Shown piece after piece: positions 1 through 38,296 of a stretch of DNA of 38,296 nt. The DNA comes from Armatimonadota bacterium (GTDB lineage Bacteria; Armatimonadota; Armatimonadia; Armatimonadales; Capsulimonadaceae): the NCBI GenBank assembly GCA_025354405.1, contig JANXMY010000086.1, positions 1 to 38,296 on the forward strand, written 5' to 3'. The translations under genes were made by a program, and so were the position numbers. Numbering within the stretch: the stretch's first letter is position 1; each line of letters begins with the position of its first letter. The notes under the pieces were generated by a model, which saw only the letters and a list, made by a program, of their open reading frames with translations, did not search any database and had not been told where the DNA came from.

Positions 1-90
1 CAGTGACATTGCCAGCCCCAGCAAGAACAATGCAAGGCCTAGACAACCTGCTTGAGTTTGTCGTGCTGCCCTCAACTTTTCACTATCCAT
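1..90 (-). CDS. Partial cassette ORF, putative membrane protein (N-terminus only)
   Basis: An open frame starts with ATG at position 90 and runs off the left edge of the window without a stop (30 codons). The visible residues begin MDSEKLRAARQTQAG and then become strongly hydrophobic (CLGLALFLLGLAMSL), which looks like a first membrane segment or signal anchor. It lies 41 bp beyond the attC-like site in the orientation expected for the next gene of a cassette array, so I infer it is the gene of the following cassette. No Shine-Dalgarno sequence is obvious. Function unknown. Only 90 bases are visible, so it could be a chance frame. Confidence 0.5.
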   Translation of the reverse strand, partial: MDSEKLRAARQTQAGCLGLALFLLGLAMSL

Positions 91-130
91 ATCAGGAACC
101 GTCCGCAACCATACTGCGTACGTGCGAGCA

Positions 131-230
131 ACCTAACGACACAGCTCAACCGCGACACCCGCACTGCAAAGCCTTCCAATAACGCAAAGCAAACCGGGCG
201 GGTGGCGTCGGGTGCAGCGCATTGTTAGGT
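131..230 (-). other. attC-like integron recombination site (about 100 bp)
   Basis: The site is bounded by perfect inverted 7-mers: ACCTAAC at 131-137 and GTTAGGT at 224-230. These match the attC core consensus RYYYAAC...GTTRRRY. The flanks inside the cores pair imperfectly: CACCCGC at 156-162 with GCGGGTG at 198-204, and the stretch after each core with one-base offsets, as expected for an attC hairpin with extrahelical bases. The stop codon of the adjacent minus-strand ORF (TAA, 227-225) lies inside the core, which is typical of integron cassettes. The identification rests on architecture and core motifs; no search was run. Confidence 0.75.
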
Positions 231-530
231 GGCAGGTTGGCTGACTTTATGTCTACTCCAAAAATGATGGCACACGGCAACTATTCCAACTATGCCGAAA
301 CCCCAATAATAAGGATTTCTGAAGTTGCTTGGATAAGGGTAAAACGACTGCGCCGCCTCGATTGCAAAACCCAAACCTGCATAAAGGAACTCCCATGTAC
401 CACTTGCTTGTCGCACGAGAGTTCGTTTCTCGTCGGGAAGCCGGCAAAACCATATCTTTCCAAATGCCCACAGACAGAACAGACTTCCGAGGCCAAACAC
501 AATAACTTCTATTTCATTGCCTTTTGTCAT
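225..530 (-). CDS. Gene-cassette-borne small membrane protein, unknown function
   Basis: A 101-residue protein with three hydrophobic stretches: about residues 7-28 (EIEVIVFGLGSLFCLWAFGK), 45-62 (TWEFLYAGLGFAIEAAQS) and 73-91 (YYWGFGIVGIVAVCHHFW). It is probably a three-helix inner-membrane protein. I do not recognise a family. Its stop codon TAA is embedded in the first core of the attC-like site, and its start lies about 50 bp inside another ACCTAAC/GTTAGGT core at 578-584. Gene plus attC therefore form one cassette of about 447 bp. There is no clear ribosome-binding site, which is common for cassette genes. Expression would depend on a promoter outside the cassette or on one I cannot see. 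Confidence 0.65.
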   Translation of the reverse strand: MTKGNEIEVIVFGLGSLFCLWAFGKIWFCRLPDEKRTLVRQASGTWEFLYAGLGFAIEAAQSFYPYPSNFRNPYYWGFGIVGIVAVCHHFWSRHKVSQPAT

Positions 531-577
531 TGTTTTGCTCTATCGCAACCGCCGCAGAACGAGCCTTTGGCCCTGCG

Positions 578-584
578 ACCTAAC
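578..584 (-). other. Second integron-type core site (cassette boundary)
   Basis: ACCTAAC on the plus strand reads GTTAGGT on the minus strand, identical to the outer core of the attC-like site. It marks the upstream edge of the complete cassette. I could not find a GTTRRRY partner within about 150 bp to its right, so this is either the edge of a decayed attC, an attI-like site, or a secondary insertion point. Confidence 0.5.
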
Positions 585-587
585 AAG

Positions 588-700
588 TATTTTACCGCGT
601 TTCACCGCAGACCGTTTGCGGTATAACACACGAAATCGGCGGCAATTACCGCAAGGAAGCGGTATAACACACCACAGGCGGAGTTTTACCGCACGGAGGC
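588..700. repeat. Cluster of short direct and inverted repeats
   Basis: GCGGTATAACACAC occurs at 618-631 and again at 659-672. TTACCGCAAGGAAGC (646-660) and TTACCGCACGGAGGC (686-700) are 40 bp apart and differ at two positions. TACCGC/GCGGTA arms make small hairpins, for example 647-664. The cluster sits between the cassette boundary and the carotenoid genes. Its role is unknown; regulator binding or a decayed mobile repeat are both possible. Confidence 0.55.
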
Positions 701-855
701 ATGATGGCCGCCGTCTCTCTGTTATTTTGTTATCATACCACAATTCTGCCACGGAGGGAATGATGGGAATTACGGCATTTCTGGAAGAATTATTATGCCA
801 TTCCTACCCGCACGACGCAACCAGCCCCTTCCCCATCACCTCAACGACCAGCTAA
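701..855 (+). other. Two overlapping mini-ORFs, possible leader peptides
   Basis: Reading from ATG at 701, a 20-codon frame ends with TGA at 761-763. A second frame starts at ATG 760 (ATGA overlap) and runs 31 codons to TAA at 853-855. Both starts have a GGAGG just upstream and share the context CACGGAGG...ATGATGG, so the start region appears duplicated. The peptides (MMAAVSLLFCYH... and MMGITAFLEELLCH...) match nothing I know. They lie 100 bp before crtI. They may be leader peptides or chance frames. Confidence 0.2.
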
Positions 856-920
856 ATGTCACGCCGTTTCTCGCGTAGAGTAACTTACAGCCTGTTGGGT
901 AAGGTAATGCCAATACTGGG

Positions 921-926
921 TATACT
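921..926 (+). promoter_or_regulatory. Putative -10 box for crtIB
   Basis: TATACT preceded by GGG lies 28 bp before the crtI ATG. No good -35 is visible at the usual distance (TTGGGT at 895-900 is 20 bp away). Confidence 0.4.
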
Positions 927-954
927 GAAAAGTCTTTAGAATGGATACACCGAG

Positions 955-2487
955 ATGCAGCAGGCTAAGATGCGGAACGTGATTATAATCGGGGCGGGAA
1001 TCGGCGGCATGGCGACGGCTATGCGGCTGCAAGCGACAGGTCAGTTTCAGGTAACAATACTCGAGAAAAACTCCACGGTCGGTGGACGGGCGAATATTCT
1101 GGAAGTGGACGGGTTTCGGTTCGACACGGGACCGTCACTGCTGCTGATGACGGATGTTTACAAAGATCTGTTTGCGGCCTGCGGGGAAGAGTTTTCCGAA
1201 TGGGTAAAGCTCATCAAAATGGAGCCGAACTACGAGGTACACTTCGGAGACGGCACTTCGATGGTCATGTCCAGCGACCTCTCGACAATGATCGGGGAGC
1301 TGGAGCGGATCGAGCCAGGCGTAACACCGGGATACTACCGCTTTCTTGAAGATGCAGGGAAGAAGTACCGGATCGGGCGCAAGCAGTTTGTCGAAAAGAA
1401 CTTCAACAAAGCTTCTGACTTCTTTACGGCGTCGAACTTGAAGCTGCTCGGCCAGCTGAATGCCCTGGATAAGCTTTATACCCACGTCTCAAAGTTTTTC
1501 AAGGACGACCGGCTGAGACAGGCCTTCTCGATGCAGTCCATGTATTTAGGCATCTCGCCCTTCGATGCCCCGGCAGTCTACACCCTCCTGCCCTACACAG
1601 AGCTTGCCGAAGACGGCCTTTATTATCCTGAAGGCGGCATTTACGCTCTGCCGACGGCAATGGCCGCGGTCGCACGGAAGATGGGAGTCGTAATTGAGAC
1701 GGATCAGAACGTTACGCAGATCATGGTTAAGGACGGCAAAGCCAGGGGCGTCTGCATCGACGGCGAGATGCTGCCGGCTGACCTTGTGATCTCGAATGTT
1801 GACCTGCCCTACACCTATACTAACTTACTGGAGAAGCGGCCTGCAAACCGAACGGAAGCGGCCTGGAAGAAGCAGCCATTTACTTCGTCAGCTTTCATGC
1901 TGTATCTCGGCACAGACAAAATCTATCCCGAGCTTGGGCACCACAACTTCTATCTGTCGGGGGACTACAAGCGCAACTTCGAGGAAATCTTCGATGCCAA
2001 AGTCCCGCCACGCGATCCATCGTTCTACATAAACGCCCCTGGCCGGACTGACCCGACCGTCGCCCCCCCGGGACATGACAACTTGTTTGTGCTGGTGCCA
2101 ATCCCGCATCTGACCGACCAGATGACCTGGGATGAGGCCCAGATCGAGAAGTTTAAAACCAAAATCTACGAAGCCCTGGAAGAGCGGGGCCTCACGGACC
2201 TGCGGAAGCACATCGTAGTCGAGCGCGTGGTCACGCCGCATGAGTGGCGCGACCTTTACAACCTCAAGTTCGGGGCAGCGTTTGGTTTGTCGCATGGGAT
2301 ACTTCAGGTCGGCTACTTCCGGCCCGGCAACAAGGCTCCCGATGTCGACGGTCTGTACTTCGTCGGAGCCAGTACCGTTCCCGGCACAGGGGTCCCACTG
2401 GTTTGCCTCGGGGCCAAGCTCGTCACCGAACGCATACTTGCGGATTTTTCTGAACTGCCGACCGCTGTTAGTCAGGAGGCCGCATAA
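955..2487 (+). CDS. crtI: Phytoene desaturase family protein
   Basis: A 510-residue FAD-dependent carotenoid desaturase that would introduce double bases into phytoene to give neurosporene, lycopene or a related product. The N-terminal dinucleotide-binding motif IGAGIGGMATA lies at residues 12-22, followed by the acidic end of the second strand (EKNSTVGGRAN). The C-terminal FAD-binding signature GLYFVGASTVPGTGVP lies near residues 466-481, as in bacterial CrtI. The length is normal (about 490-510). ATG at 955 is the longest start; ATG at 970, after AGCAGGC, is an alternative that removes only five residues. The stop overlaps the crtB start (TAATG), so the two are translationally coupled. CrtI-like desaturases, ketolases and oxygenases of this family are hard to tell apart by eye, but the pairing with crtB favours a desaturase. 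Confidence 0.9.
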   Translation: MQQAKMRNVIIIGAGIGGMATAMRLQATGQFQVTILEKNSTVGGRANILEVDGFRFDTGPSLLLMTDVYKDLFAACGEEFSEWVKLIKMEPNYEVHFGDGTSMVMSSDLSTMIGELERIEPGVTPGYYRFLEDAGKKYRIGRKQFVEKNFNKASDFFTASNLKLLGQLNALDKLYTHVSKFFKDDRLRQAFSMQSMYLGISPFDAPAVYTLLPYTELAEDGLYYPEGGIYALPTAMAAVARKMGVVIETDQNVTQIMVKDGKARGVCIDGEMLPADLVISNVDLPYTYTNLLEKRPANRTEAAWKKQPFTSSAFMLYLGTDKIYPELGHHNFYLSGDYKRNFEEIFDAKVPPRDPSFYINAPGRTDPTVAPPGHDNLFVLVPIPHLTDQMTWDEAQIEKFKTKIYEALEERGLTDLRKHIVVERVVTPHEWRDLYNLKFGAAFGLSHGILQVGYFRPGNKAPDVDGLYFVGASTVPGTGVPLVCLGAKLVTERILADFSELPTAVSQEAA

Positions 2488-3365
2488 TGCCAAGTGCTGA
2501 ACTCACCGCCGCGTACGAAGAATCGCGCCGCCTGAATGCCAAACACGGGAAGACGTACTACTTTAGTACGCTGTTCTTCCCGCCAGATATTCGGCGCAGC
2601 GTCCATGCCCTTTACGGCTTTGTCCGCTATCCCGACGAGATCGTCGATAACCCACCGCGCGGCTCGGACCCCGCCGTGTTGCTCGCTGAGTATCGACAGG
2701 CGACACTTGTTGCCCTGAACACGGGACAATCCGATCTGCCGGTGCTCTGCGCTTTCGAGGATATGGCCCGCCGCCATAATTTATCTGCCGATCTCCCTCT
2801 GGCATTTCTCGACGCAATGGCGATGGATCTGACCCGCACTCGCTACCAGACATTTGAGGACCTGAAGACCTACACCTACGGCAGTGCATCGGTCGTCGGC
2901 CTGATGCTCTGCGCCCTGCTCGGCGTCACCGATCCCGACGCTCTTGTGCGTGCCCATGACCTCGGCCTCGCGATGCAGCTCACCAACTTCTGCCGGGACA
3001 TCGGCGAGGATTGGCGTGAGCGTGGCCGGATCTATCTGCCACTGGAAGATATGGCTTGCTTCGACTACACCGAAGACGAATTGGCCTGCGGCGTCGTGAA
3101 TGACAACTTCGTCGCCTTGATGCAATTCGAGATCGCCCGGGCCCGCGAGCTGTACGCTTCTGCCGACCTAGGCATCCCCGCCATCCGGTCCGATTGCCGC
3201 CGCCCGGTGCAGCTTGCCCGCACTCTCTACGCCCGTATCTTAGATAAGATCGAAGTGGGTGGCTACGATGTTTTCCGCCGCCGCGCCCGAACATCAGGCT
3301 TTGAAAAAGCTGCCGAAGCTCTGCGTCTGCAGATTTCTGGAGAAACGGGTGGCCGCCGCCGATAA
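2487..3365 (+). CDS. crtB: Phytoene/squalene synthase family protein
   Basis: A 292-residue head-to-head prenyl synthase that condenses two geranylgeranyl-diphosphate molecules to phytoene. The two aspartate-rich metal-binding motifs are present: DEIVD at residues 50-54 (after VRYP) and DIGED near 171-175 (in FCRDIGEDWRERGRIYLP), the latter with the usual family signature. The size is that of bacterial CrtB. The ATG lies inside the stop codon of crtI, so it should be translated from the same message. With crtI it gives the core of a C40 carotenoid pathway. A C30 synthase (CrtM-like) cannot be excluded from the sequence alone. Confidence 0.9.
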   Translation: MPSAELTAAYEESRRLNAKHGKTYYFSTLFFPPDIRRSVHALYGFVRYPDEIVDNPPRGSDPAVLLAEYRQATLVALNTGQSDLPVLCAFEDMARRHNLSADLPLAFLDAMAMDLTRTRYQTFEDLKTYTYGSASVVGLMLCALLGVTDPDALVRAHDLGLAMQLTNFCRDIGEDWRERGRIYLPLEDMACFDYTEDELACGVVNDNFVALMQFEIARARELYASADLGIPAIRSDCRRPVQLARTLYARILDKIEVGGYDVFRRRARTSGFEKAAEALRLQISGETGGRRR

Positions 3366-3372
3366 CAGGTAT

Positions 3373-3597
3373 ATGGCGATAGCACCAACTCTCTTTAGCC
3401 TTATAATACAACAAGAACAAGTTCGACCCAAAACAGTCCACGCCCATTTCGCGTTCCTGGACGGCATACGCGGCGTCTTGGCTTTAGCAGTCGTGTTCAG
3501 CCACAGTACTAACTTGACAACCGGCATAGCTATGCCTGCCCCGACTGGATGCGCTTGCTGCAAGCTCTTGGCGCATTCGGCGTCCCTGGTTTTATTC
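3373..3597 (+). pseudogene. Acyltransferase_3 family gene, N-terminal remnant
   Basis: The frame starts at ATG 3373, eight bases after crtB ends, and encodes the typical first helix of OafA/YrhL-type membrane acyltransferases: FLDGIRGVLALAVVFSH near residues 28-44. About 20 codons later the family-like sequence continues in another frame (YACPDWMRLLQALGAFGVPGFI, ending near 3596), so there is a frameshift around 3510-3530. The gene is then cut by the IS element. Enzymes of this family O-acylate sugars and lipids. Next to crtIB and a glycosyltransferase it may have acylated a carotenoid glycoside, but that is inference. Most of the roughly 370-residue protein is missing. Confidence 0.7.
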
Positions 3598-4175
3598 GGT
3601 AGGGGTTTAATACCCCGAAGCTTGCTTCGCCGGGAGTTTCCATGCTACTGTGAACTATGAGTACCTATATTCACAAGAGCCATAACGTCTCGGTTCTGCT
3701 GTATCATGCGGTCTGCCCGGCCAAATACCGTCGTGTGGTTTTCGACAGCCGGGTGGACGAAGTTCTCAAAGAAGTTTGCCTAGAGATTGCCGCCCGTTAT
3801 GAGATCGATTTTCTTGAGATCGGCACCGACCGTGATCATGTGCATTTCCTGATGCATTCGGTTCCGGTTTTGAGTCCTACGCGGATTACACCGATGGTCA
3901 AGAGCATTACGTCCCGCGAGATTTTCCGCTGTGAGCCTTCGGTCAAGAAGCAGCTCTGGGGCGGATCGTTCTGGTCAAGCGGCTTTTTCATCAACACGGT
4001 AGGCCGTCATGGCAGCGAAGAAGCCATCCGCCTTTATGTTCAGGAGCAAGGCACGGACGAGGACTACAAGACTTTGCACGTGCAGCAGATGGAACTGTTC
4101 TGAACCCGATGCCGCCCGGCGCCCCCGCGTGAAGCGTGTAATACCGCGCAGCTTGCTGCGACGTGTAGTTTATTC
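3598..4175 (+). mobile_element. IS200/IS605-family insertion sequence, tnpA only
   Basis: The element carries one Y1 transposase gene and no tnpB. Each end holds a short hairpin in a conserved context. The left one is CGAAGC-TT-GCTTCG (3616-3629), preceded by TAATACCC. The right one is CGCAGC-TT-GCTGCG (4147-4160), preceded by TAATACCG. Such subterminal hairpins are the recognition elements of IS200/IS605 TnpA. TTTATTC occurs just outside the left hairpin region (3591-3597) and at the right edge (4169-4175), which suggests the cleavage or target sequence. The exact ends are therefore inferred to within about ten bases. The element lies between the two remnants of the acyltransferase gene. Confidence 0.8.
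3657..4103 (+). CDS. tnpA: IS200/IS605 family transposase TnpA (Y1 HUH)
   Basis: A 148-residue protein of the single-strand Y1 transposase family. The HUH metal-binding motif is H61-V-H63 in DRDHVHFLM. The catalytic tyrosine is probably Y127 in EEAIRLYVQEQ, on the C-terminal helix. The length is that of intact IS200 transposases (about 140-155), and the frame shows no damage, so it may be functional. It would excise and insert the element as single-stranded DNA using the subterminal hairpins. It is preceded by the left-end hairpin and flanked on both sides by fragments of the acyltransferase gene. Confidence 0.92.
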   Translation: MSTYIHKSHNVSVLLYHAVCPAKYRRVVFDSRVDEVLKEVCLEIAARYEIDFLEIGTDRDHVHFLMHSVPVLSPTRITPMVKSITSREIFRCEPSVKKQLWGGSFWSSGFFINTVGRHGSEEAIRLYVQEQGTDEDYKTLHVQQMELF

Positions 4176-4277
4176 GCTGCCCTCTTCTATCTCCTGTTCG
4201 AGCATCCCTATCTGTCAGAACGACTTAATATTTCAAACAGAGACATCCCCTCCATAAAACCCACCATCCCGCCATAA
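4170..4277 (+). pseudogene. Acyltransferase_3 family gene, C-terminal remnant
   Basis: Directly after the right end of the IS element a 35-codon frame reads LFAALFYLLFEHPYLSERL and ends with TAA at 4275-4277. The pattern hydrophobic helix, then F-E-(R/H)-P-(F/Y)-L, is how OafA-type acyltransferases end, so this is the tail of the gene whose start lies at 3373. Joining the two TTTATTC copies would put this tail in frame with the start at 3373, but about 250 residues of the core would still be missing. The locus has therefore suffered a deletion as well as an insertion. Confidence 0.65.
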
Positions 4278-4284
4278 TAACAGT
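4273..4284 (+). promoter_or_regulatory. Leaderless-type -10 box for the MptB-like gene
   Basis: CATAAT at 4273-4278 is followed by exactly six bases and then the ATG at 4285. Transcription would begin at or next to the start codon. No Shine-Dalgarno sequence is present. The box overlaps the stop codon of the acyltransferase remnant. Confidence 0.45.
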
Positions 4285-5712
4285 ATGAGTACCAGTGCTG
4301 CTGTTCCCCTGCCCCAGGCACAAACTAAAGCCGACACTGATGCCAGAGCTGGCCTGCGTCTGGGAATTGGGATGGTTGTGACGTCTCTGATGCTGCTTAT
4401 TTTCGTCCAGTATGCCCTGCCGCCGGAGGCACACGCGCATTACTGGGGACTGAATCCCGAGGGAATGCGGCAGTTCAGATCGCACTGGGGCCTTTCATGG
4501 CTGCCAGCTTTGAGCACGGACAGTTATTCGCTGGCGTTTCGCCTGCTGCTGGTCGTCCTCTGGAGCGGCTATGCGCTGGCTATTCTATCCGCGAAGCAGG
4601 GAGCGACACTCAAAGCAAAGCCGATTTCTGTGCTAATCGTAGTCACGGCTCTGCTGACTGCACTTTTTGCTCCACCCCTGCTATCGCATGATGTCTATGC
4701 CTACGCAGCTCACGGACGGCTGGCCGCACTCTATGGATTGAATCCCTACTTCCACCTGCCCTCTTTTCTTGCTCATGTGCATGACCCGGCAGCCGCTTAC
4801 ATCACTTGGAACTGGCCGACTGTGTACGGCCCAGTTTGGACACGGATTGAGACAGCCTCGGTCTTTCTTCTAAGCGGGCAGGGCCTATGGGTACAGGTCA
4901 TCGCGCTCAAATTGATCGAGGCTGGGGCTCTGATCGGATCCGTGTTTGCCGGGAGACGGATCGCCGCTTGTGTATCTCCAGGCCGGGAAAACCTGACATT
5001 GCTCGCGATCGGCCTTAATCCACTACTGCTGCTCGAAGGGCCAGGCAGCGGGCACAACGATCTGCTGCTGATCTGTCTATTTCTGGTCGGGGTCATGTTT
5101 TATGTCGAGAAGAAGTATGTCTGGGCTGCGTTGTTTCTTGGCGGCTCTGTCGGAATCAAGCTTATCACCCTGGCGGTTCTGCCCTGGGCCTGGATAGAAT
5201 GGGCGCGGGCACGCCCATGGCGGGAGAAAATCCTGGGCGGTGCGGCAGCAGTTATATTGACTCTGCTTCCAACGGCTTTCTGCTATGTTGGCCTCTGGCA
5301 TGGAGGGGCAACTCTGGCCTCCCTGCATGCTCGCACTCTTTACAATCTGAGTGCGGCAGCGCAGCGAGAAAACGCCAGCATTGCCGAGTGGCTTCTTCGG
5401 CATGGTGTGGGCGGCTCGACTTCAGGCTTTCTGGTTACTCTCTCACAAAACAGAGGAATACTGGGGGCATTTACCCTGCTCACACTATGGCTCGTGCTTC
5501 GGCCCCGCCCCGCCCAGTGGCTTGCTGCCTGGGCTGTTTTCGCATCACTGCTGATGCTGCTTGCGATGGGCCTGCCCTTTCCATGGTATATCTGCTGGTT
5601 CTGGCCGGTCTGCCTGCTGCGCTGGGACAAAGTCGGGATGGGATTATCTGCCGCATGTTTCGGCCTCTCACTCCTCTGGGTGTCAGGATACGCCGTGATG
5701 AGCAGTTATTAA
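4285..5712 (+). CDS. GT-C family mannosyltransferase, MptB-like
   Basis: A 475-residue polytopic membrane protein with about 11-13 hydrophobic segments. The first large loop region contains SHDVYAYAAHGRLAALYGLNPY (near residues 137-158), the D-x-x-x-Y and GR pattern of polyprenyl-phosphate-mannose-dependent alpha-1,6-mannosyltransferases (MptB/GT87-like). A second conserved stretch is GPGSGHNDLLL. Such enzymes use polyprenyl-phosphate-mannose on the outer face of the membrane to extend glycolipids. The next gene encodes the enzyme that makes that donor and lies 26 bp downstream, so I infer one operon (4285-8038). The acceptor is unknown. The sugar could differ from mannose. Confidence 0.75.
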   Translation: MSTSAAVPLPQAQTKADTDARAGLRLGIGMVVTSLMLLIFVQYALPPEAHAHYWGLNPEGMRQFRSHWGLSWLPALSTDSYSLAFRLLLVVLWSGYALAILSAKQGATLKAKPISVLIVVTALLTALFAPPLLSHDVYAYAAHGRLAALYGLNPYFHLPSFLAHVHDPAAAYITWNWPTVYGPVWTRIETASVFLLSGQGLWVQVIALKLIEAGALIGSVFAGRRIAACVSPGRENLTLLAIGLNPLLLLEGPGSGHNDLLLICLFLVGVMFYVEKKYVWAALFLGGSVGIKLITLAVLPWAWIEWARARPWREKILGGAAAVILTLLPTAFCYVGLWHGGATLASLHARTLYNLSAAAQRENASIAEWLLRHGVGGSTSGFLVTLSQNRGILGAFTLLTLWLVLRPRPAQWLAAWAVFASLLMLLAMGLPFPWYICWFWPVCLLRWDKVGMGLSAACFGLSLLWVSGYAVMSSY

Positions 5713-5738
5713 ACCATGAACACTAAAAAAGGAAAACG

Positions 5739-6506
5739 ATGAACGGAATTGTCATCATACCGACCTATAATGAAGCGGCAAATATTGAGCCGCTGGTCAA
5801 ACAGATTTTATGTCAGCCAGGGGCCTTGGACATCTTGATCGTCGACGACAACTCGCCCGACGGCACAGGTCGCCTAGCCGACTCCCTCGCGGGGGATTGG
5901 GCAGCCTCCAATGGGCGGGTGAATGTCCTGCATCGTCCCGGGAAAGAAGGTCTCGGCCGGGCGTATCTTGCGGGCTTTGCCTGGGCACTCAAGCGAAGCT
6001 ATGAATTCTTAATTGAGATGGATGCTGACTTTTCGCATGATCCGATCTACTTGCCGCGACTTCTCGACGCAGCGCAGGACGCCGATGTCGTTCTCGGGTC
6101 GCGATATCTCCATGGTATTTCCGTCGTCAACTGGCCTTTGCAGCGTATCCTGCTTTCCTGGGGTGCGAACCAGTATGTGCGCCGGGTGACCGGCCTCCAG
6201 GCCAGTGACTGCACCAGTGGCTATCGCCTGTATCGGCGCGAAGCATTGGAAGCGATGGACCTAGGCAGCGTGACCTCAAACGGTTACTCGTTCCAGGTAG
6301 AAATGGCATTTCGCGCCCATCAAGCCGGGTTTCGGATCGTCGAAGTACCCATCGTATTCACCGAGCGGCGTTCGGGCCACTCAAAGATGTCTCGAGGTGT
6401 CATCTGGGAATCGATTTTGGTCCCGCTGAAGCTGCGCAGGACGGTTAAACAAACCAATCCTGCTGCCGAGCGGAATTTGATGCGACCAATTAAGAAAGCA
6501 GCGTGA
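5739..6506 (+). CDS. Polyprenol-phosphate mannose synthase (Dpm1-like GT2)
   Basis: A 255-residue soluble GT-A glycosyltransferase of family 2 that transfers mannose from GDP-mannose to polyprenyl phosphate. Motifs in order: IIPTYNEAANIEPLV (residues 5-19), VDDNSPDGTG (about 35-44), IEMDADFSHDP (about 91-101, the DxD metal site), GSRY, SDCTSGYRLYRREAL, and the C-terminal GYSFQVEMAFRAH. These are characteristic of dolichyl/polyprenyl-phosphate mannose synthases. It lacks the C-terminal membrane domain found in some relatives. A clear AAGGAAA ribosome-binding site precedes the ATG. It supplies donor to the GT-C proteins on either side. Glucose as the sugar is the main alternative. Confidence 0.85.
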   Translation: MNGIVIIPTYNEAANIEPLVKQILCQPGALDILIVDDNSPDGTGRLADSLAGDWAASNGRVNVLHRPGKEGLGRAYLAGFAWALKRSYEFLIEMDADFSHDPIYLPRLLDAAQDADVVLGSRYLHGISVVNWPLQRILLSWGANQYVRRVTGLQASDCTSGYRLYRREALEAMDLGSVTSNGYSFQVEMAFRAHQAGFRIVEVPIVFTERRSGHSKMSRGVIWESILVPLKLRRTVKQTNPAAERNLMRPIKKAA

Positions 6507-6516
6507 GAGGTCATCT

Positions 6517-7797
6517 ATGTCACTCCCGGTCGTCTCAGTCAAAGCCCAAAACACACCCTTGAGCCGTGTCCATTGCATCATTCTGTTCGCAATCCAATTT
6601 GCAGCAATTGTCCTGATTGGTTCTCAAGACATCTCGGCGACAAACCATTATAGAACCGGTGATCTCTGGATATATTATCAGGATTCAAGTCGCTTGTTAG
6701 AGGGAAAGATGCCATACAGGGATTTTGCCCTGGAATACCCCCCTTTTGCTCTAGCGGCCTTTACCTTTCCACATTTCATGCTCCTTGGTCTGAATCAAAC
6801 ATTTTACAACTACCTCTGGGCATTTCTGTTACAGAGTGCAATCATCAGCACTGTGACCGCCTGGTATGTCCGTCGTTTGGCCGAAAAGGTGCGATTCGGC
6901 TTGTCGCCCGACCTTTCATTGATCGCTTATTGCAGCCTTGTGATTGTGACCGCATTTTATCTGCCCTGGCGTTATGATCTATTTCCAGCCTTACTGACAA
7001 TGCTAGCCTTTACAGCACTCATCAACCGTAAGCCTTTAGGTGCCGGGATTTGGCTGGGATTAGGGACCACCGCCAAACTTTATCCTATCGTGCTGCTTCC
7101 AGTATTTTTCCTTTTCTGCATGGTGGAAAGTAGAAAAAGTGCAGGTCTCAAACTTGTCGGCGGATTTGGTGCAGCTCTCAGCTTTTGCCTGCTGCCGCTT
7201 GCTGCTCTGTCTCCGACTGCACTATTGTCTTTCCTCAAATACCACCAAATGCGCGGGTTGGAAATTGAAAGCATTCCTGCCGGGCTAATTCTTTTGGCAC
7301 ACGCTTGGGGTCTAACTTCAGCTTCCGTAGTCGTCAATTACGGGGCGGATCATATCGTGTCTGCCTCTGCCCCAATGTTGATACGTTGGCTGCCTTTAGT
7401 TTTTGCTGCATTATTTGGAATTGTGTTATGGAAAGCGTGGTCGAGATTTCGCAATGAAGGGAAGGCTGGTCAAATCGAGTCTGCGACATTGCTGACTTAC
7501 ACAATTACCGCACTACTGGCTTTTATAATTGCAAACAAAGTTTTTTCACCGCAGTATCTGATATGGCTGCTGCCATTCGTACCGCTGCTCAGGCCTCGAC
7601 CTGCCTTGTCCTTGTTAGCCGTGTTCGCATTAACAACGGTGATTTTCCCGTACAACTTTTCACAACTTTGCTCATTAGCACCGGGTGCGATTTGTTTGGT
7701 CAATTTACGAAACGGAATATTAGCCTTCATTTTTTCTGTGCTGGTTTTCCGTCTGCCGCTTGTCGAGAGGCTAAAAGCTTTTTTAGTATCTCAGTGA
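6517..7797 (+). CDS. GT87 (DUF2029) family membrane glycosyltransferase
   Basis: A 426-residue membrane protein with about ten hydrophobic helices. The segment SRLLEGKMPYRDFALEYPPFAL (near residues 58-79) carries the YRDF..EYPP signature of the DUF2029/GT87 family of polyprenyl-phosphate-mannose-dependent alpha-mannosyltransferases, with the presumed catalytic acidic residue in the D-x-x-x-E part. It starts 10 bp after the Dpm1-like gene with a GAGAGG ribosome-binding site, so it is in the same operon and probably uses the same lipid-linked donor. The DNA is visibly more AT-rich than its neighbours, which may point to a different origin. The acceptor is unknown. Confidence 0.8.
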   Translation: MSLPVVSVKAQNTPLSRVHCIILFAIQFAAIVLIGSQDISATNHYRTGDLWIYYQDSSRLLEGKMPYRDFALEYPPFALAAFTFPHFMLLGLNQTFYNYLWAFLLQSAIISTVTAWYVRRLAEKVRFGLSPDLSLIAYCSLVIVTAFYLPWRYDLFPALLTMLAFTALINRKPLGAGIWLGLGTTAKLYPIVLLPVFFLFCMVESRKSAGLKLVGGFGAALSFCLLPLAALSPTALLSFLKYHQMRGLEIESIPAGLILLAHAWGLTSASVVVNYGADHIVSASAPMLIRWLPLVFAALFGIVLWKAWSRFRNEGKAGQIESATLLTYTITALLAFIIANKVFSPQYLIWLLPFVPLLRPRPALSLLAVFALTTVIFPYNFSQLCSLAPGAICLVNLRNGILAFIFSVLVFRLPLVERLKAFLVSQ

Positions 7798-7807
7798 AAG
7801 AACGTCC

Positions 7808-8038
7808 ATGTTCCCCGTTAACTTATTCCACACCGACTCTCTGCTATCGTCACTTATCTGGGGATCCATCGGGGTTGGGTGCGTGATCTACGGCAAAAAG
7901 CAGACTGAGGCCGTTCCGCTCATCGGCGGGCTGGCCCTGGTCGCTGCCTCCTATTTGGTCTCTTCCGCTTTATGGATGTCTCTGGTCAGCCTGCTGCTGA
8001 TCGGGGGGATGGCAGCGGCGAAGAGGCTGGGATACTAA
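7808..8038 (+). CDS. Small membrane protein, unknown function
   Basis: A 76-residue protein made almost entirely of three hydrophobic stretches (about residues 12-28, 36-53 and 55-70), ending AAAKRLGY. It follows the GT87 gene by 10 bp with an AAAGAACG ribosome-binding site, so it is the last gene of the mannosyl-transfer operon. No family is recognised. The position suggests a helper or subunit of the glycolipid machinery, but this is inference only. Its stop lies 7 bp from the stop of the convergent flavoprotein gene. Confidence 0.7.
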   Translation: MFPVNLFHTDSLLSSLIWGSIGVGCVIYGKKQTEAVPLIGGLALVAASYLVSSALWMSLVSLLLIGGMAAAKRLGY

Positions 8039-8045
8039 AACATTC

Positions 8046-9143
8046 TCAGGAAATCTGCCAGCAGTCCGGAGAGACGAGCAGGTCGAGAGTGCCGTTTTGG
8101 ACATCGGGGGTCTGGGCGGTGGTGGTGTAGAAAATCGCCTCGCGCAGGAGCCTCTGGGCGGGGTTGGTCAGCAGGTGGGCATTGCCCCCTGTCGCGGTCA
8201 CTGCCGCATGGGCAGCACGGACGGCTAGCACGATGGCTGCGGCGCGAACACGCAGAGCGTGGTCTTTGTAGTCCGGCAGGTCGGCACAGGAACCGGTCCA
8301 GATGAGGGCTTCCCGGCGGCAAGAATCGACCTCGCGCATGATCTCCTCAGCAGCATGTGCGAAATGCACGTTGCTGCGCTCGGAAGCCAGTGCATGCAGA
8401 TGGTGCACGGAGCCGCGTGCGCAGCCCAGTGGGAGGTAGACATGGCCGGAGATGCCGCAGAAGTCCGAGCGGCGCAGGTCATCAACCGGACGTTCCGAGA
8501 GCAGAAATTCGTCGGGCAGGAATAGTCCGTCGAAAGTTACTTCTACAGTGTCCGAGGCATTCATCACGACGAGTGGGATGCGTGGGCCAGGCTGGATTGC
8601 ATCCGAGTTTTCAGCTTTCGGGACATAAAAATAGACGTGATCCATTTCGGGCAGACGCATCGCTCCCAGTATAAATGAGTCTAGAATTCCCCACCCCGTA
8701 ATCCAGGGGGCTTTACCGGAGACGCGGTAGCCACCGGGAACACGCTCCGCCGTCACCATCGGGATGCCGGATCGTCGCAGGTGAGAGAATGCGACCCCGC
8801 ACAGCTCTTCGCCTGAAGCGAATCGCGGCAGAAGCTGCTGTTTGAGATCCGCATCGCGGCCCCGCCCGACGAAGCCGCCTCCGGCATGAAGCTGCTGCTG
8901 CACAAACGCCGTAACCCCACAGGCTGACGCCATCAGCTCAGTGTACTCACGTCGCACCGCATCATCTGCGCCGAAGCCGCCAAACTCGGGGGAAATGCCG
9001 AGGCCAAAGTAGCCGGACCGAGCCAGAACTCGTATGTTTTCGCCGACCTGCCCAGAGATTTCGCCCATATCGGCAAGCTGGGCATTGGGTCGAAATACGT
9101 CGTCGGCCAGACGTCGGGCTTCGGATAAAATATCTTCAATCAT
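8046..9143 (-). CDS. Acyl-CoA dehydrogenase-like flavoprotein
   Basis: A 365-residue protein of the acyl-CoA dehydrogenase fold. The N-terminal helical part contains LARSGYFGLGISPEFGGFGAD, matching the family's G-x-x-G-(I/L)-x-x-P-E-x-G-G motif. The middle beta domain has GVAFSHLRRSGIPMV and VSGKAPWITGWGILDSFIL, equivalent to the FAD-binding region. The C-terminal helices include a run of Ala/Arg-rich sequence. No clear catalytic glutamate at the usual place can be assigned by eye, so it may be an acyl-CoA dehydrogenase, a flavin monooxygenase of the DszC type, or a desaturating enzyme acting on another substrate. I chose ATG 9143 because the longer frame to 9245 would cover the divergent promoter. 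It is convergent with the operon to its left. Confidence 0.75.
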   Translation of the reverse strand: MIEDILSEARRLADDVFRPNAQLADMGEISGQVGENIRVLARSGYFGLGISPEFGGFGADDAVRREYTELMASACGVTAFVQQQLHAGGGFVGRGRDADLKQQLLPRFASGEELCGVAFSHLRRSGIPMVTAERVPGGYRVSGKAPWITGWGILDSFILGAMRLPEMDHVYFYVPKAENSDAIQPGPRIPLVVMNASDTVEVTFDGLFLPDEFLLSERPVDDLRRSDFCGISGHVYLPLGCARGSVHHLHALASERSNVHFAHAAEEIMREVDSCRREALIWTGSCADLPDYKDHALRVRAAAIVLAVRAAHAAVTATGGNAHLLTNPAQRLLREAIFYTTTAQTPDVQNGTLDLLVSPDCWQIS

Positions 9144-9198
9144 CGTAGATTTAGTATACCCAAAATAAGTTGACAAGCATCGGGTACACTGGTAAACT
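9144..9198. promoter_or_regulatory. Divergent promoter region with near-leaderless -10 boxes
   Basis: Only 55 bp separate the two divergent start codons. On the minus strand TATACT (9158 to 9153, extended by GG) lies nine bases before the flavoprotein ATG. On the plus strand TACACT (9185-9190, extended by GGG) lies eight bases before the glycosyltransferase ATG. Both would give messages with almost no 5' leader. A TTGACA at 9170-9175 lies between them but is not at a good distance from either box. Confidence 0.5.
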
Positions 9199-10431
9199 AT
9201 GGCGAAAATTCTCATCCACACGCTCGGTTCCTCCGGCGATCTCAATCCTTTTCTGGCCCTGGCGACGGAGCTGAGGCTTCGCGGCCATCACATACACTTT
9301 GCTCTCAGCCCCCTGTTTGCTGAGAAGGCGGAGGCCCTGGGCTTTTCGGCCACGATCGCCGGTGAAGACCCACAATGGGATTCTGAGATGATGCGGCGAA
9401 TGCTAGAAGCACACCGTACCGACCCTGTGCGTGTGATCTTTGAGGAGGCACTGATTCCGGCAATCGCCCCCGCCGTGAAATCATTGGAGCCTTTGGTCCG
9501 GGAGGCTGATCTCTTTATCAGCCACACGATCCAGCTGGCCGCACCGATTGTCGCCGATCGTACCGGTGTCCCTTGGGTGAGTGCCAGTGCGGCGACCATG
9601 ATCCACGAAACAGCAGCTTATCCCCCGCCAGGAGTAGCCTGGAAAAACAGTCCGGCGTTTCTGAACCGCCTGGGCTGGAAACTGGGCTACAGAATCTTTG
9701 CGGGGATTGACGAGCTGGCGGCGATCGAGTATGAAAAGCTGGGGGCAAGGCCGCGCACGAATATCATGGCGGGGGGAGGGTATTCGCGGCTTTTGACACT
9801 GGGCCTGTGGTCCCCCGCATTCTTCCCGCGTCCCACCGACTGGCCAGACTGGTTCCAGGTCGGTGGGTACGCCCGCTCAGACGGCGATACGCCGCGCTCC
9901 GCTCTTTCCTCTGGTGCGGAGACGGGCGCGGCCCCGACGATCTTGTTTACACTGGGCTCCTCGGTGGTGAATGACCCGCGCGGTTTTTATCATGCGGCAT
10001 TGAAGGCCATCGCATCGTCACCCTGGAATGCCGTGCTGCTCGGTGCTCCAGAGGAAATCCCGGTTCCGCGGTCACTGCACGGGCGCGTACGCGTACTGCG
10101 CTACGCCCCCTACGCCGACTTGTTTCCGCAGATGGCGGCGATCGTCCATCAGGGCGGCGTTGGAACCACCCAAGCCGCCTGCTACTACGGTATTCCATCG
10201 ATCATCGTACCGCGCGGTTTTGATCAATTTGAGAATGCCGCCCACATCCAGCGGGAGGGCTGGGGTTTGCGTCTTTTGCCAGCAGATTTTTCTGCCTATT
10301 CTCTACGCTATCGTTTGGAGAGGCTGCTGCGATCAGAGGAAATTCAGACGAAGGTCAAAGCACTCAGCCGGGAGATGCAGGCCGAACCGGGAGTTGTGCG
10401 AAGCGCGGAGATGATAGAAGCTGTGCTCTAA
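9199..10431 (+). CDS. UGT-type glycosyltransferase (GT1), possibly acting on carotenoid
   Basis: A 410-residue GT-B glycosyltransferase. The N-terminus MAKILIHTLGSSGDLNPFLALA has the GS-x-GD-x-x-P loop of GT1 enzymes such as sterol, macrolide and CrtX transferases. The C-terminal donor site is VHQGGVGTTQAACYYGIPSI (about residues 316-335) followed by VPRGFDQFENA, which is the UGT signature ending in the D/E-Q pair. It would move a sugar from a nucleotide donor to a lipophilic acceptor. Proximity to crtIB and a broken acyltransferase makes a carotenoid glycosyltransferase plausible, but it lies 6 kb away and has its own promoter, so the acceptor is unproven. Confidence 0.8.
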   Translation: MAKILIHTLGSSGDLNPFLALATELRLRGHHIHFALSPLFAEKAEALGFSATIAGEDPQWDSEMMRRMLEAHRTDPVRVIFEEALIPAIAPAVKSLEPLVREADLFISHTIQLAAPIVADRTGVPWVSASAATMIHETAAYPPPGVAWKNSPAFLNRLGWKLGYRIFAGIDELAAIEYEKLGARPRTNIMAGGGYSRLLTLGLWSPAFFPRPTDWPDWFQVGGYARSDGDTPRSALSSGAETGAAPTILFTLGSSVVNDPRGFYHAALKAIASSPWNAVLLGAPEEIPVPRSLHGRVRVLRYAPYADLFPQMAAIVHQGGVGTTQAACYYGIPSIIVPRGFDQFENAAHIQREGWGLRLLPADFSAYSLRYRLERLLRSEEIQTKVKALSREMQAEPGVVRSAEMIEAVL

Positions 10432-10440
10432 GTAGGAAAC

Positions 10441-11154
10441 TTAGCCCATCTGGGCTTTAAGCACATCGGGGGAATTGGTGATGATGCCGTCCACTTTGCA
10501 GACCTGACGCATTCGACGCATGTCTTCCGCCAGATCCACCGTAAATGCATAGACTAAAATGTCGCGGCGATGCAGAATTTCGACGATGCTCGGCGTCAGC
10601 AAGCGGTGATGCCAGGTCACTGCCTCCGTGTCTACTTCCAGAAGCAGCTTCGGGGTGACGAGATGGGCTTGGTCCATATCCAGGGTCAGGCTCAGAGGAA
10701 TGCGCGGATCCAGGCCGCGCAGGATTTTCCGACTGGTCTCCCCTGCCCCGGCCACGACAAGTGAGTCGAGGGGAAAGCCAGATGCCCGTATGAAGCGGGC
10801 CAGAAGAGCCTCCGTACCCGGCTCTTTAAAGTCGAGAATAAGACCAACTCCCTGTTCGCTAGCCAGGGCAACTACATCGTCGAGACGGGTGAGCGACGCC
10901 CCCCATTCCCCACCGTGCTGCCGCCAGTGCCGATAACTAAAATCACGCAGCGCACTTTCTTCGCCACCCATCAGATGCACATTTTCCTGGTCAAGCACGA
11001 GGACATCGTCGCGCGTACGACGCACATCCACTTCCAGCATTTCCGCCCCGATCTCGATGGCGCGACGCAGCGAAGCCAGGGTATTACCGGGTGGCACCTG
11101 GAAGGGTGCACCGCGCTGGCCAACAATGGAGAATGCACGTAGCTCTGAGGACAT
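10441..11154 (-). CDS. GDPD-fold protein lacking both catalytic histidines
   Basis: A 237-residue protein with the glycerophosphodiester phosphodiesterase TIM-barrel pattern: GQRGAP (12-17), GNTLASLRRAIEIGAEMLEVDVRRTRDDV (from residue 23), LILDFKEPG, and the C-terminal VDGIITNSPDVL. In active enzymes the first motif is HRGA and the fourth strand ends in HD. Here the first histidine is Q13 and the second is D55 (VLVLDQEN). The metal ligands E41 and D43 are kept. The protein probably cannot perform the normal general acid/base chemistry, and may be a binding protein or use another mechanism. No signal peptide is evident. It lies downstream of a tRNA terminator and converges on the glycosyltransferase gene. 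Confidence 0.8.
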   Translation of the reverse strand: MSSELRAFSIVGQRGAPFQVPPGNTLASLRRAIEIGAEMLEVDVRRTRDDVLVLDQENVHLMGGEESALRDFSYRHWRQHGGEWGASLTRLDDVVALASEQGVGLILDFKEPGTEALLARFIRASGFPLDSLVVAGAGETSRKILRGLDPRIPLSLTLDMDQAHLVTPKLLLEVDTEAVTWHHRLLTPSIVEILHRRDILVYAFTVDLAEDMRRMRQVCKVDGIITNSPDVLKAQMG

Positions 11155-11183
11155 GAGATTTGCTGTGATGCGTCTGGGGGGAA

Positions 11184-11220
11184 GACAGAAAGGGAGAGCA
11201 TAGCTCTCCCTTTATCTGTC
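11184..11220 (-). terminator. Strong hairpin terminator of the tRNA operon
   Basis: AAAGGGAGAGC (11189-11199) pairs perfectly with GCTCTCCCTTT (11203-11213) around an ATA loop. GACAG/CTGTC extend the stem after a two-base bulge. It lies 35 bp downstream of tRNA-Phe on the minus strand. There is no long U-run after it. Confidence 0.7.
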
Positions 11221-11254
11221 AACGATTCTTGTATACGCTTGGTTTGCGCTGGTA

Positions 11255-11326
11255 TGCCGCCTACGGGATTTGAACCTGTGACACCTCAATTTTCAGTCGA
11301 GTGCTCTACCACTGAGCTAAGGCGGC
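11255..11326 (-). tRNA. tRNA-Phe (GAA)
   Basis: A cloverleaf read on the minus strand. Acceptor GCCGCCT/AGGCGGC, D-arm GCTC..GAGC, anticodon stem CTCGA/TTGAG with loop CTGAAAA (anticodon GAA), T-loop TTCAAAT, discriminator A. The T-stem ACAGG/CCCGT has one A-C mismatch in its middle pair. No CCA is encoded. It follows tRNA-Val by 58 bp and shares its promoter. Confidence 0.93.
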
Positions 11327-11384
11327 TTATTGATTGCTAGTATACCTGCGGCACAGGAAAAAAAGCAAGTACGACAAACAAGTA

Positions 11385-11455
11385 TGCTCCCTGACAGAAT
11401 CGAACTGCCGCTTCTTCCGTGTAAAGGAAGTTCGCTACCATTACAACAAGGGAGC
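11385..11455 (-). tRNA. tRNA-Val (TAC)
   Basis: A cloverleaf read on the minus strand. Acceptor GCTCCCT/AGGGAGC, anticodon stem CTTCC/GGAAG with loop TTTACAC (anticodon TAC), T-arm GGCAG-TTCGATT-CTGTC. The D-arm TTGT-AATGGTA-GCGA is odd because two of its four pairs are G-U and the usual G10-C25 pair is T-A. The variable loop has four bases. No CCA is encoded. It begins about 12 bases after a clear -10 box. Confidence 0.88.
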
Positions 11456-11466
11456 CTATGAAGAAG

Positions 11467-11496
11467 AGTATACCGCGACTCGCGCATCGGCGTCAA
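11467..11496 (-). promoter_or_regulatory. Promoter of the tRNA-Val/tRNA-Phe operon
   Basis: On the minus strand TTGACG (11496 to 11491), an 18-bp spacer and TATACT (11472 to 11467) form a good sigma-70-type promoter. The expected start of transcription is only a few bases before tRNA-Val. Confidence 0.8.
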
Positions 11497-11518
11497 GGCA
11501 GGCGGCCATCTCTTCTCT

Positions 11519-13942
11519 TCACGTCGCCCGCAGCGTTACCACGGTTGCCCCGGCACCGCCTTCTTCGGGATCTGCGGTTGCAAAGCCGTCCACGAGTGGG
11601 TGACTCTCGAAATACTCCTGCACGGCCCGCCGAAGCGCCCCGGTTCCCTTCCCATGGACAACACGTACCCGGCTGAGGCCCGCAGCATAGGCATCATCGA
11701 TATACTTTTCGACGTTCTGGATAGCCTCGTCAGCGCGCTGCCCTAGCAGTGTAATTTGCGGGGTAATGCCAATGGTTTTCTGCAGAGAGTACGAAATCGT
11801 ATCGCCATCTTTGCCGTTGGCCCCAATGGGAGAGTCGCGTGGCGGAGCCGTGCTTGACCTTGGGCCGGTCGTTTTGGGGGCTTTCTCCGTACCGACAAGC
11901 AAAAGACTGCCAGGGAGTACGCTCACGCGCATCGCCCCAACCTGAACCGGAACCGGAGAATCGCCGCTGGGAGCTTCCAGCAGCTCGCCGATCATATCCA
12001 GGCTTGAGATGCGTACCCGGTCACCCCGGCGCAGCGGTCGATCGAGAATACTTTCTACCGGGCGCGGCGCATCTGCCATCAAGCTCACTGAAATCGCTGC
12101 CTGCAGATCGCTGCCGATATCTTTGATCTTCTGACGCGCCCGCTCGGTCTGGCGCCCCTCGGTGTTTTCGCGGCGTATCTCCGCCAGTGTGTTGTCCAGT
12201 TTTTCCTGCGCCCGCTTGATAATTGCACGCGCTTCTTCCTGTGCCTTCTGCTTTGCTTCCCGTTTTAACGCCTCTAAATTGGAGAGCTCGTCCGCATAGC
12301 GCCGCTTCAGCATCTGGGCTTCGACGCGGGTCTGTTCGGCCAGACGGGCTTCAGCGACGGCCTTGCGGCGGCCCTCTTCCAGCTCACGCAGCAAGTCCGC
12401 CGTATCATCAGACCCGGTCAATTCCACTCGGGCATTACTCAGTACGGATTCCGGCATTCCCAGTCGTCCTGCAATCGCAAAGGCGTTGGACGAACCCGGA
12501 ATTCCCTGCAGGAGTCTGTAGGTTGGCGAGAGCGTCTGTTCATCAAACTCAACACTGGCATTCTGCACCCCATTGGTCACAAACGCATAAGTCTTCAGCT
12601 CGCCGTAGTGGCTGGTCGCGATGACCCGAGCCTCTTTCTCGCGCAGAAAGTCCAGCAGAGCGCGGGCCAAAGATGCCCCCTCGCCAGGGTCGGTACCCGC
12701 ACCGACTTCATCCAGCAGCACCAGTGCATTCCGCCGCAGGTCTTTGAGGATTCGGACGATATTTGTAATGTGGCCGGAAAAGGTCGAAAGCGACTGCTGC
12801 AGACTCTGCTCATCGCCGATGTCTGCAAATACCTGCCCGAAGACATTCATCTCCGCATGTGACGCCGGAACGTGCAGCCCGCACTGGGCCATCAGTGTCA
12901 GCAAACCGGTAGTTTTCAGGCTGACCGTCTTGCCGCCGGTATTCGGCCCCGTGATCAGCAGTACCTGGTTTAGCGGGCCACCAAGCTCGATATCGATTGG
13001 AACAACAATCTTTGGGTCGATCAGAGGGTGGCGGGCCGATAGAAGGCGCGTCAAACCAGTGTTGTTTAGTTTCGGCTCGACAGCTCGGTGGACTTCCGCC
13101 AGCTTAGCACGGGCGGCGATGAAGTCTATCTCGCCCAGGGAGTTAACGCTTGTCATCAATCCGGGCGAGACTTGGCGGACGCTTTCCGTCAGCCGCAAAA
13201 GTATCCGGGTGATCTCCTGCTCCTCTTTGATCGCCAGCTCTTTCAGCTCATTGCCGAGATCAACCACGACTTGGGGCTCCATAAACAGCGTCGCACCGGA
13301 CGCGGAGATATCGTGGACAATGCCGCCGAAAGCGCCCCGGTGATCGGCTTTCACAGGGACGCAGTACCGGTCGCCGCGCTGGACTATCACCGGGTCCTGC
13401 AGCATCGCCCGCTGTGGCCCGGTAACGATGGCATTGAGCCGCTCCATCATGCGGGAGGAAGCCGCTTTGCGGCGGGAGCGTAGGCGGGCCAGCTCCGGCG
13501 ACGCCGAGTCTAACACTTGACCGCCAAGGCTGATAGAGGCGTTAATCTCCGACTCCAGAGCTGGAAACTGGCCTAATCCCCCCGCCCGCTCCGCCATGAG
13601 CGGATATTCCTGTCCAATCTTCTGCAGAAAAAGCTTAAGAGACCGCGAGGCGGCGGCAAGGCCGACGATGTCTAGAAAGCCATGCGGATCCAGCGCCGCC
13701 CCGATCTCTGCCGCCCGTAGGTGAGGGCGAATATCCATCACTCCCCCCAGCGGAAGATTTCCTTTAACCCCGATGAGCTCCCGGCATTCGGTCGTCTCAG
13801 CCAGCCGTGCCTGTGCCTGCGGCAGCCAGTCAGCCGGAAGCATCGTTTCAGCCCGCTCCCTGCCGAGTGAGCAGGCGGTCTGAGCGACAAGTTGTGTCCG
13901 TATTGCGTCGAATTCGAGGACGCGTAGTGCGTGTGTATCCAT
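11519..13942 (-). CDS. mutS2: Endonuclease MutS2
   Basis: An 807-residue protein of the MutS2 family, which acts on recombination intermediates and collided ribosomes rather than on mismatches. The N-terminus MDTHALRVLEFDAIRTQL is typical. The ATPase part has Walker A TGPNTGGKTVSLKT (near 337-350), Walker B LVLLDEVGAGTDPGEG (near 408-423) and TSHYGELK. A long coiled-coil follows, and the C-terminal Smr domain has RVRVVHGKGTGALR (near 762-775). The length is normal. The Smr N-terminal LDLRG-type motif reads ITLLGQRA, so its first acidic residue is not conserved. The start is preceded by a -10 box at 13954-13959. Confidence 0.95.
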   Translation of the reverse strand: MDTHALRVLEFDAIRTQLVAQTACSLGRERAETMLPADWLPQAQARLAETTECRELIGVKGNLPLGGVMDIRPHLRAAEIGAALDPHGFLDIVGLAAASRSLKLFLQKIGQEYPLMAERAGGLGQFPALESEINASISLGGQVLDSASPELARLRSRRKAASSRMMERLNAIVTGPQRAMLQDPVIVQRGDRYCVPVKADHRGAFGGIVHDISASGATLFMEPQVVVDLGNELKELAIKEEQEITRILLRLTESVRQVSPGLMTSVNSLGEIDFIAARAKLAEVHRAVEPKLNNTGLTRLLSARHPLIDPKIVVPIDIELGGPLNQVLLITGPNTGGKTVSLKTTGLLTLMAQCGLHVPASHAEMNVFGQVFADIGDEQSLQQSLSTFSGHITNIVRILKDLRRNALVLLDEVGAGTDPGEGASLARALLDFLREKEARVIATSHYGELKTYAFVTNGVQNASVEFDEQTLSPTYRLLQGIPGSSNAFAIAGRLGMPESVLSNARVELTGSDDTADLLRELEEGRRKAVAEARLAEQTRVEAQMLKRRYADELSNLEALKREAKQKAQEEARAIIKRAQEKLDNTLAEIRRENTEGRQTERARQKIKDIGSDLQAAISVSLMADAPRPVESILDRPLRRGDRVRISSLDMIGELLEAPSGDSPVPVQVGAMRVSVLPGSLLLVGTEKAPKTTGPRSSTAPPRDSPIGANGKDGDTISYSLQKTIGITPQITLLGQRADEAIQNVEKYIDDAYAAGLSRVRVVHGKGTGALRRAVQEYFESHPLVDGFATADPEEGGAGATVVTLRAT

Positions 13943-13953
13943 GAGTATACAGA

Positions 13954-13959
13954 ATTATA
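13954..13959 (-). promoter_or_regulatory. -10 box close to the mutS2 start
   Basis: TATAAT on the minus strand, extended by GGG, ends 11 bases before the mutS2 ATG, giving an expected leader of only about four bases. Confidence 0.5.
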
Positions 13960-13997
13960 CCCGCATAAGGGAGGGGAGCGAAACGTGCAGGGAGGCT

Positions 13998-14132
13998 TCA
14001 AGCCTTGAGGAAGTGATAGCTGATAACGATCATAATCCAGGAGGCCATAACCCACCAGTGAATTTTCGTAATTCGGCGAGAGAATAGGCCCATGACGGCC
14101 GCAAAGAACAGTATCGGGAGGATAATTGTCAT
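13998..14132 (-). CDS. 44-residue membrane protein coupled to the GT2 gene
   Basis: The ATG at 14132 overlaps the stop of the upstream glycosyltransferase gene (ATGA), so translation is coupled. The peptide starts MTIILPILFFAAVMGLFS, then RRITKIHW, then a second helix WVMASWIMIVISYHF: two short membrane segments linked by a positive turn. A GGAGG lies ten bases before the start. Small membrane partners are common for synthase-type polysaccharide glycosyltransferases, so it may be an accessory subunit. No family is recognised. Confidence 0.55.
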   Translation of the reverse strand: MTIILPILFFAAVMGLFSRRITKIHWWVMASWIMIVISYHFLKA

Positions 14133-15412
14133 GGGAGAGGGGCCTCCGGAGGGGACGGAGAAATAGGCGCTCCGGGAGTACGGGCCGTTCGGACCCATTC
14201 CTCAGAGGAGCCGCTTCCGCGACGGCGCAAACCGCGAGAAAGCAGCAATGCAAACTTCCAGAAGGCATAAAACGGAGCACGAATCAGTGCTCGATAGGCC
14301 TCGGACGGAGCATTTGACACCCGAAAACCCGCGAGAATGTAGATAAGCAGGCCCAGGACCGTTAAGCCGGCAGAAATCGCCCAGGTTGACGCATATGGCA
14401 GGAGATGCGTCGCTCCGCCAAGGAAGATCAGCAGCAGCCATGCTCCAATCACTCCGGCCAGTTCCGCAAGCGGGGGGATAACAAGGTCCCATCCCATATC
14501 CCAGAGCAGCAGATTACGGCGGCGCAGGCCTTCCAGCAGCAACGGAAGCGCACGCTCGCGCACCATACGCGCACGCCCCTCTTCCCAGCGTGCCCTTTGC
14601 GAAGAGGCCTGCGTCCCATCAGCAGGCATCTGGGCCAGAACAGTCACTTCCGGGGCGTAACCGACGCGCACATGGAAGCGTCGCGCCATCTCCAGCCCAT
14701 AGTCAAGATCTTCCGTGAGCGAACCACCGGACCACGGAATCTGCGCCGCGAGCGCGCGGGAAAAAGCCATGCCGTTGCCTTTGAGGCCAACACTTAGGCC
14801 AAGCATCTCGCGCCCCATTGGCTTGACGTGGTTAACCAAATCGAAGGCCCCCGCCATCAGAGCAGCCCGCCATCCGTCCTGAGAGTTCAGCACCCCATAA
14901 CGTGCCTGCCACGCGCTGAGACCACTTGGCCCCGCGCCAGAGGCCAGCCTGATGTTCATTGCAGAGAGCAGCTCGGAGGAGACACAGGTGTCGGCGTCGA
15001 CAATCAGGAAACCGTCAGGAACATCAGGGGAAGTGAGGAGATGAGAAATTGCAAAATTGAGTGCGTAGCCTTTGCCGCGCTCCGCCAAATTGGTACGTTC
15101 TAAAACGGTCGCGCCCAGGGACCGCGCGATTTCCGCCGTGCGGTCGGTGCAGTTGTCGGCGACCACGAATATCTCGTATCGCTCAGCGGGGTAACTCTGA
15201 GCTTGCAGACTTTTGAGTGTTTCCGCCAGCATGAGCTCTTCGTCATGGGCCGGGACGATCACGGCCAGCCTGAGCGCAGCCTCTGCGCTCCCCGAAAGGC
15301 GAGGACGCCTGGCGAATACTGCCGCCGCCGCCAGCAGAAAAAGCAGCGTGAGGACACTTACCAGAGAAACCACGCCCACACAGGCGACAAGGATGAGGTA
15401 CAGCAAAGACAT
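14129..15412 (-). CDS. Membrane GT2 glycosyltransferase, polysaccharide synthase type
   Basis: A 427-residue protein. An N-terminal helix (about 8-33) precedes a GT-A domain with VIVPAHDEELMLAETL, VVADNCTDRTAEIA, IVDADTCVS (the DxD site), GSLTEDLDYGLEM (the TED catalytic base) and SSQRARWEEGR (the QxxRW motif). Two or three C-terminal helices follow. These motifs in this order mark processive or semi-processive GT2 enzymes of the cellulose/hyaluronan synthase type and EPS glycosyltransferases. It lies 18 bp after the CpsD-like gene in the exopolysaccharide operon. Sugar and product are unknown. The C-terminus is a Pro-rich tail. Confidence 0.85.
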   Translation of the reverse strand: MSLLYLILVACVGVVSLVSVLTLLFLLAAAAVFARRPRLSGSAEAALRLAVIVPAHDEELMLAETLKSLQAQSYPAERYEIFVVADNCTDRTAEIARSLGATVLERTNLAERGKGYALNFAISHLLTSPDVPDGFLIVDADTCVSSELLSAMNIRLASGAGPSGLSAWQARYGVLNSQDGWRAALMAGAFDLVNHVKPMGREMLGLSVGLKGNGMAFSRALAAQIPWSGGSLTEDLDYGLEMARRFHVRVGYAPEVTVLAQMPADGTQASSQRARWEEGRARMVRERALPLLLEGLRRRNLLLWDMGWDLVIPPLAELAGVIGAWLLLIFLGGATHLLPYASTWAISAGLTVLGLLIYILAGFRVSNAPSEAYRALIRAPFYAFWKFALLLSRGLRRRGSGSSEEWVRTARTPGAPISPSPPEAPLP

Positions 15413-15430
15413 AGATCACACGCAGAATGG

Positions 15431-16396
15431 TTACGCTTTCGCGACCCACTTTCGAAGCCAGTTCGGGCCAGACGATTTCACGCGGTTCAAAGTCACCCCG
15501 ATTACTTTGTCCCGTCCCAGGGCATCCAGAGCCTGTGCGACCACATCCCGCGGTGTTGCCCCAGCACGGGCTACGACCAGCAAACCGTCCATATGGCGGG
15601 TGAGCGGGAGTGCATTATCGGAAGCGACCGAGGGCATATCGACAATAACGACATCGAAGGCCATACGCGCAGAGATAATCAGCTGCGCCACGCGCGGCGA
15701 CCGAGCCAACCGGGCAGCATTGTTCGGCGCCTTACCCGCTGGGATGATCACCAGATTGTCGCACCCGGCAAGCTGCAGGGTGGGTACAACATTGTCACTG
15801 TCTTCCAGTACTGGGATCACGCCTTCACCGCGGGACGGGACACCCAGCCGAGCGGCTAAATCCCCTTTGCCGAGGCTCATATCGATCAGACAGATCTTTT
15901 TGAACGTATCGTGCGCAATGGTCATGGCCAGATGCAGAGCGACTGTTGTTTTACCTTCTCCCATGACCGCGCTGGTAATGCCGAGGACGTAAGGCCGTTC
16001 GGCTCCCAAGGTCTCACCGCTGATCAGGGTGACATCCCCGACTCCAGCGATCTGACGCTCGAGTGACGCATACAGGTGACTAAATTCCGTAGGAGTCTTC
16101 TCGACATCCATGTTTATGATTGGCGAAGAAGAAATCCGGCCTAGCGCAGATTTCCCCTCTTCGGATCCCGCGTTTTCCTCAAATTTTGTGTCAGAGGGTT
16201 GATCAATCGAAAAGTCTTCGGGATGCATCGTCCTCTCAGGCATGGAAAGCACGGAACGATCCATCACAATCGTTGCCTCGGAATTTTCAGGCTCAGGACG
16301 GACGCTCAGAGAGTTATCAATCATGACTGCAGAAGGCGTGGGAGTTCCGTTACGTTCCGGCTTCAAAGGGGTTTCTTCCAATCGGATATCGCTCAT
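15431..16396 (-). CDS. CpsD/CapB-like ATPase, tyrosine tail absent
   Basis: A 321-residue P-loop protein. After about 130 residues of probably disordered N-terminus come Walker A (SAVMGEGKTTVALHLAM, about residues 143-159), Walker A' (ICLIDMSLGKGDLAARLG) and Walker B (DVVIVDMPSVASDNALPL), the arrangement of bacterial BY-kinases and of the cytoplasmic partner of Wzz proteins. It starts inside the stop of the Wzz-like gene (ATGA overlap). The C-terminus ends NWLRKWVAKA and has no cluster of tyrosines, so it probably cannot autophosphorylate in the usual way and may act as an ATP-dependent assembly factor. Confidence 0.8.
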   Translation of the reverse strand: MSDIRLEETPLKPERNGTPTPSAVMIDNSLSVRPEPENSEATIVMDRSVLSMPERTMHPEDFSIDQPSDTKFEENAGSEEGKSALGRISSSPIINMDVEKTPTEFSHLYASLERQIAGVGDVTLISGETLGAERPYVLGITSAVMGEGKTTVALHLAMTIAHDTFKKICLIDMSLGKGDLAARLGVPSRGEGVIPVLEDSDNVVPTLQLAGCDNLVIIPAGKAPNNAARLARSPRVAQLIISARMAFDVVIVDMPSVASDNALPLTRHMDGLLVVARAGATPRDVVAQALDALGRDKVIGVTLNRVKSSGPNWLRKWVAKA

Positions 16397-17916
16397 AGGT
16401 TTTGTCCTTCCGGGGCCGGACTGGGCGAGCTGCGGTCTTCTCTGCCGCCAAGAAGGCGCCGAGGTACTGCGACGAGCAGGCTAGAGGTCTCAGGCAGAGC
16501 AGCTAGGATAGGAACACCCAGGAGCCGCTCAGCGTCCGACTCATGCCGCAAGGAGTGGTCCGACCATTCGCTCAGCACAATCAGCAGGGAACCCACCAGG
16601 CCGCCCAGAAGCAAACTGCCTAGAAGCATTGCAATCATCTTTGTTTTGCCCGTGGTCGGCTGAGCGTAGGTAACCCCAATCTGCTGCAGACTGTTGCTCG
16701 CAGTCGCTCGCAATAATCGCTCTTGAAGCCTAGCTTGCTCGCGCTGCTGCTGCAGGCGATGTTCGGAGTCTGTCAGCATCGAATATTCACGCGTTTTGTC
16801 TACCAGCATACGCTGAGCCGCCGGAATTTTCCGGACGAGGGCTTCGTACTTGCGGATTTGCTGATTCAGATTTTGTATTTCTTGCTGATCCCCTGAGGCG
16901 GCAATGGAGGCTTCCGTGATCTGTCCCCGCAGGGCTTGGTACTGCGGGTTATCCTGCATTTTCGTTAACTGATCATGCCGATTTTCCGGGGCATTACCAT
17001 TTGTTCGCTGCTGCCGCTGCAGCTCAGAAATTGTAGAATCCAGCCGCACCACGTCAGGATGCTGCGGTGTCCGCCCCTGTGCAAGGAGTGTTGCCCGGCG
17101 TGCCAGCAGCTCTCCGACTTGGCGCTGGAGCGGAGTTTGTTCTGCGATACTGGTCTCCAGGATACTCATCGGATGAAGCTGCGTGAGTTCCGCCTGCAAT
17201 GCAGCTTTGCGCCGCGCGTTCTGTCCCTCTGTTATTTGCTTTTCATCCCGCTGTGCGGTCAGGCTGCTGAGCTGATTGGCAAACCCGCTGTCCGGACCAG
17301 CCATCTGTCCATCCATGCTGGATTTGTAGTCGGTAAGTGCTTTTTCAGAGGCGCGCATTCTGGTCTCAACATCAGCGAGTGTGACGTCCAAGAAGTGAAC
17401 CGTTTGAGTGGAGACAATGGCCTGGTCATCACCCACTTCCGCGATATACTGATTTTGCAAAGCGGTCGTGATACTCTGCGTCTCTTCCGGATTGTCCCAG
17501 GTGAGATCGATCGAGAAAATATTGGTGCTTTGGACACCAGCCATCAAACTTTTTTGCAGTGCCAAATATCGGGGATCATCGTTTCTTGGATTCACGTCAA
17601 TGGGCTTGGAGAGATGTGCCGCTCTGAGCGCCATATCCAAGAATCCGCCGGGCTGATCCTGCTTGATCATTTCCATAAAGCGGTCCGCATTTTTTTGAGC
17701 CGGTGTGATCCATGTGTTGGCATCGGGCGTCCCAAGTTTGTTCGCGACACTATCTGTCTGCACCTGAGTAAGTGCGGATGCATGAAATGTTTTGCTCCGC
17801 GCATAGAGCGCCGCCATCGTCAGACTGCTGACAATCAGCAGTGATGTCCAGAACAGAACTTGATATCGGAAAAACGAGTCGAGGATCCGAAAGATAATCG
17901 GGGTACGACGGTACAT
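16393..17916 (-). CDS. Wzz/GumC-like polysaccharide chain-length protein
   Basis: A protein of about 507 residues with a first membrane helix near residues 18-38 (VLFWTSLLIVSSLTMAALYA), a long periplasmic region rich in Gln, Glu and Arg predicted to be coiled-coil, and a second helix near the C-terminus (TKMIAMLLGSLLLGGLVGSLLIVL). This is the two-helix layout of Wzz/GumC polysaccharide co-polymerases, which set chain length together with the BY-kinase-like partner encoded next. I prefer ATG 17916, eight bases after AGAGAAAG; a GTG at 17946 would add ten residues but falls inside a hairpin. It is followed by the ATPase gene with a 4-bp overlap. Confidence 0.82.
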   Translation of the reverse strand: MYRRTPIIFRILDSFFRYQVLFWTSLLIVSSLTMAALYARSKTFHASALTQVQTDSVANKLGTPDANTWITPAQKNADRFMEMIKQDQPGGFLDMALRAAHLSKPIDVNPRNDDPRYLALQKSLMAGVQSTNIFSIDLTWDNPEETQSITTALQNQYIAEVGDDQAIVSTQTVHFLDVTLADVETRMRASEKALTDYKSSMDGQMAGPDSGFANQLSSLTAQRDEKQITEGQNARRKAALQAELTQLHPMSILETSIAEQTPLQRQVGELLARRATLLAQGRTPQHPDVVRLDSTISELQRQQRTNGNAPENRHDQLTKMQDNPQYQALRGQITEASIAASGDQQEIQNLNQQIRKYEALVRKIPAAQRMLVDKTREYSMLTDSEHRLQQQREQARLQERLLRATASNSLQQIGVTYAQPTTGKTKMIAMLLGSLLLGGLVGSLLIVLSEWSDHSLRHESDAERLLGVPILAALPETSSLLVAVPRRLLGGREDRSSPSPAPEGQNL

Positions 17917-17937
17917 AAGCTGGACTTTCTCTTGTGT

Positions 17938-17964
17938 AACGAGCACACCAGGTATGTGCTCGTT
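17938..17964 (-). promoter_or_regulatory. Perfect inverted repeat in the wzz-like leader
   Basis: AACGAGCACA (17938-17947) and TGTGCTCGTT (17955-17964) are perfect 10-bp arms with a 7-bp spacer. It lies between the -10 box at 17993-17998 and the ATG at 17916, so it may be an operator or an RNA hairpin controlling expression of the Wzz gene. Confidence 0.55.
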
Positions 17965-17992
17965 GTGAAATACCGGGACGTAATCGCAATTT

Positions 17993-17998
17993 AGTATA
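17993..17998 (-). promoter_or_regulatory. -10 box for the wzz-like gene
   Basis: TATACT on the minus strand lies 76 bp before the preferred start. No convincing -35 is seen. Confidence 0.4.
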
Positions 17999-18001
17999 GC
18001 A

Positions 18002-18026
18002 CGGAATAACTATGTATCCTATTCCG
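18002..18026 (-). terminator. Small hairpin after the sugar transferase gene
   Basis: CGGAATA (18002-18008) and TATTCCG (18020-18026) form a 7-bp stem starting 4 bases after the sugar transferase stop. No U-run follows, so its role as terminator is uncertain. It could equally bind a regulator upstream of the next -10 box. Confidence 0.3.
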
Positions 18027-18030
18027 CGAA

Positions 18031-18960
18031 TTAATAGGCACCTTCCGCCCGAAAAACGGCGGGAATGGTCAACAGCAAGATGCGAAAATAAAGCGCGACG
18101 GATTGGTGCTCAATGTAATACAAATCCAGCTCGATGCTGCGCTCGAAACTGAGGGAAGCACGGCCTGAAACCTGCCATAATCCTGTGACGCCTGGCAAGC
18201 AGATCAACCGCTGTTTTTGACGAGACGTATACTTGGCAATTTCCGTTGGCAGAGCCGGACGCGGCCCGACCAGACTCATCTCGCCTTTCAAAACATTGAT
18301 GAGCTGTGGCAGCTCGTCCAGTGAGAACTTACGAAGAACCCGTCCGGTACGTGTCACACGTGGATCATTTCGCATTTTGAAGACCGGCCCGCTCCGTTCG
18401 TTATGCATCTCGAGTTGATGACGACGCGCTTCGGCATCGCTGACCATCGATCGGAACTTGTAGAAGGGAAACTCCGCTCCGTCCTGACCTACTCGAAATT
18501 GTTTGAACAAAATCGGACCAGCACTGTCGAGTTTGATCATCAGCGCAATGACACCGAAAAGAGGCCAAATCGCCAGCAGCAGCAATCCGCAAAACACGAT
18601 ATCAAAAACGCGCTGCGCCGTTTTAGCACGTGAGTGACCGGCAGAAACGCTCCGAAGTAAGACAGTATCACCGGTGACGCGGCTTGGCAAAGGCCGCCTC
18701 GCCTCTGTCGCTCCGCTGATCGCAGCACTGTCGCTATGAGATTCGGGGTAAGTCGGTGTATTCATGCTGTCGTTCTTTGAGATGGGAGCTTGGATCTCGC
18801 CAAAGTTTTCTGTCTGTAAATCTTCCAAAATATGCTGCTTTGCAGGTCGATAGCGGGCGTATTTTTGGAATTCAGAAATCAACTGTGCAAATTTCATGCC
18901 AAACAACGCAACTTCATAAAATTGCCTATCTAAGTGAGTGATACGATACTCGAGGACCAA
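18031..18960 (-). CDS. Undecaprenyl-phosphate sugar phosphotransferase (priming enzyme)
   Basis: The C-terminal 195 residues form a bacterial sugar transferase domain (PF02397): one membrane hairpin [19 protein letters not shown], then [59 protein letters not shown] (residues partly quoted by position, about 208-245), and [12 protein letters not shown]. It transfers a sugar phosphate to the lipid carrier and so starts exopolysaccharide synthesis. The N-terminal 100 residues are not conserved and lack the four-helix part of WcaJ, so this is the short form. The longest frame starts at TTG 18960; ATG at 18897 or 18765 are possible starts. It is the first gene of the minus-strand EPS cluster and is divergent from galE. 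Confidence 0.85.
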
Positions 18961-19021
18961 AAATAGTCGCTCAAGAATATCTTCGGATAAAATCAGGAAA
19001 AACTATATCCGAATTAGTACT

Positions 19022-19027
19022 ATTATA
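19022..19027 (-). promoter_or_regulatory. -10 box for the EPS sugar transferase gene
   Basis: TATAAT on the minus strand in the galE/EPS divergent region lies 61 bp before the earliest start of the sugar transferase gene. Confidence 0.45.
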
Positions 19028-19084
19028 CTCACTCTCACACTTTGCTCTTGATTGCCGGCTTACAAATGATGCAGGGAAACACTG

Positions 19085-19112
19085 AGTGTATGTCGAATTA
19101 AGCACATACACT
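19085..19112. promoter_or_regulatory. Inverted repeat between galE and the EPS operon
   Basis: AGTGTATGT (19085-19093) and ACATACACT (19104-19112) are perfect 9-bp arms separated by 10 bp. It lies in the 193-bp divergent region and is a candidate operator for one or both directions. Confidence 0.45.
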
Positions 19113-19142
19113 TAACTTATCACTCAATTTTCAGAAGGGAAA

Positions 19143-19153
19143 CATAATATTTC
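19143..19153 (+). promoter_or_regulatory. -10 box immediately before galE
   Basis: CATAAT is followed by five bases and the ATG at 19154, the same geometry as other leaderless-type starts here. An AGAAGGG further upstream is an alternative ribosome-binding site if the message starts earlier. Confidence 0.3.
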
Positions 19154-20155
19154 ATGGGAGCTATACTCGTCACCGGCGGAGCCGGCTATATCGGCAGCCA
19201 TACGACCAAATTGCTGCTCAAAAAAGGATATGATGTTGTGATCTACGACAGCTTAGAGCTGGGTCACCGCCAAGTTCTCAATTATCTCCCCGGGGCAAAA
19301 TTCGTGCAGGGTGATATCGGGGATGGCGAGCTAATCGCACGCACGATCAAAGAAAACCAGATCGACTCGGCCATCCACTTTGCAGCCTATGCCTCCGTTC
19401 CCGATAGTGTGGCCGATCCGGTGAAATACTATCAAAATAATATCGTCAAGACACTCTCCCTTTTAGATGCACTCAATTTGCAGGGTGTCAAACATATTTT
19501 GTTTTCCTCGTCCGCTGCGACGTTTGGCGAAACGAAATATGTGCCGATCGATGAGCAGCATCCCCAGTTTCCAACTAATCCCTATGGTCAGACCAAACTG
19601 GATGCCGAGCATATCCTGCACTGGTACGATGTCGCATTCGGCATCAAGAGTATCTCTCTGCGCTATTTCTGTGCCGCTGGAGCCGACCCCGAGGGGGAAC
19701 TCGGAGAAGATCATACGCCGGAAACGCACATGATCCCGCTCACTCTGTTTGCAGCCCTGGGCCGTCGCCCCAGCATCAAGATGTTCGGCAGCGACTACCC
19801 TACTCCAGATGGCACCGGCATACGTGACTATGTCCATGTCACCGACTTAGGCCAGGCACACGTGCTGGGCCTGGAAGCCCTCAAAAATGGCGCCGAGACC
19901 ACGGCCTACAATCTTGGCAACGGTAAGGGCTACTCGGTGAAGGAAGTTATCGAAATGGGCCGGAAAGTTACTGGCCGAGAGATCGTCGCAGAATCCGCCC
20001 CGCGCCGCCCCGGTGATCCTGCCGAATTGATCGCATCTAGTGCAAAGATTGAGCGCGAGTTGGGATGGAAGCCCCAGTTCGGCGATCTGCCAACCATCAT
20101 GCGTACGGCTTACGAGTGGTTTGAAAAACATCCAAACGGCTACGAAGGGCAATGA
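19154..20155 (+). CDS. galE: UDP-glucose 4-epimerase
   Basis: A 333-residue extended short-chain dehydrogenase that interconverts UDP-glucose and UDP-galactose and so supplies galactosyl donor for polysaccharide. The NAD site is TGGAGYIGSHTTKLL (residues 7-21). HFAAYASVPDSV, SSSAATFG (catalytic Ser/Thr region) and NPYGQTKLDAE (catalytic Y-x-x-x-K) follow, then RDYVHVTDL and AYNLGNGKGYSV. The substrate loop usually reads YFNAAGA; here it is YFCAAGA, with Cys for the Asn that contacts UDP. It is divergent from the EPS operon, which fits a shared role. Other UDP-hexose or UDP-pentose epimerases of the same family are possible. Confidence 0.9.
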   Translation: MGAILVTGGAGYIGSHTTKLLLKKGYDVVIYDSLELGHRQVLNYLPGAKFVQGDIGDGELIARTIKENQIDSAIHFAAYASVPDSVADPVKYYQNNIVKTLSLLDALNLQGVKHILFSSSAATFGETKYVPIDEQHPQFPTNPYGQTKLDAEHILHWYDVAFGIKSISLRYFCAAGADPEGELGEDHTPETHMIPLTLFAALGRRPSIKMFGSDYPTPDGTGIRDYVHVTDLGQAHVLGLEALKNGAETTAYNLGNGKGYSVKEVIEMGRKVTGREIVAESAPRRPGDPAELIASSAKIERELGWKPQFGDLPTIMRTAYEWFEKHPNGYEGQ

Positions 20156-20207
20156 GAAGAGTGAAGTTTAGACCATTGGACAGGTCATTGCAAAACAGCG
20201 TTGCGGG

Positions 20208-20219
20208 TACAATGCCCGC
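20208..20219 (+). promoter_or_regulatory. Leaderless-type -10 box of the antiporter gene
   Basis: TACAAT (20208-20213), extended by GGG, is followed by exactly six bases and ATG at 20220. No ribosome-binding site is present. Confidence 0.5.
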
Positions 20220-21311
20220 ATGAAGTCATTGATTCGCTTTTTTTCTGGCCTGAATATCCTGCTGCTCTTTATCCCTGTGAGCATTGGTCTGCACTATACC
20301 GCGCAGAACTATCCACTCTGGATATTTCTCGCGGCGGCGCTGGCAATCGTGCCACTGGCAGGCCTGATGGGCAAAGCGACGGAGGAGCTGGCAAAGCATC
20401 TAGGAGCTTCCTGGGGCGGCCTGCTCAACGCGACCTTCGGCAATGCCACGGAGCTAATCATTGGTCTGTTTGCACTTCATGCCGGGCTTCTGGACTTGGT
20501 GCGGGCCTCGATTGTCGGCTCCATCATCGGCAACCTCCTTCTGGTACTGGGCGCAAGTATTCTCGCAGGCGGAATCAAGCACAAAATACAGACATTCAAT
20601 CAGGATCAAGCCGAGTCGCATGCGATCAACTTGCTGCTGGCCACACTTTCACTGGCTGTTCCTGCGATTTTCGTCGAAGCATTCCACCGCAGCAAAAGCC
20701 CCACTAACCCTGATGTCGAGAACCTGTCACTGTGGGTCTCCGGAATATTGCTCGCCGTCTATCTGGCTTCGCTCTGGTTTTCTTTACGAACACACGAGGC
20801 ACTCTTTCGAGACTGTGAACAGGAAGCGGAGAACGATCCAGCCCACTGGACTAAGAAACGCTCCTTTGCCGTGCTGGCGGCGGCAACCGCCCTGATTGCC
20901 CTGGAAAGTGAATTTCTGGTAGGGAGTGTACAAGGCGCCGCAACAAAACTCGGGTTCAACAACCTGTTTATTGGAATCATCGTGGTGGCGATCATCGGAA
21001 ATGCGGCTGAGCATTCGACTGCAGTCTGGATGGCGATGAAAAACAAGATGGACATCACGATGAATATTGCGATCGGGTCCTCCACCCAGATCGCCATGTT
21101 TGTCGCTCCGGTGCTCGTCTTTGCCAGCCTCTTACTGGGCCATCCTATCACCTATATCTTCACCGTCCCCGAGCTGACTGCTATCGGATTCAGCGTGATT
21201 ATCACGGCATTTATCGCCGGAGACGGCAAGTGCCATTGGCTCGAAGGGGCACAGCTGCTGGCAGCTTACGCGATTATTGCGCTCGCTTTTTACTTTCTTC
21301 CGCCGGGCTAG
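20220..21311 (+). CDS. Calcium/proton antiporter, CAX type
   Basis: A 363-residue membrane protein of the CaCA superfamily with about 11 helices. The two alpha repeats contain the CAX signatures [13 protein letters not shown] (near residues 75-87) with [15 protein letters not shown], and [19 protein letters not shown] (near 260-278) with [18 protein letters not shown]. The paired GNA(T/A)E glutamates bind the cation. An acidic linker ([14 protein letters not shown]) separates the halves. The length is typical of bacterial CAX/VCX1 proteins, which export Ca2+ in exchange for protons. It stands alone between galE and the DUF4864 gene. Confidence 0.88.
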
Positions 21312-21366
21312 ATTGCACAGTGTCAATAGTGGGTATTATTACGTCAAATCTTCGGAAGGAAACGCT

Positions 21367-21840
21367 ATGAAACCTGTTATTTACGCTTTGGTCGGTCTCT
21401 CTTTGCTGGGTGTGGGTGCGCATGCTCAATCCACCACTTCTCCTCTTCGCCCGGCAAAAGCCGCAGAGCGGCAGGCGGCGGTACTCTCCATCCAAACGCA
21501 GTTAAATGCATTCGCCCGCGACGATTACAAGACGGCAATTACTTACCAGAGTGCTGGTCTGAAAAAGAACTTTGCTTCCCCTGATGCTTTCCGAACGATG
21601 ATCGTACGTGCCTACCCCGAGTTTGCTCACTTTAAGAGCGTCCAATTCGGCGCAGCACGGGCAGATGCCACAGGAAATCACGTCGCAATCCCAGTGGCGG
21701 TAACCGGCCGAGACGGCATCACGGTACGCGCACTGTACTTCCTGGTACGTGAAAATAAGACCTACCGGATCGAAGGTGTTCATGGCGGCGTGCAGGCCCC
21801 GCCAGACCGGGCTGACGGTGTCTCAGGCATGGATGTCTGA
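21367..21840 (+). CDS. Secreted DUF4864-like protein
   Basis: A 157-residue protein with an N-terminal signal peptide (MKPVIYALVGLSLLGVGAHAQ, cleaved near residue 20). The body reads QLNAFARDDYKTAITYQSAGLKKNFASPDAFRTMIVRAYPEF, quoted here as a pattern: Q-x-x-A-F-x-x-D-D, A-x-x-x-Q-S-A, F-x-(S/T)-P, F-x-x-M-(I/V)-x-x-x-Y, which fits the DUF4864 family of small secreted proteins with an NTF2-like fold. I chose ATG 21367 because a GGAAGGA site lies just upstream and the frame before it is the antiporter's 3' end. Function unknown. TTGCAC and TATTAT upstream (21313, 21334) may form its promoter. Confidence 0.75.
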   Translation: MKPVIYALVGLSLLGVGAHAQSTTSPLRPAKAAERQAAVLSIQTQLNAFARDDYKTAITYQSAGLKKNFASPDAFRTMIVRAYPEFAHFKSVQFGAARADATGNHVAIPVAVTGRDGITVRALYFLVRENKTYRIEGVHGGVQAPPDRADGVSGMDV

Positions 21841-21922
21841 TCGCGGGGCCCTAGGCCTTGACCTCATACTAATATCTGCGCCGCCGCATGGGAACCTATT
21901 TGACATTCGATAAGGAATACCT

Positions 21923-22978
21923 ATGGGACAATTCAGTAAGTCGGCAATTCTCGCCTTGGTCTCAGTCACCTCTGCCCTTCTTGGCTTCGGGTGTGGGAAG
22001 CACGAGGAGACTTCCCCCGCTGGGCAGACATCTCCTGCGTCAGACTCGGCGGGGGAAACAACGCTAACTGGGGCCGGCGCGACATTTCCCGCTCCGCTCT
22101 ATCAGCAGTGGTTCCAGGAATACAAGGCAAAAACCGGGGTCGCCATCAATTATCAGCCGATTGGTTCTGGCGGTGGAATTAAGAATATCACGGCGAAAGC
22201 CGTTGATTTCGGGGCATCAGATGCCCCGATGAACGAATCTGAAATGCGTTCTGCTCCTGGCATCCTGCATATTCCAACCGTGGCGGGAGCTGTTTGCGTG
22301 TCTTACAACACACCAGGAGTTCCACCGCATATCCACTTGACCGGGGGGGTTATCGCCGCGATCTATCTGGGCGCGGTCAAAACCTGGAACGACCCGGCGA
22401 TCTCGGTGCTGAACCCAAGCGTTTCACTTCCCGCCACTCCCATCATTGCCTGCCACCGCTCAGACGGGTCTGGGACGACAAATATCTTCACAAATTACCT
22501 GGCAGAGATCAGCCCGGCCTGGGTGACGTCCGTAGGCGCAGGCAAATCTGTGAAGTGGCCTAATGGTCTCGGTGGCAAGGGCAATGCGGGGGTCGCACAG
22601 CTGCTTCAGCAGAATACTGGAAGCATCGGGTATGTTGAGCTGGCATACGCCGTCCAGAACAAAATCAACTTTGCAGACGTTCAAAATGCCAAAGGCAATT
22701 TCATTGCTCCTTCTGTCGAAGCAACAACTGCGGCAGCTTCAGGGGTCATCTTACCAGCGGACTTCCGCAAAGTGATTACGAATACGAGCGATCCAAAGGG
22801 TTACCCGATCACCGGGTTCACTTTTCTTCTTGTTTACCCAGACACCAAACCAGAGGTCAAGAAATTCCTGCTCTGGGCAATGGCGGATGGGCAGAAAGAT
22901 GCCGCGTCTCTTTACTATGCGCCTCTGCCGCCCGCGATTCAAGAGAAGGCAGTCGCGGAAATTAATGGGATGAAATAG
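21923..22978 (+). CDS. pstS: Phosphate-binding lipoprotein PstS
   Basis: A 351-residue periplasmic phosphate-binding protein of the Pst ABC transporter. A lipoprotein signal is visible (ALVSVTSALLGFGC, with Cys at residue 24). The mature part begins with the family hallmark LTGAGATFPAPLYQQWFQEY (residues 48-67) and continues with INYQPIGSGGGIKNI and VDFGASDAPM, the residues that cradle phosphate, then CHRSDGSGTTNIFTNYL. An AAGGAA site precedes the ATG. pstC, pstA and pstB are not in this window; the next gene is convergent and overlaps its last 17 bases. It may be a stand-alone scavenging protein or serve a transporter encoded elsewhere. Confidence 0.92.
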   Translation: MGQFSKSAILALVSVTSALLGFGCGKHEETSPAGQTSPASDSAGETTLTGAGATFPAPLYQQWFQEYKAKTGVAINYQPIGSGGGIKNITAKAVDFGASDAPMNESEMRSAPGILHIPTVAGAVCVSYNTPGVPPHIHLTGGVIAAIYLGAVKTWNDPAISVLNPSVSLPATPIIACHRSDGSGTTNIFTNYLAEISPAWVTSVGAGKSVKWPNGLGGKGNAGVAQLLQQNTGSIGYVELAYAVQNKINFADVQNAKGNFIAPSVEATTAAASGVILPADFRKVITNTSDPKGYPITGFTFLLVYPDTKPEVKKFLLWAMADGQKDAASLYYAPLPPAIQEKAVAEINGMK

Positions 22979-23675
22979 GTCTGGCTCGACGCCAGTAAGG
23001 GCGCAGGGCTGCCCCTAAGATAAGCAGGGATAACACGCTCCACAAGGCTGCCCAGACGAAGGGCGGCAGGGGGATTATCTGAGACATGAGAACGGCATCC
23101 GAGACTGGCCCGCCGTAGCCTGAGGACAACCCCAGCAGGGTTTTCAGATCGAACAGTGCATTGACAACGCACTGCACCCCCAGGAACATCGCCGTCAGCT
23201 CGGCGATGCGGGCCGGAAGTCGCCGGGCAGCCAGAATCAGTCCGGCGGCAATCACGACTCCCCAGCCGAAGCCAAAGCCGTTTCGTACAAGAAAGACATC
23301 CAGCAGAGCGACGATTACTCCAGACAGCCCCAGGATAAAACGTGCCGTATTCGGCCGTCGCGCCAGTGCCAGCAGGGCAGATCCATAAGCCGCCGCACCT
23401 AAGTACCCGGCCATGACGATTAGTATCCCCCACCCCCCTCCGGTGAGTGTATATCCCGAGGCATCCGGCAGTACGACGATTTTCTCCGCAGCACCGCCCG
23501 TCATGATCGCCGCGAGGGCATGACTGCCTTCATGGATAAAAGTCACAAATAGTCGCAAGGGGTAGAGCGCGAGCGATGCCATCGGGACAAACCATAGCCC
23601 AGCGGTCAGCGCACTTGCCAGTAAAAGTGTTGTCAGTGCCGAGCGGCTCGGAACCGGGACAGTTGGGGGTATCAT
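22962..23675 (-). CDS. M50-like membrane metallopeptidase
   Basis: A 237-residue membrane protein with about six hydrophobic segments. The zinc motif HEGSH lies in FVTFIHEGSHALAAIMTGG (near residues 41-59), placing it in the M50B-like group (PF13398) of intramembrane-type peptidases, many of unknown substrate. I set the start at ATG 23675, which sits exactly six bases after a TATAAT box; the long frame upstream of it is antisense to aat and does not look coding. Its 3' end overlaps the convergent pstS gene by 17 bp. A second conserved acidic motif expected for M50 is not obvious, so activity is uncertain. Confidence 0.7.
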   Translation of the reverse strand: MIPPTVPVPSRSALTTLLLASALTAGLWFVPMASLALYPLRLFVTFIHEGSHALAAIMTGGAAEKIVVLPDASGYTLTGGGWGILIVMAGYLGAAAYGSALLALARRPNTARFILGLSGVIVALLDVFLVRNGFGFGWGVVIAAGLILAARRLPARIAELTAMFLGVQCVVNALFDLKTLLGLSSGYGGPVSDAVLMSQIIPLPPFVWAALWSVLSLLILGAALRPYWRRARPISSH

Positions 23676-23687
23676 GTGGAAATTATA
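23676..23687 (-). promoter_or_regulatory. Leaderless-type -10 box of the M50-like gene
   Basis: On the minus strand TATAAT (23687 to 23682), extended by GGG, is followed by six bases and then ATG at 23675. The region lies between two divergent genes only 15 bp apart. Confidence 0.55.
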
Positions 23688-23690
23688 CCC

Positions 23691-24320
23691 ATGCCCTATT
23701 TTATTTCGCCTCGCGACGCCGGAGAGGCCGATATCGTCGGCGTCGGCGGCCCGCTTACCCCGCAGCTGCTGAGAGATGCCTACACGCAGGGCATCTTCCC
23801 CTGGCCAATGACCGGGTATCCGCTGCTCTGGTTCTGCCCGCCTCACCGGGCGGTTCTGGATTTTGATCGCCTGCATATCCCCCGCCGTCTCGGGCGGATA
23901 CGGCGACACACATCCCTCACTTTCACAATGAATCAAGCTTTCCAATCCGTGATTACTGCCTGCCGCAGCACTCCGCGCTCCGGTCAGGACGGAACCTGGA
24001 TTACCGCAGAGATGCAGGGAGCTTACACAGAATTGCACCGTCTCGGCGATGCCCATAGCTTTGAGGCGTGGGATGAATCGGGAAGACTGGTCGGGGGCAT
24101 CTACGGGGTCTGGATGAACGGGTACTTTAGCGGCGAGAGTATGTTCCACTTTGTCCCGAATGCTTCTAAGCTCACTCTCTTGTTTCTGATCGATTACCTT
24201 GCACTCCAGGGGATACAGTGGCTGGACTGCCAGATGCTGACACCGCATATGGTGGCCCTGGGAGCGCGCGAGATTCCCAGGAATGAGTTTTTGGACCGGA
24301 TACCTGCCCAGCAGGTATAA
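23691..24320 (+). CDS. aat: Leucyl/phenylalanyl-tRNA-protein transferase
   Basis: A 209-residue enzyme that adds Leu or Phe from aminoacyl-tRNA to the N-terminus of proteins bearing Arg or Lys, marking them for ClpAP-type degradation (N-degron pathway). Family landmarks are present: AYTQGIFPWPM (near residues 29-39), CPPHRAVLDFDRLHIPR, AFQSVITACRSTPR, GTWITAEMQGAYTELHRLG, AHSFEAWDESGRLVGGIYG, GYFSGESMFHF and DCQMLTPHMVALGA. The length is typical. ATG 23691 is preferred over GTG 23676, which would place the start next to the divergent gene. It ends 7 bp before the next gene. Confidence 0.93.
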   Translation: MPYFISPRDAGEADIVGVGGPLTPQLLRDAYTQGIFPWPMTGYPLLWFCPPHRAVLDFDRLHIPRRLGRIRRHTSLTFTMNQAFQSVITACRSTPRSGQDGTWITAEMQGAYTELHRLGDAHSFEAWDESGRLVGGIYGVWMNGYFSGESMFHFVPNASKLTLLFLIDYLALQGIQWLDCQMLTPHMVALGAREIPRNEFLDRIPAQQV

Positions 24321-24327
24321 TACAGCT
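24316..24327 (+). promoter_or_regulatory. Leaderless-type promoter of the geranylgeranyl reductase gene
   Basis: TATAAT (24316-24321), extended by AGG, then exactly six bases, then ATG at 24328. The box overlaps the aat stop codon. Confidence 0.6.
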
Positions 24328-25521
24328 ATGAGTAATGAGTACGATGTGATAATCTGTGGTGCGGGGCCTGCCGGGGCTTGCGCTGGATATGAAGCGGCGA
24401 AAGTGGGCCTGCGAACTTTGATTATCGAGCGGCGTACCCTCCCCCGTTACAAGACCTGCGGCGGCGGCGTACCCCTGACTATAGGGAACGACCTGCCAAA
24501 CCTCGTCCCGGAGGCCTTCGTTGAGGCCACTGTCACACACCTGCGGCACACCTGGGACTTCGCTGACGCCCATCTGGCGGAGATTAATCCTGACCCGAAT
24601 GAACCGCCGATGAGCCTCTGGATGGTGCAGCGAAGCGTATTCGACAACGCTCTGACCGAACGAGCCGCACAGGCGGGCTGTGATGTCCGCGACGGCCTGA
24701 CTGTCAAATCAGTCGAGGTGGATGGAGATACGCGTGTCCGAGTTTCGACGACTGATGGCGATAGTTATACGGCGTCTCACGTCATCGGTGCGGACGGAGC
24801 GAATGGCGTCGTCGCCCGCATGGCCGATCTCCGAAAAACGCGATTGCTGGCGATTGCCCTGGAAGCGGAAATTCCGCACGAGTGGGGTACCGGCCATGAA
24901 ACACTGCGTCCCGAAGTGGCCCATCTGGAGTATGCCGTCAAACAGGGCTATGGATGGGTTTTTCCGAAGGCCGGGCATCTCTCAGTGGGAGCAGGGATGT
25001 TCGGGCGCCGCTCCGCCGAGGGCCGAGGCGAAGCCAGCAAAGAGGAGTTAGCCTGCTGGATACTCGGCTATCTGGAAGCGCTTGGTGTCCCGCGGAAGCG
25101 TGAAGAGATCGAGTTCCACGGCTATCCTCTTCCCATCTGGGGAGGGGCAGAGCCCGTGGAAGCCTGGAACGGGCGAGTGCTTTTAGTCGGCGATGCGGCC
25201 GGCCTGGTCAACCCTCTATTTGGCGATGGGATTTCTTACGCCTGCCGATCCGGTGCCTTGGCAGGTAAAACCCTGGCGAGAGACGGCGCGGCAAATTGGT
25301 CAAAGATTCTGCAGGCGGAGTTTGGAGCAAGCCATGATGCTTCCCTGGCTATCGCAAAATTCTTCTATCAGTTTCCCGGTGTCTGCTACAAGATGGGGGT
25401 TAAAAGCCCAAGAGGGACCCGTACCGCCGCCCGGCTCATTGGCGGCGACCTCAGCTTCGAGTCCGTACTCGAGCGTCTGCCCTGGAAGGGCCTGATGAGC
25501 AAGACCAAATTGACGTGGTGA
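24328..25521 (+). CDS. Geranylgeranyl reductase family flavoprotein
   Basis: A 397-residue FAD-dependent protein. The N-terminal dinucleotide site is VIICGAGPAGACAGYEAAK (residues 6-24), followed by RRTLPRYKTCGGGVP, the cofactor and substrate motif of the ChlP/GGR family with the conserved CGGG. Later motifs are IGADGANGVVAR and VGDAAGLVNPLFGDGI, the latter binding FAD phosphate. Enzymes of this family saturate isoprenoid chains of lipids, chlorophyll or menaquinone. The organism makes menaquinone and carotenoids from genes in this window, so partial saturation of the menaquinone tail is one possibility; a role in carotenoid or lipid metabolism is another. The start is fixed by the adjacent -10 box rather than by the longer frame to 24283. 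Confidence 0.82.
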   Translation: MSNEYDVIICGAGPAGACAGYEAAKVGLRTLIIERRTLPRYKTCGGGVPLTIGNDLPNLVPEAFVEATVTHLRHTWDFADAHLAEINPDPNEPPMSLWMVQRSVFDNALTERAAQAGCDVRDGLTVKSVEVDGDTRVRVSTTDGDSYTASHVIGADGANGVVARMADLRKTRLLAIALEAEIPHEWGTGHETLRPEVAHLEYAVKQGYGWVFPKAGHLSVGAGMFGRRSAEGRGEASKEELACWILGYLEALGVPRKREEIEFHGYPLPIWGGAEPVEAWNGRVLLVGDAAGLVNPLFGDGISYACRSGALAGKTLARDGAANWSKILQAEFGASHDASLAIAKFFYQFPGVCYKMGVKSPRGTRTAARLIGGDLSFESVLERLPWKGLMSKTKLTW

Positions 25522-25553
25522 GCGCCACAAGGAGGCTTCAGAGACCGGGAAAC

Positions 25554-25608
25554 AGAGAGCCACGGATTGAAACACAGGGAGCCTCGGATTTCCAATCCGT
25601 GGCTCTCT
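25554..25608. repeat. 55-bp inverted repeat with 16-bp perfect arms
   Basis: AGAGAGCCACGGATTG (25554-25569) is the exact reverse complement of CAATCCGTGGCTCTCT (25593-25608). The 23-bp loop contains AGGGAGCCTCGGATTT, a direct copy of the left arm with three changes. It may be a REP-like or MITE-like repeat, or it may act as a terminator for the flavoprotein gene and a leader structure for the AIM24 gene. Confidence 0.8.
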
Positions 25609-25640
25609 AAACTTGTAATTCCAACCAGAGGAGAAACCAG

Positions 25641-26375
25641 ATGCGGCATCAAATTCACGGCACGACCCTTCAGACACTGGAAATTGTTTTGCAGCCCGGC
25701 GAGATGATCTTCAGCCAGACCCACCAGATGGCCTGGATGGACGACGGCATTACGATGGACACCAGCACCGGCGGGGGCGTGATGAAGGGCCTCATGCGCT
25801 CACTCTCGGGTGGCTCGCTCTTTGTTACACACTTTTCCGCTCAGCAGGGGTCTCCCGGCCTGGTTGCTTTCTGCCCACGTTTTCCCGGCACGATTATCGC
25901 GCGTCAGCTTGGCCCAGGGGAATCACTGATCTGCCGAAAAGAAACGTTTTTGTGCGCCGAGTCGTCGGTTCAGCTGGAGATATTTTTCCGCCAGCAAATT
26001 GGCAGTGGCTTGTTTGGGGGCGAAGGATTCATTTTGCAGAAGGTCACCGGGCCAGGCCTGGTCTTTTTGGACTTGTCGGGAGAAGTGGTTGAAAAGTCAC
26101 TCGACCATGGCGAGCGCCTTCAAGTTCATGTCGGCCATGTCGGGATTCAGGAGCCGTCTGTGACGTTCAGCATCACGATGATGCGCGGCTTTCGCAACGT
26201 GCTGTTTGGCGGGGATGGTTTGTTTCTCGCAACACTGACCGGGCCGGGGAAGATATGGCTTCAATCCATGCCGATTATCAACCTGGCAGAAGAGATCTTC
26301 CGGCACGCGCCGGGAGGCGGGAATAAACCCAGTGGCGGAGTAGGTGGATTGCTAGGTGGCCTTCTGGGCGGCTAA
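25641..26375 (+). CDS. AIM24 family protein
   Basis: A 244-residue protein of the AIM24/TIGR00266 family, a beta-rich fold of unknown biochemical role related to mitochondrial AIM24. Typical segments: LQPGEMIFSQTHQMAWMDDGI (near residues 17-37), MKGLMRSLSGGSLFVTHF (about 48-65), GFILQKVTGPGLVFLDLSG (about 130-148), and FGGDGLFLATLTGPGKIWLQS (about 192-212), all conserved in the family. The C-terminus is a Gly-rich tail (GGVGGLLGGLLGG). An AGGAG ribosome-binding site is well placed before ATG 25641. It stands alone after a repeat element. The function cannot be stated. Confidence 0.85.
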   Translation: MRHQIHGTTLQTLEIVLQPGEMIFSQTHQMAWMDDGITMDTSTGGGVMKGLMRSLSGGSLFVTHFSAQQGSPGLVAFCPRFPGTIIARQLGPGESLICRKETFLCAESSVQLEIFFRQQIGSGLFGGEGFILQKVTGPGLVFLDLSGEVVEKSLDHGERLQVHVGHVGIQEPSVTFSITMMRGFRNVLFGGDGLFLATLTGPGKIWLQSMPIINLAEEIFRHAPGGGNKPSGGVGGLLGGLLGG

Positions 26376-26592
26376 GTACTCGCGCAAAGATTTCCTGGGA
26401 TCTCGACCCGGCCTTGAAAGGCCGGGCTACTCGCAGAAATCCCCTCTGCCACCCGGCTATGGAGCGGCGCGGCTGCGGGCGGGGCTGAGGAAATCCCGGG
26501 TTACTTATTCACAAGTACTCAGCAGAGGCGGAACTTGCCCCGCCCTCTTTTCGGCCCCAGCTTTCTTTTTTTGGCTCAGCCCCTGTAGTAAT
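26376..26592. other. Structured intergenic region between AIM24 and mqnC
   Basis: These 217 bp lie between two convergent genes. A perfect hairpin CCCGGCCT-tgaa-AGGCCGGG occupies 26407-26426 and is a likely transcription stop. Further short inverted and direct pieces recur (GATTTCCT near 26390 with AGGAAATC near 26490; AAGTACTC at both ends). A T-rich stretch is found near 26570. No ORF of note. Confidence 0.5.
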
Positions 26593-27726
26593 TCAATCTA
26601 TCAATTCATACCGGGTGTTGCGCCGTCTCACGTCGTAGCCCGCATCGGTGATCAGCCGCTCGATCTCTTCCAGCGGCACGGTGAAGACGCAGCCTGCCGT
26701 TGAAACGACATTCTCTTCCATCATCGTGCTGCCGAAGTCGTTGACCCCGTAGCGCAGGGAGAGCTGACCGACACGCGGCCCCTGTGTCACCCAGGACGCC
26801 TGGATATTGGGGAAGTTGTCCAGGTAGATCCGGGCAATAGCAATGGTGCGCATATAGTCGAACGCCGAAGCCCGCGTTCCGCCTAACTCTGTGCCATCCG
26901 GCTGGTAGTTCCAGGCGATGAACGCCGTAAAGGCAGTCGGGGAAAGGGCCAGTGATTCGTCCTGCAACTCACGCAGCTTCCGCAGGTGCTCCACGCGGTC
27001 TTCGACCGTATCCACCGATCCGTACATCATAGTCGCCGACGAGCGCAGGCCGACCTTGTGAGCGACTCGCATACAGTCCAGCCACTCTTCAGCAGTGTCT
27101 TTGTAAGGGGCGATCCACTCGCGTACCCGATCCGTCAGCACTTCCGCCCCGCCGCCCGGCACCGAGTGCAGTCCGGCGGCCTTCAGACGCGTCAACGTCT
27201 CTTCCATCGTCAGCTTATTCAGCTTCTTGATGTAGATGATCTCGGCGGGCGAAAGCGCATGCAAAATCACAGTCGGAAAGCGCTCCATGATCGCACGGAA
27301 CAGCTCCTCGTACCACTCAATCTTGAGCTTCGGGTTCAGGCCACCCTGCATCAGAATCTCGACTCCGCCGACATCCACCATCTCCTGAATTTTTTGGAAG
27401 ATCTCTTCGCGCGGAAGAACGTAGCCGCCTTCAGCACCGGGAATACGATAGAAATTGCAAAAACGACAGCGGACGTAGCAAACATTGGTGTAGTTGATAT
27501 TACGCCCAATAATATAGGTGACTGTGTTATCCGGATGCTTGCGGAATCGCACGAGATCGGCAAGCTCGGCCAAGTCAATAACATTCTTATGCGCAAAGAG
27601 TCGCAAAGCGTCTTCGTCGGTAATGCGCTCTCCGGCATAGACCTTGTCCGCGATATCTTCGATGCCGGAAGCTTTTCCGCCCCAATTCTGGGGAGCGGGG
27701 AGTAATTCACGCTCTAAAACAGCCAT
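26593..27726 (-). CDS. mqnC: Cyclic dehypoxanthinyl futalosine synthase
   Basis: A 377-residue radical SAM enzyme of the futalosine route to menaquinone; it cyclises dehypoxanthine futalosine. The iron-sulfur motif C-x3-C-x2-C is CYVRCRFC near residues 83-90, followed by NFYRIPGAEGGYVL. Further MqnC landmarks are EILMQGGLNPKLKIEWYEEL, ILHALSPAEI, VPGGGAEVLTDRVREWI, TMMYGSVDTVEDRVEHL and FTAFIAWNYQPDGTEL. It follows mqnE by 14 bp in the same direction with an AAAGG ribosome-binding site, so the two steps are co-expressed. mqnA, mqnB and mqnD are not in the window. Confidence 0.92.
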   Translation of the reverse strand: MAVLERELLPAPQNWGGKASGIEDIADKVYAGERITDEDALRLFAHKNVIDLAELADLVRFRKHPDNTVTYIIGRNINYTNVCYVRCRFCNFYRIPGAEGGYVLPREEIFQKIQEMVDVGGVEILMQGGLNPKLKIEWYEELFRAIMERFPTVILHALSPAEIIYIKKLNKLTMEETLTRLKAAGLHSVPGGGAEVLTDRVREWIAPYKDTAEEWLDCMRVAHKVGLRSSATMMYGSVDTVEDRVEHLRKLRELQDESLALSPTAFTAFIAWNYQPDGTELGGTRASAFDYMRTIAIARIYLDNFPNIQASWVTQGPRVGQLSLRYGVNDFGSTMMEENVVSTAGCVFTVPLEEIERLITDAGYDVRRRNTRYELID

Positions 27727-27740
27727 TGTCGTCGGCCTTT

Positions 27741-28913
27741 CTAATTTGCCATCGCCAGCGGGATCGCCGGGCGCGGAAGCACATCGTGGCGAAGGGGATC
27801 GTCCAGCTCATCGGCCTGTGCCACTTCATTGTAGAAGCTATCCCGCTCGACCGGTGTCCGGCCCGCTTCGATGATTAAATTTACCAGCTGAGGCCGGGTC
27901 AGCACCTGCTGCTTGTTGCCCTGGGCATTGTCCTGGTAGGTGATCTCGTACTCGTGAATCGTGCCGTCAAGGTCATCTGCGCCGTACCACTGAGCTAGCT
28001 GGGAAACCTGGGGCGTGTTCATAATCCAGAAAGTCTTGATATGCTGGAAGTTGTCCAGCATCAAGCGAGAGATTGCGATATTGCGCAGGTCGCCGTCGCC
28101 GGTCGGATGCGGCAGATGAGAAAGCTGAGTGCCCTCCGGGTGAAACGAAAGCGGTGTAAAGGTGACAAAGTGCCCCGTTTCATCCTGGAGTGCCCGCATT
28201 TTCACCAGATGCTCGACACGCTCCGGGATCGTCTCAATATGGCCATACAGCATAGTCGCATACTGGGTCATACCCGCTTCAGCGGCGGCTTTAGAGATTT
28301 CGATCCACTGGTCACCGTCGAGCTTGCGGTCAAACAGCTCCATATGGACGCGGTCCGAGAGTATCTCGATACCGCCGCCCGGAAGCGAATCTAGCCCCGC
28401 CGCCCGCAGCTCGGCGAAGACTTCCGGCAAGGGCTTATTAGCCTGACGCTGAATCTCGGCGATCTCAACACAGGTAAACGCTTTGATGTGAACACCGGGC
28501 CGTATCTGCTTGACAGCGCGAAGCAGGTCCAAATAATATTGGTATGGAAGCTTGGGATTGATTCCCGCCACCATGTGCACTTCTTTGATTGGAATATCCA
28601 GGTGTGCTCGCAGCTTGTTCTGGACATCGACGATGCTCATGGTATATGGGTCAGGGCCACCCTTCTGGGCATAGAAGGCACAAAACTTACAGCCTTTATT
28701 GCAGACGTTCGTGTAGTTGATGTGCTGGTTTCGCACGTAGAAAGTCTTGGCCCCATTCATACGCTCCCGAACGATATTCGCCAGTGCACCGACCGCGTTT
28801 AAGTTTGGATTGAGATAGAGAGCTAGGCCATCCTCAGAATTCAGACGCTCTCCACCCATCACCTTATCATAAATATTCGTCAGCCCCGCCGATTCGATTA
28901 ACCGCTTGCTCAT
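27741..28913 (-). CDS. mqnE: Aminofutalosine synthase
   Basis: A 390-residue radical SAM enzyme that joins SAM-derived adenosine to 3-enolpyruvyl-benzoate to make aminofutalosine, the first committed product of the pathway. The cluster motif is CNKGCKFC near residues 72-79 (after HINYTNV), followed by AFYAQKGG. Typical MqnE parts are EVHMVAGINPKLPYQYYLDLL, HIKAFTCVEIAEI, LPGGGIEILSDRV, TMLYGHIETIPERVEHLVKM, LDNFQHIKTFWIM and DDLDGTIHEYEI. A GGAG site precedes the ATG. It is the first gene of a two-gene unit with mqnC. A palindromic sequence lies 54 bp upstream. Confidence 0.92.
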   Translation of the reverse strand: MSKRLIESAGLTNIYDKVMGGERLNSEDGLALYLNPNLNAVGALANIVRERMNGAKTFYVRNQHINYTNVCNKGCKFCAFYAQKGGPDPYTMSIVDVQNKLRAHLDIPIKEVHMVAGINPKLPYQYYLDLLRAVKQIRPGVHIKAFTCVEIAEIQRQANKPLPEVFAELRAAGLDSLPGGGIEILSDRVHMELFDRKLDGDQWIEISKAAAEAGMTQYATMLYGHIETIPERVEHLVKMRALQDETGHFVTFTPLSFHPEGTQLSHLPHPTGDGDLRNIAISRLMLDNFQHIKTFWIMNTPQVSQLAQWYGADDLDGTIHEYEITYQDNAQGNKQQVLTRPQLVNLIIEAGRTPVERDSFYNEVAQADELDDPLRHDVLPRPAIPLAMAN

Positions 28914-28966
28914 GGCCGCCGCTCCATTCTAACTACACTTTTGCCCAGCCGACTTTGTGAATTAAT

Positions 28967-28982
28967 GTACAATGTATTGTAC
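28967..28982 (-). promoter_or_regulatory. Palindrome in the mqnE promoter
   Basis: GTACAAT and ATTGTAC, separated by GT, form a 16-bp near-perfect palindrome whose minus-strand copy includes TACAAT, a possible -10 box. It could be an operator for the menaquinone genes. Confidence 0.4.
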
Positions 28983-29116
28983 CACAAAATCGGAAGTTTC
29001 CAACCCCAATTCGTCACTTTGGCAAGGCCGACATCCACGCCCTGACCACCGGTCGTCTGATGGCAGTGAACGGCCAGCGTGATTTTCGCGCCTGGTTTGA
29101 GCAGTTTTGCTGTATT

Positions 29117-31414
29117 CTATGGAGACGGTTTCAGGGTCGCGCAATCAAAGACGCCCCCTGCCGTATTTCCTGCGTGGGCCTCGAAACGAACTGTAATGCT
29201 GCTGCTGCCCGAGGCAGCCTTCAGAGATACAGGAAGGGAGTATTCGACCTCGAACAACTGCCCGGGCTTGTTATGATTTAGTACCTGCGTCGCGATCTTC
29301 TGTCCATCGACCAGTATGTCGAAAGTGCGCCCGGCATCATCCCCCCAGTAAGTCACCCCCAGGGTCATCGGGGTATCCGGCAGCGTTTTCAGGTCCCACT
29401 GAAATGCCTCACCATCCCGCCACCCACCATCCCCATACGCTCCGGTATTCGAATGAGTGGCAGCCAGATGATGCTCTTTCTCGGACGCAGCATTGTTAGG
29501 CTGGACGCTGTCCACGATGCGTGCTTCGCGTTTCAGGCGTGCCTTGCCGGCAGCCTGGATTGCCTGATCGCGGGCACTGCCGGGAGCCACAACCGACCAA
29601 TAGACGCCGTAGGGCTGGTCTATCACTTGATAGAGCGGTACGAACGTGACATTGTGGGGCTGGCCGACAGTGCGGAAAGTCAATGGGTGTCCCAGCACAG
29701 GAGTCAGCCAGGAAGAGAGGCTGAGAGAGTTCTCTCTGAGGTAACCGGTCGTTTTCTGGTCTGGCGTCAGGGGCGTCCCAGCATCCATAACCCCGGCAAG
29801 CACAAGTGGGCCAAACATAAAGGACTGTATGGACGGGTCGTCCGGCATCGGAGCAGAATGCAGGTGCATCGGGGTGGCGACATGCACCGTATCACCTTCT
29901 TTCCAGACTCGGCGGAGCGTTGCATAAGAGGCTGGAGCGGCATTGATCGCAGCGGGTTTGCCATTGACAATGACTTTGAATCCCTGTGCCCAGCCAGGGA
30001 CGCGCAGGTGCAGGGCCATCAGCGTCGGATATGGGACATGAACCACAAATGTTGAGCCTTGCTCTTCCGGGAAGCGGGTCTTTTGAACAATGCGAACACC
30101 GTATTCCGGCCATGTCACTTCGGAAGCAACGTAAAGATTCACATACAGGCCATTTTTGTCATGGAAATAAATACTGTCGTTCAGCTTGGCATAGGATTCG
30201 ATCCCGGTGCCATAGCAGCACCAGAAACTGTCTTTAGGCGTTCCCCATTGCTTTGTCTTTCCCGCGGCCAGCGGCAGATAGTAGAGCATCATTCCGGTGT
30301 CGGGGCGCTGTGCCGGCAGCAGGCCGTTGAAATAGTCGCGTTCATAAAAGTCGGCATATTTGGGGTTGCCCGTCCAGCGAATCAAATCGCGCGTGACCTT
30401 GAGAACATTGTAATTGGTGCAGTTTTCCTGATTGTCCCCGCTCAATGTATGCGCCAGCTTATCCGGCTCCCCCCAGTGCTCCCCAACATTACTGCCACCG
30501 GTGGCATAGGAGTGATGCTGCGTCAGCTGATCCCAGAAGTAGGTTGTAATCGTGCGGGAGTCCGCATCCCCTGTCAGCTCATAGCGGCGCGCCGCCCCCA
30601 GAATGACGGGAATATGAGTGTTGGCGTGGAAACCTGCCAGGTCGTCCTGACGATGGGCGAGAGGGTCCAAAAACGAAGCCTGCTCAAAGCGATGCGCTAG
30701 GGCCATGTCCGCGGGGCGATGGTTGATCCCATAGAGATCGTACAAAACGTTCGCCATGCCGCCAAACTCGGTATTCAAAACGACAGCCATTTGCGGGCTG
30801 CTCAATCGGTCCGTGCGAGCTTTAAAATAATCCGCCATGCGCTCTGCCACCTGCAGTGCCTGCCGGTTGCCGCCAAGCTGATACATGTCTACCAGCCCGG
30901 CCATGATTTTGTGAATCGTGTAATATGGGACTGGAACCGCTTTGCCGGCTTCCAGATCATCGAATTCACTGGTTGGGAACGCAGACAGGTAGCCGTCCTG
31001 GTTTAATGCCGTCTGGCACTTGGCAAGCTCGGCGACCAGGTAGTCACCACGAGCTTTCATCACCGGATCATTGCCGCCTGCATACATCAAAGCACAGGCG
31101 GACAAGTAGTGCCCGACAAAGAAACCACGCCATCCAGCCCCGGGATTTTCCCAGCCACCCAACGGCGCTCCCGGGGTAGGAAGTCCGGCATTCTTGCGAA
31201 ATGTCCAGAGCAGGGTGTCGGTGGAAAGTGAGAGCAGATACTTCCGGTTGGCCTCCCGCCGCGTCTCCATCTGTCCGGGCAGCAGGCGCACCTGACTCAG
31301 GGCAAAGGGCTGCAAGGCGGCCGGTAAAGCGGCAGAGGGAGCCGCCTTGACTTTAGCCTGAACCCCGCAAGCGGGCAGGAGTAAAAGGCCAAGCGAAAGT
31401 GCGAGATAATTCAT
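29117..31414 (-). CDS. Beta-L-arabinofuranosidase-type glycosidase (GH127/GH146-like)
   Basis: A 765-residue secreted glycoside hydrolase of the DUF1680 superfamily. A signal peptide is visible (MNYLALSLGLLLLPACGVQA, possibly lipoprotein with Cys16). The alpha/alpha-barrel contains GWRGFFVGHYLSACALMYA, YYTIHKIMAGLVDMY, FHANTHIPVILGAARRYELTGD, YATGGSNVGEHWG (near 300), ENCTNYNVLKVTRDL (near 330) and SFWCCYGTGIESYAKLNDSIY (near 400). The Glu of VGEHW and the three cysteines of ENCTNY and FWCC match the zinc-bound Glu-Cys3 site of retaining beta-L-arabinofuranosidases. The motif wording is closest to GH146. A C-terminal beta domain (about 600-765) may bind carbohydrate. It is last in a row of genes behind a LacI regulator and acts outside the cytoplasm. 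Confidence 0.87.
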   Translation of the reverse strand: MNYLALSLGLLLLPACGVQAKVKAAPSAALPAALQPFALSQVRLLPGQMETRREANRKYLLSLSTDTLLWTFRKNAGLPTPGAPLGGWENPGAGWRGFFVGHYLSACALMYAGGNDPVMKARGDYLVAELAKCQTALNQDGYLSAFPTSEFDDLEAGKAVPVPYYTIHKIMAGLVDMYQLGGNRQALQVAERMADYFKARTDRLSSPQMAVVLNTEFGGMANVLYDLYGINHRPADMALAHRFEQASFLDPLAHRQDDLAGFHANTHIPVILGAARRYELTGDADSRTITTYFWDQLTQHHSYATGGSNVGEHWGEPDKLAHTLSGDNQENCTNYNVLKVTRDLIRWTGNPKYADFYERDYFNGLLPAQRPDTGMMLYYLPLAAGKTKQWGTPKDSFWCCYGTGIESYAKLNDSIYFHDKNGLYVNLYVASEVTWPEYGVRIVQKTRFPEEQGSTFVVHVPYPTLMALHLRVPGWAQGFKVIVNGKPAAINAAPASYATLRRVWKEGDTVHVATPMHLHSAPMPDDPSIQSFMFGPLVLAGVMDAGTPLTPDQKTTGYLRENSLSLSSWLTPVLGHPLTFRTVGQPHNVTFVPLYQVIDQPYGVYWSVVAPGSARDQAIQAAGKARLKREARIVDSVQPNNAASEKEHHLAATHSNTGAYGDGGWRDGEAFQWDLKTLPDTPMTLGVTYWGDDAGRTFDILVDGQKIATQVLNHNKPGQLFEVEYSLPVSLKAASGSSSITVRFEAHAGNTAGGVFDCATLKPSP

Positions 31415-31439
31415 GAAGTCTTCTCAAACAAAACAGAGC

Positions 31440-31477
31440 GGCATAACACGCGCTGATATTTCTGCGTGTGTTATGCC
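31440..31477 (-). terminator. Long hairpin before the arabinofuranosidase gene
   Basis: GGCATAACACGCGC (31440-31453) pairs with GCGTGTGTTATGCC (31464-31477), one mismatch in 14 bp, with a 10-base loop. On the minus strand the sequence after it is T-rich (CTCTGTTTTGTTTG). It lies 26 bp upstream of the glycosidase start, so it ends the upstream transcript or attenuates the glycosidase message. Confidence 0.6.
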
Positions 31478-31507
31478 GGAGGGGGGTGAGACACGCTGCC
31501 TTTAGTG

Positions 31508-31529
31508 GTTGAAGCAACTTACGTTCAAC
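31508..31529 (-). terminator. Small hairpin after the PEP-CTERM-like gene
   Basis: GTTGAA (31508-31513) and TTCAAC (31524-31529) form a 6-bp stem just downstream of the PEP-CTERM-like stop. Weak. Confidence 0.25.
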
Positions 31530-31541
31530 TTCTCAAAACAG

Positions 31542-32258
31542 CTAGGCCTTGACGCTTTTCTTTCGAGCGATAAGGGCTATGCCACCCAGAGCCAGCAGGA
31601 CGCCCAGGCCAATTGATGAAGATGCCTCGGGAACCGCCGCAGAAGCGATGATCGCATTGGGTCCGAAATAGCCGGGAGCCTGAAAATTAATGGCGCCACC
31701 ATTTGATCGGGTGCCCGACAGTGTCGCACTGGCGTTGTACTGGTTCTGGTTGTATGTGATCCCGTTGTAGATCGTACCGGTAGCATTTTCGACAAAGCCA
31801 TCGCCAGGAGAAGTTCCGGTCGTGCCGAACAAAGTATACTTTGTGCCGGCGGTCAAAGAGACCGGCGTCACAGAGTTGTAGACAAAAACGCTGCCATTCG
31901 TATCAGCAGTCCCCACCGATCCTGCCGCAATAAGTGTGGACGCGAGCAGGGTTCCCGCTGGGTCGTACAAGCCGACCGAATGTGCGTTGGTCAAGCCGGA
32001 GCCGGCGGTGGCAGTGCCATTGAAGTTGAAGTAGCCCAAGGAGGTGACGGATTCATTCGCGGTCGGCGTGAAATCGAAACCGACGTTGCCGGTGAAGCCG
32101 TTATCTCCGGCGTTGGTGAAGGCGGTAGTCGCGCCGGTGGTATCACGCACTTTGCCGCCGTTCATCGTGTAGATGGCCTGCGCGGAAACGGACTGCGCAG
32201 CAAAGCCCAGGGCGGCCGCAGCGACGGCAAAGCCCGTGATTGTATTTAAAGTTTTCAT
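31542..32258 (-). CDS. PEP-CTERM-like surface protein
   Basis: A 238-residue secreted protein. The N-terminal signal (MKTLNTITGFAVAAAALGFAAQSVSAQA) is cleaved near residue 26. The middle is Gly/Thr/Asn-rich beta sequence of the DUF4082-like type (DFTPTANESVTSLGYFNFNG, VGLYDPAGTLLAS, TLTAGTKYTLFG-like repeats). The C-terminus has the tripartite sorting signal VPEASSSIGLGVLLALGGIALIARKK: a VPE(A/P) box, one helix and a basic end, as recognised by the exosortase/archaeosortase system. It is probably anchored to or released at the cell surface. An AGGA site precedes the ATG. It lies between a pseudopilin gene and a glycosidase, so a role in carbohydrate capture is an inference. Confidence 0.8.
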   Translation of the reverse strand: MKTLNTITGFAVAAAALGFAAQSVSAQAIYTMNGGKVRDTTGATTAFTNAGDNGFTGNVGFDFTPTANESVTSLGYFNFNGTATAGSGLTNAHSVGLYDPAGTLLASTLIAAGSVGTADTNGSVFVYNSVTPVSLTAGTKYTLFGTTGTSPGDGFVENATGTIYNGITYNQNQYNASATLSGTRSNGGAINFQAPGYFGPNAIIASAAVPEASSSIGLGVLLALGGIALIARKKSVKA

Positions 32259-32388
32259 ATCGGATATTCCTCATTGAGAGAATGAATAAGTACTGCTTAG
32301 AGAACACGCTTATGGATTATTTTTTTCAGACAGTGCGTATGTTCCTTTCTAAAGTTAAGATTCAAGTACAAATGCTCTCTGGTATATT

Positions 32389-33162
32389 TTAGTTGGTGAC
32401 CATCGTCGGATCGAGCGGGAAACCAACTTCAGCTTCTTCCAGGTTTCCGGCAGTGGCGCCATGGGTTCCATTGCTGGCAAGACCAAAGTCCATCGGAGTA
32501 ATGGTGGATGATTTTTTGTATTTAACATGACCATCACAGAACAGCAGGTTGTCTCCGTCATTATGCAGCGCATAGGGATTGCCTTTTGTTCCGTGAAGAA
32601 GCTGATAAGTGCTGCCGGTCGTATATTGCTGCGGACGATAGAACATACAGGAGAATTTTTGCGGATACTCCTGGATCATCACAACATTTGCCGAGGCCTG
32701 GATTGCGGCCAGAGATTTAGGCCGCGTGACTCCATTGCCTCCGCCGTTTCCACCACCAAAGACCACGGAACTGATCAAATAATTCGTGTATTGATCAGCA
32801 GCGGTGTTTGGTCCGCCGTACTCATTTTGGACTGCGTCGGGACAGGCGTAGATACCATAGCTTTTGCTGTAATTGTAAATATCCTGGTAGCAATTACTCG
32901 TGGGGGCCTTCGTCCAGTGAAAAATGCCATTTTGATCGACATCACGTACCGACGCATACGGATATGTTTCGTCACTATCCTGAACGTATTGCAAGACCGC
33001 CAGGCCCATCTGTTTCAGGTTAGACTGGCAGGCGGCACGGCGTGCGTTCTCTCTTACTTTCTGGAAGACAGGGAAAAGAATAGCGGCGAGTATTGCAATA
33101 ATCGCGATAACCACGAGCAGCTCGATCAGCGTAAAAGCTCTTAGTTTTGTGTTGTTTGTCAT
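32389..33162 (-). CDS. Pseudopilin-like protein with prepilin leader (DUF1559-like)
   Basis: A 257-residue protein. The type IV prepilin leader is [20 protein letters not shown] (residues 8-27), with cleavage and methylation expected at F10 and E14 in the usual position, then [24 protein letters not shown]. The C-terminal third has the H-x9-DG motif, [16 protein letters not shown], that defines the DUF1559-type family abundant in Planctomycetota, Lentisphaerota and Armatimonadota. These proteins are thought to be assembled or displayed by type II/IV-pilus-like machinery; the function is unknown. A LacI-type operator and a CATAAT -10 box lie upstream, which is evidence for sugar-dependent expression. 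The N-terminal block matches the partial gene at 38071 almost exactly. Confidence 0.9.
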
Positions 33163-33203
33163 GATTTATGTGACCTTTCTGTAAAAAACTTTTGACAGCG
33201 CCT

Positions 33204-33234
33204 CAGGGAGCGCTTCACCAATGGACAGATTATG
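33204..33234 (-). promoter_or_regulatory. Promoter -10 and LacI-type operator of the pseudopilin gene
   Basis: On the minus strand CATAAT (33234 to 33229) is followed nine bases later by GGTGAAGCGCTCCCTG (33219 to 33204). Its left half, GTGAAGCGCT, is identical to the palindromic operator before lacI (34300-34315). The right half is degenerate. Binding there would cover the transcription start. Confidence 0.6.
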
Positions 33235-33291
33235 AAGTTTTGAACCTTTCCCCCCCTCTGGAGATTTCCAAAGTCGAAAGCAAGCGAAAAT

Positions 33292-34290
33292 TTACACTTG
33301 CCGATCCGAGGAAGCACGAATCTCCAGTTTTGCAGTGACAACTCCCTGCTGACAGATATGATCCGGTTCCTGCATTCGCTTTTGCAGAAATTGCCAGGCT
33401 AAGGCGCACATCTCTTCCACGGGCTGAACAATAGTACTCAGCGGCGTTTCCAGATACTGCGTGTCCTCAATACCGTCGCAGCCGACCAGGGCCACTTGCT
33501 CCGGAATACGCAGGCCGAGGTCGCACAGTCCCCGATAAGCTCCCAGTGCCATATCGTCGTTATAGCAGAAAATACCGTCCGGGCAGCCAAAACGCTCGAT
33601 GTAGCTGCCGATGGTACGGCGCACCTCCGCACGCTGCTTACTGTCCGTCAAAATATATTCCGGTGCAGCACCCGCTTCCTTCATCGCTTCCAAGTAGGAA
33701 TCATGACGCGACTCACCTTCACGTTTCGCCGCCGCCGGGACGAGAAAAGCCACTCGGCGGCGGCCATTTCCCAGCAAGTGCCGCACGGCACCGCGCGCTC
33801 CAGTCGCCAGGTCAATCGTGATGTAGTCGGAGCTTTGCTCGTGATATTCTCCCATGCTGACTAGTGGCAGGTGAAAGACCGGGTTCGCTTTCAAAAAGGC
33901 CTGCACGTAAGAAGCACCCTGAAAGGCGATGATGCCGTCCACTGGCCAGCCCGAAAGTGGCGTGAGCTGCTCAGGGTCACCCGCCATTTCGCGTATGATT
34001 GTTTCATAACCACCCTGCCGCGCCTGCCGCTGCAGATGATAGATCACCTGAGCAAAAAATGGGGCATGTGCATTCGCGATCCAAAGAGCGATCACCTGGC
34101 TGCGCTGGCTCGCCAAAGTGCGGGCTGCAAAGTTGGGGCGATAGCCGAGTGTGCGGGCCGCTAGCAAGACACGCTCACGGGTCCCGGGACTAAATGCTTT
34201 CGAGCTGTTACTCAGTACGTAAGAGGCCGTCGCCTGCCCAACCCCAGCCGCAGCCGCAACATCTTTGAGCGTATTGTTTCGTTTTATCAT
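33292..34290 (-). CDS. LacI-family transcriptional repressor
   Basis: A 332-residue regulator. The N-terminal helix-turn-helix reads NTLKDVAAAAGVGQATASYVLSN (about residues 5-27) with the hinge helix NFAARTLASQRS (about 48-59). The rest is a periplasmic-binding-like sugar sensor (VIALWIANAHAPFFAQVI, DGIIAFQGA, RRRVAFLVPAA, GIFCYNDDMALGAYRGL, VALVGCDGIEDTQYLETPLSTI). The start at ATG 34290 is chosen over the longer frame because the latter runs through the operator. It is preceded by a consensus promoter and a perfect 16-bp operator, so it represses itself. The same half-operator lies before the pseudopilin gene. The ligand is probably an arabinose-containing sugar given the glycosidase downstream, but that is inference. 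Confidence 0.9.
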   Translation of the reverse strand: MIKRNNTLKDVAAAAGVGQATASYVLSNSSKAFSPGTRERVLLAARTLGYRPNFAARTLASQRSQVIALWIANAHAPFFAQVIYHLQRQARQGGYETIIREMAGDPEQLTPLSGWPVDGIIAFQGASYVQAFLKANPVFHLPLVSMGEYHEQSSDYITIDLATGARGAVRHLLGNGRRRVAFLVPAAAKREGESRHDSYLEAMKEAGAAPEYILTDSKQRAEVRRTIGSYIERFGCPDGIFCYNDDMALGAYRGLCDLGLRIPEQVALVGCDGIEDTQYLETPLSTIVQPVEEMCALAWQFLQKRMQEPDHICQQGVVTAKLEIRASSDRQV

Positions 34291-34299
34291 GTCACTTTT

Positions 34300-34315
34300 A
34301 GTGAAGCGCTTCACT
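34300..34315 (-). promoter_or_regulatory. LacI-type operator, perfect palindrome
   Basis: AGTGAAGCGCTTCACT is a 16-bp perfect palindrome with the central CG usual for LacI-family operators. It lies between the -10 box and the lacI start, covering the expected transcription start. Confidence 0.85.
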
Positions 34316-34322
34316 CTCAAGT

Positions 34323-34351
34323 ATTATAGTACAGGTCCCGCTTTTTGTCAA
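34323..34351 (-). promoter_or_regulatory. Consensus promoter of the lacI-family gene
   Basis: On the minus strand TTGACA (34351 to 34346), a 17-bp spacer and TATAAT (34328 to 34323) match the sigma-70 consensus exactly. Confidence 0.88.
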
Positions 34352-34374
34352 GCATTATTTTCGATTATTTATTT

Positions 34375-36822
34375 TCACTCGACGGGGGCTTCGTTCGCAC
34401 CAAGACGGTGGATATCCATGACATCGGTCAGGCGCTGGAGGCGTACGGTCATGGCCGTGATATGAGCCGTGTCGATCGCATCAAAACTGATCTGCATGAC
34501 AGCGGTGTGATTTGGGAGGGAGCGTGTGCGAATTGCCTGGATAAACGTTTTGGCTTCGCTGAAAAGTTTTCCGATGTCTTCAAGCAGGCCCAGACGATCC
34601 ACCAGCTCGATCTTGATATCAGTTGAGTAGCGCTGTGTCGGATCGCTCGGTTTCCAGTCTATTTCGATTAGGCGTTCCGGCTCCGTCTGCTGATAATGCG
34701 CGACATTGGCGCAGCCATGCCGGTGCAGCGCGATTCCCTTGCCGCGAGTCATATAACCCGTGACCTCATCGCCGGGTACGGGCTGACAACACTTGGCCCG
34801 GACAATCGCTACATCTTCCAGATCTCCCCCGACCTGCAGCTTGCCGGTGTTCGTCCCCTTGCGCTCAAACGAACGTGTATCGTCAGGAGTTGTCCCCGGA
34901 ACTAAGGCGCGCAGACGTGTCAGAACCGAGCCAACGGGGGCGTCGCCATACCCAATTGCCGCCAGCAGATCTTCCTGCGTATGCAAATTCATCTGCTCAG
35001 CGATTTTATGCAGCACTTCAGGGGACAGCAGATGCCGGGAATCCAGATGCACCCGTTCCAGTTCCTTCTGCATGATCTCCCGGCCGCGGGCGACATTTGC
35101 CCCATATCGGAGTTTGCGGAAATAGGCTTTTATTTTTGTGCGGGCATGGCTGGTTTTGGCAATTGCGAGCCAGTCCAGCGAAGGATTGGCACTCGGACGA
35201 GAAATAATCTCCACAATATCGCCGTTCTTAAAGCGATATGTGAGGGGTACGATCTTGCCGTTGACCTTGGCCCCGGCACAGTGCTGGCCCAGATCTGAGT
35301 GAATACGATAGGCGGCATCGACGGGAGTTGCCCCCAGAGGGAAATCGAGAACATCGCCCTTCGGCGTAAAGACAAAAACTTGATCCGTGAATAAGTCACC
35401 GACGATCGAGCGTAAAAACTCGCCGGGTTCTTTGGCGTCGGACTGCCAGTCGAAAAGCTGCTGCCGAAGCAGGGTCATCTTTTTGTCGAACCGCTGGTCC
35501 CCAACCGACGTTTTCCCTTTACCTTTTCCTTCTTTGTTTTGGCCCTCTTTGTACTGCCAGTGGGCGGCAATGCCAAAATCCGCCATCCTGTGCATGTCAC
35601 TGGTCCGGATCTGTATCTCCAGAGGCTCCCCGTTCGGCCCGATGACTTTGGTGTGCAGGGACTGGTATCCGTTGGACTTTGTTTTCGCGATGTAATCATC
35701 GAAGCGTCCGGGCAGCGGCATCCAGACCTGATGCACGATCCCCAGCGCGTGATAACAGTCGGCCACAGTCGGGACAATAACACGCAGGGCAATGAGATCA
35801 TAGATTTCGTCCAGCCCGAGCGTCTGCTTCTGCATCTTATTGTAGATTGAATACAGATGCTTGGGTCGGCCCTGGAACTCGGCGGTGATATTCTCTTCGG
35901 CCAAGCGCTCTTTCAGAACACTGGTCGCCATAGCGATATCTTTCTCACGCTGTGACCGGGTCTTATCTAATTGCTGCTTGAGATCACTATAGGCTTCGGG
36001 GTTCGTATATTTGAAAGCTAAATCTTCGAGTTGCCATTTGATCTGCCAGATTCCCAGACGATGTGCCAGCGGTGCGAAGATTTGGAGGGTTTCCTGGGCG
36101 ACTTTCTTCTGACGATGCTCCGGCATCGCCGAAAGTGTGCGCATGTTGTGGAGGCGGTCGGCCAGCTTGATCACCATAACGCGCAGGTCATGGGCCATCG
36201 CCAGCAAAATCTTGCGCAGGTTGGCTGCACTTTTGTTGGTCTCTCCGTGACGCTTTTTTCGGGCCAGGGCCTCCGCCGCTTCCGGAGAGGCCGGCTCAGT
36301 CGACGGCAAAGTATCGATACGTGCCCCGGGCTCGGACTCATTGCGGGCCTCGAAGTCAGCCATCTTCAGCTTGGTGACGCCGTCCACCAGATCGGCAATT
36401 TCTTCGCCGAATTCTGCCGCGATCTGTTCCCGCGAGACGCCACAATCTTCCACCACGTCATGGAGCAGACCAGCGGCCAGGGTGGCATCGTCCATTTCCA
36501 GCTCGGTCAAAATGGTAGCAACGGCCAGGGGATGCATGATGTATGGCTCCCCGGATCGGCGGGTCTGCCCTTCATGCTTTTCGGCAGCGTAAGCGTACGC
36601 ACGGCGGAGCAATGCCGCGTCGGTGCTTGGATGATACACCCGGGCCAGCGCGATCAAAGTTTCCGCCGGTCCACTGCCTAGCTCGGAGAGATTGTCCGCC
36701 GCGGGTTTGTGCGCCCGCTTCCCATACTGCGTCAAAACGCGTGTGAGCAGTGTTGCTCTTGTTTTACCCAAATCTCCAGTGACTTGTCCCAGATCCGCCT
36801 TCATACTATCATTGTGCATCAT
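34375..36822 (-). CDS. relA/spoT: Bifunctional (p)ppGpp synthetase/hydrolase RelA/SpoT
   Basis: A protein of up to 815 residues with the full long-RSH layout. HD hydrolase domain: HEGQTRRSGEPYIMHP and LLHDVVEDC (near residues 78-127) and RLHNMRT. Synthetase domain: FQGRPKHLYSIYNKM, LIALRVIV, GYQSLHTKVIGP and EIQIRTSDMHRMADFGIAAHW. TGS domain: VFVFTPKGDVLDFPLGATPVDAAY. Then a helical and zinc-finger part with AKCCQPVPGDEVTGYMTRGKGIALHRHGC, and a C-terminal ACT domain. The hydrolase motifs look intact, so it should both make and degrade the alarmone. Starts at 36822, 36819 and 36804 are possible; the last has CACAAT exactly six bases upstream. Confidence 0.95.
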   Translation of the reverse strand: MMHNDSMKADLGQVTGDLGKTRATLLTRVLTQYGKRAHKPAADNLSELGSGPAETLIALARVYHPSTDAALLRRAYAYAAEKHEGQTRRSGEPYIMHPLAVATILTELEMDDATLAAGLLHDVVEDCGVSREQIAAEFGEEIADLVDGVTKLKMADFEARNESEPGARIDTLPSTEPASPEAAEALARKKRHGETNKSAANLRKILLAMAHDLRVMVIKLADRLHNMRTLSAMPEHRQKKVAQETLQIFAPLAHRLGIWQIKWQLEDLAFKYTNPEAYSDLKQQLDKTRSQREKDIAMATSVLKERLAEENITAEFQGRPKHLYSIYNKMQKQTLGLDEIYDLIALRVIVPTVADCYHALGIVHQVWMPLPGRFDDYIAKTKSNGYQSLHTKVIGPNGEPLEIQIRTSDMHRMADFGIAAHWQYKEGQNKEGKGKGKTSVGDQRFDKKMTLLRQQLFDWQSDAKEPGEFLRSIVGDLFTDQVFVFTPKGDVLDFPLGATPVDAAYRIHSDLGQHCAGAKVNGKIVPLTYRFKNGDIVEIISRPSANPSLDWLAIAKTSHARTKIKAYFRKLRYGANVARGREIMQKELERVHLDSRHLLSPEVLHKIAEQMNLHTQEDLLAAIGYGDAPVGSVLTRLRALVPGTTPDDTRSFERKGTNTGKLQVGGDLEDVAIVRAKCCQPVPGDEVTGYMTRGKGIALHRHGCANVAHYQQTEPERLIEIDWKPSDPTQRYSTDIKIELVDRLGLLEDIGKLFSEAKTFIQAIRTRSLPNHTAVMQISFDAIDTAHITAMTVRLQRLTDVMDIHRLGANEAPVE

Positions 36823-36844
36823 TTTGGTGAATTCTGTATGCCGA

Positions 36845-36976
36845 ATGCCAAAAGACCACCATAATCATATTTTTAATCATACTTTGGAGGGTTTTTTTAA
36901 TCAGATGTCCGAGTGGATCAGCTCTTTCCCCCGTGAACTAGAGCATATTTACTTCGGTGGCCACTCGGGGTACTAA
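36845..36976 (+). CDS. Possible 43-residue ORF
   Basis: A frame from ATG 36845 encodes MPKDHHNHIFNHTLEGFFNQ and continues through a second ATG at 36905 (MSEWISSFPRELEHIYFGGH...) to TAA at 36974-36976. The composition is protein-like and His-rich. A GGAGG (about 36885) lies 15 bases before the internal ATG. No family is recognised, and the frame may be spurious. It occupies the otherwise empty region between relA and the DUF488 gene. Confidence 0.25.
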   Translation: MPKDHHNHIFNHTLEGFFNQMSEWISSFPRELEHIYFGGHSGY

Positions 36977-37190
36977 ACGAAAGAGGTTTCCCATGCCCGA
37001 GACTTGCTGCCAACACGTCCAAGCACAGCTTCTTCACACACTCTGACTACGACGCAGCCTCTCACTGGAGGGGTGGCGAAAGCGGTTCAAGAAGACATTT
37101 CACCTCGCAGGCGGCGAGATCGTTCGCTCATTTTTGCTCAGCACCGGCTATCTGCCCCGTGCCCGCTCTAGATGGAAAGGCCACTCTCAA
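36977..37190. other. Intergenic region with a possible 17-codon ORF
   Basis: ATG 36992, preceded by AAAGAGG at a good distance, opens a frame of 17 codons (MPETCCQHVQAQLLHTL) ending at TGA 37043-37045. The rest, to 37190, shows no recognisable gene, RNA or repeat; GGAAAGG near 37174-37180 is the ribosome-binding site of the next gene. Confidence 0.3.
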
Positions 37191-37646
37191 ATGCCTGAGC
37201 TTTACACGATCGGCTATGAAGGAGCGGCGCAAGCGGCCCTCCTCCAGACTCTGGTCTTTCATGATGTCCAAACTCTGCTCGATATCCGCGAACGGCCTCA
37301 GAGCCGCAAACCAGGTCTGTCTAAAACCGCGCTGACCCAGGCCGCTGCGGACTACGGATTGTCGTATGCCCATATCCGCGCATTAGGCACGCCGAATGAT
37401 ATTCGGTATCGCCGCAAAATTGACCATGACCAGAATGCGTTTAAGGAAAGTTTTTTGGAGTATCTGGCAACCCAGAATGAGGAGATGGAGGCACTGGTGG
37501 AACTCGCCGAGCGCGAACGCTGCTGCCTGCTTTGCTACGAGGCTGATGTCCTGGAATGCCACCGGCTATTTGTGGCAGAACGTGCCGCGAAGATGAGCGG
37601 CGGGGCATTAACAATAGTGCATCTGTCAATTGAGAGCTTTGGATAA
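37191..37646 (+). CDS. DUF488 family protein
   Basis: A 151-residue protein with the DUF488 pattern: YTIGYEGAAQAALLQTL (residues 5-21), LLDIRERPQSRKPGLSKTAL (about 29-48) with the R-x-x-P-x-SR signature, YAHIRALGTPNDIRY, and the C-terminal CCLLCYEADVLECHRLFVAE with the CYE-x-(D/x)-x-x-x-CHR motif. Proteins of this family are widespread and uncharacterised; the conserved Cys, Glu and His suggest a nucleotide or metal site. I chose ATG 37191 because it starts at the conserved N-terminus and has GGAAAGG ten bases upstream; the longer frame to 37134 has no such support. It stands alone before tRNA-Thr. Confidence 0.85.
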   Translation: MPELYTIGYEGAAQAALLQTLVFHDVQTLLDIRERPQSRKPGLSKTALTQAAADYGLSYAHIRALGTPNDIRYRRKIDHDQNAFKESFLEYLATQNEEMEALVELAERERCCLLCYEADVLECHRLFVAERAAKMSGGALTIVHLSIESFG

Positions 37647-37672
37647 GCCCCAGAAAACAGCCTGAGAAATAA

Positions 37673-37743
37673 GCCCAAGGTGGGAATCGGACCCACGACC
37701 TCTTCTTTACCAAAGAAGTGCTCTACCACTGAGCTACTTGGGC
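37673..37743 (-). tRNA. tRNA-Thr (GGT)
   Basis: A complete cloverleaf on the minus strand. Acceptor GCCCAAG/CTTGGGC, D-arm GCTC-AGTGGTA-GAGC, anticodon stem CTTCT/AGAAG with loop TTGGTAA (anticodon GGT), T-arm GTGGG-TCCGATT-CCCAC. The discriminator is T and no CCA is encoded. The T-loop begins TCC rather than the usual TTC. A good promoter lies 29 bp upstream. Confidence 0.93.
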
Positions 37744-37771
37744 AGACGGTATTAACGAGTACCAGTGCAAT

Positions 37772-37800
37772 AGTATCCCTATAAACGGCGCTCCTGTCAA
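37772..37800 (-). promoter_or_regulatory. Promoter of tRNA-Thr
   Basis: On the minus strand TTGACA (37800 to 37795), a 17-bp spacer and GATACT (37777 to 37772). The -35 is one half of the palindrome CTGTCAAGGCCTTGACAG. Confidence 0.75.
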
Positions 37801-37804
37801 GGCC

Positions 37805-37834
37805 TTGACAGCATTCTCTGCCCTCTGCTATACT
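37805..37834 (+). promoter_or_regulatory. Promoter of the riboswitch-pseudopilin transcript
   Basis: TTGACA (37805-37810), an 18-bp spacer and TATACT (37829-37834). The -35 is the other half of the palindrome shared with the tRNA-Thr promoter. Transcription should start near 37841, giving a leader of about 230 bases. Confidence 0.8.
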
Positions 37835-37857
37835 CGCCTTATAACTTCATCGTGTCA

Positions 37858-38005
37858 ACGCCTACGGTGCGTCGCGGTCAACGCGACGCTTAATTGGGGA
37901 AGCCGGTAAGTCCAAACCTTAAAAGTTTGGGCAACTCCGGCGCTGTCCCGCAACTGTGTTAGGTCTTTCCTCGGAGAGCCCTTCAGCCAGAATGCCAGCC
38001 GTCGG
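37858..38005 (+). ncRNA. Cobalamin riboswitch
   Basis: The aptamer shows the parts of the cobalamin (adenosylcobalamin/cobalamin) family in order. GGTGC (37866-37870) leads into a perfect stem GCGTCGCG/CGCGACGC (37869-37889). Then come TTAATTGGGGAAGCCGGT (37889-37906), a P4-type arm closing at CCGGCGCTGTCCCGCAACTGT (37937-37957, consensus CCGCAACTGT), and the B12 box AGCCAGAATGCCAGCC (37985-38000). It sits between a strong promoter and the pseudopilin gene on the same strand. It senses a cobamide and should lower expression of the following gene when the ligand is abundant. Confidence 0.9.
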
Positions 38006-38007
38006 TA

Positions 38008-38060
38008 CGAAGTGATTGGGATCACTTCGATTTCCCTGCCTGCGCGCGATCAGGCGGAAA
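38008..38060 (+). promoter_or_regulatory. Riboswitch expression platform: two hairpins, one over the ribosome-binding site
   Basis: CGAAGTGAT-tggg-ATCACTTCG (38008-38029) is a perfect 9-bp stem. Next, TTTCC..CCTG (38031-38042) can pair with CAGG.GGAAA (38051-38060), burying GGAAAG, the probable ribosome-binding site 9 bases before ATG 38071. This suggests control at translation; there is no U-run for a terminator. Confidence 0.55.
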
Positions 38061-38070
38061 GATCATTACC

Positions 38071-38296
38071 ATGCCTCGCCACGTCTTCGGCGCGTCCCCT
38101 TGCGGACGCCGCCAATTTCCTGCCCGCGCCCCTTGTCGGGCCTTTACCCTGATCGAACTGCTTGTCGTCATCGCGATTATTTCCATCCTCGCGGCGATCC
38201 TTTTTCCGGTATTCCAAAAAGTCCGCGAAAATGCCCGCCGGACCGTCTGCACCAGCAATCTGAAGCAGCTGGGACTGGCCTGGATGATGTACGCCG
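38071..38296 (+). CDS. Pseudopilin-like protein (DUF1559-like), partial at the window end
   Basis: The frame opens at ATG 38071 and is still open at the end (75 codons). After a basic, Cys-containing leader of 28 residues ([20 protein letters not shown]...) comes the prepilin motif [20 protein letters not shown], then [20 protein letters not shown] and [11 protein letters not shown]. This is the same N-terminal block as in the pseudopilin at 32389-33162. The leader is longer than usual for a type IV prepilin, but a basic leader before the cleavage site is normal. It lies directly behind the cobalamin riboswitch and is the first gene under its control. The family's function is unknown; a surface or pilus-like role in cobamide capture is speculative. 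Confidence 0.88.

Follow-up and report, generated by a model that had tools for sequence, protein, structure and literature searches.

An attI-like site between crtI and a cassette array in an Armatimonadota bacterium: a possible integron with several attI and one integrase

The window, by which we mean the whole stretch of 38,296 nt that was analysed, is contig C168 of a 3.6-Mb Armatimonadota genome (G000) assembled in 233 contigs. Near its left end lies a 100-bp element that begins with ACCTAAC at 131–137 and ends with GTTAGGT at 224–230, the two 7-bp ends being perfectly complementary, and a further GTTAGGT-type core is located at 578–584. The open reading frame between them (530..225, minus strand) encodes a predicted membrane protein of 101 aa that found no match in Pfam or NCBIfam, and its stop codon TAA at 227–225 is situated within the core of the element. 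Beyond the element, the 5′ part of a second frame (90..1, minus strand, 30 hydrophobic residues) is cut off by the contig end. To the right and divergent from these frames, a crtI-type phytoene desaturase gene (955..2487, plus strand; product matching TIGR02734 with 510 bits, exceeding the cut-off) takes the position held by intI in a classical integron; a crtB-type phytoene synthase gene (SQS_PSY; 2487..3365, plus strand) follows as context. An earlier note, made from the sequence alone, had described the left end as integron-type gene cassettes without an integrase next to a carotenoid cluster, with the window starting inside a cassette array. The element with its perfect ends and internal palindrome, the stop codon in the core, the start of a second membrane-protein frame beyond the element, the carotenoid neighbourhood and the start within an array, which runs off the left end of C168, were all borne out. 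Elsewhere in the window we noted an IS200-type Y1 transposase frame (3657–4103) amid a run of carotenoid and glycosyltransferase genes, tRNA genes at 11255–11326, 11385–11455 and 37672–37743, and a cobalamin riboswitch at the right end (37848–38017, plus strand).

The 100-bp element (131..230, with cores at 224–230 and 131–137; its top strand is the minus strand of the window) recurs in its own genome. BLAST with positions 1–900 found it on C164 (E 2.4e-30, the best match), C109 (3.1e-25), C218 (1.2e-24), C185, C92 and C70, and a covariance model identified 15 strong sites (65–104 bits) plus 5 weak ones and added C6; the model was built here from 14 sites including that of the window, so that the score of the window site is not an independent one. 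With these 14 sites aligned blind to structure, 92.4% of the stem cells pair compared with 30–46% when slid, and 21 cells carry double-sided, compensatory changes, the structure under test being the consensus of that same alignment. Folding of the window site, the one site folded, gave −24.5 kcal/mol (z −3.9) for the bottom strand (window plus) and −19.6 kcal/mol (z −1.6) for the top strand. The bottom strand thus folds better, as expected of attC, so that the minus strand is the one on which the cassettes are read, leftward and away from crtI. The search for further attC and the folding of the bottom strand had both been proposed in the earlier note, and both came out in its favour. Integron arrays are recognised by complementary RYYYAAC/GTTRRRY cores around an imperfect palindrome and by attC repeated at cassette spacing with small frames between them, and we found both; the window holds one attC before the contig ends, the other contigs of the genome one to five. 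A search of the window against Rfam gave no attC or attI match. The element at 131–230 is a genuine attC, far beyond chance. The first cassettes of the window had no BLAST homology to the examined cassette arrays of G000, G001 and G004.

The core at 578–584 had been taken for another cassette boundary. It is present, but as an attC core it was rejected: neither a partner core nor a palindrome lies to the right of it, and the block that it shares with other arrays is unlike attC. An attI-like block of ~67 bp heads the window array as well as three arrays on C109, C185 and C70, none of which adjoins an intI. In the window it occupies 578..651 on the minus strand and consists of the core GTTAGGT (578..584), where attI meets the first cassette and the array starts, and the conserved upstream block with the left arm GCGGTAAAATACTT, common to the array starts on the other three contigs. 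The pattern GTAAAATACTTGTTRGRY matched without mismatch in the window and on C109 and with one mismatch on C185, each time correctly oriented and immediately upstream of an array. Matches with three mismatches were at chance level (8 in all against 7 in the control) and were not counted, with the exception of the weaker C70 site, which was retained on the strength of its longer alignment (z 5.3–6.3 against the other three over 70 bp). Aligned over 70 bp, the four sites scored z 5.2–9.9 above shuffles. Their common form is roughly GCGGTAA..G.CGC...GTGTTAYACCGCA..GCGGTAAAATACTTG followed by TTRGGY. Additional GCGGTAWAAYA boxes in both orientations, putative integrase-binding repeats, lie upstream of the core (598..692, minus strand). 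Such boxes were ~5 times denser within 260 bp upstream of attI sites than in the background, a figure limited by the fact that one such box had contributed to the choice of the pattern-found sites. The core at 578–584 is the junction of an attI, at which the array starts, and belongs to a multi-copy attI family. A scan of positions 1–1000 for sigma-70 promoters gave nothing above chance, and Pc was not located.

The outer flanks of the four attI are unrelated to each other. In the window the flank is crtI; from reading translations and sequence we take the others to be a SIMPL-type gene (C109), a HAD gene (C185) and a tmRNA gene (C70). A complete integron has an attI at the head of its array, which is present in the window, and an intI adjacent to it, which is absent from this locus: no intI was found between the attI (578–651) and crtI (955), nor at the array loci of G000. 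The description as lacking an integrase was accordingly right for the locus and wrong for the genome, because contig C84 opens with the last 48 codons of an intI, with 45 of 48 residues identical to the IntI of the sister species. The intI-linked attI of G000 would fall beyond the edge of C84, and the intI gene of G000 is visible as this 3′ end at the contig edge only.

A same-genus genome, G001, contains one full intI (contig C52, 457 bits against a cut-off of 265) with a cassette junction 5′ of it. Its contig C295 is the orthologue of the crtI locus in the window (84% over 1359 bp in the crtI flanks) and has, as in the window, a junction between crtI and the cassettes. This orphan attI and the intI-linked attI of G001 are identical at 146 of 175 positions (83%, E 6e-50; genome-wide E 8e-48), and their homology stops exactly at GTTAG; only these two such sites were found in G001. 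Because of this 83% identity, the site beside crtI is, by homology, a true attI remote from its integrase. IntI could instead have inserted cassettes at non-specific secondary (attG) sites, with the shared flank being coincidental. Those sites likewise receive cassettes outside the integrase-linked attI. They have little sequence in common, whereas the sites here share 67–175 bp upstream of the junction, mutually or with a true attI, at genome-wide E-values of 8e-7 (window and C109) and 8e-48 (G001), which far exceeds what a secondary site needs. The use of secondary sites by IntI is known (PMC8876359; PMC10127599), and we regard this explanation as extremely improbable here.

An artefact of assembly or binning, with one integron split over several contigs or foreign contigs mixed in, has to be weighed as well. 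The assembly is MAG-like with its 233 contigs, and the arrays are at contig ends, where repeats break assemblies. Against this, a single 38-kb contig links crtI to the attI of the window, G001 has the same junction and also orthologs of the sequences flanking the C70, C185 and C109 sites, and a more distant genome shows the same pattern on long contigs (see below); we judge an artefact to be very improbable.

On the cassette side of the crtI loci, attC are the only similarity between G000 and G001, so that the two species have different cassettes at one orthologous attI. The attI either predates the split of the two species or reached the same locus twice. In a 70-bp comparison, the paralogous pair within G001 was identical at 67 of 75 positions and the orthologous crtI pair at 44 of 75; the attI sequences hence follow the genome and not the locus. 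Co-evolution of attI sites with their cognate integrases has been proposed, on the ground that non-cognate pairs recombine poorly (PMC8946536). Likeness of attI within a genome would fit such co-evolution; it would also fit gene conversion or independent arrival. Of the remaining attI loci of G000, two had no attI by motif in G001, and at the third the G001 contig stops too soon. The interval between the HAD gene and uvrC differs between the genomes (L019:1-2235 and L020:1088-1330 of G000, compared with L264 of G001): in G000, attI and cassettes lie beside the HAD gene on C185, and an attC on C92 adjoins the same downstream, uvrC-like gene, while the stretch of this interval examined in G001 had no attC match or attI-like motif. 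At the tmRNA gene, the attI of G000 is positioned just 3′ of the gene (L021:2760-3417); at the corresponding locus of G001 (L263) we observed a degraded attC and an extra cassette, then an orthologous copy (83%) of the same cassette gene.

Exactly one intI above the TIGR02249 cut-off was detected in each of G001, G022 and G036. G022 belongs to the Abditibacteriaceae, presumably placed by GTDB in the same phylum, Armatimonadota, and combines its one intI with six attI that share an architecture and with 91 attC matches spread over many contigs. Its attI core pattern had 22 matches, against none for the reversed control. The complete attI architecture is present in only six of them; about nine come after a distinct 27-bp repeat and were not counted as attI. 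Ten of the 22 have a same-strand attC within 3 kb, where position would lead one to expect ~1% (binomial P about 2e-14; the matches are not fully independent). The five orphan attI have the same base as the intI-linked attI at 59–75 of 108 positions outside the search pattern (z 7–10); the shared block of ~140 bp has its limits at about −140 and +20, the flanks are unrelated, and all five are followed by a same-strand attC 504–2417 bp downstream. In G036, four of four attI-pattern matches are followed by attC, two of which were found only afterwards. Several attI homologous to the intI-linked one, each heading an array, together with one intI, were thus found in G022 and also in G001, where the sites number two. 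A Xanthomonas genome served for contrast, and it has a single copy of its intI-upstream region.

G022 also contains about 30 copies of the near-identical 27-bp string CACAGCGTCACGGTGGAAGTGGATTAG (L252:3427-19688, L250, L102, L249, L255, L257-L259, L103 and L111). The string ends many different short, mostly membrane-type frames with the C-terminus (A)QHSVTVEVD*, and several copies are followed 22 bp later by an attI-like half-site and the core GTTGGGC. These frames could form a family of small proteins that have their tail in common, or the string could be another type of cassette end.

The earlier note also considered a CALIN, that is, at least two attC without a nearby intI. The locus has no intI, yet it is more than a plain CALIN, since an attI heads the array. 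All such arrays could nevertheless be ordinary CALINs, once complete integrons that lost intI and kept attI as a fossil no longer receiving cassettes, in line with the proposal that CALINs are degraded integrons (PMC9024848). In G022, a degraded intI end (residues about 256–317; L105:12530-12702) abuts the attI block at C8 where intI should start, and further intI fragments lie in the flanks of an array on C17 (L108). The relic at C8 means that at least one platform was once a complete integron, and some orphan attI may be relics, as the decayed intI at C8 and the fragments at L108 suggest. No intI relic was found at the four attI sites of G000 or at the crtI site of G001; the attI blocks retain architecture and spacing although their flanks are unrelated, and the cassettes at the crtI attI differ between the species. 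Nor would simple decay after speciation lead one to expect paralogous attI to be more alike than the orthologous pair. As a general explanation, fossil attI therefore seem unlikely to us, at a plausibility well above that of an artefact or of secondary sites.

We favour, with a probability of roughly 0.7, the reading that positions 1–651 are the attI-proximal end of an array in a multi-attI integron, in which one IntI serves scattered attI. This IntI, encoded by a linked gene elsewhere in the chromosome, would act on all attI in trans and recombine folded bottom strands of attC into several double-stranded attI across the genome, the site at 578–651 between crtI and the array being one of them. 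Each attI would head its own array, new cassettes entering at its junction, the GCGGTAWAAYA boxes would serve as integrase-binding repeats, and the matching of attI within a genome would mean that the attI have co-evolved with this enzyme. Copying of an attI region or of a whole integron probably gave rise to the dispersed attI, with the extra intI lost in at least one case. For this species, the multi-attI reading would imply that a single intact intI is accompanied by an attI containing ...TAAAATACTTGTTRG..., and that crtI, tmRNA, the interval between HAD and uvrC, and SIMPL each have an orphan attI. We are inclined, with less assurance, to go further and suppose a polycentric integron, in which one integrase feeds many attI in trans, the platforms stay matched while the cassettes turn over, and capture is chromosome-wide.

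An integron typically has a single attI near its integrase; beyond class 1, descriptions of attI are poor, and the standard program does not look for them (PMC9024848). The system described here resembles the sedentary chromosomal integrons of the Vibrio and Xanthomonas type in its IntI family (TIGR02249, above cut-off in the relatives), in attC that are homogeneous within a genome, in the attI left arm with repeats and in small uncharacterised cassette proteins; it differs in that attI and arrays occur at several loci away from intI. With CALINs it shares attC arrays without a neighbouring intI, but here a recognisable attI stands at the head, common to other arrays and related to an intI-linked attI, a feature that the class definition of CALINs leaves out of account. 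As in delta-attI-type gene cassettes (PMC12901181), attI sequence lies beside cassettes outside the integrase-linked position. There, a truncated attI replaces attC in a mobile integron array (PMC12901181), whereas here whole attI head independent chromosomal arrays. A search of the literature, chiefly open-access and excluding preprints, found no description of several attI with one intI or of orphan attI. The parts are known; several attI with one intI appear to be what is new.

The other half of the integron record consists of CALINs, which are interpreted as products of decay. Should orphan attI head such arrays, part of the CALINs may be live platforms served in trans. If true, the expression of cassettes could be coupled to differing chromosomal contexts, and attI-like blocks at array heads would provide a testable explanation of CALINs.

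Follow-up and report, generated by a model that had tools for sequence, protein, structure and literature searches.

The window, i.e., the whole 38,296-nucleotide stretch of DNA analyzed here, is one contig (C168) of a 3.6 Mb genome that is present in 233 contigs and is 96% complete. On its minus strand it encodes a LacI-family repressor followed by a DUF1559/type IV pilin-like protein (pseudopilin), a secreted protein and a GH127 glycoside hydrolase (Table 1). The repressor scores 51.3 bits with PF00356 (cut-off 27) and 104.4 bits with PF13377 (cut-off 26.5), and it stays below the NCBIfam equivalog cut-offs for RbsR, PurR, CcpA, GalR and others, the best being RbsR with 188.1 versus 382. No close orthologue was found among 291 genomes of the phylum, and the best match reaches only 48% identity, so that the two candidate sites described below could not be footprinted by comparison of orthologues.

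The pilin-like protein matches DUF1559 (PF07596) with 48.6 bits (cut-off 23.3) and the prepilin methylation motif with 31.9 bits (cut-off 21.2). In the genome 45 DUF1559 matches are present, but matches to the machines are few, with only 3 for secretin, 2 for prepilin peptidase and 9 for T2SSE-type ATPases (8 of them above cut-off). A second DUF1559 gene starts close to the right border of the window (38215-38295) and is cut by the end of the contig. For the secreted protein the family profiles searched gave no match above cut-off. In the GH127 protein both the catalytic and the middle domain are matched (376.3 and 86.8 bits), next to a remote similarity to aceric acid hydrolase (96 versus a cut-off of 950), so that another substrate specificity is conceivable. 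This GH127 neighbor suggests an arabinofuranoside as possible inducer of the repressor, and it is the sole basis on which the LacI protein might be linked to L-arabinose. Directly 5′ of the GH127 gene a strong inverted repeat, CGGCATAACACACGC...GCGTGTTATGCCG (31439-31478), is located in a 126-nt stretch with a fold z of -2.9; it may act as terminator or RNA element setting GH127 apart from the upstream genes.

Table 1. Positions of genes and candidate control elements in the window and, in the last three lines, of the operator variants in the C8 cluster of the same genome.
Feature	Sequence	Position	Strand	Remark
RelA/SpoT		34375-36822	minus	5′ neighbor of lacI
lacI promoter	TTGACA-N17-TATAAT	34323-34351	minus	12/12 consensus; between RelA/SpoT stop and lacI ATG
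Candidate lacI operator (autoregulation)	AGTGAAGCGCTTCACT	34300-34315	minus	perfect 16-bp palindrome
LacI-family repressor, 332 aa		33292-34290	minus	ATG start; Pfam LacI HTH, Peripla_BP_3, Peripla_BP_1 above cut-off
Possible -10 of pseudopilin gene	CATAAT	33229-33234	minus	without -35
Half-conserved candidate operator 5′ of pseudopilin	GGTGAAGCGCTCCCTG	33204-33219	minus	11/14 versus lacI operator core
DUF1559/type IV pilin-like protein (pseudopilin), 257 aa		32389-33162	minus	PF07596, PF07963, TIGR02532 above cut-off
Secreted protein, C-terminal PEP-CTERM-like tail		31542-32258	minus	tail recognized by eye only
GH127 glycoside hydrolase		29117-31414	minus	PF07944, E 2e-112
C8 operator 5′ of amylase-like gene	CCCAATCGATTGGG	L092 8525-8538		"amylase-like" read from sequence
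C8 operator 5′ of lacI	CCCAATCGCGTGGG	L092 8694-8707		asymmetric
C8 operator 5′ of pilin	CCCAATCGTTTGGG	L092 3702-3715		directly after TTGACA-17-TATACT

Candidate operators at the lacI and pilin genes

As had been described in the first-pass annotation, the consensus promoter of lacI is followed by a perfect palindrome, which lies 7 nt behind the TATAAT box and starts 25 nt 5′ of the lacI ATG at 34290. Its 14-nt core GTGAAGCGCTTCAC (34301-34314) is even and palindromic, carries a central CG and is positioned near the lacI start. Nowhere else in the 3.6 Mb genome is this core matched with 0 or 1 mismatch, which makes the lacI palindrome unique and local; places with up to 2 mismatches amount to 13 in all versus 16 for the reversed control.

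For comparison two samples of Armatimonadota LacI loci were used, the first comprising 91 loci, i.e., the best matches to the window LacI in its own genome and in relatives, with 96 LacIs, and the second comprising 40 fresh loci with 46 LacIs. CG-centered 14-nt palindromes with at least 6/7 matching pairs were found in the 150 nt 5′ of lacI in 32/93 cases of the first sample, versus 4.7 in shuffles, and in 18/46 cases of the second sample, versus 2.3 in shuffles. In LacI proteins residue AA-20 of the HTH is linked to operator position NT-6, Arg going with G (Camas et al., PMC2978694). The window LacI is of the TASY type with a Tyr at recognition position 20, and its palindrome has a T at NT-6. 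Among the 50 LacIs of the two samples with an upstream CG-centered palindrome of at least 6/7, 28/32 of those with Arg20 have a G at NT-6 in both half-sites, whereas those with Tyr20 have a T in both in three of six (the window LacI, L131 and L313), G in one and other or mixed bases in two (Fisher p 0.003, the sequences being related). Taken together, the perfect CG-centered palindrome at the promoter, the agreement of Tyr20 with T6 and the family-wide excess of palindromes 5′ of lacI make the predicted autoregulation of LacI at its own promoter well supported, and judged by the behavior of the family it is very likely that the repressor binds over its own start.

The spacer between lacI and the pilin gene comprises 129 bp. 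The pilin-side arrangement given in the first-pass annotation is found there as well: 9 nt separate the CATAAT box from GGTGAAGCGCT and CCCTG, 57 nt 5′ of the pilin ATG. The left half and the center of this site are intact and its right half keeps 4/7 positions. No recognizable -35 was found for the pilin promoter and the promoter scan gave no call there. The like geometry that had been claimed for both genes thus holds insofar as a box is followed by a site at each of them, but the spacings differ (7 versus 9 nt) and the pilin gene is without a -35. From its sequence, the pilin site is a plausible weak second operator. A second GCGCT is located 12 nt from the center of the half-site, and a weak overlapping tandem site at 33190-33219 is possible.

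Pairing of LacI and pilin genes and their operators across Armatimonadota

In the genome of the window a DUF1559 gene lies within ~450 bp of 7/12 LacI HTH hits, in five cases directly downstream and in two divergent. Similarly, in the first sample a pilin gene is found directly downstream on the same strand for 50/96 LacIs, upstream for 5 and divergent for 4, with none within 450 bp for 37; in the second sample the respective numbers are 27/46, 0, 4 and 15. As a control, other ORFs of at least 250 aa in the same loci have a pilin gene directly downstream in 10/421 and 4/169 cases. Pooled over these loci, which were not chosen at random and many of which are related, DUF1559 directly follows 77/142 LacI genes versus 14/590 other large ORFs. 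A scan of 80 loci from named genomes, overlapping with the sampled genomes, showed a pilin gene within 450 bp in 13/17 Armatimonadota loci and in one (L214) of the remaining 63. For the genes 3′ of the pilin 53 cases with 54 proteins including the window GH127 were analyzed, and among the 25 most frequent of the 69 families found are the GH123 N-terminal domain (4 members), GH42 (3), GH35 (2) and Melibiase (2), as well as unrelated genes.

Palindromes 5′ of LacI-adjacent pilin genes occur in 7/43 cases of the first sample, versus 1.3-1.6 expected, and in 0/19 cases of the second, versus 0.59 expected, so that the excess was not replicated. Of the other pilins of the window genome 1/21 has such a palindrome, and this one belongs to the C8 LacI cluster. 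A first score for operator sharing, based on weighted palindromicity and with an HTH pattern that missed many LacIs, revealed no sharing in 34 LacI-pilin pairs (Mann-Whitney p 0.74) and did not pick the site of the window pair. The later score, i.e., the similarity between palindrome-like words, was adopted after this null result, and because the score had been altered the second sample was run with thresholds unchanged. With this score shared words of at least 13 were obtained for 4/79 pairs in the first sample (0.5-0.6 expected) and for 2/47 pairs in the second (0.15 expected), the latter two being orthologues of one case of the first sample. The window pair scores 12.1, and 7/79 pairs reach 12 versus 2.7 expected. 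As a summary, adjacency and lacI palindromes were seen again in the second sample, sharing was so in part and pilin palindromes were not.

In a few unrelated loci, the C8 cluster included, a predicted operator is clearly shared between lacI and pilin. The C8 cluster of the window genome (L092:3700-8710) carries one operator with variants at the amylase-like gene, at lacI and at the DUF1559 pilin gene, and on sequence grounds it is a stronger case of a shared operator than the window locus. In L155, L295 and L298 TGTTATCGATAACA is present once 5′ of lacI and twice 5′ of a pilin gene 2 kb away, where one copy has 1 mismatch and the two are 41-43 bp apart. The operators at both genes are conserved among these three genomes, which belong to one family, and could serve as a natural footprint for examining the control of the pilin by LacI. 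In L148 a single AAACCGGTTT is located at lacI, and two copies (664-687) lie 14 bp apart directly after the promoter of the pilin gene; this is close to the 13-bp spacing of tandem operators that was discussed, with its explanation unsettled, by Ravcheev et al. (PMC4052901). In L150 ATACCGGTAT is found at lacI and pilin alike. Two further pilins of the window genome that lie beside a LacI have palindromes at their promoters, namely GATGCAACGTTGCATC 6 nt after TTGACA-17-TAAAAT (C149) and GATTTAGCGATAAATC between the promoter boxes (C58); no second copy of either was found within the stretch examined.

Proposed control of the pilin gene

From what was observed, namely the sites, the promoter and the order of the genes with the respective statistics, and from the parallel loci we consider it probable, at roughly two in three, that a local, autoregulated LacI governs the pseudopilin/GH127 cluster; the genes for the PEP-CTERM-like protein and GH127 probably belong to this unit and the pilin site may act too. 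The mechanism that we infer concerns binding, the inducer, read-through and the use of the CATAAT box. Without inducer, a LacI dimer would occupy the perfect palindrome, which overlaps the start of transcription from the strong lacI promoter, and would thereby hold lacI, plus any read-through into the pilin gene, at a low level. A dimer might also sit on the half-conserved site in the spacer, blocking the weak pilin promoter. A sugar freed from the substrate of the cluster would then lift the repression, so that enzyme and pilin would be made together. Read-through from the lacI promoter is considered as a route to the pilin since no terminator-like site was called in the spacer. There may thus be two control routes for the pilin, read-through or a second site, and the window may use both of them. 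Judged from their operators, the read-through route fits the majority of pairs in the phylum, and the second-site route fits C8, L148, L150 and L155-type loci.

A single repressor for both genes, as had been suggested in the first-pass annotation, is partly supported: to the predicted autoregulation of lacI the gene order and the analogous loci add support for control of the pilin, but in the window itself the pilin gene has a degenerate site and a weak promoter. It is a realistic possibility, if short of an even chance, that only lacI is autoregulated and that the half-site at the pilin is a chance match, the pilin being expressed by read-through from lacI or from an unrelated promoter. This would explain the degenerate right half, the missing -35 and the missing separate pilin palindrome at 6/7 in 36/43 and 19/19 pairs. 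In the whole window, moreover, 2 places with up to 3 mismatches are found versus 2.12 expected, making the pilin site unremarkable at this scale. However, only 95/20000 dinucleotide shuffles of the spacer (~0.5%) reach its best match of 11/14 and 3/20000 contain the exact 10-mer, for which the genome density predicts ~2.5e-4 occurrences in the spacer (7 places × 129 bp/3.6 Mb); a 5/6 -10 box 4-13 nt 5′ of the site is found in 1.3% of shuffles, and the asymmetric operator at the C8 lacI of the same genome shows that such sites are present elsewhere. The rival also draws on the genome-wide frequency of the half-site GTGAAGCGCT, which the first-pass annotation had expected to exceed chance: 9 hits at 8 places (the palindrome counting twice) were obtained versus 7 hits for the reversed control, and by that measure its idea would fail. 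Such a frequency measure fits a global regulon, whereas nearly 90% of LacI regulators are local (Ravcheev et al., PMC4052901), and a half-site without enrichment is what is expected of a local regulator. A genome-wide regulon of the lacI operator was accordingly rejected, as the places of the palindrome do not exceed the control, the half-site is not enriched and its 6 places outside the locus are all within long open frames. The most tempting of these matches, near a TTGACA on contig C181, falls inside a 483-aa coding sequence.

Two other explanations were weighed against the local autoregulated repressor. The half-site might form the 5′ arm of an RNA hairpin in the spacer, AGCGCTCCCTGAGGCGCT, acting as attenuator or terminator and not as operator; in the predicted fold its two arms are paired, and ~8 nt further on there is a run of T, but the fold is no better than that of shuffles (z -0.61 and 0.15) and no terminator-like site was called there, making this very unlikely. 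Least probable of all is that the 16-bp palindrome serves a different regulator, e.g., a global CcpA-like LacI, instead of the adjacent one. In favor of this, TGAAGCGCTTCA is similar to LacI-family operators in general. Against it, the palindrome adjoins lacI, Tyr20 and T6 agree, and the genome lacks any other place with 0-1 mismatch, unlike what a global regulator with this exact preference would leave.

Comparison with known systems

The local LacI sugar regulators analyzed by Ravcheev et al. (PMC4052901) resemble the window in having an HTH and a sugar-binding domain, an even, CG-centered palindrome (a central CG was found for 1173/1303 regulators), self-control (autoregulation in 72%) and a glycoside hydrolase as neighbor. 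The window differs from them in its directly downstream gene, which is a pilin-like DUF1559 gene; the main text of that study does not contain the terms pilin, secretion, Armatimonad-, Planctomyc- or Lentisph-. The operator geometry and the AA-20/NT-6 link of the LacI code (Camas et al., PMC2978694) hold for the sampled loci. The repressor of the window is however of the TASY type, and since the TVSR subgroup was the basis of the code, the AA-15/16 rules are not directly applicable. The pilin of the window shares with GspG and type IV pilins the N-terminal prepilin methylation motif (TIGR02532, PF07963) and differs from GspG in staying below the equivalog cut-off (TIGR01710, 38.7 versus 88.85 bits). 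For Rhodopirellula, which has 74 DUF1559 genes, the family was reported to be a new one of solute-binding proteins (PMC2754498). In the open-licence PMC literature the LacI-DUF1559 pairing was not found, nor were papers joining Armatimonadetes, LacI and pilin, or pseudopilin, LacI and operator, or pseudopilin, glycoside hydrolase and Lentisphaerae, or LacI and Chthonomonas calidirosea. The one paper there that brings together prepilins and the LacI family deals with a Xanthomonas response regulator.

In this phylum a genome encodes tens of DUF1559 pilin-like proteins, and as the pairing of repressor and pilin recurs across the phylum, the LacI-paired ones are probably switched on by particular sugars. 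Where a conserved lacI-pilin pair comes with cognate operators, a condition of expression that can be tested and a candidate substrate are available for each paralogue, and the pairing points to a secretion or pilus system that may be adapted anew to each sugar. In Bacteroidetes polysaccharide utilization loci of the SusC/SusD type a local regulator, a surface protein and a glycoside hydrolase adjoin each other. A further-reaching idea, which we regard as doubtful, is that the Armatimonadota DUF1559 pilins might be interchangeable, SusD-like parts of the surface or of secretion, each specific for one substrate; every polysaccharide cluster would have its own LacI sensor and its own pseudopilin, made only with the matching sugar and used by a few shared secretion or pilus machines. 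The window has the same adjoining trio as the Bacteroidetes loci, with a pilin-like protein as the surface protein and a LacI as the regulator.
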